A stretch of DNA of 64,000 nucleotides from Kyrpidia sp. (lineage in GTDB: Bacteria; Bacillota; Bacilli; Kyrpidiales; Kyrpidiaceae): positions 1-64,000 of the forward strand of contig JASBVV010000023.1 in NCBI GenBank assembly GCA_029960885.1, in the 5' to 3' direction. Under the pieces are notes generated by a model. It did no database searches and was not told the origin of the DNA. It worked only from the letters and a program-made list of their open reading frames with translations. Positions within the stretch are counted from its first letter, which is position 1; the number at the start of each line of letters is the position of its first letter. The position numbers were made by a program, and so were the translations under genes. Shown piece after piece: positions 1 through 64,000 of this stretch.

Positions 1-49
1 GTTTCCTAAACCGCGTCTTGCGGGGGTTCGAGTCCCTCCGGGCGCACCA
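1..49 (+). tRNA. tRNA-Arg(CCT), 3' part only
   Basis: The window opens inside the anticodon stem. Loop bases 3-9 read TTCCTAA, giving anticodon CCT. The T arm at 22-38 folds as GGGGG/CCCTC around TTCGAGT, and the 3' acceptor strand ends in an encoded CCA at 47-49. The 5' half lies outside the window, so the identity rests on the anticodon loop alone. A terminator and a decayed tyrosine recombinase follow at once, the usual arrangement for an element integrated at a tRNA 3' end. Confidence 0.85.
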
Positions 50-64
50 AAAAAGCCAGGTTTG

Positions 65-96
65 GCGCGGGTTTCCGGGAACCCGCGCTTTTTTTC
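65..96 (+). terminator. Intrinsic terminator after tRNA-Arg
   Basis: A 7-bp GC-only stem, GCGCGGG (65-71) with CCCGCGC (82-88), is followed by an eight-T run at 89-96. It ends the tRNA transcript. Confidence 0.85.
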
Positions 97-123
97 TTCG
101 TGGTCACATTTTGATTACACCGA

Positions 124-415
124 CTAGTTATCCGCAGGAGCGGAACCTAAAAGCCCCTCCTCGAATTTCGCCGCCGCGGCCTGTTGGAGACTTGGCATGA
201 CGCGGGAATAGGTATCCAGCGTGATCGAGATGTTGGCACATCCCAGTCGCTCGCTGACCGCTTTCGGATGTGTACTCTGCTTCAGGAGCAGTGTGGCATG
301 AGTGTCTCAGGTCGTGAAACCTGATTGGCTTCACGCCGGCTTTCTCACGCAGGGTATACAACGACCGGTCCAAGTTTCTGGCGGTCCGGCCATATGGGGC
401 GGATGGCCTCGGGAA
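124..415 (-). pseudogene. Tyrosine recombinase (integrase) C-terminal remnant
   Basis: On the minus strand one frame reads a typical phage-integrase segment, with NLDRSLYTLREKAG and then FHDLRH carrying the catalytic H-x-x-R box. The homology then moves to another frame: HATLLLKQ, HPKAVSERLG and TLDTYSRVMPSLQ, ending in a stop at 124-126. The second frame carries the final tyrosine of the active site (LDTYS). The gene is therefore frameshifted just after the HxxR box, and I see no N-terminal half. The family catalyses site-specific integration and excision. Its place beside a tRNA-Arg 3' end fits the relic of an integrated phage or ICE. Presumed non-functional. Confidence 0.8.
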
Positions 416-447
416 CCCTTATGGGCAGGAACCTCTGAAAATTTTAA

Positions 448-476
448 TTGACAAGGATTCCTGTTTTGGATAACTT
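448..476 (+). promoter_or_regulatory. Possible SigmaA promoter for the sensor kinase
   Basis: A perfect TTGACA (448-453) lies 17 bp before TAACTT (471-476), a poor -10 match. It is the best candidate in the 130 bp ahead of the kinase gene. Confidence 0.35.
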
Positions 477-546
477 GCAAGTAGAAAAGGCTCAGAGATT
501 GCCAAGCCCTATCATTCAGGGAGTCAATTTCAGGGAGTAAATTTTT

Positions 547-2691
547 ATGAAAAAGCGTACTTTTTCCGCCCCATTCCTCGCGACCGTGTGCCTCGCCGTG
601 TTTCTTTCTTTCGGGTGGAACCCGGTCGCTCGGGCGGACGAGCCCCTGGCGGTTCGAGGTACCGTCGATTTCTCCTCCTGGGATTGGATCCGGCAGGGGA
701 CGGCGGTTCTCGACGGGGAGTGGGAATTCTACTGGAACCGGCTGTTGACGCCCCGCGACTTTCTTTCCGGCGCCCCGCCGGGGCCGGTCACCTATATTCA
801 GGTGCCGCAGACGTGGCGCGGGCGGAGCGCCGGCGGTTCACCGCTGTCCGGGCAGGGGTACGGGACCTACCGCCTTGTCATCCGGACGTCGCCGGCGGAC
901 GCCGGACGGGAGATGGCCCTTTACATCCGGGGGGTGGCGACCGCCTACAAGCTCTGGATCAACGGGAACATGGCGGCGGAAAAGGGCGTGGTGGCAACCA
1001 ACCGTCCGGATATGGTGCCGGAGGAATATTCTCAGCCGGTGTTCTTTCATCTGCAGGGAGAACAGAGCGAGCTCATTCTGCAAGTGTCGAATTTTGTCCA
1101 ACGCAAGGGGGGACTGTGGGAACCGATCTCCCTCGGTACCGCCGAGGAGATCGTTCTGCAGCGGGAACGGGCAGTGGCTTTTGAAACGGGGCTGGTGGGC
1201 GTTTTCTTTGCGGTGGGGCTGTACCACTTCGGATTGTTTCTCGCGCGCCGCAAGGAAACATGGGCCTTCTATTTCAGCGGCCTGTGTTTCGCTATCGGCA
1301 TTCGCACCCTGACCACCGGGGAAACGTTGATCACCCGACTCTTCCCGTGGATTTCGTGGGAAATGTCCACCCATCTGGAGTATTTATCGGTGTGCGTGGC
1401 TGTGCTGATGTTGATCCTGTTCACCCATGCCCGCTATCCCGGGGAAGTGAACCTGCGGTGGCGCAACGGTTTCGCGGCGGTCCTGACGGCGTACGGCCTG
1501 TTCGTGGCCGTCACCCCGGCCATTGTGTATACATACACCATGTTGCCTTTTCAGCTGTGCGTATTGGCCTCCATTATCGATGTCGTCCGGGTCTTGATTC
1601 TCGCCTGGCGGCGGAAGCGATCCGGGGCGTCCCTCGACCTGTTCGCGGGCGCGGTGATGTTCATGTTTGCGATGAATGACGTTCTCTATTACAACCACCT
1701 GATCACCTACGGACGCCTCATTCAGTTCGGCATGCTGTTTTACGTCCTGATTGAAGCCTTCTCCTTGGCGCATCAATTTTCTTCCCTGTTCTCCCAGACC
1801 GAAAACTTGGCGGTCCAATTGCAACAGACGAACGAGTCCCTGGAAGAACGGGTTCGGGAGCGCACCCGGGCCCTCCAGGAGTCGAACGCCCGGTTGCAAC
1901 GGACCAACCGCGATCTGTACCGGATGGAACAGGCCCGGCGGCACCTGTTATCCAATATCTCCCATGAATTGGGAACGCCGCTCACCCTGATTCGCGGGTA
2001 TATCAAGGCGGTTCTGGACCGGGTGGACGAATCGAGAAACGACCAGTTCCTGCGCCTGACCTACGACAAGACCGTGATGATGGAACGGATCATCCGGGAT
2101 CTGCTCGAACTGTCAAAATTGGAGGCGGGACAAATCGACTTTCATTATCAGTGGGTGCATCCGCTGGAATTTTTCCGGGGATTGTTTGAAAAATATGAGT
2201 TTGCTCTTCAGGAGGCCGGCGTTCGTTTCGATTGGACGGTGAAGGGATGGGACATGCCGGGATTTGAAGCGATCCGCGTTGATCCGATCCGCATGGAACA
2301 GGTCTTTGCGAACCTGTTGTTCAACGCGCGAAAATACACGGCTCCGGGGGGCCGGATCGAGGTTGTGGTGACCGGAATTCAGGGCCGCACATCGGAGGAG
2401 TCGGCGGTGCGGGTCGAGATTCGGGATACGGGCAAGGGAGTTGGCAAGGAGGACCTTCCCTTTGTGTTCGAACGGTTCTATCGGGGCAGAGAGGCCCGCA
2501 ACAGCTCCCCGGGCAGTGTGGGCCTCGGGTTGGCCATCTGCAAAGAAATCGTCGAAAATCACGGCGGTCAGATCGGGGTGGAGAGCCGGGACGGGGTTGG
2601 CAGCGCGTTTTTCTTCACGCTTCCGGCGAGCCGGAGAGCGGAGGGATCCGTTCCCGGGGATCACCCGGATGGAAAGGAGTTCTGGGCATGA
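547..2691 (+). CDS. Sensor histidine kinase with 7TMR-DISM sensor module
   Basis: This 714-residue membrane kinase has a signal peptide (about 1-30), an extracytoplasmic jelly-roll-like DISM domain (about 35-195, with WEFYWNRLL), about seven membrane helices (about 205-410), a coiled coil (about 415-465), and HisKA and HATPase domains. The H box NISHELGTPL places the phospho-accepting histidine at residue 473. The N box has NLLFNARKY, the G boxes DTGKGVG and GLGLAICKEIV. Proteins of this architecture autophosphorylate in response to an external, often carbohydrate-like, ligand; the ligand here is unknown. Its stop overlaps the start of the response regulator in an ATGA junction, so the two are translationally coupled and very likely partners. 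Confidence 0.9.
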   Translation: MKKRTFSAPFLATVCLAVFLSFGWNPVARADEPLAVRGTVDFSSWDWIRQGTAVLDGEWEFYWNRLLTPRDFLSGAPPGPVTYIQVPQTWRGRSAGGSPLSGQGYGTYRLVIRTSPADAGREMALYIRGVATAYKLWINGNMAAEKGVVATNRPDMVPEEYSQPVFFHLQGEQSELILQVSNFVQRKGGLWEPISLGTAEEIVLQRERAVAFETGLVGVFFAVGLYHFGLFLARRKETWAFYFSGLCFAIGIRTLTTGETLITRLFPWISWEMSTHLEYLSVCVAVLMLILFTHARYPGEVNLRWRNGFAAVLTAYGLFVAVTPAIVYTYTMLPFQLCVLASIIDVVRVLILAWRRKRSGASLDLFAGAVMFMFAMNDVLYYNHLITYGRLIQFGMLFYVLIEAFSLAHQFSSLFSQTENLAVQLQQTNESLEERVRERTRALQESNARLQRTNRDLYRMEQARRHLLSNISHELGTPLTLIRGYIKAVLDRVDESRNDQFLRLTYDKTVMMERIIRDLLELSKLEAGQIDFHYQWVHPLEFFRGLFEKYEFALQEAGVRFDWTVKGWDMPGFEAIRVDPIRMEQVFANLLFNARKYTAPGGRIEVVVTGIQGRTSEESAVRVEIRDTGKGVGKEDLPFVFERFYRGREARNSSPGSVGLGLAICKEIVENHGGQIGVESRDGVGSAFFFTLPASRRAEGSVPGDHPDGKEFWA

Positions 2692-3398
2692 ACGAGGGGC
2701 ACAAGGTGCTGGTCGTGGAGGACGATGGAGAACTCCGCGAATTGGTGGAGCTGTACCTGCGAAGCCACGGGTACCGGACGGCGTCGGCGGAAAACGGCCG
2801 GCGGGCGTTGGAGCTGCTGTGTCGGGAACAGCCCGACCTCCTGATCCTGGACGTGTTGCTTCCGGATATGAACGGCGTGGAATTGTGCCGGAGGATCCGC
2901 CGGAGCTCCGACGTGCCCGTGCTCTTTTTGAGCTGGAAAGGGACACCGGGCGATATTGTGGCCGCGCTGGAGGAGGGCGGGGACGATTATTTGACGAAGC
3001 CCTTCGATCCCATGGTACTGCTGGCCCGGGTCAAGGCCCGGCTGCGGCGGCCGGGGAGCGGGTTCCACGACGGCGCCGGGATGGAAAGCGTTCGATTTGG
3101 ACATGTCGAGGTCAACTTCCGCTCTTTGGAGGTGCGGGTGGCCGGCAAGCGGGTGGATCTGTTCACCAAAGAACGGCAACTGCTGTTTTTCCTTCTTCAG
3201 CATCCCGATCAGGTCTTCAGCGCGACCCAACTGCACGAACAGGTGTGGGGCTGGGACGCCTCCAGCGACGAGCGGACCGTGATGGTGCACATCAGCAATT
3301 TGCGCAAGAAAATCGAGCCGGATCCGATGCGCCCGCGATATATTCAGACCGTGCGCGGATTCGGATATAAGTTTTCCGGCGAAGGGGAACACGGCTGA
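2688..3398 (+). CDS. OmpR/PhoB-family response regulator
   Basis: This 236-residue protein has a receiver domain (about 5-118) with acidic pocket E11-D12-D13, phospho-acceptor D55 (LLILDVLLP), S82 in the Thr/Ser switch position and K104 (YLTKPF). A C-terminal winged-helix domain (about 135-232) reads KERQLLFFLLQHPDQVF, then WG-D followed by RTVMVHISNLRKKIE and the RGFGYKF wing. Phosphorylation by the overlapping upstream kinase is inferred to drive dimerisation and DNA binding. The target genes are not evident. The downstream neighbours are a hydrolase relic and an oxidase operon on the opposite strand. Confidence 0.92.
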   Translation: MNEGHKVLVVEDDGELRELVELYLRSHGYRTASAENGRRALELLCREQPDLLILDVLLPDMNGVELCRRIRRSSDVPVLFLSWKGTPGDIVAALEEGGDDYLTKPFDPMVLLARVKARLRRPGSGFHDGAGMESVRFGHVEVNFRSLEVRVAGKRVDLFTKERQLLFFLLQHPDQVFSATQLHEQVWGWDASSDERTVMVHISNLRKKIEPDPMRPRYIQTVRGFGYKFSGEGEHG

Positions 3399-3599
3399 GA
3401 CCGGCCCATGGATGCCCGCGTTTTCGCACCGCCCCCATGCCCCCAAACTGCACCGGCCTGCGGGCTCAAGGAGTCCGATCCGCTGCGTGGGCCCGACGAT
3501 CGGCAAGTGAACGGGGGTGACGTGAAAGTTTAAGATGGGTGTGCTAAAACTTGAGAAGTGATCGTCCGCCGGTCTGCGGCGATGGATTCATGTGATCGG

Positions 3600-3795
3600 A
3601 GTGATTGCCAAGTGACACCATCCGTTTCGTCCGTTCCTCCCGTTCAGTCTTACACGGCCAGGGACGGCAGTGAACTCAGGCCCCGATACTATCCGGCACA
3701 AACGGACCTTGTCATGATGTTGCTCCACGGGATTTCGGGAGACGGCCGGTATTTGCATCCTCTGGCGGAGTATGTTCCGTCCAGCGTTGTAATCC
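3600..3795 (+). pseudogene. Alpha/beta-hydrolase N-terminal fragment
   Basis: The 439-bp gap between the response regulator and the oxidase operon holds one recognisable relic. In frame it reads YTARDGSELRPRYYP, then DLVMMLLHGISGDGRYLHPL, the beta-strand, oxyanion-loop HG motif and following helix that open lysophospholipase-like hydrolases. Homology ends near 3795. The nucleophile elbow and the catalytic Asp and His are absent, so it is a truncated non-functional fragment of at most about 65 codons. No transposon is visible at the break. I recognise nothing in 3399-3599. Confidence 0.6.
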
Positions 3796-3837
3796 TTGGA
3801 AACGGCGTGGCCCCGGTATCCAGCCGGGGCCAGCATA

Positions 3838-5526
3838 CTACCAACTGCGAATGGGCGGAGAACCCGGGGCCGGATTTTGGATCATGTCCACGATCGGAAC
3901 GGCGTAGGCGATGAGCACCAACGCGGCGGTGATGGAGATCCACAATGGCCATCGCTCGAGAATCATCGGTGTCTTGTGCGAGGTATCCCTGGCCTCCCCG
4001 ATGGGATATTCGGCCGCCGTTTCCAGACGCGGAGCGAACCACCAGAGGTAGATCACGGTGCCCAAAAAGAGGAGGGTGGATAGAAACAGAAAGATGCTGG
4101 CAATCCCCATCACCGGCCAGTACGGCAGCCACGCTTGCACCGCCGGACTGTCGTTGTACGTGGTGAACGCGGTACGCCGGGGTTCGCCCAGCAGTCCCAC
4201 TATGTGCATGGGCACCGTCATGAGCAGCATGCCGACAAACCACAGCCAGGACTGCAGAATCCCGATGTTGTTGGCCTTCCACGTGAGTTTCCGGTTCGTC
4301 AAAGCCGGGACCAGCCAATACGAGATGCCGAAGAAGGTCAGCACGACCGACGAAGATAATGTCATGTGAAAATGGCCCGTCACCCACAGGGTATTGTGCA
4401 CGATCTGGTTCATCTGATAGCTGGCGTTCACGATGCCGCCCGCACCGCCGGGGATGAACATGACCATACCCAGGAACGGGGCAAAAAATCGCACGTCCTT
4501 CCACGGCAGTTTGCGGATCCAGCCGAAACGGCCCGTGGCTCCCTGGGCGCGTCCGGCCATTTCGAAGGTGGCGAACATGGCGAACGCGGTCATCAAGGAG
4601 GGGACCACCACGGTCATGGTCAGCACCACCTGAAGAAATTTCCACCCAGCCCCGATTCCGGGTTCGTTTAACTGATGATGGAATCCCACGGGGATGGAAT
4701 ACAAAATGAACAGGATAAACGTGAGCCGGGGAAGGGAGTCGCTGAACAATTTCCCCTTGATGACCTGGGGAATGTTCACGTACCAGTATATGTAGGCCGG
4801 CAACAGCCAGAAATACACCAATGGATGGCCAAAATACCAGAAAAGGGCGCGACTGAGCCCCACGTCAATATGGCTGACCCACCCGAGGGACCACGGGATC
4901 AGCTGAAAGATGATCTCAATGGCCACACCCAGGGTGGCGATGATCCACAAGATCATGGTGGCCACCGACATATAGGCGAACAGCGGCGAAACCTGACCAC
5001 GATGACGCCGCCGCCACCGTGCGTAGGCCGTAAAGATCGCCGCGCCGCTCAGCCAACTGCCCACCACGACCAAGGCCATCGCGATGTAAAACCACGGCGT
5101 CGCCTTCATCGGCGCGTAAAAGGTGTACAATACCGTGGCATCATTGGTGAGGATGGTGATCAATCCGATGACCGTTCCCGCCACCATCATGACAAAGCCG
5201 ATCCAGGCCCAGACCCGATCCACAGGATACAGTCTCCCGTCCAGCGTTTTTGCGGTGCCGGAGAACAGGAACCCGACAATGAAAAGGGTGGTAAAAATCA
5301 GCGCCAGTGCGACTCCGTGGGCGGTAAGCAGTTGGTAGTATCCAAGGGGTGTGGGTAATTTGATAAATCCCGTCCGTTGAAGCCCCTGCAGCAACCCCGC
5401 CGCGGCGCCGATGAAAAGCGCAAGATAGGCCACACCAAGATGGGCGAGAATGAGCACCCGGTCGCTCCGTTCAAACGCGAAACTCGAAGGTCTGGCCTCC
5501 CTGGGATCCATGGCTGCCTCGTTCAT
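3838..5526 (-). CDS. cbaA: ba3-type (B-family) heme-copper oxidase subunit I
   Basis: The 562-residue polytopic protein carries the redox centres of a terminal oxidase. Visible ligands are the low-spin-heme histidine in LLTAHGVALAL, the CuB His-Tyr pair in FGHPLVYFWLLP, the adjacent CuB histidines in GFHHQ, and the heme-pair histidines in VTGHFHMTL. Sequence style and the short subunits upstream match Thermus ba3-type enzymes, not A-type caa3. The start is taken at the ATG at 5526, 9 nt after an AGGAGG box; the GTG at 5544 is part of the Shine-Dalgarno region. It is the last gene of a minus-strand operon with subunits IIa and II. Inferred role: high-affinity O2 reduction with proton pumping. 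Confidence 0.93.
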   Translation of the reverse strand: MNEAAMDPREARPSSFAFERSDRVLILAHLGVAYLALFIGAAAGLLQGLQRTGFIKLPTPLGYYQLLTAHGVALALIFTTLFIVGFLFSGTAKTLDGRLYPVDRVWAWIGFVMMVAGTVIGLITILTNDATVLYTFYAPMKATPWFYIAMALVVVGSWLSGAAIFTAYARWRRRHRGQVSPLFAYMSVATMILWIIATLGVAIEIIFQLIPWSLGWVSHIDVGLSRALFWYFGHPLVYFWLLPAYIYWYVNIPQVIKGKLFSDSLPRLTFILFILYSIPVGFHHQLNEPGIGAGWKFLQVVLTMTVVVPSLMTAFAMFATFEMAGRAQGATGRFGWIRKLPWKDVRFFAPFLGMVMFIPGGAGGIVNASYQMNQIVHNTLWVTGHFHMTLSSSVVLTFFGISYWLVPALTNRKLTWKANNIGILQSWLWFVGMLLMTVPMHIVGLLGEPRRTAFTTYNDSPAVQAWLPYWPVMGIASIFLFLSTLLFLGTVIYLWWFAPRLETAAEYPIGEARDTSHKTPMILERWPLWISITAALVLIAYAVPIVDMIQNPAPGSPPIRSW

Positions 5527-5565
5527 GTCTGCATGCCTCCTCACTAGGGATGGTCACTTGTGCGG

Positions 5566-6064
5566 CTACTTGACGACCAGCCGTCCCAACATGGCCTGAT
5601 GTCCGCTGCCGCAGTACTCGTTGCAAACGATGATGTGATCCGCTTTGTTGTGGAAGGTGGCGGTGTACTCGGTGATGTGGCCGGGCACGACCATGAGGTT
5701 CACGTTGGTTCCCGGGATTTCAAATCCGTGAACCACATCCGGACTGGTCACCTCAAAGTGAACGGTGGCTCCAACGGGCACCGTCAGCGTGGTCGGCTGG
5801 TACATGAACATCCGGGCGACAACCACCGCCCGATATTCGTTCGGACCGACTTGGTACAAGCCGGGGTGGTCGAAAGGCGGGGTGGTTCGCACCGCCTCCG
5901 GGGAGATGGTTTTCATCTGCCCCGGGTTGTGGCACTCCCCATCCCAATGCCATCGCCGCGAGAATCGCCAGAAACACAAACAGGGATCCGGCGCCGATCA
6001 TGAGCCATATTCGTTCAGACCGCGGCATGTCCATATTGAGCACAGATCCATTCACCACCCTCAT
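5566..6064 (-). pseudogene. cbaB: ba3-type oxidase subunit II (CuA), frameshifted
   Basis: The N-terminal half (RIWLMIGAGSLFVFLAIL, one membrane anchor) and the CuA cupredoxin half (SPDVVHGFEIPGTNVN, VCNEYCGSGHQAM with the two Cys, His and Met ligands) lie in different frames. The interval is 499 nt, one base more than a multiple of three. The break falls at the CCCCGGG run at 5920-5926, where removing one G (minus strand) restores a 165-residue protein of normal length. All CuA ligands are intact. Translation would start at an ATG overlapping the stop of the small subunit (ATGA). Either the gene is newly inactivated or the base is a sequence error; an otherwise intact operon makes an error plausible. 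Confidence 0.75.
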
Positions 6065-6189
6065 GCATTGAGCCGCGTCACATAGAGTCCAAAAATGACA
6101 AACCATAAAATGAAAATGAACCCGCCGACCACCAGCACCGACAGCATGGTGTCCTGCAGATTCTCGTCGTCTTTTTCGACCTTTTTCAT
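6061..6189 (-). CDS. ba3-type oxidase small subunit IIa
   Basis: A 42-residue protein with a charged N-terminus (MKKVEKDDENLQDT), one transmembrane helix (LSVLVVGGFIFILWFVIFGL) and a short tail. In ba3-type oxidases subunit IIa is a single-helix protein that supplies the helix missing from subunit II. It is first in the operon, ahead of subunits II and I, and overlaps subunit II by four bases. An AAAGGAG box lies about 14 nt before the ATG, rather far. Assignment rests on size, topology and neighbours. Confidence 0.7.
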   Translation of the reverse strand: MKKVEKDDENLQDTMLSVLVVGGFIFILWFVIFGLYVTRLNA

Positions 6190-6328
6190 CTTCTGGATCC
6201 GCACTCCTTTCCCTGCGGGCGACGAGAACGGCCTTCTTTTGCAAGTATGGCCGAAAACCGCCAAATTCATCCGGGCACCGTGAGTCCGGACACCGTGAGT
6301 GGCAGGAAACAATGAGGAGGTTGGAAAC

Positions 6329-6535
6329 GTGGACCGCTCCGAGGTGCTCAAACGGATTGAGAACAGTGACCGACAAGAGCTGGAGGCATGGAAACGGCAT
6401 GTGCTCCGCTGTCGGGAGCATTTTATCCGGGATCGAAATGCGTTTGAAGTGGAGGAATGCGACTTCATCCTGGGACACATCGATCGGAGACTGGATGCCC
6501 TTGATCCACAAAGAGGGATGAATCAGAGGGATTGA
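6329..6535 (+). CDS. Small hypothetical protein
   Basis: A 68-residue, charged, probably helical protein with no signal peptide or membrane segment. A GAGGAGGT box seven bases before the GTG at 6329 makes translation from there convincing. It runs divergently from the oxidase operon. I do not recognise the family. The spacing of single Cys and His residues does not suggest a metal site. Confidence 0.6.
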   Translation: MDRSEVLKRIENSDRQELEAWKRHVLRCREHFIRDRNAFEVEECDFILGHIDRRLDALDPQRGMNQRD

Positions 6536-6665
6536 ACGGAGCGGTGCGGCTTTCCCAATCTGAGATGCGCCGCCGTCCAGGAGGCAAGACGGCGGGGCCC
6601 CGGGCTGAGATCGAACGGTTTGCCCGGGTCCCCCGAACCGCGCATCGCGTGAAATGACCGGCCAC

Positions 6666-7535
6666 TCAGTGGTGCGCTTCCCACCATTTCAGATACGGAT
6701 AGGGGTCGATGGCCTGCCAAGGCCCGGTGGTCTTGTAGATTCCAAAATGCAGGTGGGTCGGAAATTTCCCCTGGGTTCCCACAGGCCCGTAGCCGGTGTT
6801 TCCGACATAACCGATGAGCTGCCCCTTTTTCACCGTCGCACCTTGGACCATCCCCTCGGCATATGTAGACATATGAGCGTAGTAGAACGCCGTGGACCCA
6901 TCGACCCGGATGGTCAGGCGCCACCCTCCGTATTCGCTCCACCCTTGGTTGATAATCGTTCCCCCTTCGGCCGCATAGATCGGGGTACCCATCGGTGCCA
7001 GAATGTCCACGCCGTCATGCCGGCGTTCGGTGGGCCCGTTCGGGCCCCAGGTGCGGATGGCCCCGAAGTTGTCGGTAAACGGTTGATAGCGGCCTTGCGG
7101 CAGCGGGAAGAAGCCATCGCGGTACGCCGGAGGAGCCGCCGACGGGGATGCGGACGACGGGGGTACGGATCCGGTGTCGGCGGATGCGGGGGAGGAAAGC
7201 GGGACCGTCAGCGTTTGGCCGGGATAGATGAGGTCGCCGGTCAAATGGTTGGCTGCCCGGAGCGCATCCACGGAGACGTGGTAGCGTTGTCCGATTTTCC
7301 ACAGGCTGTCCCCTTTCACGACGGTATAGACCCGGTCGCTGGGAATGGTGATGCTCTGGCCGGGATAAATCCACGAAGACGTCAAATGATTGGCTTCCAT
7401 CAGACGAGCCACGGATACATGGTGAGTCCCGGCGATCTTCCACAGGGTATCGCCGGATTGCACCGTGTACGCCAAAGCCGGACTCGGCGCGATCAAGACG
7501 GCCGCCGCGGCAATGGGAATCAACCGGCCTTTCAT
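6666..7535 (-). CDS. Secreted LysM-M23 peptidoglycan endopeptidase
   Basis: This 289-residue exported protein has a signal peptide (about 1-23, ending APSPALA), two LysM repeats (YTVQSGDTLWKIAGTHH and YTVVKGDSLWKIGQRYH), a Ser/Ala/Pro linker and an M23 domain. Zinc and catalytic residues are visible in RRHDGVDI, YAHMST and THLHFGI. The ATG at 7535 follows a GGAGGA box by about eight bases, so an earlier in-frame ATG is rejected. M23 enzymes of this LysM type cut cross-bridges in peptidoglycan; in spore formers they often act on the cortex or during engulfment. It sits divergently next to an L,D-transpeptidase gene. Confidence 0.9.
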   Translation of the reverse strand: MKGRLIPIAAAAVLIAPSPALAYTVQSGDTLWKIAGTHHVSVARLMEANHLTSSWIYPGQSITIPSDRVYTVVKGDSLWKIGQRYHVSVDALRAANHLTGDLIYPGQTLTVPLSSPASADTGSVPPSSASPSAAPPAYRDGFFPLPQGRYQPFTDNFGAIRTWGPNGPTERRHDGVDILAPMGTPIYAAEGGTIINQGWSEYGGWRLTIRVDGSTAFYYAHMSTYAEGMVQGATVKKGQLIGYVGNTGYGPVGTQGKFPTHLHFGIYKTTGPWQAIDPYPYLKWWEAHH

Positions 7536-7666
7536 CGGGTTTCCTCCTTGTCCCTTCCGGATGTCTACGGTTAATCTATCAAAAGTCATCGGAATCTGTG
7601 AATCACCGATTCATGGCTTGTATGTATTTTTTTTCATGTTTCATTCCAAAAAAGGGGGGATCGGGC

Positions 7667-8497
7667 ATGATTCTGTCCAGTCGATTTTTGCGGCTGACGA
7701 GCCCGTACATGCGAGGACCGGATGTGATCGCTGTCCAGAGAAGGTTGACCGTCCTCGGCTATGCCGCCGAATGGGACGGGATTTACGGTCCTGCCACCGC
7801 CCGGGCGGTGACCGCCTTTCAACGGTCGACGGGACTTCGACCGGACGGTGTGGTGGGCTCGGCGACCTGGACGGCCCTTGGGATCGGCCCGGTGGAGTGG
7901 GGGGGTGGTCGTTTTCGCATCGCCATTGACACGGAACGGCGGGTTCTCAGTTTGTATCAGGAGGGTCGGATGGTGCGGAGTTACCCGGTGGCGGTGGGAA
8001 AGCCCTCGACGCCGACACCGGTGGGAGACTGGGTGATCGTCGAAAAAATCCCCAACCCCGGCGGCCCGTTCGGGGCGGCGTGGATGCGCATTTCCGTGCC
8101 CAACGGCGGATATGGGATTCACGGGACAGACAACCCGGCCTCGGTGGGCCGGGCGGTCAGTCACGGCTGTGTACGAATGCACAATGAAGACGTGAACCAG
8201 GTCTACAACACCGTTCCTCTGGGGACCCTGGTCACGATCACGGGGAAGGTCATCACCACCCGACTCTTGCACATGGGGGTCACGCCGGGCGACGACGTGG
8301 CGGAAGCGCAGCGGATGCTCCAGGTACTCGGCATGTACCGGGGCGACGCAGACGGGGTGTTCGGGCCGCTGACCGATGCCGCGGTGCGGGCGTTCCAGCA
8401 GACTGCGAACCTCACGGTGGACGGGGTCATCGGTCCTCAGACGGCGGTGGCCCTGCAATCCCGCTATGACATCGCCCTGGGCGACGTGCAACCCTGA
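7667..8497 (+). CDS. L,D-transpeptidase (YkuD) with two peptidoglycan-binding domains
   Basis: The 276-residue protein has an N-terminal PG_binding_1 repeat (VIAVQRRLTVLGY, GIYGPATARAVTAFQ), a central YkuD domain and a second PG_binding_1 repeat at the C-terminus (VAEAQRMLQVLGMY, GVFGPLTDAAVRAFQ). The catalytic motif is intact: YGIHGT upstream and SHGCVRM with the active-site Cys. The enzyme forms 3-3 links in peptidoglycan or attaches proteins to it. The chosen ATG at 7667 follows a G-rich Shine-Dalgarno; no clear signal peptide is seen, as is common for YkuD itself. The divergent neighbour is a LysM-M23 hydrolase. Confidence 0.9.
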   Translation: MILSSRFLRLTSPYMRGPDVIAVQRRLTVLGYAAEWDGIYGPATARAVTAFQRSTGLRPDGVVGSATWTALGIGPVEWGGGRFRIAIDTERRVLSLYQEGRMVRSYPVAVGKPSTPTPVGDWVIVEKIPNPGGPFGAAWMRISVPNGGYGIHGTDNPASVGRAVSHGCVRMHNEDVNQVYNTVPLGTLVTITGKVITTRLLHMGVTPGDDVAEAQRMLQVLGMYRGDADGVFGPLTDAAVRAFQQTANLTVDGVIGPQTAVALQSRYDIALGDVQP

Positions 8498-8541
8498 AGG
8501 CGGGCGGGGCAAGGGAATGCGTTCCGGGACCGGGCGGCCCA

Positions 8542-8946
8542 TTACGGGTGGGCGTTCCCGGTTCTTCCCCGGTATCGGTGGATATGGGGCGGAAGGCCGT
8601 TCACTGTGGTGACCCCGGCGAACAAGTGATAATGTCCACCTCCGGGCAGCGGCACAGCCGGCCCCGTCCGGCCGCGCAGGATGTGGGTATGGCCTTGATT
8701 CAACGCGGTGATGGTGTAATAATCATGGGTGTGCGGCACACCGCTCGGGGCGGGGCCCGTGGTTCCGGCATACCGGTGCCGGTGCCCGACGTCGTACGAC
8801 GTGATGCCCGCGAAATCGTGAATGTGCGGCGGGCGTCCGTCCCATTCGATCAGATACAGTTCGTGGCTGTGCCGTTCCTCGGTTCGCTCGTCCTCCCCGC
8901 CGGATTCGCCCGGATGATAAAGAATTCCAACGATGGGTTTCTGCAT
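8542..8946 (-). CDS. ymaF: YmaF-family His-rich repeat protein
   Basis: The 134-residue protein is built from histidine-rich repeats: PPHIHDFAGIT, GHRHRYAGTTGPAPSG, VPHTHDYYTITALNQGHTHI, GGGHYHLFAGVTTVNG and PPHIHRYRGRTG. This HxH pattern is diagnostic of YmaF, a family of unknown function in Bacillales. The paired histidines could bind a metal; that is inference. A strong AAAGGAGG box eight bases before the ATG supports the start. It converges on the L,D-transpeptidase gene with 44 bp between the stops. Confidence 0.85.
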   Translation of the reverse strand: MQKPIVGILYHPGESGGEDERTEERHSHELYLIEWDGRPPHIHDFAGITSYDVGHRHRYAGTTGPAPSGVPHTHDYYTITALNQGHTHILRGRTGPAVPLPGGGHYHLFAGVTTVNGLPPHIHRYRGRTGNAHP

Positions 8947-9109
8947 GGGATGTTCCTCCTTTCTTCTGCAACCACTCTATGGATCCATGAGAAAAGGGGA
9001 AGGGCCATCGAGCCGGGCGGGGGCGGAATTGTGAGGCGAGGAATGGAAATATAACCCATTGCATCGGCCGGCCGGGGTATGATATAGTGGGGAAACGGAA
9101 AGTGGGGCT

Positions 9110-9631
9110 GTGCCCTTGCAGGATGCGCGATACATGGAACGTGCTTTGGAACAGGCCCGGCGGGCGCGGGCGATGGGAGAGGTGCCGATCGGCGCGGTGG
9201 TGGTGGTCGGCCGGCGGGTGGTCGGTGAAGGTCACAACCTCCGGGAGACATGGAACGATCCCACGGCCCATGCCGAGATGGTCGCCTTGCGCCAGGCGGC
9301 ACAGGCCATCGGCGGTTGGCGGCTGATGGGGGCCACGCTGTACGTGACGTTGGAACCGTGCGCCATGTGTGTGGGGGCCGCCGTATTGGCCCGGGTGGAC
9401 CGGGTGGTGTTTGGCGCGCCCGATCCCAAAGCCGGAGCGTGCGGTTCGGTGTTGAACGTGGCCGGCGCGCCGCTCAATCACCGCGTGCAAGTCGAAGGCG
9501 GCGTGCTCCAGCAGGCTTGTGCCGATCTGCTCGTTCAATTTTTCCGGGATCTGCGCAGGCCGGACGGGCCGCGACATCACGTTGTCCCGCAGGGTGCGGC
9601 CCACGATGATGTTCCGCGGAGAGATGTCTGA
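9110..9631 (+). CDS. tadA: tRNA-specific adenosine deaminase TadA
   Basis: The enzyme converts A34 to inosine in tRNA-Arg(ACG). Zinc-deaminase motifs are complete: TAHAEMVAL (zinc His and catalytic Glu) and PCAMCVGA (two zinc Cys). At 173 residues it is slightly longer than usual. The start is uncertain among GTG 9110, TTG 9116 and ATG 9134; no strong Shine-Dalgarno decides. The 3' end runs about 14 bases into the following tRNA-Ser gene. In Bacillus tadA likewise precedes the SRP RNA and dnaX. Confidence 0.93.
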   Translation: MPLQDARYMERALEQARRARAMGEVPIGAVVVVGRRVVGEGHNLRETWNDPTAHAEMVALRQAAQAIGGWRLMGATLYVTLEPCAMCVGAAVLARVDRVVFGAPDPKAGACGSVLNVAGAPLNHRVQVEGGVLQQACADLLVQFFRDLRRPDGPRHHVVPQGAAHDDVPRRDV

Positions 9632-9706
9632 GTGGTCGAAAGAGCTCGCCTCGAAAGCGAGTAGCCCCGAAAGCCCTCGTGGGTTCGAATCCCACCCTGT
9701 CCGCCA
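9618..9706 (+). tRNA. tRNA-Ser(CGA)
   Basis: A class II tRNA with anticodon arm CTCGC-CTCGAAA-GCGAG, giving anticodon CGA, a long variable arm, T arm GTGGG/CCCAC around TTCGAAT, and encoded CCA. The acceptor pairs 4-69 (G-G) and 7-66 (A-C) are mismatched. The gene overlaps the 3' end of tadA. Confidence 0.85.
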
Positions 9707-9762
9707 AAGCCTTATACATCAAGGGGATTCGCGCACTGCCAGTATCGGCGGTGGATCGATGC

Positions 9763-9853
9763 GGAGAGATGTCCGAGTGGTCGAAGGAGCACGATTGGAA
9801 ATCGTGTAGGCGGCAAAAACCCAGCCTCGGGTTCGAACTCCACCTCTCCGCCA
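9763..9853 (+). tRNA. tRNA-Ser(GGA) with irregular T arm
   Basis: The anticodon arm CACGA-TTGGAAA-TCGTG gives anticodon GGA. The 5' acceptor strand GGAGAGA and the 3' CTCTCCG-CCA are typical. From the T-loop G53 to the discriminator there are 20 bases where 21 are expected, and the 3' T-stem strand (TCCAC) does not pair well with the 5' strand. One base appears to be missing there. Confidence 0.8.
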
Positions 9854-9857
9854 CTGA

Positions 9858-10127
9858 TCTGCCGCGCCAGGCGGAGGTGGGCGGTGCCCTGAACCCGCAA
9901 TCCGCTAGAGCGGGGTTGAAGGCTTGTCGTGAGGTGTGCGTCATGGGTGGCCGGCACCGGCCTCGGAGCGTCGACGACCGTCCGCGCGGCGGGTCCTTCC
10001 GAACCGTGTCAGGTCCTGACGGAAGCAGCACTAAGGGAGATCGCCCGGGTGCCGCAGGGGTGCCTGGCCCGAGCCACCCGCCGGTGTAACGCCTCGGTGT
10101 CCGCATCGAAGACAAGGGCGCGGCAGA
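9858..10127 (+). ncRNA. scr: Signal recognition particle RNA, large Bacillus type
   Basis: The SRP core is clear: GTCAGGTCC, a UGAC loop, GGAAGCAGCA, then the GTGCCGCAGGGGTGCCTGG strand opposite. The Alu domain is present 5' (GCGGTGCCCTGAACC, GCAATCCGCTAGAGCGGG), as in the Bacillus scRNA of about 270 nt. The termini pair: CTGCCGCGCC at 9859-9868 with the GGCGCGGCAG ending at 10126. With Ffh it targets secretory and membrane proteins. The apical tetraloop is UGAC, a URRC-type loop instead of the common GGAA. The position between tadA and dnaX matches B. subtilis. Confidence 0.95.
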
Positions 10128-10132
10128 CCCGG

Positions 10133-10168
10133 AAAATCCTCTCGGCCGACAGGGCGGGAGGATTTTTT
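10133..10168 (+). terminator. Intrinsic terminator of the SRP RNA
   Basis: The arms AAAATCCTC and GAGGATTTT are separated by a C/G-rich loop and followed by a T tract ending near 10168. Confidence 0.75.
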
Positions 10169-10242
10169 ATGTCCTCGTAGAAGTGTAGACGTATGGGAGT
10201 GCGGCCTCCGCGGCCGCCATACCGGGCGGGGAGGGACGTGGC

Positions 10243-11559
10243 TTGTTTCATCGCGAGGGATGGATCGAACGCAACATCGAACTCCTCCCGTTTCCAGCCT
10301 GTATCGCGGACGGCGGCGGCGCATTGCTCGCCGTCAACAGGGCACTCGAGGACATGATTCAGCGATCCTTGCGACAGGCGGCGGACAGTGAAGAAGGTCT
10401 GGAAACGGCGGTGAAACCCGACCTGTTTGCCAAGATGGTGCGCTACGAGCGGGCGACTCCGGACGGGGAGCGGATTTTTCTGTACATTGCCGAGGACAGA
10501 GCGAATTGGGACATCTGGCTCTGGCACTTGATGCAGCCATTCGTCGGCGAGATGGCGACGGGTCTCATCCTGGTCAACTCCGACCTGCACATTCGGGCCG
10601 TCAATCGAACGGCAGTCGGGATGTTGGGGTTGGAGCCCGAACAAGCGATCGGTCGGGCGATCCATGAGGCCATTCCCGAATTGGGCGTCGTTCTTCGCCC
10701 GGTCGCCCATAAACTGACCACGGAGAATCTCCGCAATATGCTTTTTGATGTCGAAATTGACGGCCAGATCAAACATTGCCTCTTGGACACTCGTGTCGTC
10801 GACGGATACGGAGGGTCCGACGACCGAAAAATCCTGTTATTTCTCACAGATATCGGCGAACGATTCGACAGCCAGATTCAACGTCAGGAAAAATTGGCCA
10901 CGGTGGGCAAGATTGCCGCGGGCATCGCTCACGAGATCCGCAACCCCCTGACGTCCATCAGGGGGTTCCTGCAGATCATGCGGCAGAACTTTATCCGCTT
11001 GCGGATGGAGAAGGAGTTTCAGTACACCGAGGTTATGTTGGCGGAAATCGACCGTGTCAACGAATTGGTGGGCGAACTGTTGCTGTTGTCGAAGCCGCGG
11101 GACATGAAGTTGGAACCGGTCGAGGTGGAGGAACTGATCACCGGTTTGGCTCCGCTGATCAGCAGCGAAACGATCCTCCACGACATTGAATTTCATCTGT
11201 GTATCAAACCGGTGCCCAAGGTGCTGGCCGATTCCGAGATGTTAAAACAGGTCGTCGTCAATTTGGTCAAGAATGCCGTGGAAGCGATGGAACACGGCGG
11301 TACCTTGACCATCTGCACCCGGGTCGTCCAGGATGAAGATCTGGTACAAATCGATGTGCAGGATACCGGACCGGGTATTCCCAATTATGTGATGGACCGG
11401 ATTTTTGACGCGTTTTTCACCACTAAAGAGAACGGGACCGGGCTGGGATTGCCGATTTGCCAGCGGATCATCAGCGATTTGGGCGGAACGATTCGCGTGT
11501 CGAGCAAGGGCTACGGCACGACGTTCACGGTCCTTCTTCCCGCGTACCGCGAGAAATGA
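10243..11559 (+). CDS. Cytoplasmic PAS-domain sensor histidine kinase
   Basis: A 438-residue soluble kinase starts at a TTG preceded by GGGAGGGA. An N-terminal PAS-like segment (about 10-60) is followed by a second PAS (about 100-165, GLILVNSDLHIRAVNRTAVG), HisKA (IAHEIRNPLTSIRGFLQIM, phospho-His H230) and HATPase (NLVKNAVEAM, DTGPGIP, GTGLGLPICQRI). The H-box style resembles the Bacillus sporulation kinases (KinA to KinE) that feed the Spo0F/Spo0A phosphorelay. No response regulator is adjacent, which fits an orphan phosphorelay kinase, but that role is inferred. It sits between the SRP RNA and dnaX, where B. subtilis has no kinase. Confidence 0.87.
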   Translation: MFHREGWIERNIELLPFPACIADGGGALLAVNRALEDMIQRSLRQAADSEEGLETAVKPDLFAKMVRYERATPDGERIFLYIAEDRANWDIWLWHLMQPFVGEMATGLILVNSDLHIRAVNRTAVGMLGLEPEQAIGRAIHEAIPELGVVLRPVAHKLTTENLRNMLFDVEIDGQIKHCLLDTRVVDGYGGSDDRKILLFLTDIGERFDSQIQRQEKLATVGKIAAGIAHEIRNPLTSIRGFLQIMRQNFIRLRMEKEFQYTEVMLAEIDRVNELVGELLLLSKPRDMKLEPVEVEELITGLAPLISSETILHDIEFHLCIKPVPKVLADSEMLKQVVVNLVKNAVEAMEHGGTLTICTRVVQDEDLVQIDVQDTGPGIPNYVMDRIFDAFFTTKENGTGLGLPICQRIISDLGGTIRVSSKGYGTTFTVLLPAYREK

Positions 11560-11646
11560 AGAGGCGCTGGCCGGTTTCGCCCGGGTGTGGTAGTGTATTC
11601 GCAGACGGTTGTCGCAGGCCGGAAGAAAGCGAAGAGGTGGGGACCA

Positions 11647-13614
11647 TTGGCCTATCTCGCACTGTACCGGGAGTGGCGGCCGCAGCGGTTCGCCGACGTG
11701 GTCGGACAACCACATGTCGTCCGGACGCTGCAAAACGCGCTGCGCACCGGTCGGTTGGCGCACGCCTACCTGTTCACGGGCCCGAGGGGGACCGGCAAGA
11801 CGAGCGCGGCAAAGATTTTTGCCAAGGCGGTCAATTGCGAGCGCGGGCCGGCGGAGGAGCCGTGCAATCAGTGCGATGCCTGCCGCGGGATCACCGACGG
11901 GTCGGTGCTCGACGTGGTGGAGATCGATGCGGCGTCCAACCGGGGCATCGACGAGGTCCGGGAACTCCGGGAACAGGTGCGGTATGCACCCACCCAGGTG
12001 CGTTACAAAGTGTATATTATCGACGAGGTTCACATGTTGACCCCGGAGGCCTTCAACGCCTTGCTCAAGACCCTGGAAGAGCCGCCGGAACATGTCGTTT
12101 TTATTCTGGCGACCACCGAACCGCACAAATTGCCGGCCACCATCGTCTCCCGCTGCCAGCGCTTTGCCTTTCAGCGGATTCTGGCCGGAGACGCGGCGGA
12201 GAGGATGAAAACGATCCTGGAGCGCAAGGGGCGCCGCGCCGAGGATAAGGCGTTGTGGTTGATTGCCCGGGCGGCGGACGGAGGGCTGCGGGATGCCTTG
12301 AGTCTGCTCGATCAGGCACTTTCCTTCAGCGAGGATGTGCTCCGCGAGGAGGACGTGCTGGCGCTCATCGGTCGGATGCCGGGGAAGGATTTGCTGCGGG
12401 GCATCGAAGCGCTGGCGGCCGGAGATACCGCCGCCGTCCTGTTGTGGAGCCGGGAGCAATTGGACCGCGGGTTCGATGTCGGACCGTTGGCGGCCGCGCT
12501 GCTCGATACTCTGCGGGACATCCTTTGGATTCAGACGGCGGCGGACCATCCGGATGTACGGGAGCGGCTGCAATTCGAACCGGAGTTGAAGACCTTCGCC
12601 GACCGGCTGGAATCCGAACGGATCCTGGCCTGGATGGACCGGTTGACCGAATTGCAGCAACAATTGCGCTGGCACGGCCAAGCGCGGCTTCTCCTGGAGT
12701 TGACCTTGGTCAAACTGTGTATGGTACCCCGGTCGGGGGAGAACGCCGGACCGGGAGATGCCGCGGCCGCTCAGGAATTGGCCGGCCGGCTCGAACGGTT
12801 GGAACGGCAGGTCCACCGGTTGTCCTTGGCCTCCGCCGCCGGGGCGCCAACGTCGGGGACCTTGAATGCGGGACATTCCGAACGCCCGTCAACCGGCGCG
12901 AAGCGGTTGGGCCGTGCAGATCATCCGCCGGAGGCGGCCGAGGCCCGGGTTGCGGGAGGTGGTAACGAGACGGTCCCGGGAGGCGCCGCGGGCGGAGACG
13001 CGCAAGAAGCGCAGGCCGCGGCGCCTCCCGGGATGCGGGACAGTGCCTCGAGGGGCGGTCCCCAGTCGGGGGCTGTCTCCCGGATTGGGGGTGCCGAGCT
13101 CGCCGGCACTGCGCGGGGCGGAGAAGCCGGCTCCGGTTCGAGACCGGCCTCCCCCGCGCCTTGGGAAACCATTGGGGAGCAGCTCGACCCGGCGGCGGCG
13201 GAGCCGATCCGCGCACGCTGGCAAGAGGTGCTGGACGAAGTGAAACGAAAACGGGTCACGACCCAGGCCTGGCTGCTGGACGGCGAACCGGTGGCCCGGG
13301 CGGGCTCTTGGTTGATCGTCGCCTTCAAGAACCAGATTCATCGGGAAACGGTGATGAAACCCATGCACCGCACGGCCGTGGAAGAGGTGTTGCAGGCGGT
13401 GTTCGGGGAGCCGCTGTTTCTGTACGCCGTGGCGATTCAGAACTGGGAGCAGGAGTTGGCCGGGCGGGAGCAGGCGGCGGGTGCCGTTTCCCCGGTGCCG
13501 GCCGGGACCGGTTCCGAGGGCGACGATGGCCCCGCCGCGGGAGCGGACGATCCGCTGGCTCAACTGGTTGAGTTGTTCGGGCGGGATCGCATCGAAATCA
13601 TCGGGGAGGAATGA
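11647..13614 (+). CDS. dnaX: DNA polymerase III subunits gamma/tau
   Basis: The 655-residue clamp-loader ATPase starts at a TTG with GAGGTGGG upstream. It has Walker [13 protein letters not shown], a four-Cys zinc module ([16 protein letters not shown]), Walker B IIDEVHML, sensor 1 LATTEP and the SRC motif SRCQRFAF. Domain III is followed by a long Gly/Ala/Arg-rich linker (about 370-530) and a C-terminal tau-like domain ([20 protein letters not shown]). It loads the beta clamp together with the delta' subunit encoded near 20.7 kb. It overlaps or abuts ebfC, forming a dnaX-ebfC-recR operon. Confidence 0.96.
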
Positions 13615-13616
13615 GC

Positions 13617-13928
13617 GTGAAGAACATGAACCAATTGATGAAACAAGCGAAAAAGATGCAGGAGGAAATGATGAAGGCCCAGGAAGCCCTGGGGGAAAAA
13701 ACGGTGGAGGGATCCGCCGGAGGCGGCGCGGTGACCGTGGTGGCCAACGGGCACAAGCTGATTCAATCGGTGGTGATCCGTCCGGAAGCGGTGGATCCCG
13801 ACGATGTGGAGATGTTGCAAGACCTGGTTCTCACAGCGGTGAACGATGCGCTGAAAAAGGCCGACGAGCTGGTCGCGGAGGAGTTGGGCAAATATACCCG
13901 GGCGCTCAATCTGCCCGGCTTATTCTGA
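13617..13928 (+). CDS. ebfC: Nucleoid-associated protein EbfC/YbaB (YaaK)
   Basis: A 103-residue protein with the family pattern [19 protein letters not shown], then [17 protein letters not shown] and [17 protein letters not shown]. The dimer binds DNA and is nearly always encoded between dnaX and recR, as here. The GTG at 13617 has GGGGAGGA at suitable spacing; an ATG overlapping the dnaX stop lies too close to that site. Confidence 0.93.
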
Positions 13929-13950
13929 TTTCGATGAAACGCGGTGACGG

Positions 13951-14553
13951 ATGATGATCAGCTTTCCGGAGCCCATCTCGCAGCTCATCGACGGGTTCAT
14001 GAAGTTGCCCGGCATCGGCCCGAAAACCGCCCAGAGGCTGGCGTTTCACGTGCTGCACATGTCCGAAGAGGATGTGCAACACCTCTCCCGGGCGCTTCTC
14101 GCTGTGAAAAAAGATCTCAGATACTGCCGCGTCTGCTGCAATATCACCGATGTCGATCCATGCATGATTTGCCGCGATGAGCTGCGGGATCACCGGCTGA
14201 TTTGCGTGGTGCAGGACCCCCGGGACGTGGCGGCCATGGAGCGCACCCGAGAGTTTCACGGGCTGTACCACGTGTTGCACGGGGCCATTTCCCCGATCGG
14301 AGGGATCGGGCCTGAGGATATTCGCATCAAAGAATTGCTGGACCGGATGAGGGATACCCTTCCGAAAGAGTTGATCGTGGCGACCAATCCCACGGTGGAA
14401 GGGGAGGCCACGGCGATGTTTTTAACCCGACTGGTTAAGCCGTTGGGGGTGCGGGTGACCAGGATCGCCCGGGGGCTGCCGATGGGCGGCGACCTCGAAT
14501 ATGCGGATGAACTGACGCTCACCCAAGCACTGGAAGGACGCAGGGAAATCTGA
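13951..14553 (+). CDS. recR: Recombination mediator RecR
   Basis: The 200-residue protein has an N-terminal helix-hairpin-helix ([15 protein letters not shown]), a four-Cys zinc finger ([16 protein letters not shown]) and a Toprim domain ([29 protein letters not shown]). With RecF and RecO it loads RecA at gapped DNA. Full length; third gene of the dnaX-ebfC-recR operon. Confidence 0.96.
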
Positions 14554-14654
14554 TTCCATTGTCATAGGAACCGCACACGGCTTCTATACATCCTTACTGA
14601 GGACAGGCAGGCGCATCTCGCCATGGGACGCGGCGGCCGGGGGGAGAGGATGGC

Positions 14655-14987
14655 ATGAAGCCGATTTTTCGTTGGGCGCGGTGCAAACTCCGGGCGGGGC
14701 GAGAGATCCCCGGGCAACAGGAAAAGGCGGATTTGTTGCGGGAGATCGAGCGCACCCGGGACGAGTGGATGAGAGCCCTGCATTTGTTGGATAATGTGGT
14801 GGAGCCGGAACTGATCGATCACGCCATTTACACGATACAGGCGGCGCAGCGAAAATATGAATATCTGATGCGGGTGGCGCGGAGTCAACAGGTGCAGGCC
14901 CGGTCCGAGGACCCGGCGGGTCAAGGGCCGTTTCTTCCCGGGGCGCGGACTGCGCGTCGCAGGCCCCCGTGCTTCAAACGTCCCTGA
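14655..14987 (+). CDS. yaaL: YaaL-family protein (DUF2508)
   Basis: A 110-residue basic protein with the helical family core DLLREIERTRDEWMRALHLLDNVVEPELIDHAIY (central region) and QAAQRKYEYLMRVAR. Function is unknown; the gene follows recR and precedes bofA in many Bacillales. A GGGGAGAGGA box precedes the ATG. The last 30 residues are Arg/Pro-rich and not conserved. Confidence 0.85.
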   Translation: MKPIFRWARCKLRAGREIPGQQEKADLLREIERTRDEWMRALHLLDNVVEPELIDHAIYTIQAAQRKYEYLMRVARSQQVQARSEDPAGQGPFLPGARTARRRPPCFKRP

Positions 14988-15002
14988 AAGAAGGGGTTAC
15001 CC

Positions 15003-16007
15003 ATGGTGGAGTACATGATCACTCGGGCCGAAAGCGGGAAAAAGCTCCATCGATTCCTGCGCCAAGCCCTGCCCCGACTGCCGCTCAGCGGGGTGTACAA
15101 ATGGATCCGGGTGGGCCGGGTCAAAGTCAACCGAAAAAAAGGCAAACCGGACCTTGTGCTCCGCGAGGGCGATATCGTCCAACTTTTTGTGCGCGATGAG
15201 GAATATGCGGAACTGCACCGGCCGGATCCCAAATTTGAGGGTGTGCCGAGGAACCTGGACATTGTGTATGAGGATGACGATATTCTCGTGGTGAACAAGC
15301 CGGCCGGGCTGCTCACCCATCCCGATCGGGCGGAGCACCGGGACACCCTGATCAACCGGGTCTTGGCGTATTTGTATGATCAGGGGGAATGGGACGGCCG
15401 ATCCTTTGCTCCGGCCGCCGCCCATCGCCTGGACCGCAATACCAGTGGAATTGTATTGATCGGGAAACATGCCGAAGTCCTGCGCGATCTCGCTGCACAA
15501 ATACGCGGGCGACAGGTGGAAAAGCGGTACCTGGCCCTGGTGCACGGCCGCCTGGAGAAACCCGGGGCGTTGAGACGGGCCTTGGTCCGGGATCCTGTCA
15601 AAAACCGAACGCGGCCGGTCGCACCGGCGTCGGAATCGGCGGAGGCGATGGCGGCGGAGACGCGATACCGACCGCTGGCGGCGGCCGAGGACACCACCTT
15701 GCTCGACGTCACCCTCGTGAGCGGGCGAACCCATCAGATCCGGGCGCATTTGGCGGCTGCCGGTCATCCGCTCGTCGGGGATATCAAGTATGGGGGCAAG
15801 CCCGTGAAGGGGCTGCGCCACCAGTTTCTCCACGCATATTTTCTGAGATTGGCCGATGGGCGTTCTTTTACGGCGCCGCTGCCGCCGGAGTTGAGGAAGG
15901 TGCTGGGTCTGCTGAGATTCCCGGCGGAGGTTCAGGACCCGGACTCCGATGGGAACCCGCGGCGGGGCGATGCGTTCCGGCCGGAGGCGGACCGCCGGCG
16001 GATCTGA
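15003..16007 (+). CDS. RluA-family 23S rRNA/tRNA pseudouridine synthase
   Basis: The 334-residue enzyme has an N-terminal S4 RNA-binding domain (KLHRFLRQALPRLPLSGVYKWI, VKVN, LREGDIVQLF) and an RluA catalytic domain. The catalytic Asp lies in AAAHRLDRNTSGIVLI, and the family strands IVYEDDDILVVNKPAGLLTHP and RTHQIRAHLAAAGHPLVGD are intact. It isomerises uridine in structured RNA; the S4 domain and sequence favour an RluC/RluD-like rRNA target, but the site cannot be told. It lies between yaaL and fabH, an insertion relative to B. subtilis. Confidence 0.9.
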   Translation: MVEYMITRAESGKKLHRFLRQALPRLPLSGVYKWIRVGRVKVNRKKGKPDLVLREGDIVQLFVRDEEYAELHRPDPKFEGVPRNLDIVYEDDDILVVNKPAGLLTHPDRAEHRDTLINRVLAYLYDQGEWDGRSFAPAAAHRLDRNTSGIVLIGKHAEVLRDLAAQIRGRQVEKRYLALVHGRLEKPGALRRALVRDPVKNRTRPVAPASESAEAMAAETRYRPLAAAEDTTLLDVTLVSGRTHQIRAHLAAAGHPLVGDIKYGGKPVKGLRHQFLHAYFLRLADGRSFTAPLPPELRKVLGLLRFPAEVQDPDSDGNPRRGDAFRPEADRRRI

Positions 16008-16054
16008 CCCGGAAGGCCGGGCGCGGCCGGACCGGGGATTTTTATGATCTGAAC

Positions 16055-16082
16055 TTGATATCAGGTAATAAAATCATATAAT
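16055..16082 (+). promoter_or_regulatory. fabH promoter with FapR operator
   Basis: TTGATA (16055-16060) and a perfect TATAAT (16077-16082) lie 16 bp apart. The 17-bp segment 16055-16071 reads TTATTACCTGATATCAA on the minus strand, 14 of 17 bases matching the FapR consensus TTAGTACCTGATACTAA, and it covers the -35 box. FapR represses fatty-acid genes and is released by malonyl-CoA; repression of fabH by occlusion is inferred. Confidence 0.75.
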
Positions 16083-16113
16083 AAGAGTAACAGTTGCCAA
16101 AGGGGGATTCCAG

Positions 16114-17088
16114 GTGCGGCATGCGGGAATTGTGGGTGTCGGGATGTATGTCCCGCCGGGGACGTTGACCAACCGGGATCTGGAACGCATGGTGGACACG
16201 TCGGACGAGTGGATTCGACAGCGCACGGGGATCGAGGAGAGACACATCGCGGATCCCGAGGTGGGCAGCTCGGATCTGGCCGTACAAGCGGCGAAGGCGG
16301 CCCTGGCCGATGCCGGATGCGGAACGGAAGACCTGGACCTGATCCTCGTGGCCACCACCACGCCGGACCAGCCGTTTCCGACCACGGCGGTGATGGTGCA
16401 GAAGGGGCTGGAGGCATGGCGGGCCGGCGCGGTGGATGTCGGGGCCACCTGTTCGGGGTTTATCTACGGGCTGTCTCTGGCCGGCGCCCTGATTGAGGCG
16501 GGGCGCATGGAGCGGGTGTTGGTCATCGGCGCCGAGACCCTGTCGCGGTTGACGAACTGGGAAGATCGCTCCACTTGCGTCCTTTTCGGGGACGGGGCGG
16601 GGGCCGTGGTGGTTCAGGCGGTGTCCGAAGGGGGACTTCGGGCGTTTGAACTGGGGGCTGACGGTCGGGGGACAGAATTTTTGAACGCGTGGGTGGGGGG
16701 ATTCAAAAGGCCCGTGACGGCGGATTTGCTCGACTCGCCCAATCGGTTCATCAACATGACGGGGCGGGAAGTGTTTAAATTTGCGGTCCGTACGATGGAA
16801 GAATCGGTGCGCCGGGTGGCCGACCGCGCCTGGGGGAGTCTGGAGATGGATCTGCTCGTACCCCACCAAGCCAATGCGCGCATCATCGAGGCGGTGGGTC
16901 AGCGCTTGGGGGTGGCGGACAAGGCGTTGATCAACATCCAGCGGTACGGGAACACGTCGGCGGCGTCCATTCCCATTGCACTGACCGAGGCCAAGGCATC
17001 GGGACGTCTGCGCCCCGGCATGCGGGTCGTCCTCACCGGTTTCGGCGGAGGATTCACTTATGCCGGAGCGGCTTTGGAATGGGTCTAA
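16114..17088 (+). CDS. fabH: Beta-ketoacyl-ACP synthase III
   Basis: The 324-residue enzyme condenses acyl-CoA with malonyl-ACP to start fatty-acid synthesis. The catalytic triad is complete: C113 in GATCSGF, His in PHQANARI and Asn in YGNTSAASIP. The DEWIRQRTGIEERH motif and the C-terminal GFGGGFTYAGAALEW are typical. The GTG start has an AAAGGGGG box. It has its own promoter with a FapR-like operator. In spore formers of this group FabH primed with branched acyl-CoA sets membrane branching. A fabH between yaaL and bofA is not the B. subtilis order. Confidence 0.95.
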   Translation: MRHAGIVGVGMYVPPGTLTNRDLERMVDTSDEWIRQRTGIEERHIADPEVGSSDLAVQAAKAALADAGCGTEDLDLILVATTTPDQPFPTTAVMVQKGLEAWRAGAVDVGATCSGFIYGLSLAGALIEAGRMERVLVIGAETLSRLTNWEDRSTCVLFGDGAGAVVVQAVSEGGLRAFELGADGRGTEFLNAWVGGFKRPVTADLLDSPNRFINMTGREVFKFAVRTMEESVRRVADRAWGSLEMDLLVPHQANARIIEAVGQRLGVADKALINIQRYGNTSAASIPIALTEAKASGRLRPGMRVVLTGFGGGFTYAGAALEWV

Positions 17089-17153
17089 GCCGGTCCACCC
17101 GGGCATAGGATGGTGCTGACATCACTGTCCACCCGGGATGAGGAGGGCCGACC

Positions 17154-17423
17154 ATGCCGAGGATCGATCTATGGACAGCGCTTTTGGGAGCCGCTCTCAT
17201 CATTGCGCTGCTCGCTTATGTGATACGCAATCCCCTGCAGGCCATCGGCCGGTTTGTTCGCGGGCTGGCGGTGGGCGGAGCGGTGATCTGGGCCGCCAAT
17301 TGGCTGGGGCAGGCCCACCAATTCCATGTGCCGTGGAATCCGTTCACCGCGGCCATTCTGGGGTTGTTCGGCCTGCCCGGAGCACTGGCTCTCCTGTGGC
17401 TGCGCTGGTGGCTCCCGGTATGA
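17154..17423 (+). CDS. bofA: Pro-SigmaK processing inhibitor BofA
   Basis: An 89-residue integral membrane protein with two hydrophobic segments (ALLGAALIIALLAYVI and LAVGGAVIWAANWLG) and the family signature WNPFTAAILGLFGLPGALAL. BofA sits in the outer forespore membrane with SpoIVFA and holds the SpoIVFB protease inactive until the SpoIVB signal arrives, which sets SigmaK timing. A GAGGAGG box precedes the ATG. The place after recR and yaaL is the usual Bacillales position. Confidence 0.92.
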   Translation: MPRIDLWTALLGAALIIALLAYVIRNPLQAIGRFVRGLAVGGAVIWAANWLGQAHQFHVPWNPFTAAILGLFGLPGALALLWLRWWLPV

Positions 17424-17429
17424 GGGGGT

Positions 17430-17590
17430 TCACTGTGCCAGGAGATCCCGCCTCTCGCGCCGGGCGACGCCGGTCCGGAATGCGGCCTCGATCACCACGC
17501 GGCTCACGGCTTTCACGACTTTTTTGTTGAACACGCTGGGGACGATGTACGTTTCACTGAGTTCGTCCGCCTCCGCCCCTGCCGGGCGAC
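17430..17590 (-). pseudogene. Malic enzyme C-terminal relic
   Basis: The 241-bp gap between bofA and the decarboxylase gene encodes, on the minus strand, ADELSETYIVPSVFNKKVV followed by KAVSRVVIEAAFRTGVARR and a stop at 17430-17432. This is the C-terminus of NAD(P)-dependent malic enzyme (family pattern YIIPSVFNPKVV and AVAKAAVETGVA). Only about 50 codons remain, with no catalytic or nucleotide-binding part. It must be a leftover of a deletion or rearrangement. Confidence 0.65.
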
Positions 17591-17664
17591 CGGTGCACGC
17601 CGGTGCAAAGATTGTTTATAATGAAGGCGATTTCCGAGGTACTCTTTGGGACGGATGTGATCGG

Positions 17665-19167
17665 ATGCCGACACCATTGTGGGACGCGCTGGTTCGCCAT
17701 GTTTCCCGCCGACCGGCGGCCTGGCATGTGCCCGGCCATAAAATGGGCCGGGGCGCGCCGCCGGATCTCCTTCGCTGGCTGGGGCCCGGCCTTCGCCTGG
17801 ATCTCACCGAACTCCCCGGCCTGGATGATCTGCACCAGCCCGAGGGACCCATTGCGGAGGCCCAAGCGCTGGCCGCCCGGGCGGCGGGAGCGGACGAAAG
17901 CTTTTTCCTCGTGGGCGGGAGCACCGCCGGCAATGTCGCCCTTTTGTTGGCCTCGTGCGAACCGGGGGAAACGGTGTTGGTGGCCCGCAATGTCCACCGT
18001 TCGGTGATGTCCGGCCTGATCTTGGCCGGAGCTTCCGCAATCACCGTGGCGCCGGATTGGGAGGACGAGGTGGGAATACCGGGGGGTGTGCGGCCCGAGG
18101 CGGTGGAACGGGCTTTACAGGCTCATCCCGAAGTGCGGACGGTGATCGTGACCAGCCCGACGTACCACGGCATCTGCAGTGATCTGGCCAGGTTGGCCGA
18201 AGTGGTCCACCGGTGCGGGGGTCGGCTTTTCGTGGATGAAGCCCACGGCGCACATGTTTGTTTCGTGCCGGGGAGCCCGCCCTGCGCCCTGGATTCCGGA
18301 GCCGATGCGGCCGTCCAGAGCTGGCACAAGACGGCCGGTTCCCTGACCCAGTCCGCCGTCCTTCACGTCCGGGGAAACCGGGTCGATCGGGCGCGGCTGC
18401 GCCAAGCCTTGGCCCTCGTTCAATCATCCAGCCCCTCTTATCTTTTGATGGCGTCCCTGGATCTAGCCCGGCAGTGGATGCTCGAAGAAGGAGGACGGCG
18501 ATTGCAGGAGGCCGCCCGGGCGCTGGAGGAACTGAGAAGAGGCCTCGAAAATGGGAATGGGCTGGTGCCATTGACGAAGGAGAGGGCGTGCCGGGCGGGC
18601 GGAACGGATATTGACGGCGCCCGGCTGACATTGGGGGTGGGTCCGTCCGGAAAAACGGGGCTCGAATGGGGAGCGGCCCTGCGCAGACGGAACACCTGGG
18701 CCGAGTTGGAGGAGCCCACGGCGGTCACCTTCGTGGCGGGGCCCGGGGATGACGGCGTGACCGTGGGGAAACTGGCCCGGGTTCTGGAGGATGTGCGGCG
18801 GGAAATGGCCGATTCCCCGGTGCGCTCCGGTTCGGGGTTATCCGCGCCGGGGCACCGGCCCTTTTCCGGAACAGGCTGGACGGCACTGCTCAAGGAACTT
18901 TGGCGGCAGGAGTCCGCGGGCGAGGCCATCCGGCCGTGCCTGGGGCGGGCGATCGCCGGGCGAATCCCGGTGGAACAGGCGGTGGGGCGGCGGTGCGGAC
19001 AAGCGGTGATTCCCTATCCTCCCGGTATTCCGTTGCTTTTGCCGGGCGAGCGCATCCAACCGGTTCATGTGGAATTGATCCGGACGGGCCGGGCGTTGAA
19101 CGTCCGCATGCAGGGCGTGCCCGACGGGCCGCCCACGGTCGCGGTGATGGAGGAGGCACGGGAGTGA
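17665..19167 (+). CDS. Orn/Lys/Arg decarboxylase-family PLP enzyme (YaaO-like)
   Basis: The 500-residue fold-type I PLP enzyme begins PTPLWDALVRHVSRRPAAWHVPGHK, the hallmark of this family. It carries GGSTAGNVALLLA (cofactor phosphate site), VDEAHGAHV (PLP-binding Asp and His) and the Schiff-base lysine in QSWHKTAGSLTQ. The C-terminal domain is shorter than in inducible E. coli enzymes but usual for Bacillus YaaO/SpeA types. Substrate (lysine, arginine or ornithine) cannot be read from sequence. It overlaps tmk in a GTGA junction, as in B. subtilis yaaO-tmk. Confidence 0.9.
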   Translation: MPTPLWDALVRHVSRRPAAWHVPGHKMGRGAPPDLLRWLGPGLRLDLTELPGLDDLHQPEGPIAEAQALAARAAGADESFFLVGGSTAGNVALLLASCEPGETVLVARNVHRSVMSGLILAGASAITVAPDWEDEVGIPGGVRPEAVERALQAHPEVRTVIVTSPTYHGICSDLARLAEVVHRCGGRLFVDEAHGAHVCFVPGSPPCALDSGADAAVQSWHKTAGSLTQSAVLHVRGNRVDRARLRQALALVQSSSPSYLLMASLDLARQWMLEEGGRRLQEAARALEELRRGLENGNGLVPLTKERACRAGGTDIDGARLTLGVGPSGKTGLEWGAALRRRNTWAELEEPTAVTFVAGPGDDGVTVGKLARVLEDVRREMADSPVRSGSGLSAPGHRPFSGTGWTALLKELWRQESAGEAIRPCLGRAIAGRIPVEQAVGRRCGQAVIPYPPGIPLLLPGERIQPVHVELIRTGRALNVRMQGVPDGPPTVAVMEEARE

Positions 19168-19796
19168 CGGGGATATTCATCACTTTTGAGGGGCCGGACG
19201 GGGCGGGCAAATCCACCCAGGTCGCCCGTTTGTCGGAGCGCCTTCGCGGGGTGGGCATACGCTGTATCACGACCCGGGAACCGGGGGGCACGGCCATCAG
19301 CGATCGGATTCGGTCCATCCTCCTCGACCCCTCCCACCGGGAGATGGCTCCTCGAACCGAGGCCCTGCTCTACGCGGCCTCCCGAGCGCAGTTGGTCAGC
19401 CAGCTTATCCGTCCGAGCCTCGAGGGCGGAGCGGTGGTGATCTGCGATCGATATGTGGACGCCAGTCTGGCGTACCAAGGGGCTCTGGGACTTGACCGAG
19501 AGGCGCTCCGCGCCCTGAACCGGTGGGCCACCGGCGGGTTGACGCCCGACCGCACCTACCTGCTCGACGTGCCGGCAGCCCTGGGGCTGAATCGGGTGAA
19601 AGCGGCCCGTCGGGCGGCGTTCGGAGGGGTCGACCGGATCGAAGAGCGCGATGTGGGCTATCATGAAGCTGTGCGCCGGTGGTTTTTGGACCAGGCCCGC
19701 CGATCCCGCCGTTATCTTTTGATTGACGGCACGCGGTCGGTCGACGAGGTGGCGGAGGAGATTTGGCAGGATGTCCGGGTTGTCTTGAATCTCTGA
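19164..19796 (+). CDS. tmk: Thymidylate kinase
   Basis: The 210-residue enzyme phosphorylates dTMP to dTDP. P-loop FEGPDGAGKSTQ, the DR(Y/H) motif CDRYVDASLAYQG and the TREPGGT motif are present. The GTG start overlaps the upstream stop codon and has GGAGG seven bases before it. It heads the conserved set tmk-darA-yaaR-holB-ricT-yabA. Confidence 0.95.
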   Translation: MTGIFITFEGPDGAGKSTQVARLSERLRGVGIRCITTREPGGTAISDRIRSILLDPSHREMAPRTEALLYAASRAQLVSQLIRPSLEGGAVVICDRYVDASLAYQGALGLDREALRALNRWATGGLTPDRTYLLDVPAALGLNRVKAARRAAFGGVDRIEERDVGYHEAVRRWFLDQARRSRRYLLIDGTRSVDEVAEEIWQDVRVVLNL

Positions 19797-19809
19797 GGAG
19801 GTGGCGCCC

Positions 19810-20136
19810 ATGCGCCTCGTGATTGCGGTGGTCCAGGACAAAGACAGCGGACGATTGGCGGCGGAGTTGGTCAAGCGGGGATACCGCGCGACCAAACTGG
19901 CCAGCACCGGCGGGTTTCTCAAAGCGGGCAACACCACATTTCTGATCGGGGTGGAAAATGATCAGGTGGACAATGTGGTGGACTGCATCCGCCACAGTTG
20001 CCGGGCGCGGGAACAGGTGGTTACCCCCTTTGCCCCTGTGGGAAACGTCGAGGCGGTGATGCCCGCGCCCATCGCGGTGCAGGTGGGAGGGGCAACGGTG
20101 TTTGTGCTTGACGTCGAACACTTCGAACATTTTTGA
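19810..20136 (+). CDS. darA: Cyclic-di-AMP receptor DarA (PII-like)
   Basis: A 108-residue protein with the DarA pattern MRLVIAVVQDKDSGRLAAEL, KLASTGGFLKAGNTTFLIGV and CRAREQVVTPFAPVG. DarA is a trimeric PII-like protein that binds c-di-AMP through the glycine-rich loop and the R-x-R segment; its downstream partner is unknown. A GAGGAGG box eight bases upstream fixes the ATG at 19810. It lies between tmk and yaaR as in other Bacillales. Confidence 0.93.
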   Translation: MRLVIAVVQDKDSGRLAAELVKRGYRATKLASTGGFLKAGNTTFLIGVENDQVDNVVDCIRHSCRAREQVVTPFAPVGNVEAVMPAPIAVQVGGATVFVLDVEHFEHF

Positions 20137-20189
20137 TGAACCGGCGGCCGGGCGGCCGGGCGGCCGGGCGGAAGGCGGGAGGCGGTGGC

Positions 20190-20636
20190 GTGCGGGTGGA
20201 TCAGACGCTGACCCAGTGGTGGCAAAGCCGGGACGCCGGCCAGTTCCCCGCGGCCGGAGAGTCGCTCAGAACGTCCTTTGGACAAGTTTTTCAGGTCCAG
20301 ATGGAGCGACAGGGGCGGGAACAACTGGAGGGGGCGCTGAAACGCATGGATGCCGCCGGGGGACGGTTGTCCGAGCGCATGAGTTTGGAGGATCTGAGAA
20401 GGTATAAAGAAGCGTTGAAGGAATTTCTCGAACTCGCCGTTCGGTTCGGTTTTGTCTTGAAAGAAGAGACCGGTCGGAACCGGCGGGGCAGGCCGCAGTT
20501 GTACAAACTGTTGGCCGTGCTTGACGAACATGTGCTGGAGATGGCCGACATCCTTCGGGGGCCGGAGCGGGATCGCCTTCGGCTTCTGGCGTTGATCGGA
20601 GAAATCCGCGGTCTGCTCGTTCACGTGACGGTATGA
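20190..20636 (+). CDS. yaaR: YaaR-family protein (DUF327)
   Basis: The 148-residue helical protein shows the family pattern FGQVFQVQMERQGREQLEGAL, SLEDLRRYKEALKEFLELAVRF and a C-terminal ADILRGPERDRLRLLALIGEIRGLL. Function is unknown; co-occurrence with darA and holB is conserved. The GTG at 20190 has GGAGG seven bases upstream; the in-frame stretch before it is a tandem GGCGGCCG repeat (20143-20171) and is unlikely to be translated. Confidence 0.83.
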   Translation: MRVDQTLTQWWQSRDAGQFPAAGESLRTSFGQVFQVQMERQGREQLEGALKRMDAAGGRLSERMSLEDLRRYKEALKEFLELAVRFGFVLKEETGRNRRGRPQLYKLLAVLDEHVLEMADILRGPERDRLRLLALIGEIRGLLVHVTV

Positions 20637-20719
20637 CCCCGGGACGGCGGCCTGCCGAGCGGTGGGGTCAAGGGATGCGGACAAGGTGACCGGTGAAGCG
20701 GCCGAAGGGGTGCGAGAGC

Positions 20720-21727
20720 ATGGGATGGGGCGGCGGATGGGATCAAGTGAATCGGTGGCTGAATCTCGGCAAATGGGCGCACGCGTATCTGTTGGCGGGT
20801 CCGGAGACGGGGGGGCAGGAAGCGGCCGCCGATCATTTTGCCGCAGGGATTTTGTGTGAACATGACGAACAACGGCCGTGCGGGCAATGCGCTTCGTGCC
20901 GACGGCTGGCCCACGGCAACCACCCCGGGTTTGTCCGGGTACGACCTGAGGGCAGCCATGTCAAACTGGAACAGGTGCAGCGCCTTCAGCAGCGCTTTTA
21001 TCTTCGGGCGGCGGAAGGCCAACATCGGGTGTGCGTGGTGCACGGGGCGGATCGGATGACTCCCGAGGCGGCCAATGCGTTTCTGAAATTCCTTGAAGAC
21101 CCGGTCCCCGGAGTGGTGGGGATCCTGACCGCAAACCGGTTGGAAGGTGTGCTCCCCACGGTGCGATCTCGATGCCAGACGGTCCTTTTTTCCCATGCCG
21201 GGCCCGACATCCTTCGGGAGTATTGGATCCGCAGGGGTACCGGCGAGGAAAAGGCGAGGTTGTTCGCCTACTTGAATGTGGCGCCGGAGGATGAAGGAAA
21301 CGGAGGCGCGGCGGGACCGGAAAGCGCGTCGGACGCGGACCGGCCGAGTCGCTGCGTTCGATTTGCGGAGATCGCGGAATGGGTGGTAGAATGGGTGCAG
21401 GCGGTTGAGGGGCGGCAGGGCAATCCGATGCTGGACCTCCTGATCCGGGTGGGGCGGGAAAAGTGGTCCGAGACGGAGTGCGAGTGGCTTCTCGACGTGC
21501 TGGCTTGTTGGTATCGCGATGTGCTCTATACCTCGCTGGGATTGTCGGATGAAGTGGTGTTTGTCGACCATCGGCGCGAACTTTCCTCCCAAGCGGCGCA
21601 CCATGCGTCGATCACGGCTGTGACGGGGAAGCTGCAGGATGTGATCGCCGCAAAACGACGCCTGCAGGTCCATGCCAATCCGCAATTGGCGTTGGAGTGC
21701 ATGGCTCTGAGGCTGCAGGGGGAATGA
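20720..21727 (+). CDS. holB: DNA polymerase III delta' subunit
   Basis: The 335-residue clamp-loader subunit has an AAA+ fold lacking a working P loop (LLAGPETGGQEAAAD in place of GxxxxGK), as expected for delta'. The zinc motif CGQCASCRR, VVHGADRMTPEAANAFLKFLEDP and the arginine-finger region SRCQTVLF are present. It completes the clamp loader with the dnaX product. The ATG at 20720 has an AGGGG box upstream; a GTG at 20693 is a weaker alternative. Confidence 0.92.
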   Translation: MGWGGGWDQVNRWLNLGKWAHAYLLAGPETGGQEAAADHFAAGILCEHDEQRPCGQCASCRRLAHGNHPGFVRVRPEGSHVKLEQVQRLQQRFYLRAAEGQHRVCVVHGADRMTPEAANAFLKFLEDPVPGVVGILTANRLEGVLPTVRSRCQTVLFSHAGPDILREYWIRRGTGEEKARLFAYLNVAPEDEGNGGAAGPESASDADRPSRCVRFAEIAEWVVEWVQAVEGRQGNPMLDLLIRVGREKWSETECEWLLDVLACWYRDVLYTSLGLSDEVVFVDHRRELSSQAAHHASITAVTGKLQDVIAAKRRLQVHANPQLALECMALRLQGE

Positions 21728-21733
21728 GCAGGG

Positions 21734-22399
21734 ATGTACACTGTGGTCGGTGTCCGGTTCCGGCCGGCAGGGAAATTGTACTATTTCGATCCCGGTTCCG
21801 AGATCGTGAATCAGGGCGACTGGGTGATCGTTGAAACGGCCCGCGGCGTCGAGTACGGGGAAGTGGGCTTGCCGCCCCGCGAGGTGTCCGAGAACGAAGT
21901 GGTCCTGCCGCTGCGCCCGATCATGCGGGTGGCCACGGCGGAGGATGAACGGCAGATGGAGGCGAACCGCAAAGCGGCCAAAGAGGCCCAGCGGGTCTGT
22001 CTGGACTTGATCCGGCGGCACGGTTTGCCGATGAAGCTGGTGGATGGGGAATACACATTTGACCGCAATAAACTGATATTCTATTTCACCGCCGAGGGCC
22101 GAGTGGATTTCCGCGAATTGGTCAAAGACTTGGCTTCGGTGTTTCGCACGCGAATTGAGCTCCGGCAGATCGGCGTACGGGATCAGGCCAAGATGATCGG
22201 CGGGATCGGCCCCTGTGGCCGGGTGACCTGTTGTTCCAGTTGGTTGGGGGAGTTTGCCCCGGTTTCGATCCGCATGGCGAAAGATCAGCAGTTGTCGCTC
22301 AATCCGTCAAAGATTTCCGGGCTATGCGGGCGGCTGATGTGTTGTCTGAAGTATGAGGCCGACTCGTACGCAGGGGTGGGGCGGACGACCAGCGCATGA
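21734..22399 (+). CDS. ricT: PSP1/RicT (YaaT), C-terminally short
   Basis: The 221-residue protein carries the PSP1 domain and all Cys motifs that bind the Fe-S cluster (GGIGPCGRVTCCSSWLG, ISGLCGRLMCCLKYE). With RicA and RicF it forms the Y complex that supports RNase Y processing and, in B. subtilis, competence and sporulation. B. subtilis YaaT is about 275 residues. Here the protein stops nine residues after the last recognisable motif (YEADSY), so a C-terminal barrel of about 50 residues is missing. The yabA start follows after about 30 bp, suggesting a deletion or a frameshift at the junction. Confidence 0.9.
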   Translation: MYTVVGVRFRPAGKLYYFDPGSEIVNQGDWVIVETARGVEYGEVGLPPREVSENEVVLPLRPIMRVATAEDERQMEANRKAAKEAQRVCLDLIRRHGLPMKLVDGEYTFDRNKLIFYFTAEGRVDFRELVKDLASVFRTRIELRQIGVRDQAKMIGGIGPCGRVTCCSSWLGEFAPVSIRMAKDQQLSLNPSKISGLCGRLMCCLKYEADSYAGVGRTTSA

Positions 22400-22430
22400 A
22401 TCCCCGCAGTCGGGCAACGGGGTGTTGATC

Positions 22431-22748
22431 TTGGATAAACAAGCGGTATTCGCTGAAGTGGCCAATGTCGAAGAGCGGATCGGAGAACTGTACGCCCAAG
22501 TTGGAAGCCTCAAGCGCAAGATTGTCGAATTGATCGAGGAAAACCAGAAACTGACTTTGGAGAATGCCAAACTGCGGAAAATTCTCAATCAATTGCGCCG
22601 GGAAGAAGAAGTCCATCCCGGTGACGGTTACGACAACCTGGCACGGATTTATCACGACGGGTTTCACATCTGTCATGTGCGGTTTGGGAGCTTGCGCACC
22701 GATGGCGACTGTCTGTTCTGCCTTTCGTTATTGAATAAAACCGGGTGA
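22431..22748 (+). CDS. yabA: Replication-initiation control protein YabA
   Basis: The 105-residue protein has an N-terminal coiled coil (about 1-60; VANVEERIGELYAQVGSLKRKI) that forms a tetramer and a C-terminal zinc domain (HICHVRFGSLRTDGDCLFC) with the HxxC and CxxC ligands. YabA binds DnaA and DnaN and limits initiation at oriC. A TTG start is chosen from the coiled-coil onset and an ACGGGG box; a GTG nine bases earlier is possible. Confidence 0.9.
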   Translation: MDKQAVFAEVANVEERIGELYAQVGSLKRKIVELIEENQKLTLENAKLRKILNQLRREEEVHPGDGYDNLARIYHDGFHICHVRFGSLRTDGDCLFCLSLLNKTG

Positions 22749-22752
22749 AGGG

Positions 22753-22776
22753 GCGGCGTGAGCCGCTCTTTCTTTG
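22753..22776 (+). terminator. Weak intrinsic terminator or attenuator between yabA and rsmI
   Basis: GCGGC (22753-22757) pairs with GCCGC (22762-22766) around a GTGA loop, followed by TCTTTCTTT. The stem is short, so read-through into rsmI is likely. Confidence 0.55.
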
Positions 22777-22789
22777 TGGAGGTGGTGCG

Positions 22790-23689
22790 ATGGACAGCCG
22801 GTTTTCCTTTGAAGGGGAAAAGGAACGGGGCTTGGTGTTGGTGGCGACGCCCATCGGCAATCTGGAGGACATCTCGGCCCGGGCTCTGCGGATACTTCGG
22901 GAGGCGGACGTGATCCTGGCCGAGGACACCCGGCGTACGCGGCAGTTGTTGGCCCATTTTCAGATCCCCGGCGCCCGCTTGGTGAGTTATCACGAGCACA
23001 ACCGGGCGAAGCGGGAGCCCGAGGTCCTAGCCTGGCTTCGGGAGGGGCGGCTGGTGGCCTTGGTTGCCGATGCCGGAATGCCCGGGATCTCCGATCCCGG
23101 CGCGGATCTGGTGCGCGCCGCGCGAGATCGCGGGTTTCCCGTCACGGTGGTGCCGGGACCCTCTGCGGGGGTGGCCGCCCTGGTGATCTCGGGGCTGCCG
23201 GCGGAGCGGTTCGTGTTTCTCGGGTTTTTGCCCCGCTCGGGCCGGGCGCGGACCGAAGATCTGGATCGGCTCGCCCAATTTCAAGAAACGGTGATTCTGT
23301 ATGAATCTCCCCACAGGGTGCGGCAGACGGTGCGCGATTTGGCCCGGCGGCTTGGGGAGAGGCGCGCGGCGGCCGTGCGGGAGTTGACCAAACGGTACGA
23401 ACAGGTGGTTCGGGGGACGCTGCCGGAGCTCGCGGGGTGGCTGGATCGGGAGGAGCCAAAGGGCGAGTGGGTGATCGTCATACAGGGGGCCCGTCCGGAG
23501 GAGGCGGGGCCGAGGGCCGCGCCGGAGGAGGGAGGGGGGGATTGGGAGGACTGGTGCCGCGAGGTGGACGACCGGGTCGCCCGGGGGGCCAGCGTCCGGG
23601 ATGCGGTCCGGGAGACGGCCCTGCGTCACGGGATCGCCCGGAGGGCGCTCTACCGGGCGTATCTGCGGCAATCCGCCGGGACCCCCTGA
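22790..23689 (+). CDS. rsmI: 16S rRNA 2'-O-methyltransferase RsmI
   Basis: The 299-residue SAM-dependent enzyme methylates the 2'-OH of C1402 in 16S rRNA. The tetrapyrrole-methylase fold shows VLVATPIGNLEDISARAL, LAEDTRRT, the DAGMPGISDPG loop and VVPGPSAGVAAL. The ATG has a GGAGGTGG box. The C-terminal 60 residues are Gly/Glu-rich and then a helical tail, as in longer family members. Confidence 0.94.
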   Translation: MDSRFSFEGEKERGLVLVATPIGNLEDISARALRILREADVILAEDTRRTRQLLAHFQIPGARLVSYHEHNRAKREPEVLAWLREGRLVALVADAGMPGISDPGADLVRAARDRGFPVTVVPGPSAGVAALVISGLPAERFVFLGFLPRSGRARTEDLDRLAQFQETVILYESPHRVRQTVRDLARRLGERRAAAVRELTKRYEQVVRGTLPELAGWLDREEPKGEWVIVIQGARPEEAGPRAAPEEGGGDWEDWCREVDDRVARGASVRDAVRETALRHGIARRALYRAYLRQSAGTP

Positions 23690-23728
23690 GTCTGTCCCGG
23701 AGCGGGGCGGCGGCGCGGGGACGCGCAC

Positions 23729-23754
23729 AAAAAAAGCCCGGCCGCGCGGCGGCC
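23729..23754 (-). terminator. Intrinsic terminator of abrB
   Basis: Read on the minus strand, a GC-only hairpin (GGCCGC...GCGGCC) is followed by GGGC and a seven-T run (A run at 23729-23735 on the plus strand). Confidence 0.7.
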
Positions 23755-23815
23755 AAAGGCCAAGGTATCCTCTGTCGGTGATCTGTTCGTGTCTTGTCCC
23801 GGTCGACCGGGGCGG

Positions 23816-24055
23816 CTATTTGTTCATCTCGGCGATACAGGATGGACAGATGTTGCGCCCTTTGAAATGGATGATCTCGTCGGCGTTTCCGCAAAAGATG
23901 CAGGCCGGCTCGTACTTCTTGAGCACGATGCGGTCTCCGTCGACATAGATTTCCAGGGCGTCTTTGACGCCGATGCTCAAGGTGCGCCGGAGCTCGATGG
24001 GAATGACGACACGTCCCAGCTCGTCGACCTTGCGGACGATACCTGTGGATTTCAC
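23816..24055 (-). CDS. abrB: Transition-state regulator AbrB, zinc-ribbon variant
   Basis: The 79-residue protein has the AbrB swapped-hairpin DNA-binding domain (MKSTGIVRKVDELGRVVIPI, ELRRTL, DALEIYVDGD) and a C-terminal C2C2 motif (CIFC...CPSC) in place of the B. subtilis multimerisation domain. This variant is common in clostridia and deep-branching Bacillales. AbrB represses post-exponential genes and is itself repressed by Spo0A~P. The start is GTG. It is the only minus-strand gene in the 9-30 kb block and is divergent from metG, as in Bacillus. Confidence 0.93.
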   Translation of the reverse strand: MKSTGIVRKVDELGRVVIPIELRRTLSIGVKDALEIYVDGDRIVLKKYEPACIFCGNADEIIHFKGRNICPSCIAEMNK

Positions 24056-24109
24056 ATTCCTCTCCCCCTATAAAATGCCTGAATGTTGACATCTGGTCAC
24101 TGCATCCTG

Positions 24110-24138
24110 AGTGTACCAATTACTGCCATAACAGTCAA
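24110..24138 (-). promoter_or_regulatory. abrB SigmaA promoter
   Basis: On the minus strand TTGACT (24133-24138) and TACACT (24110-24115) are 17 bp apart, about 55 bp upstream of the abrB start. Confidence 0.6.
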
Positions 24139-24214
24139 CCCAGATTTAGAAAAATAGGGCTAAAGTCCTATCCAGGATGTTCCGAATGTGGGACTTCTGT
24201 GGAGGCGCGTTTTC

Positions 24215-24244
24215 TTGACCTGTTCGGACTGTGCATGGTAAAAT
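24215..24244 (+). promoter_or_regulatory. metG SigmaA promoter
   Basis: TTGACC (24215-24220) and TAAAAT (24239-24244) are separated by 18 bp. Transcription would start about 15 bp before the leader hairpin. Confidence 0.65.
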
Positions 24245-24266
24245 TTTGAGAACAGGACAATCGCTC

Positions 24267-24295
24267 CCTCTCGTCCTGGGGACGAGGGGTTTTTT
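24267..24295 (+). terminator. Leader terminator upstream of metG
   Basis: A 10-bp stem (24267-24276 with 24280-24289) around a TGG loop is followed by six Ts at 24290-24295, all between the metG promoter and its ribosome-binding site. No T-box or SAM-riboswitch motif is visible in the 180-bp gap, so how transcription passes it is unclear. Confidence 0.75.
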
Positions 24296-24320
24296 GTATG
24301 GGGATCTCGGGAGGTGCCTT

Positions 24321-26339
24321 ATGGGTCGCAAGACGTTTTACATCACCACGCCCATCTATTATCCGAGCAACAAACTGCACATCGGCCACGCGTACACCAC
24401 GGTGGCGGCCGATGCCATGGCCCGCTACAAGCGGCTGCGGGGTTTCGATGTGATGTATCTGACGGGCACGGATGAGCACGGCCAAAAGATCGAGCGCCGG
24501 GCTCGGGAGGAAGGGATGACGCCCCGGGCATTCGTGGACGACATTGTGGGGTGGATCCAAGAGCTCTGGAGGAAGCTGGACATTTCCTACGACGACTTCA
24601 TCCGGACCACGGAGCCCCGGCACAAAAACGCGGTCCAGCGCATTTTTCAGCGGCTCATGGACCAGGGGGACATTTATCAGGCCGATTATGAGGGCCTCTA
24701 CTGCACGCCGTGCGAGTCGTTCTGGACGGCCCGCCAGGCGGAAGGGGGACGCTGTCCGGACTGCGGGCGGCCGGTGGAACTGGTGAGGGAAAAGAGCTAT
24801 TTTTTCCGGATGGGCAAGTATGTTCCCAAGTTGTTGCAGTACTACGAAGAGAACCCGGAGTTTATTCAGCCCGAGTCCCGAAAACACGAGATGATCAACA
24901 ACTTTCTCAAACCGGGCCTGGAGGATCTCTGCGTCTCCCGCACGACCTTCGACTGGGGAATTCCCGTTCCCGGCGATCCGGACCATGTGATCTACGTCTG
25001 GATCGACGCGCTGAGCAATTATATCACGGCCCTGGGGTATTTATCCGACGATCCGGTCCAGCGTGAGAAGTTCGAGCATTACTGGCCCGCCGACGTCCAC
25101 GTGGTGGGCAAAGAAATCGTCCGATTCCACACGATTTATTGGCCGATCGTGCTCATGGCGTTGGGGCTACCCCTCCCCAAGAAGGTGTTCGGCCACGGCT
25201 GGCTGCTCACTCCCCAAGGCAAGATGTCCAAGTCCAAAGGGAATGTCATCGACCCCAATCTCCTCCTGGACCGATACGGTTCCGACGCCATCCGGTACTT
25301 CCTTTTGCGAGAGATTCCCTTCGGTGCGGACGGCGTGTTCACCCCGGAAGCCCTGATCCAGCGGCTAAACTTCGATTTGGCCAATGATCTGGGGAATCTG
25401 CTGAACCGCACACTTCCGTTGATCGAGCGGTACGCCGGCGGTCGCATCCCGACCCCCACGCGGATCCAGGAGCCGGACGGGGAGTTGCGGGGCATGGCCG
25501 CGGAGACGGTGACCCGGGTGGAGGAAGCCATGGAGAAGATGGAGTTCTCCACGGCTCTTGCGGCCATCTGGCAATTGCTCGGGCGAGCCAACAAATATAT
25601 TGACGAAACCGCGCCCTGGGCCGAAGTGAAAGCGGGCCGAGGGGACCGTGCGGAGACCGTGCTGTATCATTTGGCGGAGGTGCTCCGGATCACGTCCATT
25701 CTTTTGCAACCGTTTCTTACCAAGGCGCCGGCGGAGATTTGGCGGCGCCTGGGATTGTCCCCGGGACCGCACACCAGTTGGGACAGCGCAGGGATGTTCG
25801 GGACGTTGCCCCCAGGGTTGCCCGTGTATAAAGGGGACCCGCTGTTTCCCAGATTGGATTTGGAGGCCGAAGTGCTGGCGATCGATGAGGCCACGGGAGC
25901 TGTCAGCCGGCAAGGGGCGGAGCCGGTGTCCGAAACGGGCGAGGCCTCTCCACACTCCGGCGGTGCGGCTGGGGCTCCGGAGAACGATGCCGGGGCCGGT
26001 TGCGCGGCGGGAACGGAACTCATCGGAATTGAGGAATTTCAGAAGATCGACATGCGGGTCGGGCGGATCGTCGAGGCCGAACGGATCCCCAAAGCGGATA
26101 AGCTGCTCAAACTGATGATTGATCTGGGGAGCGAAGTGCGGCAGGTGGTCTCGGGAATCGCGAAGTACTATGCGCCGGAAGATCTGATCGGGCAGCGGGT
26201 GGTGGTGGTGGTGAACCTGAAGCCGGTCAAATTGCGGGGCGTCGAATCCCGTGGGATGATTCTGGCCGCATCGGAAGGTGACCGCCTGGTGCTGACCACC
26301 GTTTCGGACGATATCCCCCTGGGGACGAAAGTAAAATAG
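24321..26339 (+). CDS. metG: Methionyl-tRNA synthetase
   Basis: The 672-residue class I synthetase charges tRNA-Met. HIGH motif is LHIGHAYTT, the KMSKS loop is GKMSKSKGN, and the zinc knuckle reads CTPCESF...CPDCGRP. A helical anticodon domain follows, then a linker and a C-terminal EMAP/Trbp111 tRNA-binding domain (FQKIDMRVGRIVEAERIPKA), needed for dimerisation. The ATG has a GGGAGG box. Two tRNA-Met genes, including the initiator, lie at 60.3 kb. Confidence 0.96.
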   Translation: MGRKTFYITTPIYYPSNKLHIGHAYTTVAADAMARYKRLRGFDVMYLTGTDEHGQKIERRAREEGMTPRAFVDDIVGWIQELWRKLDISYDDFIRTTEPRHKNAVQRIFQRLMDQGDIYQADYEGLYCTPCESFWTARQAEGGRCPDCGRPVELVREKSYFFRMGKYVPKLLQYYEENPEFIQPESRKHEMINNFLKPGLEDLCVSRTTFDWGIPVPGDPDHVIYVWIDALSNYITALGYLSDDPVQREKFEHYWPADVHVVGKEIVRFHTIYWPIVLMALGLPLPKKVFGHGWLLTPQGKMSKSKGNVIDPNLLLDRYGSDAIRYFLLREIPFGADGVFTPEALIQRLNFDLANDLGNLLNRTLPLIERYAGGRIPTPTRIQEPDGELRGMAAETVTRVEEAMEKMEFSTALAAIWQLLGRANKYIDETAPWAEVKAGRGDRAETVLYHLAEVLRITSILLQPFLTKAPAEIWRRLGLSPGPHTSWDSAGMFGTLPPGLPVYKGDPLFPRLDLEAEVLAIDEATGAVSRQGAEPVSETGEASPHSGGAAGAPENDAGAGCAAGTELIGIEEFQKIDMRVGRIVEAERIPKADKLLKLMIDLGSEVRQVVSGIAKYYAPEDLIGQRVVVVVNLKPVKLRGVESRGMILAASEGDRLVLTTVSDDIPLGTKVK

Positions 26340-26350
26340 AGGGGGAGGCG

Positions 26351-27116
26351 ATGGAGATGGAGCTTTTTGATTCCCACAGTCACCTGAACGACGAGGCCTT
26401 TGCCGGTGATGTGGCCGAGGTCGTCGCCCGGGCGGAGGCGGCCGGGGTTCGGACGGTGGTGGTCCCCGGTTATGACCTTCTCTCGTCGGAGCGGGCCGTG
26501 GAACTGGCCCAAGGGTTTGATACCCTTTACGCTGCGGTGGGCATTCATCCCCACGAGGCGGCGTCTGCCGACGACGCAGCCATGGATCGCATTCGAGAAT
26601 TGGCCCGGGGCGCCGGCGGTCCGGGAAACGTGAGATCGAGGCAAACTATCATTACGATCATTCCCCAGGACGTGAAAGTTTTTGAGCGGCATCGCCCTGG
26701 CCAGGAGTTGAACCTTCCGTGATTGTCCATGATCGAAGGCGCACGCCGATACCGTGGAATGGCTCCGGCGCGCCGGGGCCTCGGAGGTCGGCGGCGTGAT
26801 GCACTGTTTCTCCGGCAGTTGGGACATCGCCCAGGAGTGTTTGCGCCTGGGCTTTTACCTGTCTTTTGGAGGACCGGTGACCTTTAAAAACGCCCGCCGT
26901 GCCCGGGAGGTGGCGGCCCGGGTGCCGGAAGACCGGCTGTTGATCGAAACCGATGCTCCCTATCTCACTCCGGAGCCCCACCGCGGCAAGCGAAACGAGC
27001 CGGCACACGTGGCCCTGGTCGCCGGAGCCCTGGCCGCGGTCCGGGAGACGGACCCGGAACACTTGGCTTGGGTCACCCGGGAAAATGCCCGCCGGCTGTT
27101 CCGGGTGCAGCGATGA
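26351..27116 (+). pseudogene. tatD: TatD-family metal-dependent DNase, disrupted
   Basis: The N-terminal part (ELFDSHSHLND with the HxH metal site, VGIHPHEA) and the C-terminal part (VMHCFSGS, SFGGPVTFK, LLIETDAPYLTPEPHRGKRN) are normal TatD/YabD sequence, but a stop falls between them. In 26630-26760 the expected residues (YHYDHSP, DV, VFERH, ALAR, ELNLP, IVHD, AHADTVEW) appear piecewise in shifting frames, which needs at least four single-base losses, several at runs of G. The intact family member is about 255 residues. Flanking metG and rnmV are intact and the stop still overlaps rnmV (ATGA), so the lesion is local. Confidence 0.8.
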
Positions 27117-27685
27117 CCGAGAAAAGCAAGCCCCGGGTGGCGGAAGTGGTCGTGGTGGAAGGATGGAGGGACAAAGCCGCGGTGGACAGGGCGGTGCGGG
27201 CGGATGTGGCCGTGACCGGGGGAACCGCGGTTTCCCCCGGGCTCATCGGGTTTCTTCGGCGGGTCTCCCGGGAACGAGGGGTGATCGTCTTCACCGATCC
27301 GGATCCGATGGGGGAGTGGATCCGCAGGCGGATTGCCGGCAAAGTGCCGGGGTGCAAACACGCATTCCTTTCTCCGGAGGAGGCCACGGACGGTCGGGAT
27401 GTCGGCATCGAACACGCCAATCCCGCTTCGATCGCCCGGGCGCTGGTTGCGGTGCGGACCGAGACCCTCGACCGTCCTTGGGCGATCTCCTGGGAGGAGA
27501 TGATCGAGGCCGGCTTGGCGGGCAGTGGCGGCGCATCCGACCGCCGGGCGAACGTGGCCCGCCGTCTGGGGATCGGGTACGGCAACGCCAAAGCCTTTTG
27601 GAAACGGGTCAATATCCTCGGGGTGGCCCGGGAAGAATTTTGGGCGGCGGTTCGGGCCTGCGAAGGCGGGACGGACCGTGGCTGA
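27113..27685 (+). CDS. rnmV: Ribonuclease M5
   Basis: The 190-residue Toprim nuclease matures the ends of 5S rRNA. The Toprim motifs are VVVVEGWRDKAAV (catalytic Glu) and VIVFTDPDPMGEWIRRRI (DxD). The C-terminal domain (RRLGIGYGNAKAFWKRVNILGV) matches the M5 L18-interacting domain. The start overlaps the tatD stop (ATGA) and the stop overlaps the rsmA start region, as in Bacillus yabD-rnmV-rsmA. Confidence 0.93.
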   Translation: MTEKSKPRVAEVVVVEGWRDKAAVDRAVRADVAVTGGTAVSPGLIGFLRRVSRERGVIVFTDPDPMGEWIRRRIAGKVPGCKHAFLSPEEATDGRDVGIEHANPASIARALVAVRTETLDRPWAISWEEMIEAGLAGSGGASDRRANVARRLGIGYGNAKAFWKRVNILGVAREEFWAAVRACEGGTDRG

Positions 27686-28550
27686 GCGGCGATCTTCCCC
27701 GCCTCCGGCCACGGCACTCCTGAAACGGTACGGACTGCGTCCCAAAAAAGCGTTGGGCCAAAATTTCCTCATTGATGAGCGGATCTTGGACCGGATTGTT
27801 CAGGCGGCCGATCTTCACGGCAGTGAGGCGGTATTCGAAGTGGGACCGGGGCTCGGTGCATTGACCGCGCGGCTGGCGGCGGCCGCTTGGAGGGTGCTGG
27901 CGGTGGAAAAAGACCGCGGGTTGGCATCGGTTCTCGATGAAGTGTTGGCCGATTTTGAGAATGTCCGGCTGGTGTGGGGGGATGTGTTGAAACTGGACGT
28001 GCGTGGAGAGTGCGCCGACTTTTTTGGAGATCGCCCGGTGCGGGTGGTGGCGAACCTTCCGTACTATGTGACGACTCCGGTCATGATGAAGTTGCTGGAG
28101 GAAGGCCCCCCCGTCGACCGGATGGTGCTCATGGTCCAACGCGAGGTGGCGGAGCGGCTCACCGCCTCGCCCGGTACCAAAGCGTACGGCGCCTTGACGG
28201 TGGCGGTGCAGTGGTATGCGCGGCGAGTGGACACCGTGATCCGGGTGCCGGCCGGCTGTTTTTTGCCGAGGCCGGCCGTGGACTCCGCGGTGGTTCGGTT
28301 GATGTTGCGGCCGCGGCCCGAGCCGGAGACCACCCGATGGTTGTCCCGGGTGGTGCGCGCCGGTTTTGCCCAGCGGCGGAAGACGCTGCTGAACGCGCTC
28401 TCTCACACCCTGGCCTCCGGGGACCGGAGGGTCATCGAACGAGCGCTGGGCGAAGCGGGCCTCAACCCCGAACGACGGGCCGAAACGTTGTCCTTGGAAG
28501 AGTTTGTGCGATTGGCACGGTCATTGGCCGGTCTCGTCTATCCCAAATAA
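27678..28550 (+). CDS. rsmA: 16S rRNA dimethyladenosine transferase RsmA (KsgA)
   Basis: The 290-residue SAM methyltransferase dimethylates A1518 and A1519 in 16S rRNA. It shows KKALGQNFLIDERILDRI, the SAM motif VFEVGPGLGALTARL, the catalytic NLPYYVTTPVMMKL (motif IV) and VPAGCFLPRPAVDSAVV. A GTG at 27678, overlapping the rnmV stop, gives the expected length. Confidence 0.95.
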   Translation: MAERRSSPPPATALLKRYGLRPKKALGQNFLIDERILDRIVQAADLHGSEAVFEVGPGLGALTARLAAAAWRVLAVEKDRGLASVLDEVLADFENVRLVWGDVLKLDVRGECADFFGDRPVRVVANLPYYVTTPVMMKLLEEGPPVDRMVLMVQREVAERLTASPGTKAYGALTVAVQWYARRVDTVIRVPAGCFLPRPAVDSAVVRLMLRPRPEPETTRWLSRVVRAGFAQRRKTLLNALSHTLASGDRRVIERALGEAGLNPERRAETLSLEEFVRLARSLAGLVYPK

Positions 28551-28562
28551 TGCCATGGGGCG

Positions 28563-29051
28563 GTGGAGATCGTGGAATTCTGGAACCCGAGTAAAGGGAG
28601 CCTCAGTTTGGAGCAGGTCGTGGCCGACATCGTTGCCTTCATGGCGGAGGCTCCCCAGGAAACGTATCGCCTGATCATCGGGACGGACTCACAAAACCGC
28701 CCCGCCCAAGGGACCACGCTGTTCGCCATGGCGATCATCATCCACCGGGTGGGCAAAGGGGCGCGGTACTATTTTCACCGGGAGTCCCGCCGGATCATTC
28801 GGTCCCTGGCCCAGCGCCTGTACACGGAAGCGGCCATGTCTGTGGAATTGGGGGAGAATGTGCAACACTATTTGCGCGAGGCCGGAGCCCTGCGGGATAT
28901 AGAGGTGCACCTCGACATTGGGGAAGAGGGGGCCAGCCGACAGTTGATCCGGGAAGTGGTCGGCTGGGTGACCAGCAGTGGATACACGGCCAAAATCAAG
29001 CCGGACTCCTTCGGCGCGTCCAAAGTCGCCGATAAATATACCAAGGCTTAG
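28563..29051 (+). CDS. ykuK: YkuK-family RNase H-like protein (DUF458)
   Basis: A 162-residue protein with the DUF458 pattern WNPSKGSLSLEQVVADIVAF, LIIGTDSQN, then the HLDIGEEGASRQLIREVVGWV and IKPDSFGASKVADKYTK segments. GTDSQ and a later DxG are reminiscent of RNase H-fold acidic residues, but no activity is established for the family. Start either GTG 28563 or GTG 28572. It lies downstream of rsmA. Confidence 0.85.
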   Translation: MEIVEFWNPSKGSLSLEQVVADIVAFMAEAPQETYRLIIGTDSQNRPAQGTTLFAMAIIIHRVGKGARYYFHRESRRIIRSLAQRLYTEAAMSVELGENVQHYLREAGALRDIEVHLDIGEEGASRQLIREVVGWVTSSGYTAKIKPDSFGASKVADKYTKA

Positions 29052-29077
29052 TTTTGCCGCAAAGGGCGGTGTTCGAC

Positions 29078-30025
29078 GTGGAAACCTTCTTGAAAACCAT
29101 TTCGGCGCTGCGGGGGTCGAAGGTCCTGTTCCTGTGCCACGATCAGGCGGACAGCGACGCACTGGGAGCGGCTTTTGCGCTTGCCCAGTGGATCGGGGGC
29201 GTCGTGGGCGTACCCCGGGAGCCGGCCATTCACACCCGGCGGCTGATCGAAGCAACCGGTATGGACCCGGTCAAGACTCCGGACCCGGAAGCGTATGACG
29301 CCGTCGTGGTGGTCGACGCCGCCGACGCCTCTCAACTGGAGCCCGCCGTGCCGAAGCGGTTTTACTTGATCGACCACCATCCGGACAATCAGTTGGTCTC
29401 TCACGCGGCCGCCGCCCTGTACGATCCGGTGTCGTCCACCTGTCAATTGGTGTTCCGCCTGTTGAAGCGGGCGGGGGACCATCCCGGCCGGGAGGCGGCT
29501 TTGGCCCTGGCCGCCGGGATCCTGACCGACACGATCCACTTTCACAAGGGAGATGCCGAGTCGTTTCGCGCCTTCGGTGAGTTGCTGGAGATCGGCGGAA
29601 TCTCCTACGAAGACGTCAAACGCCTTTATCTGGATGATCAGCGGCGAGACCGCGAGGTGATTCTGCGCGCGGCCCTGGGATCCCGGTGGGTGAAGCTCGG
29701 AGATTACAACATCCTTCTGGCGGAAATCCGCACCAACATTCCCACCTTTGTCGCCCGGGCACTCCTCGACCTCGGGGCCGACATGAGTGTGGTGGCTTAC
29801 GAAGGCCCCGAGGGGCTGGAGGTGCGCACCTACATCCGAGAAGAGATGGCGTCCGCATGCTCCCTGGATGCCGTTGATCTCATGCGGGCGGTGCCCGGGG
29901 TGAACTCGGGACAGGTCTGGGGGTATCGGCAGTTCGCGGCGTTTCGCCGCCGGGATACCATGCCGGGGGTGTTGGATCATATGATCGAAACGCTGAAATC
30001 CCGCCTGGTCACCCCCCGCGGATAG
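29078..30025 (+). CDS. DHH-family phosphoesterase (NrnA-like)
   Basis: The 315-residue protein has a DHH domain with FLCHDQADSDALGAA (motif I), VVVVDAADAS (motif II) and the LIDHHPDN triad (motif III), then GILTDTIHFHKG (motif IV). A C-terminal DHHA1-like part (LGADMSVVAYEGPEGLEVRTYIREE) follows. Homologues degrade nano-RNA, pAp or pApA. Which of these it prefers is not readable. GTG 29078 with AAAGGGCGG upstream is preferred to TTG 29054. Its end overlaps the end of a minus-strand glycosyltransferase by 17 bp. Confidence 0.85.
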   Translation: METFLKTISALRGSKVLFLCHDQADSDALGAAFALAQWIGGVVGVPREPAIHTRRLIEATGMDPVKTPDPEAYDAVVVVDAADASQLEPAVPKRFYLIDHHPDNQLVSHAAAALYDPVSSTCQLVFRLLKRAGDHPGREAALALAAGILTDTIHFHKGDAESFRAFGELLEIGGISYEDVKRLYLDDQRRDREVILRAALGSRWVKLGDYNILLAEIRTNIPTFVARALLDLGADMSVVAYEGPEGLEVRTYIREEMASACSLDAVDLMRAVPGVNSGQVWGYRQFAAFRRRDTMPGVLDHMIETLKSRLVTPRG

Positions 30026-30791
30026 AGGCGGCCAGGGCGGCCAGATGGTCCCACCGCCGGTTCCGGTGGGCGCCGATATACGTGGTTCCTGCGAATCGGC
30101 GGGTGCGGGGCCGTCCGTCCAGAAGACACAGTGCTTCCACCGTGTCCCCGGTGACCGCTTCGATCACCGCGGCCCGGTGTTCGCTTCGGCGGTGGGCGGA
30201 GGCCAGACGGGCCAGAGGGCAGCGGGCCAGGACTTCCACCCGCAGGCCGAGCCGGGCGGCGTGGGCCAGAAGGGTCGGAGGTTTGGCCACGTCGGGCAGG
30301 GGTACCGCCCGCAGCAGACGGGCCGAGAGAGAAAGGGGGCCGAGACTCGGGTGAACGCCCGCCAATCGGCCGCCGAACGGCAGCTCTTTTTTCAGTTTTC
30401 GCCACAGATGGTCGAGAGCCGGATCGGGGAATCGATCCACGCCCAGATCCCACAGGGCGACGTCCACGTCAAAACGCTCGACATCCCGCATGAACCGCCG
30501 CAGTTCGTGGCGGACGTCGCCGATCCAATCCCCGTCGTACCAGAGGGTGTGCGGAGCTCGCCGGGCCAGGGCCACCGCCGCTCCCACCGCCCGGGGCACG
30601 TCCACCCCCAGGGGGTGGGGCCAATCAAGGATATGGACTCGCGGATCGCCCATCGATCGAATGCGCCTTTCGGTACCATCCCGGCAGCCGTTGGCGATGA
30701 CGACGACGGGATCGGCGCCGGCGCCGAGGACGGTCCGAAGGGCGCCCACGATCCGCCCCGCCTCATTGTGGGCCGGCATGACACAGAGCAC
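30009..30791 (-). CDS. GT2-like glycosyltransferase / nucleotide-sugar-binding protein
   Basis: A 260-residue protein with a GT-A opening: VLCVMPAHNEAGRIVGALR, DPVVVIANGCRDGT and WYDGDWIG in the place of the metal-binding DxD. The second half is Arg-rich with no membrane helix. The start is GTG 30791, six bases after GGGAGGA. The donor and acceptor are unknown. It points against its neighbours, tail to tail with the DHH gene and divergent from yabG, so it has its own promoter and is an accessory insertion in the conserved block. Confidence 0.7.
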   Translation of the reverse strand: MLCVMPAHNEAGRIVGALRTVLGAGADPVVVIANGCRDGTERRIRSMGDPRVHILDWPHPLGVDVPRAVGAAVALARRAPHTLWYDGDWIGDVRHELRRFMRDVERFDVDVALWDLGVDRFPDPALDHLWRKLKKELPFGGRLAGVHPSLGPLSLSARLLRAVPLPDVAKPPTLLAHAARLGLRVEVLARCPLARLASAHRRSEHRAAVIEAVTGDTVEALCLLDGRPRTRRFAGTTYIGAHRNRRWDHLAALAASIRGG

Positions 30792-30946
30792 GTCGGTTCC
30801 TCCCTTCCCTTTCTTATATGCCGTGGATTGAACCCGGAGCCTCCGACACCCGCCGATCGGCTCCCGCATAGGATGCGGTAGGCGGCATTGAGCAGACGGC
30901 ATCGGGCGGCGGCTCGATGCCGGCCGGGGAGAGGGGAGGGCCGATC

Positions 30947-31807
30947 TTGTGGCAACCGGGAGACGTGGTGGCGCGGAAGTCTTACGGTAAGGATTTGTGT
31001 TTCGTGGTGGTGGAGGTGGATGAACAGGCCCGCATCGCGGTACTGAAAGGCGTGGACGTCCGGCTCATTGCCGATGCCCCCTTTGATGACCTGGTGGCGG
31101 TCGGCGAAGAGGAACTGCGCGCGTACCTTTCCGACGAGTCCCGGGCGGAACAGGAGTCCCTGCAACTGGTTCGCCGGCGTCGGGAGTTGGAGGCCGACAA
31201 AATTCGCATGCGGACGGAGACGAAGTTTCGCCAGGCCCATGATTTTTTTGAACGCCCCGGCCGGGTTCTCCATCTGGACGGAGACGGCGCGTACTTGAAC
31301 AAGTGTCTTCAGGCGTATCGGGATCTCGGCATCCCGGCCGAGGGGCGTCATATGCCGGAATCCCGTATGGCGGAAGCATTGCCCGAATTGTTGGACCGGC
31401 ATCAACCGGATATCCTGATCTTGACCGGGCACGACGGCCTGCTGCGAAAAGGCCAGGATCTGATGAACATCTTGAATTACAGAAACTCGGAACATTTTAT
31501 CCGCGCTGTCCGGGTTGCCCGGCGATGGGAGCGGAGTTTGGACGACTTGATCATTTTCGCCGGGGCATGCCAGTCCCATTATGAAGGACTGTTGGAGGCC
31601 GGCGCGAATTTTGCCAGTTCGCCCCACCGGATTTTGATTCACGCCCTGGATCCGGTGTTGATCGCCGAAAAGATTGCGTACACGCCGATCAATCAGACGG
31701 TGAACATTTTCGATGTGGTGCGGTCCACCATCACCGGGACGGACGGGCTCGGGGGCGTGGAGTCCCGCGGCAAGTACCGCATCGGCCTTCCCCGGTCTCC
31801 GTACTGA
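30947..31807 (+). CDS. yabG: Sporulation-specific protease YabG
   Basis: The 286-residue protein begins with a small barrel (WQPGDVVARKSYGKDLCFVV) and has the YabG peptidase core: RPGRVLHLDGDGAYLNKC, DILILTGHDGLL, IFAGACQSHYEGLLEAGANF and a C-terminal TGTDGLGGVESRGKYR. YabG is a SigmaK-dependent cysteine protease that trims coat proteins and drives their cross-linking. A likely catalytic Cys is in FAGACQSH. The TTG at 30947 follows GGGAGGG by six bases. Confidence 0.92.
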   Translation: MWQPGDVVARKSYGKDLCFVVVEVDEQARIAVLKGVDVRLIADAPFDDLVAVGEEELRAYLSDESRAEQESLQLVRRRRELEADKIRMRTETKFRQAHDFFERPGRVLHLDGDGAYLNKCLQAYRDLGIPAEGRHMPESRMAEALPELLDRHQPDILILTGHDGLLRKGQDLMNILNYRNSEHFIRAVRVARRWERSLDDLIIFAGACQSHYEGLLEAGANFASSPHRILIHALDPVLIAEKIAYTPINQTVNIFDVVRSTITGTDGLGGVESRGKYRIGLPRSPY

Positions 31808-31885
31808 GTCTGCCGGCCGGGAAAAAGGTGTATAATGAAGCCGATTGAGATCGAAGGTGCAGATTCAGGGGGTGTGAGGGCATCG

Positions 31886-32827
31886 ATGAAACTGGGAATG
31901 TTTGCGGTGGATGGGGAGGCCCGATTGGGATTGGCCTGGGGTGAGAACCGGGTGGTGGATGTGGCGGCTGCCCAGCGGAAACTCTCGGAAGCCGGCCTGG
32001 TTGCCGACGGACCGGTGGCCGGAGGGGATCTTCTCTCGGTGATCACCGAATGGGACGGCCCGGCCGGACAAGCTCTGCGGGCACTTCACCAGGCCCTGGC
32101 GGCGGTCGGCAACGCCCCGTGGACGCCGGCGGGGGGCGGGGTGGTTTTTGATCCGGAAGAGGTCGAGATGTTGCCCCCGCTGGGTCGACCGGGCAAAAAC
32201 GTTTTGTGTTTGGGGAAGAACTATGAGGAACACGCCAGGGAGGTGAATTCGGACCGACCGGAATATCCCGTGGTGTTTTCGAAGGCCACCACCTCCCTGA
32301 CCGGGCACGGCTCCGGGATTCTGCGCCACCGCGGGGTGACCGACCAACTGGATTACGAGGGTGAATTGGCCGTGGTCATCGGGCGCACGGCGAGGGGGGT
32401 ATCCCGGGCAAAGGCGATGGATTACATATTCGGGTATACCCTGATCAATGACGTGACGGCCCGGGATTGGCAGTGGAGGCACCAGCAGTGGCATTTGGGG
32501 AAAAGTTTTGACACGTTCTGTCCCATGGGGCCGTTTGTCGTTCCCAAGGAATTTGCGCCGCGGGTTCAGGATATGGTGCTGCAGACCCGGGTCAACGGCG
32601 AATTGCGCCAAACGGGGCGGCTGTCCGACCTGATTTTTGACATTCCGACCATCCTCGAAGTCATCACCGCGGGGATCACCCTGGAGCCCGGGGACGTGAT
32701 CGCCACCGGCACTCCGGCGGGGGTGGGCATAGGGTTTCAACCGCCGCGTTTTCTGGAGGTTGGAGATGAGATTGAAATTTCAGTGGATGGGGTCGGCACA
32801 CTGAGGAACCGGGTGATTGAAGGGTGA
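31886..32827 (+). CDS. Fumarylacetoacetate hydrolase-family protein
   Basis: The 313-residue protein has an N-terminal small domain and an FAH barrel with KNVLCLGKNYEEHAREV, the metal-binding acidic residues in DQLDYEGELAVVIGR, TLINDVTARDWQ and GDVIATGTPAGVGIGFQPP. Members hydrolyse or decarboxylate 2,4-diketo or oxalo acids such as acylpyruvate, oxaloacetate or homoprotocatechuate products. The substrate here is open. An ATG at 31835 inside a TATAATG would add 17 residues; homologues support 31886. Not part of this block in B. subtilis. Confidence 0.88.
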   Translation: MKLGMFAVDGEARLGLAWGENRVVDVAAAQRKLSEAGLVADGPVAGGDLLSVITEWDGPAGQALRALHQALAAVGNAPWTPAGGGVVFDPEEVEMLPPLGRPGKNVLCLGKNYEEHAREVNSDRPEYPVVFSKATTSLTGHGSGILRHRGVTDQLDYEGELAVVIGRTARGVSRAKAMDYIFGYTLINDVTARDWQWRHQQWHLGKSFDTFCPMGPFVVPKEFAPRVQDMVLQTRVNGELRQTGRLSDLIFDIPTILEVITAGITLEPGDVIATGTPAGVGIGFQPPRFLEVGDEIEISVDGVGTLRNRVIEG

Positions 32828-32865
32828 GGATCGGTCTGTGGACCGACGATCGAGACACCTGCCGA

Positions 32866-32936
32866 TTGACAACGATTTTAGGGTCCTGTTATAATGTTTC
32901 CTTCGTTTGACATTCGTCGGCCGTTCGTGATACACT
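32866..32936 (+). promoter_or_regulatory. Tandem SigmaA promoters of veg
   Basis: P1: TTGACA (32866-32871), 18 bp, TATAAT (32890-32895), a perfect hexamer pair. P2: TTGACA (32907-32912), 18 bp, TACACT (32931-32936). The start codon follows at 32961. The B. subtilis veg promoter is also exceptionally strong. Confidence 0.85.
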
Positions 32937-32960
32937 GTCCTCTAGAAAGAGGTGGTGCGG

Positions 32961-33236
32961 GTGGCGGCGAAGAATGCGCTCCTGGAGATTAAGCGCAGCC
33001 TCGACAGCTACGTGGGGGAGAAGATCCTGATCCGGGCCAATAACGGACGACGCAAGATGATCGAGCGGACAGGCATTCTGGAGGAGACGTATCCCTCGGT
33101 CTTCGTCATAAAGCTGGATCAATCGGACCACTCGTTTAAACGCGTATCTTACAGCTACGCGGACATTCTCACTGAAACCGTGGAATTGATGATTCTCCGA
33201 GGCGACGAATCGGTTCGCGTCTGCATCGAACGATAG
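32961..33236 (+). CDS. veg: Veg protein
   Basis: The 91-residue protein shows the family sequence [42 protein letters not shown] and [18 protein letters not shown]. Veg is a small RNA-binding-like (Sm-fold) protein that is abundantly expressed and stimulates biofilm matrix genes in B. subtilis by antagonising SinR. The GTG at 32961 has GAGGTGG at the right distance. Two promoters precede it and a terminator follows, so it is monocistronic. Confidence 0.93.
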
Positions 33237-33269
33237 CAAAGGGAATGTTCCAGCAACCATGGGTGCAAG

Positions 33270-33295
33270 AGGCCGCTGAGTGCGGCCTTTTTCGC
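33270..33295 (+). terminator. Intrinsic terminator of veg
   Basis: GGCCGC (33271-33276) pairs with GCGGCC (33282-33287), followed by TTTTT. Confidence 0.85.
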
Positions 33296-33394
33296 ATTCT
33301 TTGCAAAGGGCGCATGTTCCGGCCGGGCCCGGGGATACTGAGGGATGGACGCCAAAAAGACTCGCAGGAGTCCACCGACAGGGGGGATCGGCTC

Positions 33395-33583
33395 GTGCCG
33401 AGACGGCGTGGCGTGATGTCCGAGGAGTTCAAGGTCGAGTTGGCCAAGGACCTCGGGTTTTATGACACCGTGCAGCGCGAAGGCTGGGGTGGCATCCGCG
33501 CCCGGGATGCGGGGAATATGGTGCGGCGAGCCATCGAAATTGCCGAGAAATCGTTGCGGGAGCGCCACGATACCGACCTGTGA
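33395..33583 (+). CDS. sspF: Alpha/beta-type small acid-soluble spore protein SspF
   Basis: The 62-residue protein reads [20 protein letters not shown], then [20 protein letters not shown] and [14 protein letters not shown], the two conserved SASP motifs as in B. subtilis SspF. These proteins coat forespore DNA, protect it from UV and heat, and are degraded by Gpr at germination. The GTG start has a GGGGGGA box. Expression is expected from SigmaG; I see no clear SigmaG promoter. A terminator follows. Confidence 0.93.
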
Positions 33584-33592
33584 ACGGCGGCC

Positions 33593-33620
33593 GGCCAGGG
33601 GGCATCCCCTGGTCTTTTTT
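33593..33620 (+). terminator. Intrinsic terminator of sspF
   Basis: A 9-bp stem (33593-33601 with 33606-33614) around GCAT is followed by six Ts at 33615-33620. It separates sspF from the cyanophycin genes. Confidence 0.85.
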
Positions 33621-33641
33621 CGTGAGGAGGGGGCAACAGGC

Positions 33642-34448
33642 GTGGAAGCAAAGCCCGGTCCCCTGGTCATCATTGGAGGCGCCGAGGACAAACAGGGGGA
33701 TTGTGTGATCCTGCGGGAAGTCGTCCGGTTGGCCGGGGGAAGCCGAGCCCGGATCGTCGTCGTCACCGCGGCCACCGAGTTTCCGGTCGAGGTGGGGAAT
33801 GAGTACGCCGGCGTGTTTCTGCGGTTGGGAGCCGGAGATGTGCAGCCCCTTCATATCGGCAGGCGGGAGGAAGCGGAGGCTCCGTTTGCCGAGCGGTTGG
33901 TGGAGAAGGCCACCTGCGTGTTTTTTACGGGGGGAGAACAACGGCGAATCACCCGGCTTCTCGGGGGGACCCGCCTGGATGCCGTGCTGCACCGGATGCA
34001 CGGGGAGGGGTTGGTGCTGGCCGGAACCAGCGCCGGGGCATCCATGATGTCGAGCACGATGATCGTCGAGGGGGAGGCGGAGACCCATCCCCGGCCCGGG
34101 ATTGTTCACATGGAACCGGGGATGGAATTTCTTGCCGGATTGGTCATCGACCAGCATTTTGCCCAAAGGGGGCGGCTGGGCCGTTTGTTGTCGGCGGTGG
34201 CAAAATATCCCCATCATTTGGGACTGGGGATTGACGAGAACACGGCGGTCATCGTCTCGGGGTTGGAGTGCCGCGTGATTGGTTCAGGGGCGGTGAGCAT
34301 CGTCGATGCGGGAGCCCTCACCTATTCGAATGTGGATCGGGCGGACCGGGGAGAACCCCTCGCCCTTTGCGGAGTCCGGTTGCACGTGCTTCCCGCCGGG
34401 TATCGGTTTCACCTGCGCGAACGCCGGCCGGTGTTGGACGATGACTGA
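33642..34448 (+). CDS. cphB: Cyanophycinase
   Basis: The 268-residue peptidase of family S51 cuts cyanophycin into beta-Asp-Arg dipeptides. The nucleophile Ser is in LAGTSAGASMMS; PLVIIGGAEDKQG, FFTGGEQRRIT and IDQHFAQRGRLGRLL are typical. The GTG start has a GAGGAGGGGG box. It lies 30 bp before cphA in the same orientation, so the two form an operon for making and breaking one storage polymer. No cytoplasmic export signal is seen, so it is intracellular. Confidence 0.92.
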   Translation: MEAKPGPLVIIGGAEDKQGDCVILREVVRLAGGSRARIVVVTAATEFPVEVGNEYAGVFLRLGAGDVQPLHIGRREEAEAPFAERLVEKATCVFFTGGEQRRITRLLGGTRLDAVLHRMHGEGLVLAGTSAGASMMSSTMIVEGEAETHPRPGIVHMEPGMEFLAGLVIDQHFAQRGRLGRLLSAVAKYPHHLGLGIDENTAVIVSGLECRVIGSGAVSIVDAGALTYSNVDRADRGEPLALCGVRLHVLPAGYRFHLRERRPVLDDD

Positions 34449-34478
34449 GCCTCACCGAGAAGATGAGGAGTTGACATC

Positions 34479-37160
34479 ATGAAGATTCTCGACGTTCGGT
34501 TCATTCCCGGGCCCAATATTTACGTGGCCAAACCGGTGCTCGTTGCCCGGATTGATCTCGAGGACTTGACCGAGCGAGAAAGTCGCGAGTTTCCGGGTTT
34601 TGGCGAAGGGCTCATCCGGCGTTTGCCCGGGGTGGCCGACCACCACTGTGCCAAGGGGGCTCCGGGCGGCTTTCTCGAGCGGCTGCGGGAAGGTACATAT
34701 TTTGGCCACATTGTGGAGCACGTGACGTTGGAATTGACGGATCGGATCGAGGCTCCCGCGTATTTTGGGAAAACCCTGTATGCCGGACGACCCGGGCTGT
34801 ACGACGTGGTCATGGAGTGCAGCGCTCCCGAGGCCATGACCCGTCTGCTTTCCATCGCCGTGGACCTCGTGCGGGCCCTCCTGGACGGTCGGGTGTATCC
34901 GTTGGAGGAGGCCCTGGAGGACGCCCGGGAGATTCATCGCAGGCACATGCTGGGCCCCAGCACCCTGGCGATCATTCGGGCGGCAAGAGCCAGGGGCATT
35001 CCCTGCAGGCGCGTTCTCGGCGGCAGCTTCGTCCAATTGGGGACGGGAAAATGGGCAAAACGCATGGAAGCCACCATTGGGCCCCACACCTCGGCGGTGG
35101 CGGTGGACATCGCATGTAACAAGGCGTATACCAAGGCGGTGTTGAAGGAGGCCGGGGTCCCGGTTCCGGAGGGCGGAACCGCGCTCTCTGAAGACGAGGC
35201 GCTGGAGATGGCCCGTACAGTGGGGCTGCCGGTGGCGGTGAAGCCGGTTCGCGGCAACCAAGGCCGGGGGGTTACGGTGCGGGTGGACTCCGAGGAGGAG
35301 GTGCGGTGGGCGTATCGCCGGGCGGCGGAGGTCGACCGGGAAGTGATCGTGGAACGGTGGGTTCCGGGACGCCAGTACCGCGCTCTGGTGGTGCGGGGCC
35401 GGCTGGTGGCCGCGGCCCTGCGCCGCCCGGCCCGGGTGACGGGTGACGGCATTCATTCGGTGCAGGAGCTGATTGATCTGGAGAATGCCGATCCCCGCCG
35501 GGGGGTGGGACACGAAAAGCCCTTAACGCAAATTCGCACCGATGAGAACGTGTTGCGCCAGTTGGCCGCACAGGGCTTGGATTTGGACTCGGTGCCCGAA
35601 CCCGGCCGCACGGTGGTGCTGCGCGACAGTGCGAATTTGAGCACCGGGGGCACGGCGGCGGATGTCACCGATTCGGTTCATCCGGATCAGCGGCGGTTGT
35701 GCGAGCGGGCCGCCCTGGCGGTCGGTTTGGATATCTGCGGCGTGGATCTGATGACGCCGGATATGACCCGATCGCCGGCGGAGGTCGGGGCGGTGGTGCT
35801 GGAAGTGAACGCGGCGCCGGGGATTCGCATGCACGAGTTTCCGTCGGAGGGGACCCCCCGCCATGTGGGCCGGGCGATTGTCGATGCCCTGTTTCCTCCG
35901 GGTCATCCTTTCCGGGTCCCGGTGTACGCGGTAACGGGAACCAATGGCAAAACGACCACCGTGCGGATGATCGCACACATCCTCCAGACCTGCGGGGAAA
36001 CGGTGGGCATGGCCACCACCGACGGGATCTACGTGGATGGCCGGCAGATTGTGGAAGGCGACACCACCGGGCCGGACAGCGCGCGAACGGTGTTGGCCCA
36101 TCCCGATGTCACGGCGGCGGTGTTGGAGACCGCCAGGGGTGGACTGATTCGCGGGGGACTCGGTTATGAATGGGCCGATGTGGCGGTATTGACCAACATT
36201 TCCTGCGATCATATCGGTCAGGATCACATCGAATCCCTCGAGGACTTGATTTTTGTCAAATCTCTGGTGGCCGAACGGGTGTACCCGGGGGGGACAGTGG
36301 TCCTCAACGCCGACGACCCTTCCCTGGTGGCCTTGGCCGGCCGCCTTCGACGTCGGATTTTCTTCTTCAGTTTGCGGGCGGATCACCCGGTGGTGTTGCG
36401 CCATCTGGCCGTCGGCGGCACCGCGTTTCTCGCCAAGGACGGGTGGATTCTGGAACGGACCGGGGCCCGAACGTGGCCCATCGTGCGGATTTCGGCCGTT
36501 CCGGTCACGTGCAGGGGGGCGGCGCTGTTTCATGCGGCCAATGCGTTGGCGGCGGCCGCGGCCTGTAGGGCTGGAGGGGTGCCGCGTTCCCGGGTGGCAC
36601 AAGCCCTTCGCCGATTCGGCACGGAGGTGGATAATCCCGGCCGCACCAACCTGTACCGGGTCGGAGAGGCCTATGTTCTGGTGGATTACGGACACAATCC
36701 ACATAGTTTCGCCGCGATCGGACAGTTGGCGGCTCAGTGGCCGGGCCCGAGAACGACCGCCGTTCTGGGCGTGCCCGGGGACCGGGAGAACTGGGTCATT
36801 CAGTCGGCGGGACAAGAGGCCGCGCATCATTTTGACCGGATTTGGGTCAAAGAGGATGTCGATACCCGGGGCCGGGAACGGGGGGAGGTGGCGGCGCTGT
36901 TGGCCGATGCGGTTCGAACCGCCGAACCGTCGCGTCCGGTTTACGTTCGGTTGGCGGAAACGGAAGCCCTTCGGGAAGCGCTGATCTCCTCGGTGCCCGG
37001 TGAGTTGATCGTGGTGTTTTATGAGAAGAAAGAGCCTCTGCTGGAGGTGCTCAGGGAGCTGGGAGCCAGGAGGGAGATGCAGTGGCCGCGGGCGGCCGGG
37101 CTTGGGGCTCGCGTGGTGGGTGCGAGACCGAGACAACTTTGGCAGACCACGATACAATAG
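34479..37160 (+). CDS. cphA: Cyanophycin synthetase
   Basis: At 893 residues it has the normal length and three-domain plan: an N-terminal domain (about 1-160), an ATP-grasp domain (about 215-470; VAVKPVRGNQGRGVTV, LEVNAAPGIRMHEFP) that adds aspartate, and a Mur-ligase-like domain (about 480-880; AVTGTNGKTTTVRMIAHIL, DYGHNPHSF) that adds arginine. The product, multi-L-arginyl-poly-L-aspartate, stores nitrogen. The GAGGAG box precedes the ATG. The pair cphB-cphA is inserted between sspF and ispE. Because it follows a spore gene, a link to sporulation is possible but not shown. Confidence 0.95.
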   Translation: MKILDVRFIPGPNIYVAKPVLVARIDLEDLTERESREFPGFGEGLIRRLPGVADHHCAKGAPGGFLERLREGTYFGHIVEHVTLELTDRIEAPAYFGKTLYAGRPGLYDVVMECSAPEAMTRLLSIAVDLVRALLDGRVYPLEEALEDAREIHRRHMLGPSTLAIIRAARARGIPCRRVLGGSFVQLGTGKWAKRMEATIGPHTSAVAVDIACNKAYTKAVLKEAGVPVPEGGTALSEDEALEMARTVGLPVAVKPVRGNQGRGVTVRVDSEEEVRWAYRRAAEVDREVIVERWVPGRQYRALVVRGRLVAAALRRPARVTGDGIHSVQELIDLENADPRRGVGHEKPLTQIRTDENVLRQLAAQGLDLDSVPEPGRTVVLRDSANLSTGGTAADVTDSVHPDQRRLCERAALAVGLDICGVDLMTPDMTRSPAEVGAVVLEVNAAPGIRMHEFPSEGTPRHVGRAIVDALFPPGHPFRVPVYAVTGTNGKTTTVRMIAHILQTCGETVGMATTDGIYVDGRQIVEGDTTGPDSARTVLAHPDVTAAVLETARGGLIRGGLGYEWADVAVLTNISCDHIGQDHIESLEDLIFVKSLVAERVYPGGTVVLNADDPSLVALAGRLRRRIFFFSLRADHPVVLRHLAVGGTAFLAKDGWILERTGARTWPIVRISAVPVTCRGAALFHAANALAAAAACRAGGVPRSRVAQALRRFGTEVDNPGRTNLYRVGEAYVLVDYGHNPHSFAAIGQLAAQWPGPRTTAVLGVPGDRENWVIQSAGQEAAHHFDRIWVKEDVDTRGRERGEVAALLADAVRTAEPSRPVYVRLAETEALREALISSVPGELIVVFYEKKEPLLEVLRELGARREMQWPRAAGLGARVVGARPRQLWQTTIQ

Positions 37161-37210
37161 AGGCGAAGCTGGGCCGGTGATCCAGCGGTTGAGGGGTTGG
37201 GAGGGCGACT

Positions 37211-38128
37211 GTGGTCTGCGAGAAAGCACCGGCGAAAATCAATCTTTCCCTGGATGTCCTCTATCGCCGAGACGACGGATACCATGAAGTGGAAATGGTC
37301 ATGCAAACGGTGGATTTTGCAGACCGTGTTTTTCTTGAAGCGGCCGACGAACTCCGGTTCACTTGCAGTCATCCGACGCTCCCGACGGACGAGCGCAATT
37401 TGGCCCTGCGCGCCGCCCGGTTGATGCAGCGGGTGGCGGGGGGCGGTCTGGGCGCGTCGATCCACTTGGACAAGCGCATTCCGCTTTCGGCGGGACTGGC
37501 GGGAGGATCCACCGATGCCGCCGCGGTGTTGCGAGGGCTGAATCGGCTCTGGCGGTTGGGCTTGACGTTGGATGAATTGGCCGAGATCGGTGCCGCACTC
37601 GGTTCCGATGTGCCTTTCTGTGTGTACGGAGGCACGGCGTTGGCCCGGGGGCGCGGCGAGCGGATTGAGATCTTGCCGCCGTGCCCGCCGGTGTGGGTCG
37701 TTCTGGTCCATCCGCCGATTTCCGTATCCACGGCTTCGGTGTATGCCCGGCTCCGCCTGGACGAGGTGCGGAGTCATCCGGAGACGCCCCGGATGGTGAA
37801 CGCCGTTCGCAAAGGGGACATTGAAGAGATCGCCCGCCGTCTCGGCAATGTCCTGGAAACAGTGACTTTTGCCCTGCATCCGGAAGTGCGGCGGATCAAG
37901 GCCCAGATGATCCGTTTCGGGGCGCTCGGTGCGCTGATGTCGGGCAGCGGGCCCACGGTGTTCGGCCTGGTGGACAGGCAGACGAAAGCGGAGAGGATCT
38001 ACAATGCCTTTCGAGGCTTTGTGCGGGAGGTATACCTCACCCGGGTGTGCAGTCTGGGCGACGACGTTGTGGGAAAGCGGAGGGAAGTCTATGGATGCCA
38101 TCGTCCTGACGGGGGGGAGCGTTTCTGA
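37211..38128 (+). CDS. ispE: 4-diphosphocytidyl-2-C-methylerythritol kinase
   Basis: The 305-residue GHMP kinase acts in the MEP isoprenoid pathway. It shows the N-terminal KAPAKINLSLDVL, the ATP loop IPLSAGLAGGSTDAAAVLRGLN, GSDVPFCVYGGTAL and LMSGSGPTVFGL. GTG start with GGGAGGG. The 3' end overlaps the next gene by 38 bp. Confidence 0.94.
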   Translation: MVCEKAPAKINLSLDVLYRRDDGYHEVEMVMQTVDFADRVFLEAADELRFTCSHPTLPTDERNLALRAARLMQRVAGGGLGASIHLDKRIPLSAGLAGGSTDAAAVLRGLNRLWRLGLTLDELAEIGAALGSDVPFCVYGGTALARGRGERIEILPPCPPVWVVLVHPPISVSTASVYARLRLDEVRSHPETPRMVNAVRKGDIEEIARRLGNVLETVTFALHPEVRRIKAQMIRFGALGALMSGSGPTVFGLVDRQTKAERIYNAFRGFVREVYLTRVCSLGDDVVGKRREVYGCHRPDGGERF

Positions 38129-38834
38129 TAAGGACGGGCCAAAAGCTCTCTGGCCGATTCAAGGACGGGCCATGGTCGACTATGTGTTGGACGCCCTGTC
38201 CGGGGCGGCGGACGTAGACCGCATCGCCGTCGTCGGCCGGGCGGCGGGCTCTGTGCCCGCCGCCCACTGGTTGCACCAATCGGGGTCCATCGTGGATCAC
38301 CTGCGCGCGGCGTTGAGTTGGTTGGGTCGTCCCCGGGGTGAACACGTCTTGATCGCCACCTGCGACGTGCCGCTGTTGACCGGGGCTATGGTGGAAGATC
38401 TCTTGCATCGCTGCCGGCCGTTTGACCGGGACCTGTATTATCCGATCGTCCGCAGGGAAGATTGCGAGCGGGAATTTCCCGGGATGCGGCGGACGTATGT
38501 GAAGCTGCGGGACGGCACCTTCACCGGAGGAAATCTCTTTGTGATGAAGGACGACGTTTTGGACCGGGTTCTTCCCCGGATCGACCGGTTCGTGCAGAAC
38601 CGCAAGAACCCATTGCACCTGTCCAGGGAATTGGGTTGGAGTTTCACGGCGCGCTTGGCGGTCAGCCGGCTGGTCGGCGTGCTGTCCATCGATCAGGTGG
38701 AGGCACGGGTTACGGAACTCTTCGCCGTTCGGGCCTGTGCCGTGGTTTGTCCCTATGCGGCCATCGGCGCGGATGTGGATGATCGGGAAGATTTGGGGTG
38801 GGTGATCCGGGCGTTGGCGGGGAGATTGTCTTAA
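38091..38834 (+). CDS. MobA-like nucleotidyltransferase
   Basis: The 247-residue protein starts with a GT-A nucleotide-binding loop (MDAIVLTGGSVSDKDGPKAL) and has the metal motif LIATCDVPLLTGAMVEDLL. A long C-terminal half follows (RRTYVKLRDGTFTGGNLFVM, RNPLHLSRELG-like KNPLHLSRELGWSF). It resembles proteins found between ispE and purR in other Firmicutes, of unknown substrate; the motif KLRDGTFTGGN is typical of them. The GGAGGG box lies inside ispE, so the two are coupled. A role in cofactor or cell-wall nucleotide synthesis is only a guess. Confidence 0.75.
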   Translation: MDAIVLTGGSVSDKDGPKALWPIQGRAMVDYVLDALSGAADVDRIAVVGRAAGSVPAAHWLHQSGSIVDHLRAALSWLGRPRGEHVLIATCDVPLLTGAMVEDLLHRCRPFDRDLYYPIVRREDCEREFPGMRRTYVKLRDGTFTGGNLFVMKDDVLDRVLPRIDRFVQNRKNPLHLSRELGWSFTARLAVSRLVGVLSIDQVEARVTELFAVRACAVVCPYAAIGADVDDREDLGWVIRALAGRLS

Positions 38835-38877
38835 GCCGAAAGAAATGGTATATTTCTCGTGGGAATGTTCGGTTTTT
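38831..38877 (+). promoter_or_regulatory. Putative PurBox pair upstream of purR
   Basis: The minus strand of 38864-38877 reads AAAAACCGAACATT, containing a full match to the PurR-binding PurBox AWWWCCGAACWWT. A weaker plus-strand box at 38832-38844 has CCGAAA in place of CCGAAC. The two face each other, but the gap is about two bases wider than in B. subtilis. This suggests autoregulation. Confidence 0.6.
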
Positions 38878-38887
38878 GGGATGGGGG

Positions 38888-39730
38888 ATGGCAGAGGTGC
38901 GCCGCAGCGACCGGCTGGTTTGTCTGACGCAACTGTTCTTGGAGAACCCCCACACCGCTGTGTCGCTGACCGACCTGGCCGAGCGATTGGGGGCGGCCAA
39001 GTCGTCCTTGAGCGAGGATCTGGCCATTGTGCGGGCCGTGTTTGAGCAGCGGGGGATCGGCACGTTTGAAACTCTGACCGGGGCGGCGGGGGGGATCCGG
39101 TACATCCCGGGGGTCAGTGAAACGTTCGCCGTGGAGTTTGTGCGAGGCCTGCAAAAGGAATTGGCGGAGGCCGATCGCATTCTTCCCGGCGGCTTTTTGT
39201 TCATGTCGGACATCCTGGGGAGACCGGACGTCCTGGACGCGGCCGGGCGGCTGTTCGCCCACCGGTTTGCCGGTGCCGGGGCGGAAGCGGTCCTCACGGT
39301 GGAAACCAAAGGGATTCCCTTGGCGGTCTCGACGGCCCGGTACCTGGGCCTCCCCATCGTGGTGGTGCGCAGGAATCAGAGGGTCACCGAGGGTTCGGCG
39401 GTGAGTTTGAACTACGTGTCCGGCTCGGACCGGCGCATCCAGACCATGTCGTTATCCCGCAGGTCTTTGAGGGAAGGCTCCCGGGCGCTGATCATCGACG
39501 ATTTTATGAAAGCCGGGGGAACCGCCCGGGCCTTGGTGGAATTGTTGGCGGAGTTTCACGGCCGGGTGGCGGGCATCGGGGTGTTCACCGCCACCCTGGA
39601 ACCCGAAAAGAAGTTGGTCAACGATTATGTCTCCCTCGTGGACATCGGGCAAGTGGATGAGGAAGGGCGGCGGGTCGAAATTTTGTTCGGGACCTATTTT
39701 CGCAAGGAATCTTTCAGGAAGGAAGGATAG
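38888..39730 (+). CDS. purR: Purine operon repressor PurR
   Basis: The 280-residue protein has an N-terminal winged helix ([41 protein letters not shown]) and a phosphoribosyltransferase-like domain with PRPP loop [20 protein letters not shown]. It represses purine genes and is induced by PRPP or antagonised by (p)ppGpp. The chosen ATG gives the homologous N-terminus; the Shine-Dalgarno is poorly spaced. It is followed at once by ridA, as in Bacillus purR-yabJ. Confidence 0.93.
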
Positions 39731-39735
39731 TGTCG

Positions 39736-40125
39736 ATGTCCAACCAGATCGTTTCCACGTCGGATGCGCCGGCGGCCATCGGTCCGTATTCTCAAGGAAT
39801 TCGCGCGGGATCTCTGCTCTTCACCTCAGGGCAGATTCCCCTCACCCCGACCGGGGAGTTGGTGACCGGGGATATTCGGGAACAGACCCGGCAAGTGTTT
39901 GCCAACCTCCGGGCCGTTTTGGCGGCGGGGGGCGCTTCGTGGGCCGATGTGGTGAAAGTGACGGTTTTTTTGGCGGACATGAACGATTTTGCCGCGATGA
40001 ACGAGGTGTACGAGGAGGTGCTCGGTCCTTACAAACCGGCCCGCTCGACGGTTCAGGCGGGACGGCTGCCCAAAGACGCCGGTGTGGAGATCGAGCTGAT
40101 CGCCGTCGTTCCGGAGTCAATTTGA
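39736..40125 (+). CDS. ridA: RidA-family reactive imine deaminase (YabJ)
   Basis: The 129-residue protein shows [21 protein letters not shown], the catalytic-site arginine in [21 protein letters not shown], and the trimer core of the YjgF/YER057c/UK114 family. RidA hydrolyses toxic 2-aminoacrylate and related imines from PLP enzymes; yabJ is needed for full PurR function in B. subtilis. The ATG at 39736 has AAGGA eight bases upstream. Confidence 0.93.
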
Positions 40126-40192
40126 ATGGAATTGAAAAGGTTCTGTGCCGGGTGCCGTTGAACATTCCCTCTAAACGGAAGGGGGAATGGCG

Positions 40193-40480
40193 ATGGAGAT
40201 CACGTCGGTTCGTTTGGTTCGACTCAGCGACGGGAAGCTGCGGGCGCTGGCTTCGGTGACGTTTGACGGTGAGTTCGTGGTCCACCAGGTTCGGGTGATC
40301 GAAGGAACCGCCGGCTTGTTCGTGGCCATGCCGGCCCGGCGGACGTCCTCCGGGGCGTACCGCGATATTGCGCACCCGGTGTCGGCCGCTTTTCGAGCGA
40401 AGGTGCAGGAGGCGGTGTTGGCCGCCTATGGCCGGGAGTTGAATCGGGAGCCGTCGGCGGGGGTCGGGGGCAAGGGCTGA
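40193..40480 (+). CDS. spoVG: Stage V sporulation / RNA-binding regulator SpoVG
   Basis: The 95-residue protein reads MEITSVRLVRLSDGKLRALA, VTFDGEFVVHQVRVIEG, then FVAMPARRTSSGAYRDIAHP. SpoVG is a nucleic-acid-binding regulator needed for cortex formation and virulence or division control. The second ATG (40193) is chosen by its spacing from AAGGGGGA. In B. subtilis spoVG is transcribed by SigmaH and repressed by AbrB; upstream here only a weak SigmaH-like pair (near 40136 and 40160) is seen. The 217 bp downstream hold only the glmU promoter. Confidence 0.94.
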   Translation: MEITSVRLVRLSDGKLRALASVTFDGEFVVHQVRVIEGTAGLFVAMPARRTSSGAYRDIAHPVSAAFRAKVQEAVLAAYGRELNREPSAGVGGKG

Positions 40481-40603
40481 GGGCTCTCTTGATCCGGCCG
40501 GCTCACTCGGACATCGAAGCGGCTTCCCGGCCCTGACGATCCGGCCGCGTCATGCTCGGCCGGACAAGGCGCGGTGTTTGCGCTGTCACCTTTCGCGCGA
40601 TGG

Positions 40604-40632
40604 TTGAATCCCCTATAGTGATGCGTTATAGT
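40604..40632 (+). promoter_or_regulatory. glmU SigmaA promoter
   Basis: TTGAAT (40604-40609) and TATAGT (40627-40632) are 17 bp apart, 65 bp before the glmU start. Confidence 0.65.
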
Positions 40633-40697
40633 GTGTACCGGAAACGCCTTTGTCCGCGGCGTGCCACGGGGCGGACGAGGCGACGGGGGGATGGTCA

Positions 40698-42107
40698 TTG
40701 ACGCAGCGAAACGCCGTGGTCTTGGCGGCCGGGCTGGGGACCCGGATGAAGTCCCGGAGGCACAAGGTCGTTCATGAAGTGTGCGGCAAACCCATGATAC
40801 GGCACGTGGTCGACCACTTGAAGGCGTCCGGAGTCCACCGGATTGTCGTGGTGGTGGGGCATCTGGCGGAACAGGTGCGCGGCGTACTCGGGGAAGAGGT
40901 GGAGTACGCGGTCCAGGAGCAGGCATTGGGCACGGGCCACGCCGTGTTGCAGGCGGCTCCCCTTTTGGAAGGCACGGAAGGACAGACCCTCGTGGTCTGC
41001 GGGGACACGCCTTTGGTCCGGCCGGAGACATTCCAACGGCTTGCGGATGTGCAGCGCCGGACGGGGGCGGCGGCCACGGTGTTGACAGCCCGGCTCGACA
41101 GTCCCGCCGGTTATGGCCGGATTCTCCGGGACGGCGATCAGGTGGCGGCGATTGTCGAGGAGAAGGATGCGGACGAATCGATCCGGGCGATCCGGGAAGT
41201 CAACGCAGGCACGTACTGTTTTGACACCGAGGCGCTATTCCGGACGGTTCGACGGCTCGATAACGGCAATCGGCAAGGTGAATACTATCTGACAGATTCG
41301 GCCGCGGTGTTGCGAAAAGACGGTTTGCGGGTCATCCCGGTGATGCTGGAGGACGCGGAAGAAATGGCCGGGGTGAATGACCGGGTGCAATTGGCCTCGG
41401 TGGAGGATGCGATGCGGCGCCGGATTCTCGAAGGGTGGATGAGGGAAGGGGTGACCGTCGTCGATCCGCGGTCCACGTATGTGGATGCCGGCGTGGCGAT
41501 CGGGAGAGACACGGTGATATTCCCGGGGACGCTCATCCAAGCCGGGACGCGAATCGGTGAGGATTGCCGCATCGGCCCCAATGCCCGTCTGTCCCAAACG
41601 GTGGTTGAGGACGGCGTGCGGGTGGAACAATCGGTGGTGCTTGGCGCGACGCTGAGGTCCGGGTGTGCCGTGGGGCCATTCGCCTATATTCGCCCGGGTT
41701 CGGTGGTGGGGATCGGGGCGAAGGTGGGGGATTTTGTCGAGGTCAAGAATGCGGTCATCGGCGCGAGGACCAAAGCGGCGCATCTCACCTACATCGGCGA
41801 TGCCGACATCGGGGAAGACGTCATCCTGGGGTGCGGGACGATCACCGTCAATTACGACGGGGAGCGCAAGTACCGGACACGGATCGGCGACCGCACCTTT
41901 GTCGGGTGCAACAGCAATCTGGTGGCGCCGGTGAGTGTGGGGGCGGACGCCTATGTCGCGGCGGGCTCCACCATTACGGAGGATGTTCCCGATGGGGCCA
42001 TGGCCGTTGCCCGGGAGCGCCAGATCAACAAAGAAGGATATGCGGAAAAGCTGAAACGCAAGTTGCGGGTGCGGCAGATGAGAAGCGAGGAGTCCCGGGA
42101 GTCATGA
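40698..42107 (+). CDS. glmU: Bifunctional GlmU (N-acetylglucosamine-1-P uridyltransferase / acetyltransferase)
   Basis: The 469-residue enzyme makes UDP-GlcNAc. The N-terminal pyrophosphorylase has [26 protein letters not shown] and VVCGDTPL; the C-terminal left-handed helix has hexapeptide repeats and the acetyl-transfer site ([14 protein letters not shown]-like, here [19 protein letters not shown]). The start is TTG with a G-rich box. It overlaps prs in an ATGA junction, tying cell-wall precursor supply to PRPP supply as in Bacillus. Confidence 0.95.
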
Positions 42108-43054
42108 GATATCGTGATGCGAAGTTAAAGATCTTTGCGGGGAACTCGAATCCCGGATTGGCCCTGGAGATTGTCGGGCACGTGGGTGTGGAGTTGGGGC
42201 GTTCCCGGGTGACCCGGTTCAGCGATGGAGAAATTCAGATCAAGATCGAGGAAAGCGTGCGCGGGTGCGATGTGTTCGTGGTGCAGTCCACCTCGGCGCC
42301 GATCAATGAGAATTTGATGGAATTGCTGATCATGGTGGACGCGCTCAAACGAGCGTCGGCCAAGCGCATCAATGTCGTGATGCCGTATTACGGATACGCC
42401 CGTCAGGACCGCAAGGCCAAACCCCGGGAACCGATCACGGCGAAACTGGTTGCGAACCTGATCGAGAAGGCGGGGGCCCATCGGGTGATCGCCATGGATC
42501 TCCATGCCGGACAGATTCAGGGCTTCTTTGACATTCCCGTCGATCACTTATTGGCGGAGCCGATCCTGGCGGGCTATTTTCAGTCGAAGGGGTTGACGGA
42601 CGTCGTCGTGGTTTCGCCGGATATGGGCGGGGTGACCCGTGCCCGGGGAATGGCCCAGCGGCTGGGTGCGCCCATCGCCATCATCGACAAGCGTCGCCCG
42701 GAGCCCAATGTGGCGGAGATCATGAACATCATCGGCGATATCGACGGCAAGACCGCGATCATGATCGACGATATCATCGATACGGCGGGGACCATCACCC
42801 AGGGGGCTAAGGCCCTGATGGAGCGCGGCGCGAAGGAAGTCTACGCCTGTTGTACCCACGCCGTTTTGTCCGGCCCTGCCGTGGACCGGCTGAAAGAATC
42901 GGAGATCCGCGAAGTGGTGGTGACCAACACCATCCCCCTGCGGGAATCCCCGTCACTGGACAAGCTGGTGGTGCTGTCGGTGGCGCCGCTGATCGGCGAT
43001 GCCATCATTCGCGTTCACGAAGACTTGTCGGTCAGCACGCTGTTTAACACATGA
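42104..43054 (+). CDS. prs: Ribose-phosphate pyrophosphokinase
   Basis: The 316-residue enzyme makes PRPP from ribose-5-phosphate and ATP. Signatures: [51 protein letters not shown], the divalent-cation loop [19 protein letters not shown] and PRPP loop [12 protein letters not shown]. The start overlaps the glmU stop. PRPP is also the PurR effector; purR lies 2.4 kb upstream. Confidence 0.96.
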
Positions 43055-43105
43055 GAGCCCTGACCCTCGCGTGAATTTCAATGCTTCAGGAGAGGAGTGG
43101 TTTTC

Positions 43106-43726
43106 ATGGATCAGCAAGCCCTGCCTTTGGAGATGCGTGCCGATCTGCGCCGAAGTGAGCGGACTCGATTGCGCCGATCGGGACGGATTCCCGGCATCGT
43201 GTACGGAAAAGGCCGGGAGCCGGTGGCGGTGTCGGTGGAGGAAGGCCGGATGGCCAAACTGCGGGCGGGCCAGGGGACGGCGTTGGTGGACATCGGGGTG
43301 CCGGGCCAAGGCCGGCTCCCGGCGGTGATCCAGGAGGTTCAGCGCGACCCGGTGAGCCGAAAAATCCTGCATGTGGATTTCCACGTGGTCTCTTTGGATG
43401 AGCCGGTGGATGTGGAGGTGCCGGTGCAGGTTCTGGGTGTGGACGAGGTGGATAAACGGGGACTGGTGGCCCAGATCCTCCTTCGACATATTCGCATCCG
43501 CTGTTTGCCGGCTCAAATCCCCGAGCACCTGAGCGTCGACGTGAGCCGGGCGCGGGAGGGGGATGTCATTCGCGCCGCCGATGTGCAGTTGCCGGAAAGC
43601 GCGCACCTCCTTGAAGAAGCCGATGAGGTGCTGGTGAACGTCACCGCTGCCGGAACCGGCGCCGGAGCGGGGGAACTGCTGCCTGAAGAGCCAGAGATGG
43701 GGCAGGACACCGAAGGCAGGGGCTAA
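43106..43726 (+). CDS. rplY: Ribosomal protein bL25, Ctc type
   Basis: The 206-residue protein has an N-terminal 5S-rRNA-binding L25 domain (LRRSERTRLRRSGRIPGIVYGKG) and a C-terminal TL5/Ctc beta domain (ILHVDFHVVSLDEPVDVEVPV), with an acidic tail. In B. subtilis ctc is a SigmaB general stress gene; here it appears co-transcribed with glmU-prs. GGAGAGGAG lies eight bases before the ATG. A strong terminator follows. Confidence 0.94.
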   Translation: MDQQALPLEMRADLRRSERTRLRRSGRIPGIVYGKGREPVAVSVEEGRMAKLRAGQGTALVDIGVPGQGRLPAVIQEVQRDPVSRKILHVDFHVVSLDEPVDVEVPVQVLGVDEVDKRGLVAQILLRHIRIRCLPAQIPEHLSVDVSRAREGDVIRAADVQLPESAHLLEEADEVLVNVTAAGTGAGAGELLPEEPEMGQDTEGRG

Positions 43727-43750
43727 CTGCGATAAAACGGGGCACAGGAT

Positions 43751-43787
43751 ACCGCGGTCCCACAGATGCGGGGCTGCGGTGTTTTTT
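43751..43787 (+). terminator. Intrinsic terminator of the glmU-prs-rplY operon
   Basis: ACCGCGGTCCC (43751-43761) pairs with GGGGCTGCGGT (43770-43780), including two G-T pairs, and is followed by GTTTTTT. Confidence 0.85.
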
Positions 43788-43890
43788 CGATCCAGGGCCG
43801 GTGGTGGCCGGATGATCTCGCCAATGGCGCGGGACTGCCCGCTCTGGCGACAGGACGAGGCGAGGATGCGAAGGAGGGCGCAGATCTGCG

Positions 43891-44445
43891 ATGTGGCTGA
43901 TCGCTGGGCTTGGGAACCCCGGGCCGGCGTACGCGAGAACCCGCCACAATGCCGGCTTCATGGTGGTGGAATGCCTGGCTCGCCGGTGGGGCGTGTCCCT
44001 TTCGAACCGGCTTTTTCACAGCCTGGTGGGCGTCGGGAGGTTGAACGGGGAAACGGCGGTTCTTCTCGAACCGCAGACGTTCATGAACGAAAGCGGCCGC
44101 GCGGTACGGGAGGCCCTCGACGGCTACGGCCTGGATGCGGCAAGGCTCATTGTGGTTTACGATGATCTCGATCTGCCTTTGGGCAAGGTGAGGTTGCGGG
44201 CCAAGGGATCATCCGGCGGGCACAACGGGGTCAAATCCATTCTCCTGCACCTCGGCGTCGAGACGTTTGGCCGGGTTCGCATCGGCATCGGCCGACCGGC
44301 CGCCGGGCGGGATGTGATCAGCCACGTACTGTCCCCGTTTTCCCCGGACGAGGCCGCAGAGATTGAGGCGGCCGTGGAGCGGGCCGCCGATTTGATCGAA
44401 ATTGCGGTTCGCCAAGGGTTTCAGACGGCCGTCTCGAAAGCGTAA
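43891..44445 (+). CDS. pth: Peptidyl-tRNA hydrolase
   Basis: The 184-residue enzyme recycles peptidyl-tRNA. LIAGLGNPGPAYARTRHNAGF carries the catalytic H19; PQTFMNESG, VVYDDLDLPLGKVRLR and GSSGGHNGVKSI complete the site. In B. subtilis the gene is also called spoVC. The GGAGGG box lies about 12 bases before the ATG, rather far. Confidence 0.95.
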   Translation: MWLIAGLGNPGPAYARTRHNAGFMVVECLARRWGVSLSNRLFHSLVGVGRLNGETAVLLEPQTFMNESGRAVREALDGYGLDAARLIVVYDDLDLPLGKVRLRAKGSSGGHNGVKSILLHLGVETFGRVRIGIGRPAAGRDVISHVLSPFSPDEAAEIEAAVERAADLIEIAVRQGFQTAVSKA

Positions 44446-44569
44446 ACCGCGCATGTGGGACCGGTACCCGAACCGGCGGGAAACGGGGCCTGTGTATCCA
44501 ACCCCGTATCTTCGCGCATACTATGGGCAACATAGGTGCCCACTGGGCGGTTTGCGGGAGGCGGGGGTC

Positions 44570-44803
44570 GTGCGAATCATCTACGTGTGCCGTCATTGTC
44601 ACCATTATCTCGGAGAAGTGGACGGAAGACGGGTGCCGCCGTCTGCCCTGGGTTTCCATTCGTTGACACCCGAGGAGCGTGCCGATATAATTACATTTGA
44701 TCCATGTGAAGGCTGGACGTATGTCAATACGGTGTGCGAATTTTGCCAGCAGGCCCTTGAGGCCCATCCCGAGTTGTCGCTGATTCGCACGCCTCTCCAG
44801 TGA
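44570..44803 (+). CDS. fin: Anti-SigmaF factor Fin
   Basis: The 77-residue zinc-binding protein reads VRIIYVCRHCHHYLGEVDGR, SALGFHSLTPEERADIITF and VNTVCEFCQQALEAHPEL, aligning with B. subtilis Fin (YabK), including the two CxxC pairs. Fin binds core RNA polymerase and shuts off SigmaF when SigmaG takes over in the forespore. The GTG at 44570 has GGGAGG upstream; longer in-frame versions are not supported. Confidence 0.92.
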   Translation: MRIIYVCRHCHHYLGEVDGRRVPPSALGFHSLTPEERADIITFDPCEGWTYVNTVCEFCQQALEAHPELSLIRTPLQ

Positions 44804-44822
44804 GAATGATCGAGCGACGGCG

Positions 44823-44860
44823 AGCCAAGCCTTGGCTTTTCGACAGGCTAAGGCTTTTTT
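44823..44860 (+). terminator. Terminator between fin and mfd
   Basis: AGCCA/TGGCT (44823-44837) is followed by TTTT. A second pairing, AGCCTT (44828-44833) with AAGGCT (44850-44855), ends in TTTTTT. The two forms are mutually exclusive. Confidence 0.65.
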
Positions 44861-44881
44861 GGTCTTTGCAGAGGAGGGGGC

Positions 44882-47800
44882 ATGTTGGAGCGACTCGTTC
44901 GGTATGTTCGCGAACATCCGGGGTTCCGAACGTTGATGGAAGGACTCGCGGAACGGGCCGAGGAGCAATGGGTGACGGGTTTAACGGGAACGGCCGCCCA
45001 TCTGATGATGGCCGCCCTTCGTCGGGAAACCGGAAAACCGATCTTGATCGTGACGCATCATCTGCAGGAAGCGCAACAGGTCTATGACGATTGTCTCGAG
45101 TTCCTGCCGGACGACCGGATTCTCCTGTTTCCCGAGCGGGAAGCGGCGCTGTTGGATGTTTCGGCCTACAGCCCGGAATTGGCCGCCCAACGCATGGGCG
45201 TGCTGTCCCAATTGGCCAAAGGCGAAACTCCGTTGTTGATCGCCCCGGCCCGGGCCGTGGACCAGCCCCTTCCGGATCTCGAAATATTCCGGTCTTTTCT
45301 GCTTCACCTGAAAACCGGAGATGTGATGGAACGGGAACAATTGGTGGATCGCCTGTTGCAAATGGGATATGAGCAGGCGGAGATGGTGGAGGCCCGGGGA
45401 GAATGCGCGGTTCGGGGAGGCATCGTCGATGTGTATCCCCTGACCGAAGAGCGTGCTTTCCGGATCGAATTTTTCGACGACGAGATTGATGCCATTCGCG
45501 TGTTTGACCCGGAATCCCAACGGTCCATCGAGCAGGTGACCGAGTGCGAGATTGGCCCCAACACCGAAGTGTTGGCGAGCAAAGAGCGGATCCAGGCGGT
45601 GGCCCGGGTTGTGCGCACCGGCTGGGAGCGCCAGAGGGAAAAATTCGTCGACGAAGGCCACCGGGAGCGCTTGGACCGGTACGTCGGCGAAGACGTGCGG
45701 CGCTTGGAGAGCGGGTATCCGTTTACGGGACTTCTCCGGTACATCCACCTGCTGTATCCTCGTCCGGCGGGATTGTTGTCCTGGCTGCCGGAGGATACGC
45801 TCTGCGTTTATGCGGAGCCGACCCGGATCAGGGAAAGTTTGAAGCAGCGGCAGCGCGAGGAGCACGAATGGGAGTTGCACGGCCTGGAAAAAGGCGAACT
45901 GCTGCCGGGGCTGCATCGGCCCCAGACGGTGGGCGACGCCGGGCTGTCGTCCCATCGCCAACGCATCCTTTTTTCTCTGTTGGCACGGCACACGTCCCCG
46001 ACCCGGCGGACCGTCGCCGTGGCCGCCCGGTCGATGCAACAATTCCACGGCCAGATGAACGTTCTGAAACAGGAATGGGAGCGATGGTCCCGCACCGGGC
46101 AGCGGGTCATCCTCGTGGCCGCCAATGCGGAACGCGCTGAACGGCTCCACCGGGTCTTGGGCGATTACGGCATGGAGGCGGATCTGGTTTCGGAGTTGTC
46201 CGATCGGCCGGTTCGTCCGCAAATTGTCCAAGGCGGCCTCTCGTCGGGGTTCGAGATGCCCGACTTGAAACTGGTGGTGGTCACCGAACAGGAGATCTTC
46301 ACCGCCAAGCGCCGTCACCGCCGGGTATCCACCGTTTCGGACGTGGAGCGGATCAAGAACTACCAGGATCTGAAAGTGGGCGATTATGTGGTTCATGTGA
46401 ACCACGGTATCGGCCAGTACATGGGGATCCAAACCCTGGACATCGAAGGGATTCACAAGGACTACCTGTACATTCGCTACGCCGGAAACGACAAATTGTA
46501 CGTGCCGATCGACCAGATCGACCAGGTGCAGAAATATGTCGGCGGCGAGGATAAAGAGCCGAAATTGTACCATCTGGGGGGGACCGAATGGGCGAAGGTC
46601 AAGAACCGGGTCCGCTCCTCCGTCCGGGATATCGCGGAAGAACTGGTCAAGTTGTATGCCAAACGCATGTCCTCCCCTGGTCATGCGTTCAGTCCGGACA
46701 CGCCTTGGCAGAAGGAATTCGAGGCGATGTTTCCCTATCGGGAAACGCCCGACCAGTTGAAAGCCATTGAGGAGATCAAACGGGACATGGAACAGCCCCG
46801 CCCCATGGATCGGCTGCTCTGCGGGGATGTGGGCTACGGGAAAACCGAAGTGGCGATGCGGGCGGCATTCAAGGCGGTGATGGACGGGAAACAGGTGGCC
46901 GTCCTCGTCCCCACGACGGTGTTGGCCCAGCAACACTATGAAACGTTTCGGGAGCGATTCAGCGGGTTTCCCATCACCATCGACGTGATCAGCCGATTTC
47001 GCACCCGGGGGGAAATGACCCAGGTACTCAAGCAGTTGCGGGCCGGTACGGTGGATATTATTATCGGGACCCACCGGCTGTTGCAAAAAGATGTGAAATT
47101 CAAGGATCTCGGACTGCTGATTGTGGATGAGGAACAGCGGTTCGGCGTGTCTCACAAAGAGCGGCTCAAGCAGCTCAAAACCAACGTCGATTGCCTGACC
47201 CTCACGGCGACCCCGATCCCGCGGACGCTGCACATGTCCATGCTGGGAGTGCGGGATTTGTCGATCATCGAAACTCCGCCGGAAAACCGCTTCCCGGTTC
47301 AGACGTATGTCTTGGAATACGACGACCTCCTGGCCAAGGAGGCCATCGAACGGGAGATGGGCCGGGGCGGTCAGGTGTATTTTTTGTTTAACAAAGTCCA
47401 GGGCATTGAACAGATGGCCGACCGTGTCCGCCGTCTGGTTCCGGAGGCCAGGGTGGCTGTGGCCCACGGCCAGATGCCGGAAGACGATTTGGAGAGGGTG
47501 ATGCTGGAGTTTCTGCATGGAGAGCACGATGTGCTGGTGACCACCACCATCATTGAGACGGGGCTGGACATTCCGAACGTGAACACGTTGATCGTGTACG
47601 ATGCCGATCACCTCGGCCTTTCCCAACTGTACCAGTTGCGCGGCCGGGTGGGCCGGTCCAATCGGATCGCCTATGCGTACTTTACCTATCAACCGGAGAA
47701 GGTCCTCACCGAGGTCGCGGAAAAACGGCTCCAAGCCATCAAAGAGTTCACGGAACTCGGAAGCGGTTTTAAGATCGCACTCAGGGACCTGTCGATTCGA

Positions 47801-48409
47801 GGCGCCGGAAACCTGTTGGGCCCGGAACAACACGGTTTCATCGCCTCGGTGGGCTTTGATTTGTACAGCGAGATGCTCGCCGAGGCCATTCAGGATCTCA
47901 AAGGGGAACCGACGCCAAAAGTGGTCGAACCCCAAGTGGAATTGGCCGTGGACGCTTATCTGCCCGAACGGTACATTCCCGATTCGATGCAGAAGATCGA
48001 GATCTACAAAAAATTCGTGACCTGCCATCGGTTGGAGGATGTCGACGACCTCGAAGAAGAGATCGAGGACCGGTTTGGGGACATCCCTCAGGAGGTGGCC
48101 AATCTGCTGTCGGTGACCCGGATCAAGATGTGGGCGATCCGGTATGATTTTAAATCGATCGTTCAACAGGGCACCGATGTCATTTTGAAATTGCATGAAC
48201 GCCAAAACAAAAACATTCAGGGGGATCGATTGTTCGACGTCACCAAGCGATTCCGGGATCGAATCAAGCTCACCGCCGGGCAGAACATCGCCGTCACGTT
48301 TCGGATGCGCGGTCTGACGGGAGAGCAGTCCCTGGCGCTGCTGCTGGAGTTCATGGAGGCGTTCCAGGATGTCGTCAAAGGGCAGGAGGAACTGCAAAAT
48401 GTCTTATAA
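44882..48409 (+). CDS. mfd: Transcription-repair coupling factor Mfd
   Basis: The 1175-residue protein has the UvrB-like N-terminal domains, the RNA-polymerase-interaction domain (YQDLKVGDYVVHVNHGIGQY, about 490-560), the superfamily 2 translocase with Walker A LCGDVGYGKTEVAMRAAF, LIVDEEQRFGV and LTATPIPRTLHMSM, the relay TRG motif (QLRGRVGRSNRIAYAYF), and the C-terminal regulatory domain. It releases stalled RNA polymerase at lesions and recruits UvrA. Full length. Confidence 0.97.
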   Translation: MLERLVRYVREHPGFRTLMEGLAERAEEQWVTGLTGTAAHLMMAALRRETGKPILIVTHHLQEAQQVYDDCLEFLPDDRILLFPEREAALLDVSAYSPELAAQRMGVLSQLAKGETPLLIAPARAVDQPLPDLEIFRSFLLHLKTGDVMEREQLVDRLLQMGYEQAEMVEARGECAVRGGIVDVYPLTEERAFRIEFFDDEIDAIRVFDPESQRSIEQVTECEIGPNTEVLASKERIQAVARVVRTGWERQREKFVDEGHRERLDRYVGEDVRRLESGYPFTGLLRYIHLLYPRPAGLLSWLPEDTLCVYAEPTRIRESLKQRQREEHEWELHGLEKGELLPGLHRPQTVGDAGLSSHRQRILFSLLARHTSPTRRTVAVAARSMQQFHGQMNVLKQEWERWSRTGQRVILVAANAERAERLHRVLGDYGMEADLVSELSDRPVRPQIVQGGLSSGFEMPDLKLVVVTEQEIFTAKRRHRRVSTVSDVERIKNYQDLKVGDYVVHVNHGIGQYMGIQTLDIEGIHKDYLYIRYAGNDKLYVPIDQIDQVQKYVGGEDKEPKLYHLGGTEWAKVKNRVRSSVRDIAEELVKLYAKRMSSPGHAFSPDTPWQKEFEAMFPYRETPDQLKAIEEIKRDMEQPRPMDRLLCGDVGYGKTEVAMRAAFKAVMDGKQVAVLVPTTVLAQQHYETFRERFSGFPITIDVISRFRTRGEMTQVLKQLRAGTVDIIIGTHRLLQKDVKFKDLGLLIVDEEQRFGVSHKERLKQLKTNVDCLTLTATPIPRTLHMSMLGVRDLSIIETPPENRFPVQTYVLEYDDLLAKEAIEREMGRGGQVYFLFNKVQGIEQMADRVRRLVPEARVAVAHGQMPEDDLERVMLEFLHGEHDVLVTTTIIETGLDIPNVNTLIVYDADHLGLSQLYQLRGRVGRSNRIAYAYFTYQPEKVLTEVAEKRLQAIKEFTELGSGFKIALRDLSIRGAGNLLGPEQHGFIASVGFDLYSEMLAEAIQDLKGEPTPKVVEPQVELAVDAYLPERYIPDSMQKIEIYKKFVTCHRLEDVDDLEEEIEDRFGDIPQEVANLLSVTRIKMWAIRYDFKSIVQQGTDVILKLHERQNKNIQGDRLFDVTKRFRDRIKLTAGQNIAVTFRMRGLTGEQSLALLLEFMEAFQDVVKGQEELQNVL

Positions 48410-49316
48410 TCTTTGGGCTCGGGTGTTGTTTGCCGCCGCGTTGGCCGCTTTTGCGGTGAGCGGTTGTGGACGCTCCGATGTGGTGGCCACTTTTGACGGC
48501 GGACAAGTGCACCAGGCCGAATTGGATAAACAATTCAAGCTCCAACGAATGCTGATCGCCCCCCAATATCCGGATACGCCTCAAAACCGCCTGGAGGTGC
48601 TGCAGCAATACATCGTGATGCACGATGTGCTCGAACCGAAGGCGAAACAGGAAGGAATCACCGTGGATGACAAAGACGTGGCGTCCACGGCGACGCAGTA
48701 CCGGCAGCAGTTGATCCGGTACGTATACGGCAGCGACGACGCCTTAAATAAAAAAATGGCGGAACTCGGCCTCACCGATGACGATTTGCGTGCGCTTGCC
48801 ACGGACGACCTGCTGTCCCAGAAGTATTTTGCCAAGCATCTCACCGTCTCCGACGAGGAAGTTCAGGCGTATTACAACGACCATCCGGCGGATTACACCG
48901 TGGCAAAAGTGGCGCACATTTTGGTGAAAACCAAACAAGAGGCGGAACAGGTCAAAGCGAGACTCGAGAAGGGGGAACCCTTTGACAAGGTGGCCAAAGA
49001 AGTTTCCCTGGATCCGTCCAAGGATCAGGGAGGCGTACTCCCCGAAGGCCCACTGTCTCAATGGGTCGCACCGTTTCAGGAGGCGGCTTTGAGGCTACCC
49101 GTCGGTCAAATCAGCGATCCCGTGCAAACCCAGTTCGGTTGGCACATCATTCGGGTGGACAGCCGGACGGTGGAACCGCTCAGTCAAGTCAAAGACCAGG
49201 TCAATAGCAAAGTGATGCAGATGAAGGAACAGCAGTGGTTCAACCAGGCCAAGCAGGACGCCCATATCATCCTGGAGGATCCCGCTCTCAAACAGGCTGC
49301 GGCCGGTGCTCAATAG
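48399..49316 (+). CDS. PrsA/SurA-like PpiC peptidyl-prolyl isomerase lipoprotein
   Basis: The 305-residue exported protein has a signal peptide with lipobox AVSGCG, so it should be anchored to the outer face of the membrane. A SurA_N-like helical part (QLDKQF-like, AELDKQFKLQRMLIAPQYP) precedes one parvulin domain (VAKVAHILVKTKQEAEQVKARL, GGVLPEGPLSQWVAPFQEAA, VQTQFGWHIIRVD). It folds secreted proteins. It overlaps mfd by 11 bp. In B. subtilis no prsA homologue lies here, though the order mfd-PpiC-spoVT is seen in related genera. Confidence 0.9.
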   Translation: MSYNLWARVLFAAALAAFAVSGCGRSDVVATFDGGQVHQAELDKQFKLQRMLIAPQYPDTPQNRLEVLQQYIVMHDVLEPKAKQEGITVDDKDVASTATQYRQQLIRYVYGSDDALNKKMAELGLTDDDLRALATDDLLSQKYFAKHLTVSDEEVQAYYNDHPADYTVAKVAHILVKTKQEAEQVKARLEKGEPFDKVAKEVSLDPSKDQGGVLPEGPLSQWVAPFQEAALRLPVGQISDPVQTQFGWHIIRVDSRTVEPLSQVKDQVNSKVMQMKEQQWFNQAKQDAHIILEDPALKQAAAGAQ

Positions 49317-49515
49317 GGTGCCCGGCCCTTGTGGCCCGGCTTGTCGAGTCCGTCCGCCTCGGGGTTCGGGTCCCGGCACCGGGGGAATCGGTTGCCAGAA
49401 AGCGCCATTGTTAAAATCCCCTGGGGTGCGCACCCTAATGTTGACGAACCATCCGCTTGCGATCATTCCTTCCAGACTTTCCGTTTAAAAGCACCCACTA
49501 CGCGACAAAGGAACC

Positions 49516-50058
49516 GTGAAAGCTACGGGCATCGTTCGTCGCATTGATGATTTGGGCCGCGTCGTGATCCCGAAAGAGATCCGTCGAACTCTGCGCATTC
49601 GCGAAGGCGATCCCCTCGAGATCTTCGTCGATCGCGACGGTGAAGTGATTCTCAAAAAGTATTCCCCCATTGGCGAACTCGGCGATTTCGCGAAGGAATA
49701 CGCCGATTCCCTGCATGAAAGCCTGGGCCACATCACGCTGATCTGCGATCGGGATGTCGTCATCGCCGTGGCAGGCGCCCCGAAGAAAGATTTCCTCGAA
49801 AAACCGGTGGGCGCGGATGTGGAACGCGCAGTGGAGGACAGACGGATCATTGTGGATACCGAGCCCGGCCAGTGGGCCATTCTGCGGGACGAACCCGACT
49901 CTTTCTCCTCCCGGGTGATTGCGCCGATCATTGCCGCCGGAGACCCGATCGGGGCGGTGATCCTGCTGTCCAAGGATGAGCAGGTGCGCATGGGCGAATT
50001 GGAAAAGAAAATGGCGGAGACCGCCGCCGCATTTCTCGGAAAGCAGATGGAGCAATAG
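49516..50058 (+). CDS. spoVT: Stage V sporulation protein T
   Basis: The 180-residue regulator has an AbrB-type DNA-binding domain (MKATGIVRRIDDLGRVVIPK) and a C-terminal GAF domain (SLGHITLICDRDVVIAVAGA, IAAGDPIGAVILLS). SpoVT is a SigmaG-dependent modulator of forespore gene expression. The GTG follows AAAGGA closely. I saw no convincing SigmaG promoter in the 199-bp gap after the PpiC gene. A terminator follows. Confidence 0.95.
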   Translation: MKATGIVRRIDDLGRVVIPKEIRRTLRIREGDPLEIFVDRDGEVILKKYSPIGELGDFAKEYADSLHESLGHITLICDRDVVIAVAGAPKKDFLEKPVGADVERAVEDRRIIVDTEPGQWAILRDEPDSFSSRVIAPIIAAGDPIGAVILLSKDEQVRMGELEKKMAETAAAFLGKQMEQ

Positions 50059-50075
50059 AACCGGTGTGATGACCC

Positions 50076-50100
50076 GGCGGGCCGAGCTCGCCTCTTTTTT
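50076..50100 (+). terminator. Intrinsic terminator of spoVT
   Basis: GGCGGGC (50076-50082) pairs with GCTCGCC (50086-50092) and is followed by TCTTTTTT. Confidence 0.8.
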
Positions 50101-50165
50101 GCCCCTCTCGCATATAGATCGACCCGTGGCGGTTTGTTATGATGAAAGCGGGCGGAGGGGAAACG

Positions 50166-51764
50166 ATGGCGAGGGGCAACCGATTCGTCCGGGGAGCCGC
50201 GATACTGGCGGGTGCCGGCATGGTCTCGAAGGTGCTGGGTTCGGTGTATACCATTGTGCTGCAAAACATCATCGGCGACCGCGGCCTCGGTTTGTACAAT
50301 ATGGCCTATCCCATCTATGCCACCCTTGTGATCCTGGCCACCGCGGGATTGCCGGTGGCGGTGTCGAAGTTTGTGGCCGAGCGGTCCGCCGTGGGTGACC
50401 GCGCCGGGGCCGGACATGTGCTGTGGGTGTCGGCGGTCATTATGGGAGCCATCGGGGCGGCGGGATTTTGTTTGCTGTTCTTTGGGGCGGAGCCGTATGC
50501 GGCGCTGGTCGGGAATCCGGACGCCGCTTGGGCGGTGCGCGCGGTGTCCCCGGCGATGCTCCTCGTTCCGGTCATGAGCGTCATCCGGGGATATTTTCAA
50601 GGTTTTCAAGACATGACGCCCACGGCGGTGTCCCAGGTGACCGAGCAAGCGGTGCGGGTGACCACGATCATTGGGCTGGCGTGGTGGATCATGAGAAGCG
50701 GTGGATCTCCGGAATGGGCGGCCGCGGGAGCGGCTTTCGGTGCCGTGACCGGCGCGGCGGCCGGTTGTGCGGTGCTCTGGTGGCGCATGGCCCGAAGCGG
50801 GATCCTCACCCGGGCGGCGGGCGCGGGCGGCGGCAACTTGGAGCGCGGGTGGGGTCGGGATCTTATGCTTTACGCGCTCCCGGTGAGCTTCGGGGCGTTG
50901 GCCGTCCCGCTCATCAACAACATGGATGCCCTGACCGTGGTGAACTCCCTGAAAATGGCCGGCCTGTCGAGCCATACGGCCACGGAGATGTTCGGCTGGC
51001 TCAGCGGTCGCGCGTTCAAGCTGATGATCTTGCCCGCGACGCTGGCCGGGGCGGTGGCTGTCGCCCTATTGCCGTCGGTGGCCACGGCGGTGACGCGCCG
51101 GGATTGGCGCACGGCGAACCGCCAGGTGGAGCTGGGGCTTCGATTGACCGTCTGGTTGTCTTTTCCGGCGGCCGTCGGCCTGATCCTGATCGCGGAGCCG
51201 GTGGACCGGATGTTGTTTCGGGATACTTCGGGTGTGACCGCCATTCAGATCACGGCCTTGGCGATGGTGTTCAGCAGCGTGCAGGTGACGGCCTCTTCAA
51301 TCCTTCAGAGTGTGGGCCGTCCGTGGGCGCCGGTTTGGCATCTGGGACTGGCGGTGGCGCTCAAAGGCGTACTGAATCTTTTATGGGTGCCCCGTTGGGG
51401 AATCGACGGGGCTGCGGCGGCCACGGTGGCGGCATACGGGACGGCGGCGGCACTCAATGTGTGGACGGTCATGGCGTCCACCGGGCTTGTGCTGCGGATC
51501 AGACAACTGTTTTGGCGACCTTTGATCGCTTCGCTGGGAATGGCGGCCGCGGTGGAATTGGTCGCGACGCCGCTCGGTGCCGCGACAGGGGACGGCCGGT
51601 GGGGATCGGCCGTGGTGACCCTTGCCTCGGTGGGACTGGGCGGTTTCACCTATTGCCTCCTGTTGCTGATCGTGGGCGGCTTTACCCGGGGAGAGCTGGA
51701 GGCCGTACCCCGGGTGGGTCCCGTGCTCGCCCGGGTGGGGGCGCGGTTCGGTTGGCTGAAATAA
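50166..51764 (+). CDS. SpoVB/MurJ-family lipid flippase (YabM-like)
   Basis: The 532-residue membrane protein of the MOP superfamily has about 14 helices: FVRGAAILAGAGMVSKVLGS, GLGLYNMAYPIYATLVILAT, AGLPVAVSKFVAE at the N-terminus. These proteins flip lipid-linked sugars; SpoVB is needed for cortex synthesis and YabM/AmJ for vegetative wall. Position downstream of spoVT and upstream of mazG matches B. subtilis yabM. The second ATG (50166) has a GGAGGGG box. Confidence 0.9.
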   Translation: MARGNRFVRGAAILAGAGMVSKVLGSVYTIVLQNIIGDRGLGLYNMAYPIYATLVILATAGLPVAVSKFVAERSAVGDRAGAGHVLWVSAVIMGAIGAAGFCLLFFGAEPYAALVGNPDAAWAVRAVSPAMLLVPVMSVIRGYFQGFQDMTPTAVSQVTEQAVRVTTIIGLAWWIMRSGGSPEWAAAGAAFGAVTGAAAGCAVLWWRMARSGILTRAAGAGGGNLERGWGRDLMLYALPVSFGALAVPLINNMDALTVVNSLKMAGLSSHTATEMFGWLSGRAFKLMILPATLAGAVAVALLPSVATAVTRRDWRTANRQVELGLRLTVWLSFPAAVGLILIAEPVDRMLFRDTSGVTAIQITALAMVFSSVQVTASSILQSVGRPWAPVWHLGLAVALKGVLNLLWVPRWGIDGAAAATVAAYGTAAALNVWTVMASTGLVLRIRQLFWRPLIASLGMAAAVELVATPLGAATGDGRWGSAVVTLASVGLGGFTYCLLLLIVGGFTRGELEAVPRVGPVLARVGARFGWLK

Positions 51765-51790
51765 TCCTCGGTGAAGGGCGGTACGCGGGC

Positions 51791-52669
51791 ATGAACGAGC
51801 GGCAGACCCAAGACCCGGCGCCGGAAGGCGAGGCACGGCCCGCGCCGGGACAGCAATTTACGCGGCTGGTCGAGTTGGTTGCCCGTTTGCGGGGACCGGA
51901 CGGTTGCCCTTGGGATCGGGCCCAAACGCATCTTTCTCTGCGTCCCTACGTGCTGGAAGAGGCTTATGAGGTGGCCGATGCGTTGGATGGCGACGATCCC
52001 GAAGCTCTATGTGAGGAACTGGGCGACCTGTTGCTGCAAGTACTGTTACATAGCGAAATCGGTCGGGAGGCGGGGACGTTCGATATCTCGGACTGTCTGG
52101 AGGGATTGTCCCAAAAGCTGATCCGGCGCCATCCGCACGTCTTCGGGACCGAGGACCTTCCGGATCCCGCCGCGGTACAGCGGCGGTGGGCGGAGATCAA
52201 AGCGAAGGAGCGCGCGGACGGTCCGGCGAAGTCCCCGGCCGCTCGAACGGGGTGGCTGGATGCCGTCCCCATGGCGCGTCCGGCCGTTGAAGTGGCATTG
52301 CATCTCGGGAAACGGGCCGCGGAGGTCGGCTTCGACTGGGCCGACCCCGAATCGGTGTTCGGCAAGATCCGGGAAGAGTTGGCCGAGGTGGAAGCGGCGC
52401 TCCGGGAACGCCCTTCGCGATCCTTCGGCGCGCCTCCCGCCGACGACGCGGTGGCCCGGGAGATTGGGGACCTGCTGTTCGCGGTGATCAACCTGGCGCG
52501 ACTGGCGGGTGTCGATCCGGAGGGCGCCTTGGCCGGAACAAACCGGAAGTTCAGAACCCGATTCCGGTATGTGGAAGAGGAACTGGCGAAACGGGGGATC
52601 CCCCTCGGGGAAGCCTCCTTGGACGAGATGGAAGCGATGTGGCAAGCGGCGAAGAAAGTCTGCCGCTGA
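51791..52669 (+). CDS. mazG: Nucleoside triphosphate pyrophosphohydrolase MazG
   Basis: The 292-residue protein carries two MazG domains. The first has GPDGCPWDRAQTHLSLRPYV, LEEAYEVADALD and ELGDLLLQVLLHSEI with the EExxE and ExxD metal residues; the second has EVGFDWADPESVFGKIREEL and REIGDLLFAVINLARL. It hydrolyses non-canonical or excess NTPs. In B. subtilis YabN the MazG part is fused to a tetrapyrrole-methylase domain; that domain is absent here and no separate copy lies adjacent. Confidence 0.92.
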   Translation: MNERQTQDPAPEGEARPAPGQQFTRLVELVARLRGPDGCPWDRAQTHLSLRPYVLEEAYEVADALDGDDPEALCEELGDLLLQVLLHSEIGREAGTFDISDCLEGLSQKLIRRHPHVFGTEDLPDPAAVQRRWAEIKAKERADGPAKSPAARTGWLDAVPMARPAVEVALHLGKRAAEVGFDWADPESVFGKIREELAEVEAALRERPSRSFGAPPADDAVAREIGDLLFAVINLARLAGVDPEGALAGTNRKFRTRFRYVEEELAKRGIPLGEASLDEMEAMWQAAKKVCR

Positions 52670-52691
52670 CGGATAAAATTCCAGGAATCGT

Positions 52692-52707
52692 GCAGGATTC
52701 TGTCGAA
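52692..52707 (+). promoter_or_regulatory. Candidate regulatory box upstream of HU gene
   Basis: The 91-bp gap between mazG and the HU gene contains GCAGGATTCTGTCGAA (52692-52707). TGTCGAA is a perfect Spo0A (0A) box core, and AGGATT resembles a SigmaH -35. A similar string, AGGTTTGTCGAAG, lies upstream of spoIIE. Its role is inferred. Confidence 0.4.
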
Positions 52708-52760
52708 GAGGAAAGAAATATTTGTGGTGAATCCAGGTTGAGAAAGGGGCCTTGCAGAAC

Positions 52761-53033
52761 ATGAATAAAATGGAACTCATTGCGAAAGTCGCGGAACGCA
52801 GCGGGCTGAAAAAGAAAGAGGCCGAGGTCGCTGTTAACAGCGTTTTTGAAGTCATCGGCGAAGCCTTGGCCGGCGGCGACAAAGTGCAACTGGTGGGCTT
52901 CGGCACCTTTGAGCCCCGTCGGAGGGCGGCGCGGATCGGTCGCAACCCCCAAACCGGGGAGGAAATCTCCATTCCGGAATCTGTGGTTCCCGCGTTCAAG
53001 CCCGGAAATAAACTCAAAGAGGTCATGAAATAA
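52761..53033 (+). CDS. hup: HU-family DNA-binding protein
   Basis: The 90-residue histone-like protein reads [40 protein letters not shown] and [21 protein letters not shown], the full HU/IHF fold with the DNA-contacting beta arm. It bends and compacts DNA. An AAAGGGG box is 11 bases from the ATG. HU between mazG and rqcP is a common arrangement outside B. subtilis. Confidence 0.94.
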
Positions 53034-53035
53034 GC

Positions 53036-53314
53036 GTGCGTCTGGATAAATTCCTCAAGGTTTCCCGCCTGATCAAACGGCGCACCGTGGCGAAGGAACT
53101 CTGTGATCAAGGGCGGGTGCAGATCAACGGCCGGACGGGCAAAGCCGGTTCCGAGGTCGAGGCGGGTGACGTCCTTACCATCGCCTACGGTGGAAAAACC
53201 GTGAAGGTGCGCGTGTTGGACCTTCGCGAGCACGTGGCCAAAGAGGAAACCGGCCAATTGTTTACCGTGCTGGAGGAACGGCGGGCTCAGAACCCGGAAC
53301 CGCCCGCCGGGTGA
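53036..53314 (+). CDS. rqcP: Ribosome quality-control factor RqcP (YabO)
   Basis: A 92-residue S4-domain protein (RLDKFLKVSRLIKRRTVAKE, QGRVQINGRTGKAGSEVEAGD). RqcP binds the obstructed 50S subunit and drives alanine tailing by RqcH. GTG start two bases after the HU stop. In B. subtilis it is followed by yabP, yabQ and divIC; here five kilobases of glycan genes intervene. Confidence 0.92.
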   Translation: MRLDKFLKVSRLIKRRTVAKELCDQGRVQINGRTGKAGSEVEAGDVLTIAYGGKTVKVRVLDLREHVAKEETGQLFTVLEERRAQNPEPPAG

Positions 53315-53453
53315 CTCGTCATCGGAGCAAGGGACAGGCGCAAGGCATGAGGGGAGGCGTCGGTGTGCGGCGCCTCCCCGCGTTCGGAGGCTGGAGTCTC
53401 CGAGCGGGGTGCTTTGCGTTCCCGCCGCACCGAAGAGGCGGGAGGAGAGGCTG

Positions 53454-54536
53454 TTGAAACGGATTTTGCATCTCCTTCACTATCCCGGGAACGGGGGCAG
53501 TGAAAAATATGTCTACGATGTCATTTCCCGGTATGGTCCGGACCGATGCGTGTTCGTCGCAGCCCAAGGAGGCCCGCTCGAGGAAAAACTGCGGGCTGCG
53601 GGAGTGCCGTGCCACCGTTTGGCCATGCGCCATCCGTTGGATGTGCGAGCGGCCGAAGGGCTCGCCCACATCGCCAGGGATCGGGAGGTCTCGCTGATTC
53701 ACGCGCATTACCTGCGGGAGAATTATATCGCTGTCCTGGCCCGGCGCTTCAACGGCGGAATTCCGGTGGTCTGGACGTTTCATGTGGATGCGCCGCCTCC
53801 GCCTGCGGTCAGGTGGCTGCACCGCCGGATCACCCGGCACAACGCCGCCGTCATCGCCGTTTCCGGGTATATGCGAAACCAACTGGTGAACTACGGCGTT
53901 CCGCAAGAGCGGATCCGGGTGATTTACAACGGCGTGGACATCGACACCGGGCCCGAGGCCATGGCGCGAAGCAGACCGGGGGGCAGCGAGGCCGTCCTCG
54001 GCGTGGCGGGCCGCTTTAGCGAAGAAAAGGGACATCGATGGCTGATTGAGGCGCTGGGTCGACTCCGCCTGGACAGGCCGTGGCGATGTCTGTTGGCGGG
54101 GGATGGGCCCCTTGAAGCAGAACTGAAGAAGGCCGTACGGGACATGGGCCTGGACAGTCGCGTCACGTTTTTGGGTCATGTGAATCCGATCGTGCCGTTC
54201 TACAGGAACGTCGATGTCGTGGTGGTCCCATCCCGATCCGAGGCCCTTTCCTACACGGCTATCGAGGCCATGGCCGCGGGAAAGCCGGTGGTGGCCAGCC
54301 GGGTGGGAGGATTGCCCGAAGTGGTCCGGGACGGGGAAACCGGGTTCCTGGTTCCGTACGGCGATACGGATCGACTCACCGAAGCCATCGCCCGGGTCGT
54401 TCAGAATCCGGCCCTTGCCAAGTCTTTTGGGGCGAAGGGACGTCTGCTGTACGAGTCCCGGTTTACCCTGGATCACATGATGGATCAGTTGCTGGATGTC
54501 TACCGGGAGGCGTGGCGGACCCGGAAGCGGGGATGA
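53454..54536 (+). CDS. GT4-family glycosyltransferase
   Basis: The 360-residue GT-B enzyme begins [20 protein letters not shown] and carries [26 protein letters not shown] and the GT4 donor-site pattern [27 protein letters not shown] (Ser-Glu-x7-Glu core). It transfers a nucleotide-activated sugar to an acceptor glycan; the sugar is unknown. TTG start with GGGAGGAG upstream. First gene of a four-gene polysaccharide module. Confidence 0.9.
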
Positions 54537-54564
54537 ACATCATGACAAAAAGGCTGTGCATCGA

Positions 54565-56010
54565 TTGAGCGGAACCCGAATCCTCAAAAATGCGGCATAT
54601 TTGTTTGCCGGCAACGTGTTGGTGCGACTGGTCGGCGCCGTGGCCGCCATCCTGGTGGCCCGCTACCTCGGAGCCAGGGACTACGGGATCCTCAGTGTGG
54701 CTCTGGCGTTTTCGGTCGTGACCGGTTATTTCACCGATCTGGGATTGTCCCACACGTTGATCCGGGAGGGAACCAAACCGGACGCGGACCTCAAACGGTT
54801 GCTGGCCGGGTTTTTTAAAATCAGGCTGTTGTTCGGACTGGGTACGGCGGCGGCATCGCTGGCGGCGGTGGAAACGCTGTACCCTGATCCGGAGGTGCGC
54901 CGGGTTTTGTACTGGGTTGTGATGCCCAACATTCTCGGTGCTGCCTTTCAAGGGGTCGGGGCCGTGTATTTTCAAGTGGTCCAACAAATGCAGTACACGG
55001 CGCTGATTCGGACCGTGTCAGGGCTGTTTACGGCGGGGGCGTTGTTTCTCGGCATGGCGCTGCGCTGGCCTCTCTCATTCCTGGCCCCGGTGTACGGTTT
55101 GGCGGCGGTGGCGGGCGGTCTTGTCAGTCTGTGGCTGGTGGGCCGGCGAGTGCCGTTGTTTGCCGGATGGGACCGGTCGTTGCTTCAAGGTCTGTGGTCC
55201 TTTACCCTGGGCGGGCTTGTGATCATGTTGTTGAGCCAGATGGGGCCTCTGATCCTGGAACGGGTCACCGATTTGGCCCAAGTGGGGTATTTTGCCGCGG
55301 CGTTTCGCATTCCGGCGGTTCTGTACCAGATTCCCGGCGTCCTGGCCGAGGCATATTATCCCCAATTGTTTGCCGACGGCCATCGGGGCGACGAGCGGAC
55401 GCATCTGGCGCTCAATACCTTGGAATTAAAAATGATGAGTGCGTTGGGGGTGCTCATGGCCCTGCCTTTTTTACTGTATCCGGACTGGTGGATTCAGCTC
55501 TTGTTCGGTCCGCGGTGGGCGGCCGCCGCTCCGGCACTTGAAATTCTGTCGTGGATGGTCTTGTTGCAATCGGTGAACTATCCGCTGGCCGATGCGCTGA
55601 CCACCAAAGGGATGCAATCCAGGCGAACGGCGGTGTTGGTGGTCGTATTGTTCGCCGGCCTGGGGGCGTACGCAGGGTTGGGAGCCCGGTGGGGCAGCAC
55701 AGGAGGTGCCGCGGCGGCTGTGGCGGTGGAAAGCGCGTCAATGATCGGTTTTGTCCTTGCCAATCCCACCGGTTGGGCCCTTCTCCGGCGAGGCGTATCC
55801 GTCAATGCGGCGGTCTTGTTCGGGGCCGCGGCACTGGGCGCGCTCTGGGTGCGCACTTGGTCTCCTTTTGTGGGGATCCCGGTCGGGGAGCTTCTGGCGG
55901 GGATGTCCATGGTGGGGCTGGATCGGGATGTCCGTGAACGGGTTTTTACTATGGCCCGCCGCATCGGACGGGCGGTGCGCGGAGCCAACGGGGAAGGGGA
56001 GAAGCCGTGA
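54565..56010 (+). CDS. Wzx-type polysaccharide flippase
   Basis: The 481-residue membrane protein of the MOP superfamily has about 12 to 14 helices and the Wzx opening LKNAAYLFAGNVLVRLVGAV, LVARYLGARDYGILSVALAF, FTDLGLSHTLIRE. Such proteins flip undecaprenyl-PP-linked repeat units across the membrane. Distinct from the SpoVB-like protein at 50.2 kb. The TTG start is uncertain. It ends in a GTGA overlap with the next glycosyltransferase. Confidence 0.87.
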   Translation: MSGTRILKNAAYLFAGNVLVRLVGAVAAILVARYLGARDYGILSVALAFSVVTGYFTDLGLSHTLIREGTKPDADLKRLLAGFFKIRLLFGLGTAAASLAAVETLYPDPEVRRVLYWVVMPNILGAAFQGVGAVYFQVVQQMQYTALIRTVSGLFTAGALFLGMALRWPLSFLAPVYGLAAVAGGLVSLWLVGRRVPLFAGWDRSLLQGLWSFTLGGLVIMLLSQMGPLILERVTDLAQVGYFAAAFRIPAVLYQIPGVLAEAYYPQLFADGHRGDERTHLALNTLELKMMSALGVLMALPFLLYPDWWIQLLFGPRWAAAAPALEILSWMVLLQSVNYPLADALTTKGMQSRRTAVLVVVLFAGLGAYAGLGARWGSTGGAAAAVAVESASMIGFVLANPTGWALLRRGVSVNAAVLFGAAALGALWVRTWSPFVGIPVGELLAGMSMVGLDRDVRERVFTMARRIGRAVRGANGEGEKP

Positions 56011-56945
56011 ACCCGACGGTCAGTGTCATCACGCCGGCCTACAATGTGGCGCCCTATATCCGGCGGGCTGTGCGATCGGCGTTATCCCAGACACTTTCGG
56101 ATATCGAAGTGATCGTCGTCGACGATGGGTCCGTGGACGGGACCGTGGATGCGGTCCGCTCTCTCGCCGATCCTCGGGTTTGCGTGTTGGTGAACCGGGA
56201 GAACCGGGGACCGTCGTTTTCCCGCAACCGGGCTATTGAAGCGGCGCGGGGGGAATGGATCGCGGTGTTGGACGGAGATGATTGGTGGGAGGAACGTCGC
56301 TTGGAGGTTTTGGTCCGGGAAGGCGAAAGAACCGGCGCCGACGTGGTGTGCGATGATCTTTTCCTCATTATGGACCAAGACGAAAGACCTTGGAGCACCC
56401 AATTTAAAGAGAACGGGGTTGTCATCGGCCAGAGCCGAACGGTATCGGCGGCCGAAGTGGTGGAGAAAGACTTTGGTCCGGTAAAACCGCTCTTTCGAAA
56501 AAGTTTTCTCGACCGGGCCGATGTGCGCTACCGGGAGGAGCTGAGGTACGGGGAAGACTTCGCGTTTCTCCTGGACTGCCTCTTCCGTGGTGCACGGTTG
56601 GTGGTGGTGCCCGAGGCGCTGTATTACTATGTGTCGCGGCCGGGGTCGCTGGTTTCGGAAAAAGTTCGTCTGTTTGAAAGGACTCTGGCGCTGACCCGGC
56701 AGCTCACAAAGGAATTGGACCTGCGGGAACGGCCGGATCTGGAGCGAGCTTTTCGGCGACGAGAGCGAAGGATCCGAACGTTGCTCCGTTATTACGGCGT
56801 CGTCGAACCCCTGAGATCCGGGAGACCGGGAGCGGCGCTGCGTTACGTGGTGTCCCATCCGTCTTCGCTGATCGTCTTATCCACGACGGTGCCGGGGATT
56901 CTATACCGGCGACTGTTGCGGCGTTGGATTCGCCGACCGGGTTGA
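56007..56945 (+). CDS. GT2-family glycosyltransferase
   Basis: The 312-residue GT-A enzyme has VSVITPAYNVAPYIRRAVRS, IEVIVVDDGSVDGT, the acceptor-side AIEAARGEWIAVLDGDDWWE with the DxD, and a later ELRYGEDFAFLLDCL. These are the canonical family 2 motifs. The GTG start overlaps the flippase stop, so translation is coupled. Substrates unknown. Confidence 0.92.
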   Translation: MNPTVSVITPAYNVAPYIRRAVRSALSQTLSDIEVIVVDDGSVDGTVDAVRSLADPRVCVLVNRENRGPSFSRNRAIEAARGEWIAVLDGDDWWEERRLEVLVREGERTGADVVCDDLFLIMDQDERPWSTQFKENGVVIGQSRTVSAAEVVEKDFGPVKPLFRKSFLDRADVRYREELRYGEDFAFLLDCLFRGARLVVVPEALYYYVSRPGSLVSEKVRLFERTLALTRQLTKELDLRERPDLERAFRRRERRIRTLLRYYGVVEPLRSGRPGAALRYVVSHPSSLIVLSTTVPGILYRRLLRRWIRRPG

Positions 56946-57036
56946 CCCCCGTCTTCCCAAAGGGACGGTCTTCCGATAGAATGGAACCCGGCACGATGCT
57001 GTCAAGGGCTGGGACACGATTTAGGAGATGATCGAT

Positions 57037-58368
57037 GTGGCAATGAACTTGCGGCAGACCGCCGTGCGCGTGGCCTGGGTCATCGTGGCGGTGTTGGCCG
57101 TCTACATTCCTTTGCGCTTCTTCCTCATCGATTACGGAACCCTGGCTTTTGCCTTCCTTGGCCTTGGCCGGGCGGCCGGTTTGGCGTTTCGGTTCGGCAC
57201 CGACGTATTGGCGGTGATCTTGATCGGGTGCCTTTTCGCAGCCAGGGGCTGGCGCGGATTTCGGCTTCAGTGGGTCGATTATGCGGTCCTGCTTTTTGCG
57301 GGGATTTCACTGTTGTCCATGGTGGTGAACCACAGCTCGTTTCTTCGTTTCGGCGCCACCATGCGCGGCCTTTTTCTGCTCTATGCGGTGGGTTTTTGTG
57401 TGGCCCGGCTCCCCGTGGATCCGCGCTGGCTTCGCCGGACGCTGGCGGGGTCCAGAATCGTCCTGGCCTTGGTTCTGCTGGTCGGAGTTCTTCAGGCATT
57501 GGGCTGGCCTGAACCGAGGGACTGGATCGCCAGCATGACCGGCATCAATGCCGGGCGGATCATGTCCTTGTTGGAAAATCCCAACACTTTGGCCTCCTAT
57601 TTGGTCATCATGTTTGTCCTCGGTACGATGCTTTTGCCCTCCAAGCGCTTGCCTTGGCTGGCGGCGATTCTCCCGGTGCTGTATTACACCTTTTCCCGCA
57701 GCGGGTGGCTCGGCTTTGTCGTTGCGCTGATCGCGGCCTGGCCGCTCGTGCCTTGGAGGCAATGGGCCAAGGTGCTCGGGATCGGCGCCGTGATCACCGC
57801 GCTCATCGTGGCGGTCAACGTGACGGTGGGCCCGCCCCTGACCAATCTCGGATTTGGCGGCAAAACCAGCGGCAATCCGATCAACCGCGTGGTCAAAACG
57901 CTATCCCAGCATGAAATCGGGAACAGCATGTTCAACGGCCGGCTGTTTATCCTCCGAATCGCTATTGACACCGTCCGGGAACGTCCGCTCTTGGGCTACG
58001 GTTCCGGGACCTTCGGCGGCGGAGGCACCGTGATCAAAGATTTGGCCAAGCGGTACCATATGCCCGTGGAAATTTATTCGGACAGCCAGTACAGCCGGGT
58101 GATCATCGAGACGGGGCTGTTGGGATTTCTCGCGTTCGCCCTGATTCACCTGATCTTGCTCGCTCAGGCCTGGCGGGCCGGAGGACCGATCCGTTATGCG
58201 GGCATGGCGATGATCCTGTCCATCGGTGTCATGGATGCTTTTAACAATCTGTGGGAGTTGCAACAGGTCATGTTTCCGTTCTGGATGACGGCGGCGCTGT
58301 CGTTTTTGCGCCGGGACGGCTGGTCCCTTCTCGGCCGTTCTGAGTCGGCCAAGCCCGGCATAGGATAA
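57037..58368 (+). CDS. O-antigen ligase/polymerase-family membrane protein
   Basis: The 443-residue protein has about 11 helices. The Wzy_C/WaaL-like core is AGRIMSLLENPNTLASYLVI, then SRSGWLGFVVALIA and an external loop with RERPLLGYGSGTFGGGGT, the usual position of the functional Arg and His residues. These enzymes polymerise or ligate lipid-linked glycan repeats. The GTG at 57037 follows TAGGAG by nine bases; the ATG at 57028 sits too close. It closes the glycan module before yabP. Confidence 0.87.
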   Translation: MAMNLRQTAVRVAWVIVAVLAVYIPLRFFLIDYGTLAFAFLGLGRAAGLAFRFGTDVLAVILIGCLFAARGWRGFRLQWVDYAVLLFAGISLLSMVVNHSSFLRFGATMRGLFLLYAVGFCVARLPVDPRWLRRTLAGSRIVLALVLLVGVLQALGWPEPRDWIASMTGINAGRIMSLLENPNTLASYLVIMFVLGTMLLPSKRLPWLAAILPVLYYTFSRSGWLGFVVALIAAWPLVPWRQWAKVLGIGAVITALIVAVNVTVGPPLTNLGFGGKTSGNPINRVVKTLSQHEIGNSMFNGRLFILRIAIDTVRERPLLGYGSGTFGGGGTVIKDLAKRYHMPVEIYSDSQYSRVIIETGLLGFLAFALIHLILLAQAWRAGGPIRYAGMAMILSIGVMDAFNNLWELQQVMFPFWMTAALSFLRRDGWSLLGRSESAKPGIG

Positions 58369-58399
58369 GGTGACACGTCCGAGTCGGGAGGGATCGGGG

Positions 58400-58702
58400 A
58401 TGGCCGATGACAAGGCCAAGGTGAACAAACCGGCGCCGCGGCATCATGTGAACATGGTCAACCGGCAGTATGTGGAGGTCACCGGCGTCCTTCAGGTGGA
58501 CAGTTTCGACAGTGAGCAGTTTGTGTTGCAGACGCCGTACGGCTTTCTGGCCGTGCGCGGGGAAAATCTGCATATCAAAACCCTCAATCTGGAAGACGGC
58601 GTGGTCATGATTGAGGGTGTCGTGTTCGAGATGGGCTACGATGACGATGGGCCGAGCCCGGCCGGACGAGCCAAAGGATGGCTGAACAAGCTGTTTCGCT
58701 GA
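58400..58702 (+). CDS. yabP: Sporulation protein YabP
   Basis: The 100-residue protein reads HHVNMVNRQYVEVTGVLQVD, SFDSEQFVLQTPYGFLAVRG and LHIKTLNLEDGVVMIEGVV, a full YabP/YqfC domain. In B. subtilis yabP is required for sporulation, is expressed from a SigmaE promoter and is followed by yabQ. The ATG at 58400 has a GGGAGGGA box. Confidence 0.93.
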   Translation: MADDKAKVNKPAPRHHVNMVNRQYVEVTGVLQVDSFDSEQFVLQTPYGFLAVRGENLHIKTLNLEDGVVMIEGVVFEMGYDDDGPSPAGRAKGWLNKLFR

Positions 58703-58727
58703 TCCCGGAACGGGGGAGGGCGGGGTG

Positions 58728-59315
58728 ATGCCGGTTCAGGGACAGTGGATGGCCGTGGTGGCGTTGGCGGGGTGCGGGGCCGCCCTTGGTGCGGGATATG
58801 ACTTGTACAACACGATCCTGCGGGGACGTCGAGAATGGCGGTGGGTGTTTCCGTTCGCCGACCTCGCCTTTTGGGCCGCCGCATTGGCCGGGGTGTTTCG
58901 CCTTTTGCTGGTCACCGTGGACGGGGAGATGCGGCTGAGTTTTTTGGCCGTCATGGGGCTGGGATTCGGGCTGTACCGGATTTGGGTTCACGCGGCGGTG
59001 GTGCGTTCCGCACAATGGGTGGCCGGCGCGGTCACATACTGCATCCGCCTCGGGCGCAGACTATGGAATGCCCTGATCCGGAGGCCCGTCGCGGCCGGGT
59101 GCCGGCTGCTTCTCGCGGCGCTTGAAGGGATCTTGCGCATTCTCGGATTTTTTGAGAACATGATCCTGTGGCCTCTTGGCCCGGTGATCGGATGGGTGCA
59201 GAAACGGGCCGAGGACAGGGGCGAAGCGGAGCGCCCCGGGCGCGACGACGAGGGCCGATCCTGGTGGAAAACGGCAAGGCGCTGGTTATTCAGGCGGTTG
59301 GGAAGAAAAGAATGA
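58728..59315 (+). CDS. yabQ: Spore cortex protein YabQ
   Basis: The 195-residue membrane protein has four or five hydrophobic segments at its N-terminus (MAVVALAGCGAALGAGYDLY, ADLAFWAAALAGVFRLLLVT, FLAVMGLGFGLYRI) and a basic C-terminus. YabQ localises to the forespore membrane and is needed for cortex formation. The order yabP-yabQ-divIC is conserved. The ATG is two codons after an in-frame GTG and is better placed. Confidence 0.9.
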   Translation: MPVQGQWMAVVALAGCGAALGAGYDLYNTILRGRREWRWVFPFADLAFWAAALAGVFRLLLVTVDGEMRLSFLAVMGLGFGLYRIWVHAAVVRSAQWVAGAVTYCIRLGRRLWNALIRRPVAAGCRLLLAALEGILRILGFFENMILWPLGPVIGWVQKRAEDRGEAERPGRDDEGRSWWKTARRWLFRRLGRKE

Positions 59316-59348
59316 CCGATGGGATCACAGGCGGAAGAGGTGAGAGGA

Positions 59349-59705
59349 ATGGCTGGTGAAGGAAAACGGGGCCATGCGAACGTCATACGCCTGACGGGAC
59401 GCCGGAAAGGACGCCGCTGGCGATTGCCGCGCCTGAAGCTCCGCTACCTCTTTCTTCTCTGTGTTCTGGCCTGGGCGGGGTATACCGCCGTATTCGTGCA
59501 ATGGCCGAGAATGAAAACCCTGACCGCCGAAGAGAAACAGGTCGTTGCCCGGCTGCAGCAGGTCCGGTCAAAGAATGTGGCCCTCAAGGAACAAGTCCGC
59601 CTTTTGCAGCAGGACACGTACGTGGCCGATCTGGCCCGGAAGGAATTTCATATGGCCAAGCCCGGCGAAATTTTATTCACCACTCAGAACTCCGCAACAC
59701 CTTGA
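59349..59705 (+). CDS. divIC: Septum formation initiator DivIC (FtsB-like)
   Basis: The 118-residue bitopic protein has a basic cytoplasmic N-terminus, one membrane helix (LRYLFLLCVLAWAGYTAVF) and an extracytoplasmic coiled coil (LTAEEKQVVARLQQVRSKNV, ALKEQVRLLQQDTYVADLAR) ending EFHMAKPGEILF, the DivIC/FtsL signature. It works with FtsL and DivIB at the septum. The ATG at 59349 is chosen over 59319 by AGAGGT spacing. Confidence 0.9.
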   Translation: MAGEGKRGHANVIRLTGRRKGRRWRLPRLKLRYLFLLCVLAWAGYTAVFVQWPRMKTLTAEEKQVVARLQQVRSKNVALKEQVRLLQQDTYVADLARKEFHMAKPGEILFTTQNSATP

Positions 59706-59731
59706 CACATTTTTCGTCCTCTCGCTATAAT
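59702..59731 (+). promoter_or_regulatory. yabR SigmaA promoter
   Basis: TTGACA (59702-59707) and TATAAT (59726-59731) are 18 bp apart. Both hexamers are perfect. It overlaps the divIC stop codon. Confidence 0.85.
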
Positions 59732-59777
59732 TTATACCGGTCATCTTTCTCATTTTCTAAGGAGGAACTTTCCTTAC

Positions 59778-60200
59778 ATGACAATTGAATTAGGCAGCAA
59801 ACTTGAAGGGAAAGTGACGGGGATCACGCATTTTGGCGCTTTTGTCCTTCTTCCCGGCGGCGTCACGGGCCTCGTTCACATCTCGGAGATCGCCGACACC
59901 TATGTCCGGGATATCCGGGATTACCTGAAAATCAACGATACCGTGACGGTGAAGGTCATTCACGTCGATCAAAACGGGAAGATCGGACTGTCCATCCGTC
60001 AGGCAAAGGAAGGATCTGCTGCCGAACATCGGGGTCACGGCGGGCGTGATCAAGGGCGGGATCGCCACTATCGGTCGCGGTCGTCGCGCATGTCGTTTGA
60101 GGACAAGTTGAACCGCTTTATGAAGGACAGCGAAGAACGGTTGCAGGCTCTCAAGCGCAGCGAGGCGAAACGCGGCGGTCGCGGCGGCCGGCGCGGGTGA
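59778..60200 (+). CDS. yabR: S1-domain RNA-binding protein YabR
   Basis: The 140-residue protein has an S1 domain (GSKLEGKVTGITHFGAFVLL, GLVHISEIADTYVRDI, VKVIHVDQNGKIGLSIRQ) and a basic Gly/Arg/His-rich tail. YabR is related to the S1 domain of polynucleotide phosphorylase; its role is not settled. AAGGAGG upstream and its own promoter indicate high expression. In B. subtilis it also precedes spoIIE. Confidence 0.92.
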   Translation: MTIELGSKLEGKVTGITHFGAFVLLPGGVTGLVHISEIADTYVRDIRDYLKINDTVTVKVIHVDQNGKIGLSIRQAKEGSAAEHRGHGGRDQGRDRHYRSRSSRMSFEDKLNRFMKDSEERLQALKRSEAKRGGRGGRRG

Positions 60201-60242
60201 AGGAGACGGTTCTGTTCAGAAAGCCATGCTTCGGAGTTCCCC

Positions 60243-60265
60243 GGCACCGCGCAGGTGCCTTCTTT
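60243..60265 (+). terminator. Intrinsic terminator of yabR
   Basis: GGCACC (60243-60248) pairs with GGTGCC (60254-60259), followed by TTCTTT. Confidence 0.65.
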
Positions 60266-60283
60266 ATAGTCGTTTTTTGTGCC

Positions 60284-60312
60284 TTGACAGGCCTGTGGCG
60301 ATGAGGTACGAT
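60284..60312 (+). promoter_or_regulatory. tRNA-Met operon promoter
   Basis: TTGACA (60284-60289) and TACGAT (60307-60312) lie 17 bp apart, 15 bp upstream of the first tRNA. Confidence 0.75.
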
Positions 60313-60327
60313 GGAATACGCGACTGG

Positions 60328-60402
<75 letters not shown>

Positions 60403-60478
60403 GGCGGAGTAGCTCAGTGGTCAGAGCATGCGGTTCATACCCGCAGTGTCGGGGGTTCGAATCCCTCCTCCGCCACCA
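60403..60478 (+). tRNA. Elongator tRNA-Met(CAT)
   Basis: Acceptor GGCGGAG/CTCCGCC pairs fully; the anticodon arm TGCGG-TTCATAC-CCGCA gives CAT; CCA is encoded. Sequence style matches the elongator tRNA-Met rather than the lysidine-modified tRNA-Ile. Confidence 0.9.
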
Positions 60479-60491
60479 GAATGAAACAGGA

Positions 60492-60513
60492 CCCCGGGAA
60501 ACGGGGCTTTTTG
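60492..60513 (+). terminator. Intrinsic terminator of the tRNA operon
   Basis: CCCCG (60492-60496) and CGGGG (60502-60506) around GGAAA are followed by CTTTTT. Confidence 0.85.
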
Positions 60514-60532
60514 TATGTGTGGAATGTTGAAG

Positions 60533-60573
60533 ACGCCCATGGAACCCTTGCGGGTTTCGATGGGCGTTTTTTT
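60533..60573 (+). terminator. Second, long terminator hairpin
   Basis: ACGCCCATGGAACCC pairs with GGGTTTCGATGGGCGT (one internal mismatch) around TTGC and ends in a run of seven Ts. It backs up the terminator just before it. Confidence 0.85.
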
Positions 60574-60671
60574 ACCTGTTGGTTTGATGGATTTACCCAT
60601 TGCACCTCAACGATGTTGAACGTAAAATAAACAATGTAAAAGGTGGAGATGAATATATTGGAGGTCTGGAG

Positions 60672-61067
60672 ATGAAAGGGTGGCTTTCGCGGTGTCCGGC
60701 TTGCGCCGGCCCTCTGGCAATCGCGGAATTCGTGTGCGAGGAATGCGGCACCATGGTCCGGGGGCGATTCACACCGGCCCCGTGGATGCGCCTCCAGCCG
60801 GATCAATGGGAATTCGTGCTCCGTTTTTTGAAAGCGCGGGGCAATCTGCGGGAAATGGAACGGGAATTGGGGATCTCTTATCCCACGGTGCGCAGCCGGT
60901 TGGAGCAGATTCTGCGGGCCATGGGCCTGGAGGAGGGGACGGAGGATGTTTGGGAGCCGGAACGGCCGGCGGAGATTCTCCGGGCGGTGGAGACCGGCGA
61001 ACTGTCGGTGGATGAGGCCGTCAGGGAATTGGAACAACTTTCAAAAAGGAGAGAGACCCATGCGTGA
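60672..61067 (+). CDS. DUF2089 protein with zinc ribbon and helix-turn-helix
   Basis: The 131-residue protein has a four-Cys zinc ribbon (CPACAGPLAIAEFVCEEC), then a winged-helix-like segment (FVLRFLKARGNLREMERELG, ISYPTVRSRLEQIL) and a C-terminal helical module (EILRAVETGELSVDEAVREL). DUF2089 proteins look like small transcriptional regulators. It overlaps the next gene by eight bases, and both carry the same G-E/Q-(L/I)-(S/T)-x-(D/E)-EA repeat (ETGELSVDEAV and ENGQITAEEAE). The pair likely regulates itself. Confidence 0.85.
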   Translation: MKGWLSRCPACAGPLAIAEFVCEECGTMVRGRFTPAPWMRLQPDQWEFVLRFLKARGNLREMERELGISYPTVRSRLEQILRAMGLEEGTEDVWEPERPAEILRAVETGELSVDEAVRELEQLSKRRETHA

Positions 61068-61989
61068 AGAGCGGATGATGATTTTGCGCATGATGGAGAA
61101 CGGGCAAATCACTGCGGAGGAGGCGGAGCGGCTGCTCCTGGCCCTGGGAGAGACGGTGAAGGAGGACCTCCGGCAGGGAGGGTCCCGGTTTCGGGCGTGG
61201 GAACTCGGCCCGGTTTGGCAGGATGCGGCCAGGAACATGAGGGATCTCGGGAAACAGGTTTCGGAGAAGATGGCCCGGGAGCTACAGCAGGCGATGGAAT
61301 CGTTGGCCGCCCTTCCGGAGTGGTTTGGCCGCTGGGAAATCGGCGGTGCGGTGGTGGAGCAGGTTTACCGCGCCCCGTCCCCCGTGCGGGCACTCGAGAT
61401 TCGGACGCTGCACGGCAATGTGCGGGTGTTGGCCGAACGGAGGGAAGATCTCGAGGTGCATGTGCGGGCCCAGGTGGCCGACGGGGCGTGGACCGGGGAT
61501 GGGAATCCCCTGGATGATTGTTGGCATGCCGGGGACGGCACGGTGTCTTTCACGATCGATGAGAACGTGAAGTCCGTTCGGGGGGCGCACGTCACGGTCC
61601 GGGTCCCGGATGCGCCGCTGGAACGGGTGGCCGTGCATCAAACCAACGGCCGGATTCGGGTGGAGTTGGTCGAGGCCCGGATTCTCGAATTGTCCACGAC
61701 AAACGGCACGGTGGAAATGGAGCAGGTCGTCCCGGCGTCCGACGGCCGGGTGGAAGCGCGGGTGACCAATGGGAGAATTTCGTGGGTTGTCCCCAAGGGC
61801 TCTGCGTTGGATGGGACGCTGAAAACCGGCATCGGTGTCGCCGACGTTCATCTGCCGAGCCGTCTGGCGGAGGGGAGTCGCATCGTCCGCCGGAGGGGAG
61901 AGATCGCGCTAAGGGCTCCCCAGGGGGTGCCGGCCTGTGAGGTGGAGATGGATCTGAGGGCGGGGCGGCTGGAGCTGACGGAGGTCTGA
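61060..61989 (+). CDS. DUF4097-family adhesin-like protein (YvlB-like)
   Basis: The 309-residue protein has a short N-terminal helical motif (MILRMMENGQITAEEAERLL), a linker and a DUF4097 beta-helix (VRALEIRTLHGNVRVLAERR, VAVHQTNGRIRVELVEARIL, ELSTTNGTVEMEQV, ARVTNGRISWVVPKG). No signal peptide is visible. YvlB-like proteins in B. subtilis belong to an envelope-stress operon (yvlABCD, LiaR/SigmaW controlled). Coupled to the DUF2089 gene; a cytoplasmic envelope-stress role is inferred. Confidence 0.83.
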   Translation: MREERMMILRMMENGQITAEEAERLLLALGETVKEDLRQGGSRFRAWELGPVWQDAARNMRDLGKQVSEKMARELQQAMESLAALPEWFGRWEIGGAVVEQVYRAPSPVRALEIRTLHGNVRVLAERREDLEVHVRAQVADGAWTGDGNPLDDCWHAGDGTVSFTIDENVKSVRGAHVTVRVPDAPLERVAVHQTNGRIRVELVEARILELSTTNGTVEMEQVVPASDGRVEARVTNGRISWVVPKGSALDGTLKTGIGVADVHLPSRLAEGSRIVRRRGEIALRAPQGVPACEVEMDLRAGRLELTEV

Positions 61990-62035
61990 CGGCCCCGCCG
62001 GGCGGCGCGGACCGTGAAGGCAACGCGAGGTGTTC

Positions 62036-62155
62036 TCACGGTTCCGCGTCCAGGTTCGCCCGGTATTTATAAAATACCCGGTTCAGCATGATGACCGATC
62101 GTTTGTCCTTTTCACGGAATGCCTTTGCCAATTGATGGCGAAGCCAACTCGGCAC
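62036..62155 (-). CDS. 39-residue hypothetical protein
   Basis: A minus-strand ORF of 39 codons reads VPSWLRHQLAKAFREKDKRS, then VIMLNRVFYKYRANLDAEP. GGGAGGG lies seven bases before the GTG, and the peptide is a charged amphipathic helix without a membrane segment. It follows the dCMP-deaminase-like gene in the same orientation. I do not recognise the family. The high-quality ribosome-binding site is the main reason to call it. Confidence 0.55.
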   Translation of the reverse strand: MPSWLRHQLAKAFREKDKRSVIMLNRVFYKYRANLDAEP

Positions 62156-62218
62156 ATCCGTTCCCTCCCGGGTCAGTCTTGGTGCATATATACGCCAAGT
62201 TCCCGGGTGTGGAGCCTG

Positions 62219-62740
62219 TCAATCGACGACCGGCCGGGTTTCGGCGGCGGCCGGCGGCCGATATGTGTCGAGGCGCCGGAAACGAATCCCTTTTTCCTCG
62301 AGCAGTTGTGACACCTTCGCCAAATCCTTCTCATAAGGCCGATGATACACGATCTCCGCAATTCCGCTGTTGGCCAGGATGTTCGCACACGTCCAGCAGG
62401 GTGCGTCGGTGACGTAGACGGTGGCGCCGAGCCGCTGGGCGCGATCGGTGAACAGGATCAGGTTTTGCTCGGCATGGATCGTCCGAATGCAGTGTTGTTT
62501 CCGCACGATCTTCCCCGCGGTGTCGGGCTCGTACACATCCACCAGCAGACAACCGCCTTCAAAACAGTCGGTCACCCCGGCCGGGGCCCCGTTGTACGCG
62601 CTGCCCATCAGTTTGCGGTCCTGAACCAATACAGCCCCCACTTGGCGCCTCGGACAGGTGGCCCGGGTGGCGGCCATGTACGCGATGTCCATAAAATAAA
62701 AGTCCCAGGATTTTCGGGAATGTGGCGATTGTTGTCGCAT
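62219..62740 (-). CDS. dCMP deaminase-family zinc protein (ComEB-like)
   Basis: The 173-residue protein has the cytidine/deoxycytidylate deaminase core: WDFYFMDIAYMAATRATCPR, RQVGAVLVQDRKLMGSAYNG, TIHAEQNLIL (zinc His, catalytic Glu) and DAPCWTCANILAN (two zinc Cys). It would convert dCMP to dUMP for dTMP synthesis. The ATG at 62740 has AAGG eight bases upstream; an ATG at 62776 has none. Minus strand, convergent with the DUF4097 gene. Confidence 0.88.
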   Translation of the reverse strand: MRQQSPHSRKSWDFYFMDIAYMAATRATCPRRQVGAVLVQDRKLMGSAYNGAPAGVTDCFEGGCLLVDVYEPDTAGKIVRKQHCIRTIHAEQNLILFTDRAQRLGATVYVTDAPCWTCANILANSGIAEIVYHRPYEKDLAKVSQLLEEKGIRFRRLDTYRPPAAAETRPVVD

Positions 62741-62830
62741 AGGCCGGCCTTCTTCCGCTTCGGTCTTTTTCTTCATTCTAGCGGGCCATGGCCCCTATTG
62801 TCGAGGAATTGGGCGGACGTGAACGGGAGG

Positions 62831-62951
62831 TTTGTCGAAGGGAGACCGGAATGGGGGCGAAAAGGGGAGACCGGGCCAAGAAGATGTCGGAACTTTTTTA
62901 GAACGGGATGACGCCGTTTGACACATTTTTCCCTGCGGCTTGCCCTATAAT
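62831..62951 (+). promoter_or_regulatory. spoIIE promoter with 0A boxes and wide spacer
   Basis: TTGACA (62918-62923) and TATAAT (62946-62951) are perfect hexamers but 22 bp apart, the geometry of Spo0A~P-activated SigmaA promoters such as B. subtilis spoIIE and spoIIG. A perfect 0A box TGTCGAA is at 62833-62839, a 6/7 match TGTCGGA at 62885-62891, and the -35 itself reads TGTCAAA on the minus strand. Confidence 0.8.
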
Positions 62952-62983
62952 GGCCCTACTCCAGTCAACGGGTGGTGGCGACG

Positions 62984-64000
62984 ATGGCAAAACAGATGGT
63001 GAGCGGACAAAAGGCGCGCCGGTGGATGAACTGGGCCAAGGGGCTCGCCGGACAGGTGCAGCGGGCCGGCGAACAATTCTCCCTGGTGTGGGGCATCCGG
63101 ATTCTCTTGGCCCTGATTGGATTTTTCCTGGGGCGAGCCTGGATCGTGAATCTGTTCTCTCCGTTTTTTCTGTCGTATTATGCTGTGATACTCGGCACTC
63201 GGCGCACGGCGGCCCCAATGGTGTTTCTCAGCACGCTGGCCGGGGTGGCCACAGTCGCGGATGATCCTCATCGGGTGTTGATCAGTTTGGCGGCTCTTGC
63301 GGCCTACCGCATGGTGTTCGGGTGGATCTCCCGAAGGCAGCGTTCATCCGCGACGGAGGTTCCCCTTGCCGTGGTGGGAACCGATCTTCTCGTCAAAGGT
63401 TTGGATGCCGCCGTCGCCGGTGGCGGGAATCCTTTTACCTGGGCGGTGGTGGGTTTGGATGCCCTGCTGGCGGGGATTCTCGGCATGATTTTTTTGCAGG
63501 CGATCCCCGTGCTCTGTCATCGGGCCAAAGTGCGGCCGCTTCGGGCCGAAGAGATTCTTTGCCTGGTCATTCTGTTCGGGTCGATGTTGACCGGGGTGCA
63601 GGGTCTCAGCTTTCGCGGGCTCGCCCTGGATGCGGTGATGAGTCGATATCTGCTTCTGATTTTCGCCTTGATCGGCGGCAGCGGATTGGGAGCCGCCGTG
63701 GGGGTGGTGACCGGCGTGCTGATGACCCTGGGCAACATGGCTTCCATTCACGAGATTGGGGTTCTGGCTTTCTCCGGCCTCTTGGCCGGTTTGCTGCAGG
63801 AGGGCGCAAAGGTCGGGGTCGGTCTTGGAGCGATGATCGGGTCGATCCTGTTGACCGCTTATTCATCGGACTGGCACCAAGTTTCTCTCGGACTTCAGGA
63901 GACGGTGGCCGCCTTTCTCCTGTTCGCGCTGACTCCGCGCAAATGGATCGATTATGCCGCCCGGTTCACTCCCGGAACTCGGGAGTACGCGGGGGTGCGC
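62984..64000 (+). CDS. spoIIE: Stage II sporulation protein E, N-terminal part
   Basis: The 339 residues visible up to the window edge are the membrane domain of SpoIIE: a short cytoplasmic start, then about ten helices (FSLVWGIRILLALIGFFLGR, LLIFALIGGSGLGAAVGVVT) and the start of the linker (FTPGTREYAGVR). The PP2C phosphatase domain lies outside. SpoIIE dephosphorylates SpoIIAA to free SigmaF in the forespore and binds FtsZ at the polar septum. The ATG has a GGTGGTGG box. The promoter is of the Spo0A type. Confidence 0.93.
   Translation, partial: MAKQMVSGQKARRWMNWAKGLAGQVQRAGEQFSLVWGIRILLALIGFFLGRAWIVNLFSPFFLSYYAVILGTRRTAAPMVFLSTLAGVATVADDPHRVLISLAALAAYRMVFGWISRRQRSSATEVPLAVVGTDLLVKGLDAAVAGGGNPFTWAVVGLDALLAGILGMIFLQAIPVLCHRAKVRPLRAEEILCLVILFGSMLTGVQGLSFRGLALDAVMSRYLLLIFALIGGSGLGAAVGVVTGVLMTLGNMASIHEIGVLAFSGLLAGLLQEGAKVGVGLGAMIGSILLTAYSSDWHQVSLGLQETVAAFLLFALTPRKWIDYAARFTPGTREYAGVR

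Follow-up and report, generated by a model that had tools for sequence, protein, structure and literature searches.

Indel errors that fragment genes are a problem of long-read and hybrid assemblies, one named in the Kastor abstract (PMC12007338). The locus described below resembles such errors in that frames are broken by small indels, mostly of the deletion type, and are revealed by intact relatives. It differs in that the errors of our draft genome are limited to short patches in otherwise clean sequence, and some of these patches are inverted or joined from other genes. A hybrid assembly also exists for the same bacterial family. The coal-fire sample Bu22-1 yielded three Kyrpidiaceae MAGs, the most abundant with 97.45% AAI to K. 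tusciae; according to that study, Illumina and R9.4 MinION reads were assembled with metaSPAdes in hybrid mode, and the MAGs were scaffolded and gap-filled with Npscarf (PMC10215811). This is a setting where patches of the present kind would be expected, and our draft might be one of these MAGs, though the paper's text does not name it in the parts used here.

The third system for comparison is the TatD family itself. TatD/YabD is a nuclease regarded as non-essential. The window, by which we mean the whole analysed stretch of 64,000 nucleotides (G000:C20:1-64000), belongs to a draft that comprises 102 contigs (2.04 Mb in total) and is 86.4% complete. It was compared with two genomes of the same genus, G001 (3,384,766 bases) and G002, each a single contig of 3.4 Mb. 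The comparison set has one genome per species; G001 is the nearest relative of the draft in it and is taken to be Kyrpidia tusciae DSM 2912. In both relatives TatD is encoded by an uninterrupted frame of 257 aa and the gene order is that of the window, in which the list of open reading frames gives tatD as two frames of 123 and 120 aa:

26351..26722, + strand: 5' fragment of tatD, 123-aa frame, TatD-like to about 26608 and then in changing frames
26609..26745, + strand: damaged patch of tatD with six blocks of lost bases and four frame shifts, closer to G001 than its flanks
26754..27116, + strand: 3' fragment of tatD, 120-aa frame, the in-frame TatD match beginning at 26736

Both fragments match the profile of the TatD family DNA exonucleases (TIGR00010) in the proper order, at positions 1-81 and 139-252, and lie in the same neighbourhood as the genes of G001 and G002. 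They differ from these genes in that no full-length frame exists and neither fragment reaches the family cut-off of 206 bits (57 and 140 bits), in contrast to the intact G001 protein, which covers positions 1-252 with 303.5 bits. A search for the family in the three genomes returned one full TatD per relative, an additional weak match under the cut-off in G001, and from the draft only the two fragments; no single open TatD frame above the TIGR00010 cut-off was found in the draft.

The preliminary description of this DNA had proposed that tatD is disrupted by a cluster of small deletions, and aligning its nucleotides with those of G001 and G002 bears this out. Fourteen bases are absent in six gap blocks between about 26613 and 26745; the blocks measure 1, 8, 2, 1, 1 and 1 bases, all of them losses, with no gain relative to either genome. 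The expected residues had also been said to appear in changing frames within about 130 bp, and frame-aware alignment of protein to DNA indeed places four shifts there, at 26609 (-1), 26668 (-2), 26720 (-1) and 26737 (-1), at identical positions whether G001 or G002 serves as reference. The estimate of at least four single-base losses needs correcting as to size, since blocks of 8 and 2 bases occur as well. Similarly, the association with runs of G applies to some losses, which fall at G or C runs, and not to the remainder. Homopolymer undercalls as the sole cause were rejected, because several losses are not in runs. Outside the patch, frame-aware alignment against G001 and G002 found no further lesions in either half of the gene. 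The halves are well conserved, though not perfectly, as had been claimed: the two tblastn pieces have 58% and 82% amino-acid identity to G001, the first of them extending into the patch. Several indels thus occupy a short patch with clean flanks, and the relatives are intact, which is the pattern of a local sequence or assembly error.

Clusters of gaps in blastn alignments could not be used as a count of errors; at 76% identity, dense gaps appear also at 59200, 33243 and 44445. We therefore switched to frame-aware alignment. Against a background of roughly six isolated mid-gene shifts (a manual count) per 127,349 aligned codons, 133 bp should contain 0.002 shifts, and at least four would occur with a Poisson probability of about 8e-13. 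Such clustering is far beyond chance, so all the events must have a common cause.

Between its losses, the patch is also more similar to the relatives than the gene around it is. Ungapped identity to G001 in 26640-26753 is 90.4% by blastn and 87.7% by MAFFT, and reaches 94.4% in the best of the listed 120-column windows; the remainder of tatD is about 75% identical, i.e. below the patch. Among the patch codons with a conserved residue, 22 of 27 are identical to G001, compared with 50% in the whole window. This closeness is moderate, being matched by 2-3% of other windows, and a two-state scan with an island state of 97% did not call the tatD patch as an island. In that scan the density of gap events was only a little higher within islands (60 in 5,477 columns) than in the remaining sequence (2,929 in 392,671).

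The patch is flanked by palindromes:

26604..26625, unstranded: GC-rich imperfect palindrome (87%) at the left edge of the patch, failing the stricter test
26761..26780, unstranded: GC-rich palindrome (92%) directly to the right of the patch, among the seven in the window that pass the strict test

They were sought after the fact and one of the two passes the strict test; we take them as a weak lead towards the cause of an assembly gap at tatD.

Similar damage occurs elsewhere in the draft. When 697,097 of its bases were compared with 560,000 bases of G001, nucleotide matches covered 401,591. After merging, 37 places combined four or more gap openings with at least 86% ungapped identity in 120 columns. 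For six of these, tatD included, the best listed window reaches 94%; the five others are:

C26:3475-3672: glnA
C1:42434-42568: patch before an ftsA-like reading frame
C15:18847-19229: spoIVA
C20, about 9700-9990: region of tRNA and SRP RNA genes
C20, 49398-49592: partly within a reading frame

The glnA gene (TIGR00653, 601 bits for the G001 protein) contains about 170 bp at 94% identity or more, with five indels and abrupt edges in a background of 76-84%, and its frame is shifted three times. On contig C1 about 180 bp, likewise indel-rich and abruptly close to G001, extend into the start of a reading frame that we presume to be ftsA-like. In the coordinates of the individual loci these two are:

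L145:3527-3722 (contig C26): indel-rich patch of glnA, abruptly close to G001
L114:2450-2634 (contig C1): indel-rich patch before the ftsA-like reading frame

Within spoIVA (TIGR02836, 853 bits), a segment of 227 bp (C15:19003-19229, also L135:19003-19229) is inverted with respect to either relative. One of its ends consists of a noisy duplicate of some 50 bp whose clean counterpart adjoins in the opposite orientation; a mis-joined noisy read is almost the only sensible interpretation of this arrangement.

Of the 408 G001 genes in the frame-aware scan, 27 were flagged as broken. Besides tatD, five of these have at least three events: glnA, a 749-aa and a 223-aa reading frame, and genes of 665 aa (C1) and 450 aa (C26). 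The 749-aa and 223-aa frames were judged from the surrounding frames to be false, the latter overlying tRNA-Ser and SRP RNA genes. Many of the remaining flags concern the first 45 codons, where the probable reason is a reading frame called with too early a start. A shift at 52726 was dismissed as a gene break, the affected frame being a false one over an intact frame of 93 aa, which we take to be HU-like. Single mid-gene shifts, seen relative to G001 only, are present in genes that are rodA-like (C11:33393, L117:13393), tlyA-like (C13:40387, L153:387) and pdhA-like (C30:32496, L158:12496).

The RNA genes of the window provide a gauge of error. Indels relative to G001 are present in all four of its tRNA genes:

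60328..60478, + strand: two tRNA-Met genes without any substitution relative to G001, one base absent in each and two between them
9618..9852, + strand: two tRNA-Ser genes whose stems are damaged; the 39 bases at the end of the first one are identical to tRNA-Ser(TGA) on contig C19

That evolution removed bases from the tRNA-Met genes while sparing all other positions is implausible. In its last 39 bases, tRNA-Ser(CGA) is identical to the 3' end of the tRNA-Ser(TGA) gene from C19, and its own 5' acceptor strand does not pair fully with this end; two genes of the draft have been joined here. The SRP RNA beside the tRNA-Ser genes, with which it shares the region 9618-10123, has small indels relative to G001 and G002.

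We propose that the break in tatD is an assembly artefact, a short patch of badly read sequence and not a dying gene, and assign to this reading a probability of about 0.93. The main assembly of the species would have been interrupted inside tatD, and some 130 bp would have been supplied by a single noisy, deletion-prone read or by a few of them. The contig would in this manner have been closed across its weak spots by a handful of noisy reads. The reads were presumably long noisy ones, and a co-resident strain closely related to K. tusciae may be the source of some of them. Sites diagnostic between the two relatives are too few in the patches for a donor to be named. The organism itself probably carries an intact TatD. 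The same kind of damage in glnA, spoIVA, tRNA-Met and tRNA-Ser, that is, in essential genes and RNAs, is the pattern expected of assembly error.

Real decay, in which tatD would be a recent pseudogene broken when several small deletions arose locally in one burst, for example through error-prone repair of one lesion, has in its favour that the frame is broken in the sequence as given and that TatD is generally regarded as dispensable. The ratio pN/pS is ambivalent: among 62 genes of the window, that of the 5' half, 0.318, falls between the 75th and the 90th percentile, as decay would have it, that of the 3' half, 0.180, is below the median of 0.226, and these values do not separate recent decay from error. 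Neither half has another lesion outside the patch, which speaks at most weakly against decay, since a gene broken very recently would show the same picture in both respects. The preliminary description had leaned towards error over decay, and this preference is supported because like damage affects glnA, spoIVA and the tRNA genes and because one tRNA-Ser gene is joined. Noisy gap filling or chimeric assembly accounts for all of this damage together with that of tatD; decay explains none of it outside tatD, and we regard it as highly unlikely. Still further from plausibility is the idea that tatD is functional through programmed or translationally rescued frames. Nothing besides the broken frame suggests it, such a mechanism would have to cope with four shifts in the same direction and with 14 missing bases, and TatD occupies a single frame in both relatives; we consider its chances negligible.

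The closeness of the patches to G001 could in principle reflect real recombination, with short K. tusciae-like donor tracts in the chromosome and the indels arising as sequencing errors or as a by-product. Consistent with this, the patches of tatD, glnA and the region before the ftsA-like frame exceed their flanks in similarity to G001, and the edges are abrupt at glnA and before the ftsA-like frame. However, the tracts measure only 110-230 bp, one of them is inverted and each contains indels, all of which fits a noisy join better, and tRNA-Ser unites two genes of the draft itself. Recombination therefore seems to us very improbable. We give just as little credence to a bolder version, in which the patches are real, K. 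tusciae-like tracts keep entering at conserved spots, and the process leaves deletions and inversions behind and has broken tatD.

On our reading of the locus as an assembly artefact, the tatD feature is useful as a flag on the draft. Taken at face value, the draft would have tatD, glnA and others miscounted as pseudogenes and it contains tRNA genes joined from two, so that counts of gene loss or of pseudogenes made from it would be wrong. Other drafts can be screened in the same way, by searching for short stretches rich in indels whose similarity to a relative rises abruptly, the tRNA genes serving as an internal gauge.

Three further places in the window deserve mention. The indel-rich stretch at 49398-49592, with high ungapped identity to G001, starts ahead of the reading frame at 49516 and extends into it. 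A gene resembling CoxB (cytochrome c oxidase subunit II; 5569-6043, - strand) has, compared with both relatives, a single additional base near codon 36. Finally, 2669-3179 is gap-free and 94-97% identical to a distant, non-syntenic region of G001 (1.72-1.92 Mb), and is perhaps a mobile or duplicated gene.

Follow-up and report, generated by a model that had tools for sequence, protein, structure and literature searches.

In Kyrpidia sp., cphB and cphA form a complete pair for making and breaking down cyanophycin, a pair whose most probable place is within the forespore programme of sporulation, as judged from promoter patterns, co-occurrence and gene order. We also favour, by a modest degree of belief, the broader reading that the pair is an ancestral member of the Bacillota forespore regulon, in which the polymer would be an arginine and aspartate reserve or filler made in the developing spore under sigma-F/sigma-G, and that cphBA has since disappeared from most Bacilli, whose locus is otherwise the same. 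Cyanophycin genes are known in many spore formers, and a forespore promoter signature tells where and when to look; if the reading is true, a storage polymer joins SASP and dipicolinate among the known forespore contents.

An intact cyanophycin synthetase and cyanophycinase pair

The window, that is, the whole stretch of 64,000 nucleotides analyzed here, comes from an assembly of 2.04 Mb in 102 contigs that is 86% complete and carries one cphA. On its forward strand, cphB (33642-34448) starts with GTG and encodes a cyanophycinase of peptidase family S51 with 268 residues, followed 30 bp downstream by cphA (34479-37160), encoding a cyanophycin synthetase 1 of 893 residues. CphB scores 296.9 bits against the TIGR02069 cyanophycinase model (cut-off 126.6) and matches the cyanophycinase structure 7uqv along almost its whole length with an E-value of 3.8e-68. 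It contains the nucleophile motif GTSAGAS at residues 128-134 as well as the DQHF..R.R motif; GTSAGAS and DQHF are common to the cyanophycinases 7uqv, 3en0, and 7uqw of the S51 fold family, from which CphB shows no notable difference. CphA reaches 1121 bits against TIGR02068 (cut-off 850), covering model positions 1-860 of 862, presents the Pfam N, ATP-grasp, Mur-ligase middle, and Mur-ligase C-terminal domains in that order, and aligns over the span 1-857 with the cyanophycin synthetase 7lg5 (E 1.8e-224). The preliminary description of a cphB and a full-length cphA 30 bp apart, with ATP-grasp and Mur-ligase domains, was right in its coordinates and is borne out by both family cut-offs.

The N domain of CphA carries the primer-making motif Cx19HxxEH (C57 to H81), which is absent from CphA2 (PMC9262961). 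The Mur-ligase active site is also intact, with the P-loop TGTNGKTT at 486-493 and D577-H578, both nearly invariant. An intact Mur-ligase active site is needed for arginine addition and separates CphA1 from CphA2. Because the primer-site, P-loop, and DH motifs are all present, the window's CphA is a CphA1 and not a CphA2, and it is near certain that cphB and cphA encode an ordinary, intact cyanophycin make-and-break pair of known kind. The same three motifs and the full-length N, G, and M domains are found in the CphA1 enzymes of Synechocystis sp. UTEX2470 (7lg5) and Trichodesmium (7wac), which differ from the window's enzyme in genomic setting, in promoter type, and at one ATP-grasp position, where the catalytic His267 of cyanobacterial CphA1s is replaced by Gln261 (codon about 35259-35261). 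Histidine occupies this position in the solved CphA1 sequences compared, whereas glutamine is found there in 98 of the 103 CphA sequences aligned from Bacillota, His267 being a feature of solved CphA1s that lies outside the family definition. Since this is a lineage difference and the D. hafniense CphA is reported to be active (Ziegler 2002, as cited in PMC5532821), we do not take Gln261 as excluding CphA1; the substitution may reflect a different mode of acyl phosphate stabilization.

At the start of the window's cphB (33620-33650), the ATG used in two congeners reads ACA, and its start codon seems to be a GTG that lies a few bases 3' of this triplet, with a longer spacing from the ribosome-binding site.

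A forespore-type promoter signature upstream of cphB across Bacillota

We scanned the 150 nt 5' of cphB at 121 loci for sigma-factor patterns, allowing spacers of 10 to 24. The patterns used are Haldenwang-type B. subtilis consensuses, for which 15 (sigma-F) and 18 (sigma-G) are the textbook spacers. The sigma-F pattern GHATR-N-GGNRANANTR, at 11/12 matches or more, occurs with spacer 15 in 37 of the 121 loci, versus 0-10 at each other spacer, and the sigma-G pattern GHATR-N-CATNHTA, at 10/11 or more, occurs with spacer 18 in 30 of 121, versus 0-9 elsewhere, the two counts possibly scoring one site twice. Since both patterns share the -35 box and have overlapping -10 frames, sigma-F and sigma-G are treated as a single forespore class. 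The forespore signal was reproduced neither by shuffled sequences nor by decoys that were reversed or wrongly spaced, nor by cphA-internal sequence. After clustering at 70% CphA identity, a forespore-type site is present in 31 of 71 clusters, where control spacers would predict 3.3; the majority of clusters show no match at the threshold used. A consensus-free search for spaced word pairs returned GTAT-N23/24-ATA, CTA, and TAT among the strongest, beside Shine-Dalgarno words.

Patterns for sigma-E (over spacers 10-24), sigma-K, and sigma-A gave no peak at the right spacer 5' of cphB in the 121 loci, and those for sigma-B and sigma-H were flat. Upstream of ispE, the same scan yielded a sigma-A peak only, at spacer 17 (34/104). 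Forespore expression of cphBA across Bacillota is thus likely on these promoter statistics, according to which a sigma-F/sigma-G promoter lying about 60-75 nt 5' of cphB would have the pair transcribed mainly in the forespore. This phylum-wide signature is the new and testable part of the present analysis: it is unreported in the literature searched, which lay mostly outside subscription journals and in which we found no paper joining cyanophycin and the forespore.

Promoters and terminator of the locus in Kyrpidia

The pair lies directly after the sspF terminator and before ispE, as the preliminary description had placed it. The genes on its 5' side are yabG, a fumarylacetoacetase-like gene, veg, and sspF, and those on its 3' side are ispE, a MobA-like gene, purR, ridA, spoVG, and glmU. 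On the same strand as the pair, sspF (33395-33583) encodes an SspF-like SASP of the alpha/beta type (PF00269, 25.5 bits, cut-off 22) that is 95-97% identical in congeners. It is preceded by a putative forespore (sigma-F/G type) promoter, possibly serving sspF-cphB-cphA, at 33312-33340 (+), which reads GCATG-N14-GGGGATACTG and matches the sigma-F consensus at 12/12 positions with a spacer one below the usual 15. None of 1000 shuffles equalled this score, and two congeners (~80% protein identity) retain both boxes, with most of the spacer different. The earlier statement that promoters give no link to sporulation needs correcting, given this 12/12 sigma-F-type match at sspF and the forespore-type promoters of cphB in other Bacillota.

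Between sspF and cphB, an intrinsic terminator (33593-33620, +) consists of a 9-pair stem, GGCCAGGGG..CCCCTGGTC, followed by TTTTTT, and is conserved in congeners. This terminator and a ribosome-binding site occupy the 58-nt gap between the two genes, in which none of the promoter classes tested was detected. Candidate cphB promoters within sspF or the gap were rejected for this genus, the best matches being weak and driven by coding sequence. Among Bacilli, no cphB promoter is seen where the sspF-cphB gap is 86 nt or less, sspF itself usually having a forespore-type one, and cphB mostly has its own forespore-type promoter where the gap is 110 nt or more. Because no separate promoter was found for cphB and the putative one of sspF is of the forespore type, forespore expression of cphBA in Kyrpidia would need read-through from sspF. 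Such expression is plausible, with cphBA perhaps riding on the sspF promoter through partial read-through of the terminator, although the terminator looks efficient and would argue for attenuation. The major SASP genes of this genus, used as positive controls, were partly informative, one having a forespore-type match and the others none.

Downstream, a housekeeping-type ispE promoter, GAGACA-N17-TACAAT, lies within the 3' end of cphA (37130-37158, +) in a sequence block conserved in congeners, so expression of ispE (37211-38128, +; TIGR00154, 306 bits) need not depend on cphBA transcription. Two further features of the neighbourhood may be recorded. The fumarylacetoacetase-family gene (31835-32827) stands between yabG and veg in Kyrpidia, a place at which the other Bacilli examined gave no sign of it, and veg is preceded by a perfect 12/12 housekeeping promoter, TTGACA-N18-TATAAT, at 32866-32895.

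Relation to sporulation and alternative roles

A link to sporulation had been proposed on the grounds that the pair adjoins a SASP gene. The link itself gains from the forespore-type promoters of cphB in other Bacillota, from co-occurrence with SpoIVA, and from earlier literature, but the sspF adjacency falls away as a reason, since it is part of an old order also kept by Bacilli that lack cphBA. SpoIVA is present in 89 of 90 genomes with cphA versus 167 of the 210 without cphA (Fisher p 1.3e-6, genomes being counted regardless of phylogeny), and the sole cphA genome in which SpoIVA was not found is the incomplete bin G350.

Precedents for the spore link exist in C. perfringens and in segmented filamentous bacteria (SFB). 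In C. perfringens, likewise a spore former though a distant species, cphBA has been reported to have a role in spore assembly (Liu et al. 2016, as cited in PMC5532821 and PMC6174930). In SFB, a connection of cphAB-ispE with ger genes and a supply of amino acids at germination have been proposed (PMC9482736); that locus shares the ispE adjacency of the window, yet its other neighbour is the ger operon, whereas the window has sspF and no adjoining ger genes.

The alternative that survives best, although we consider it unlikely, is that cyanophycin serves growing or starving cells as a general store of nitrogen and carbon, as in cyanobacteria, and that the position of the pair between a spore gene and ispE is incidental, with transcription from housekeeping promoters or by read-through. 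The lack of a dedicated cphB promoter in the window and the terminator that separates cphB from sspF are in its favour, as is C. ljungdahlii, in which granules are reported in growing cells and cphB is upregulated under stress, in non-sporulation conditions, and tied to arginine catabolism (PMC13241827). The cyanophycin polymer could not be extracted from that species (PMC13241827); its granules and cphB induction fit a vegetative store. Against a general store, however, the 121 loci give no sigma-A signal 5' of cphB in a scan that does detect one at ispE, and cphA is nearly exclusive to genomes with SpoIVA.

Considerably less probable is a mother-cell product, in which sigma-E or sigma-K would direct cyanophycin synthesis outside the forespore and the polymer would help to assemble the coat or spore envelope. 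This would suit the structural or spore-assembly role ascribed to the C. perfringens CphA (work cited in PMC6174930 and PMC5532821) and the SipL-domain spore gene that precedes cphB in some clostridial loci, but it meets the missing sigma-E and sigma-K peaks at the right spacer. The SipL-domain (spore morphogenesis) gene lies directly 5' of cphB in seven clostridial loci (L077, L084-L087, L089, and L090), and genes recognized by eye as YkuD-like L,D-transpeptidases are found in the same position in several other loci.

Distribution and history of the locus

The earlier view that cyanophycin is scattered among bacteria proved an incomplete picture, as cphA occurs in 90 of the 300 Bacillota genomes sampled (~30%). 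In the 93 cphA loci retrieved for gene order, cphB adjoins cphA in 88 and ispE lies 3' in 81, often followed by mobA-like, purR, spoVG, and glmU genes, and the order cphB-cphA-ispE is common to many Bacillota families. Adjacency of sspF to the pair is found mainly in Bacilli such as Alicyclobacillus and the genus Kyrpidia. Most Bacilli are without cphBA; in 11 cphA-negative Bacilli examined, the surrounding order is kept, with sspF directly beside ispE in 10, and the old order yabG-veg-sspF-ispE-purR-ridA is likewise retained by Bacilli without the pair. Pairwise CphA distances (Mantel) track those of GlmU (r 0.81), CphB (0.77), and IspE (0.62).

As sspF and ispE remain neighbours in Bacilli that lack cphA, the cphBA-ispE locus looks ancestral, and the simplest history suggested by these data is its repeated loss rather than an insertion beside sspF. 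Recent horizontal acquisition next to sspF, for which one could cite the CphA of Acidobacteriota bins and the absence of the pair from most Bacilli, is very improbable and is rejected by synteny, given the constant cphB-cphA-ispE order across many families and the parallel between CphA distances and those of GlmU and IspE. The CphA sequences of the Acidobacteriota-labelled bins (L027, L035, L038, and L043) are 48-53% identical to that of the window, closer than most clostridial ones.

Proposed synthesis and breakdown route

By homology and motifs, CphA is predicted to polymerize aspartate and arginine with ATP, using primers made at its own N-domain site. Made in the forespore, as we favour, the polymer would pack arginine and aspartate there, and CphB, an isoaspartyl dipeptidase, and arginase, whose genes are all present, could then, during germination or outgrowth, set free aspartate, arginine, ornithine, and urea. 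The search suggested earlier for a dipeptidase acting on beta-Asp-Arg elsewhere in the genome was successful, as the isoaspartyl dipeptidase IadA is found above cut-off on another contig (G000:C36:2638-3798); among Firmicutes with CphA1, just about 10% are reported to have IadA or IaaA (PMC10206079). Arginase is present in the window's genome, and arginine deiminase gave no match in this genome or in two congeners, so the arginine freed from the polymer would be converted to ornithine and urea.

Besides, in L097, L099, and L138, which belong to one clostridial family, the gene directly 5' of cphB is similar to isoaspartyl dipeptidase, and that of L099 reaches 439 bits against TIGR01975, making a complete iadA-cphB-cphA cluster. 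One Kyrpidia congener (G001) has only an IadA-matching fragment (C1:2664221-2664406), maybe a broken gene.
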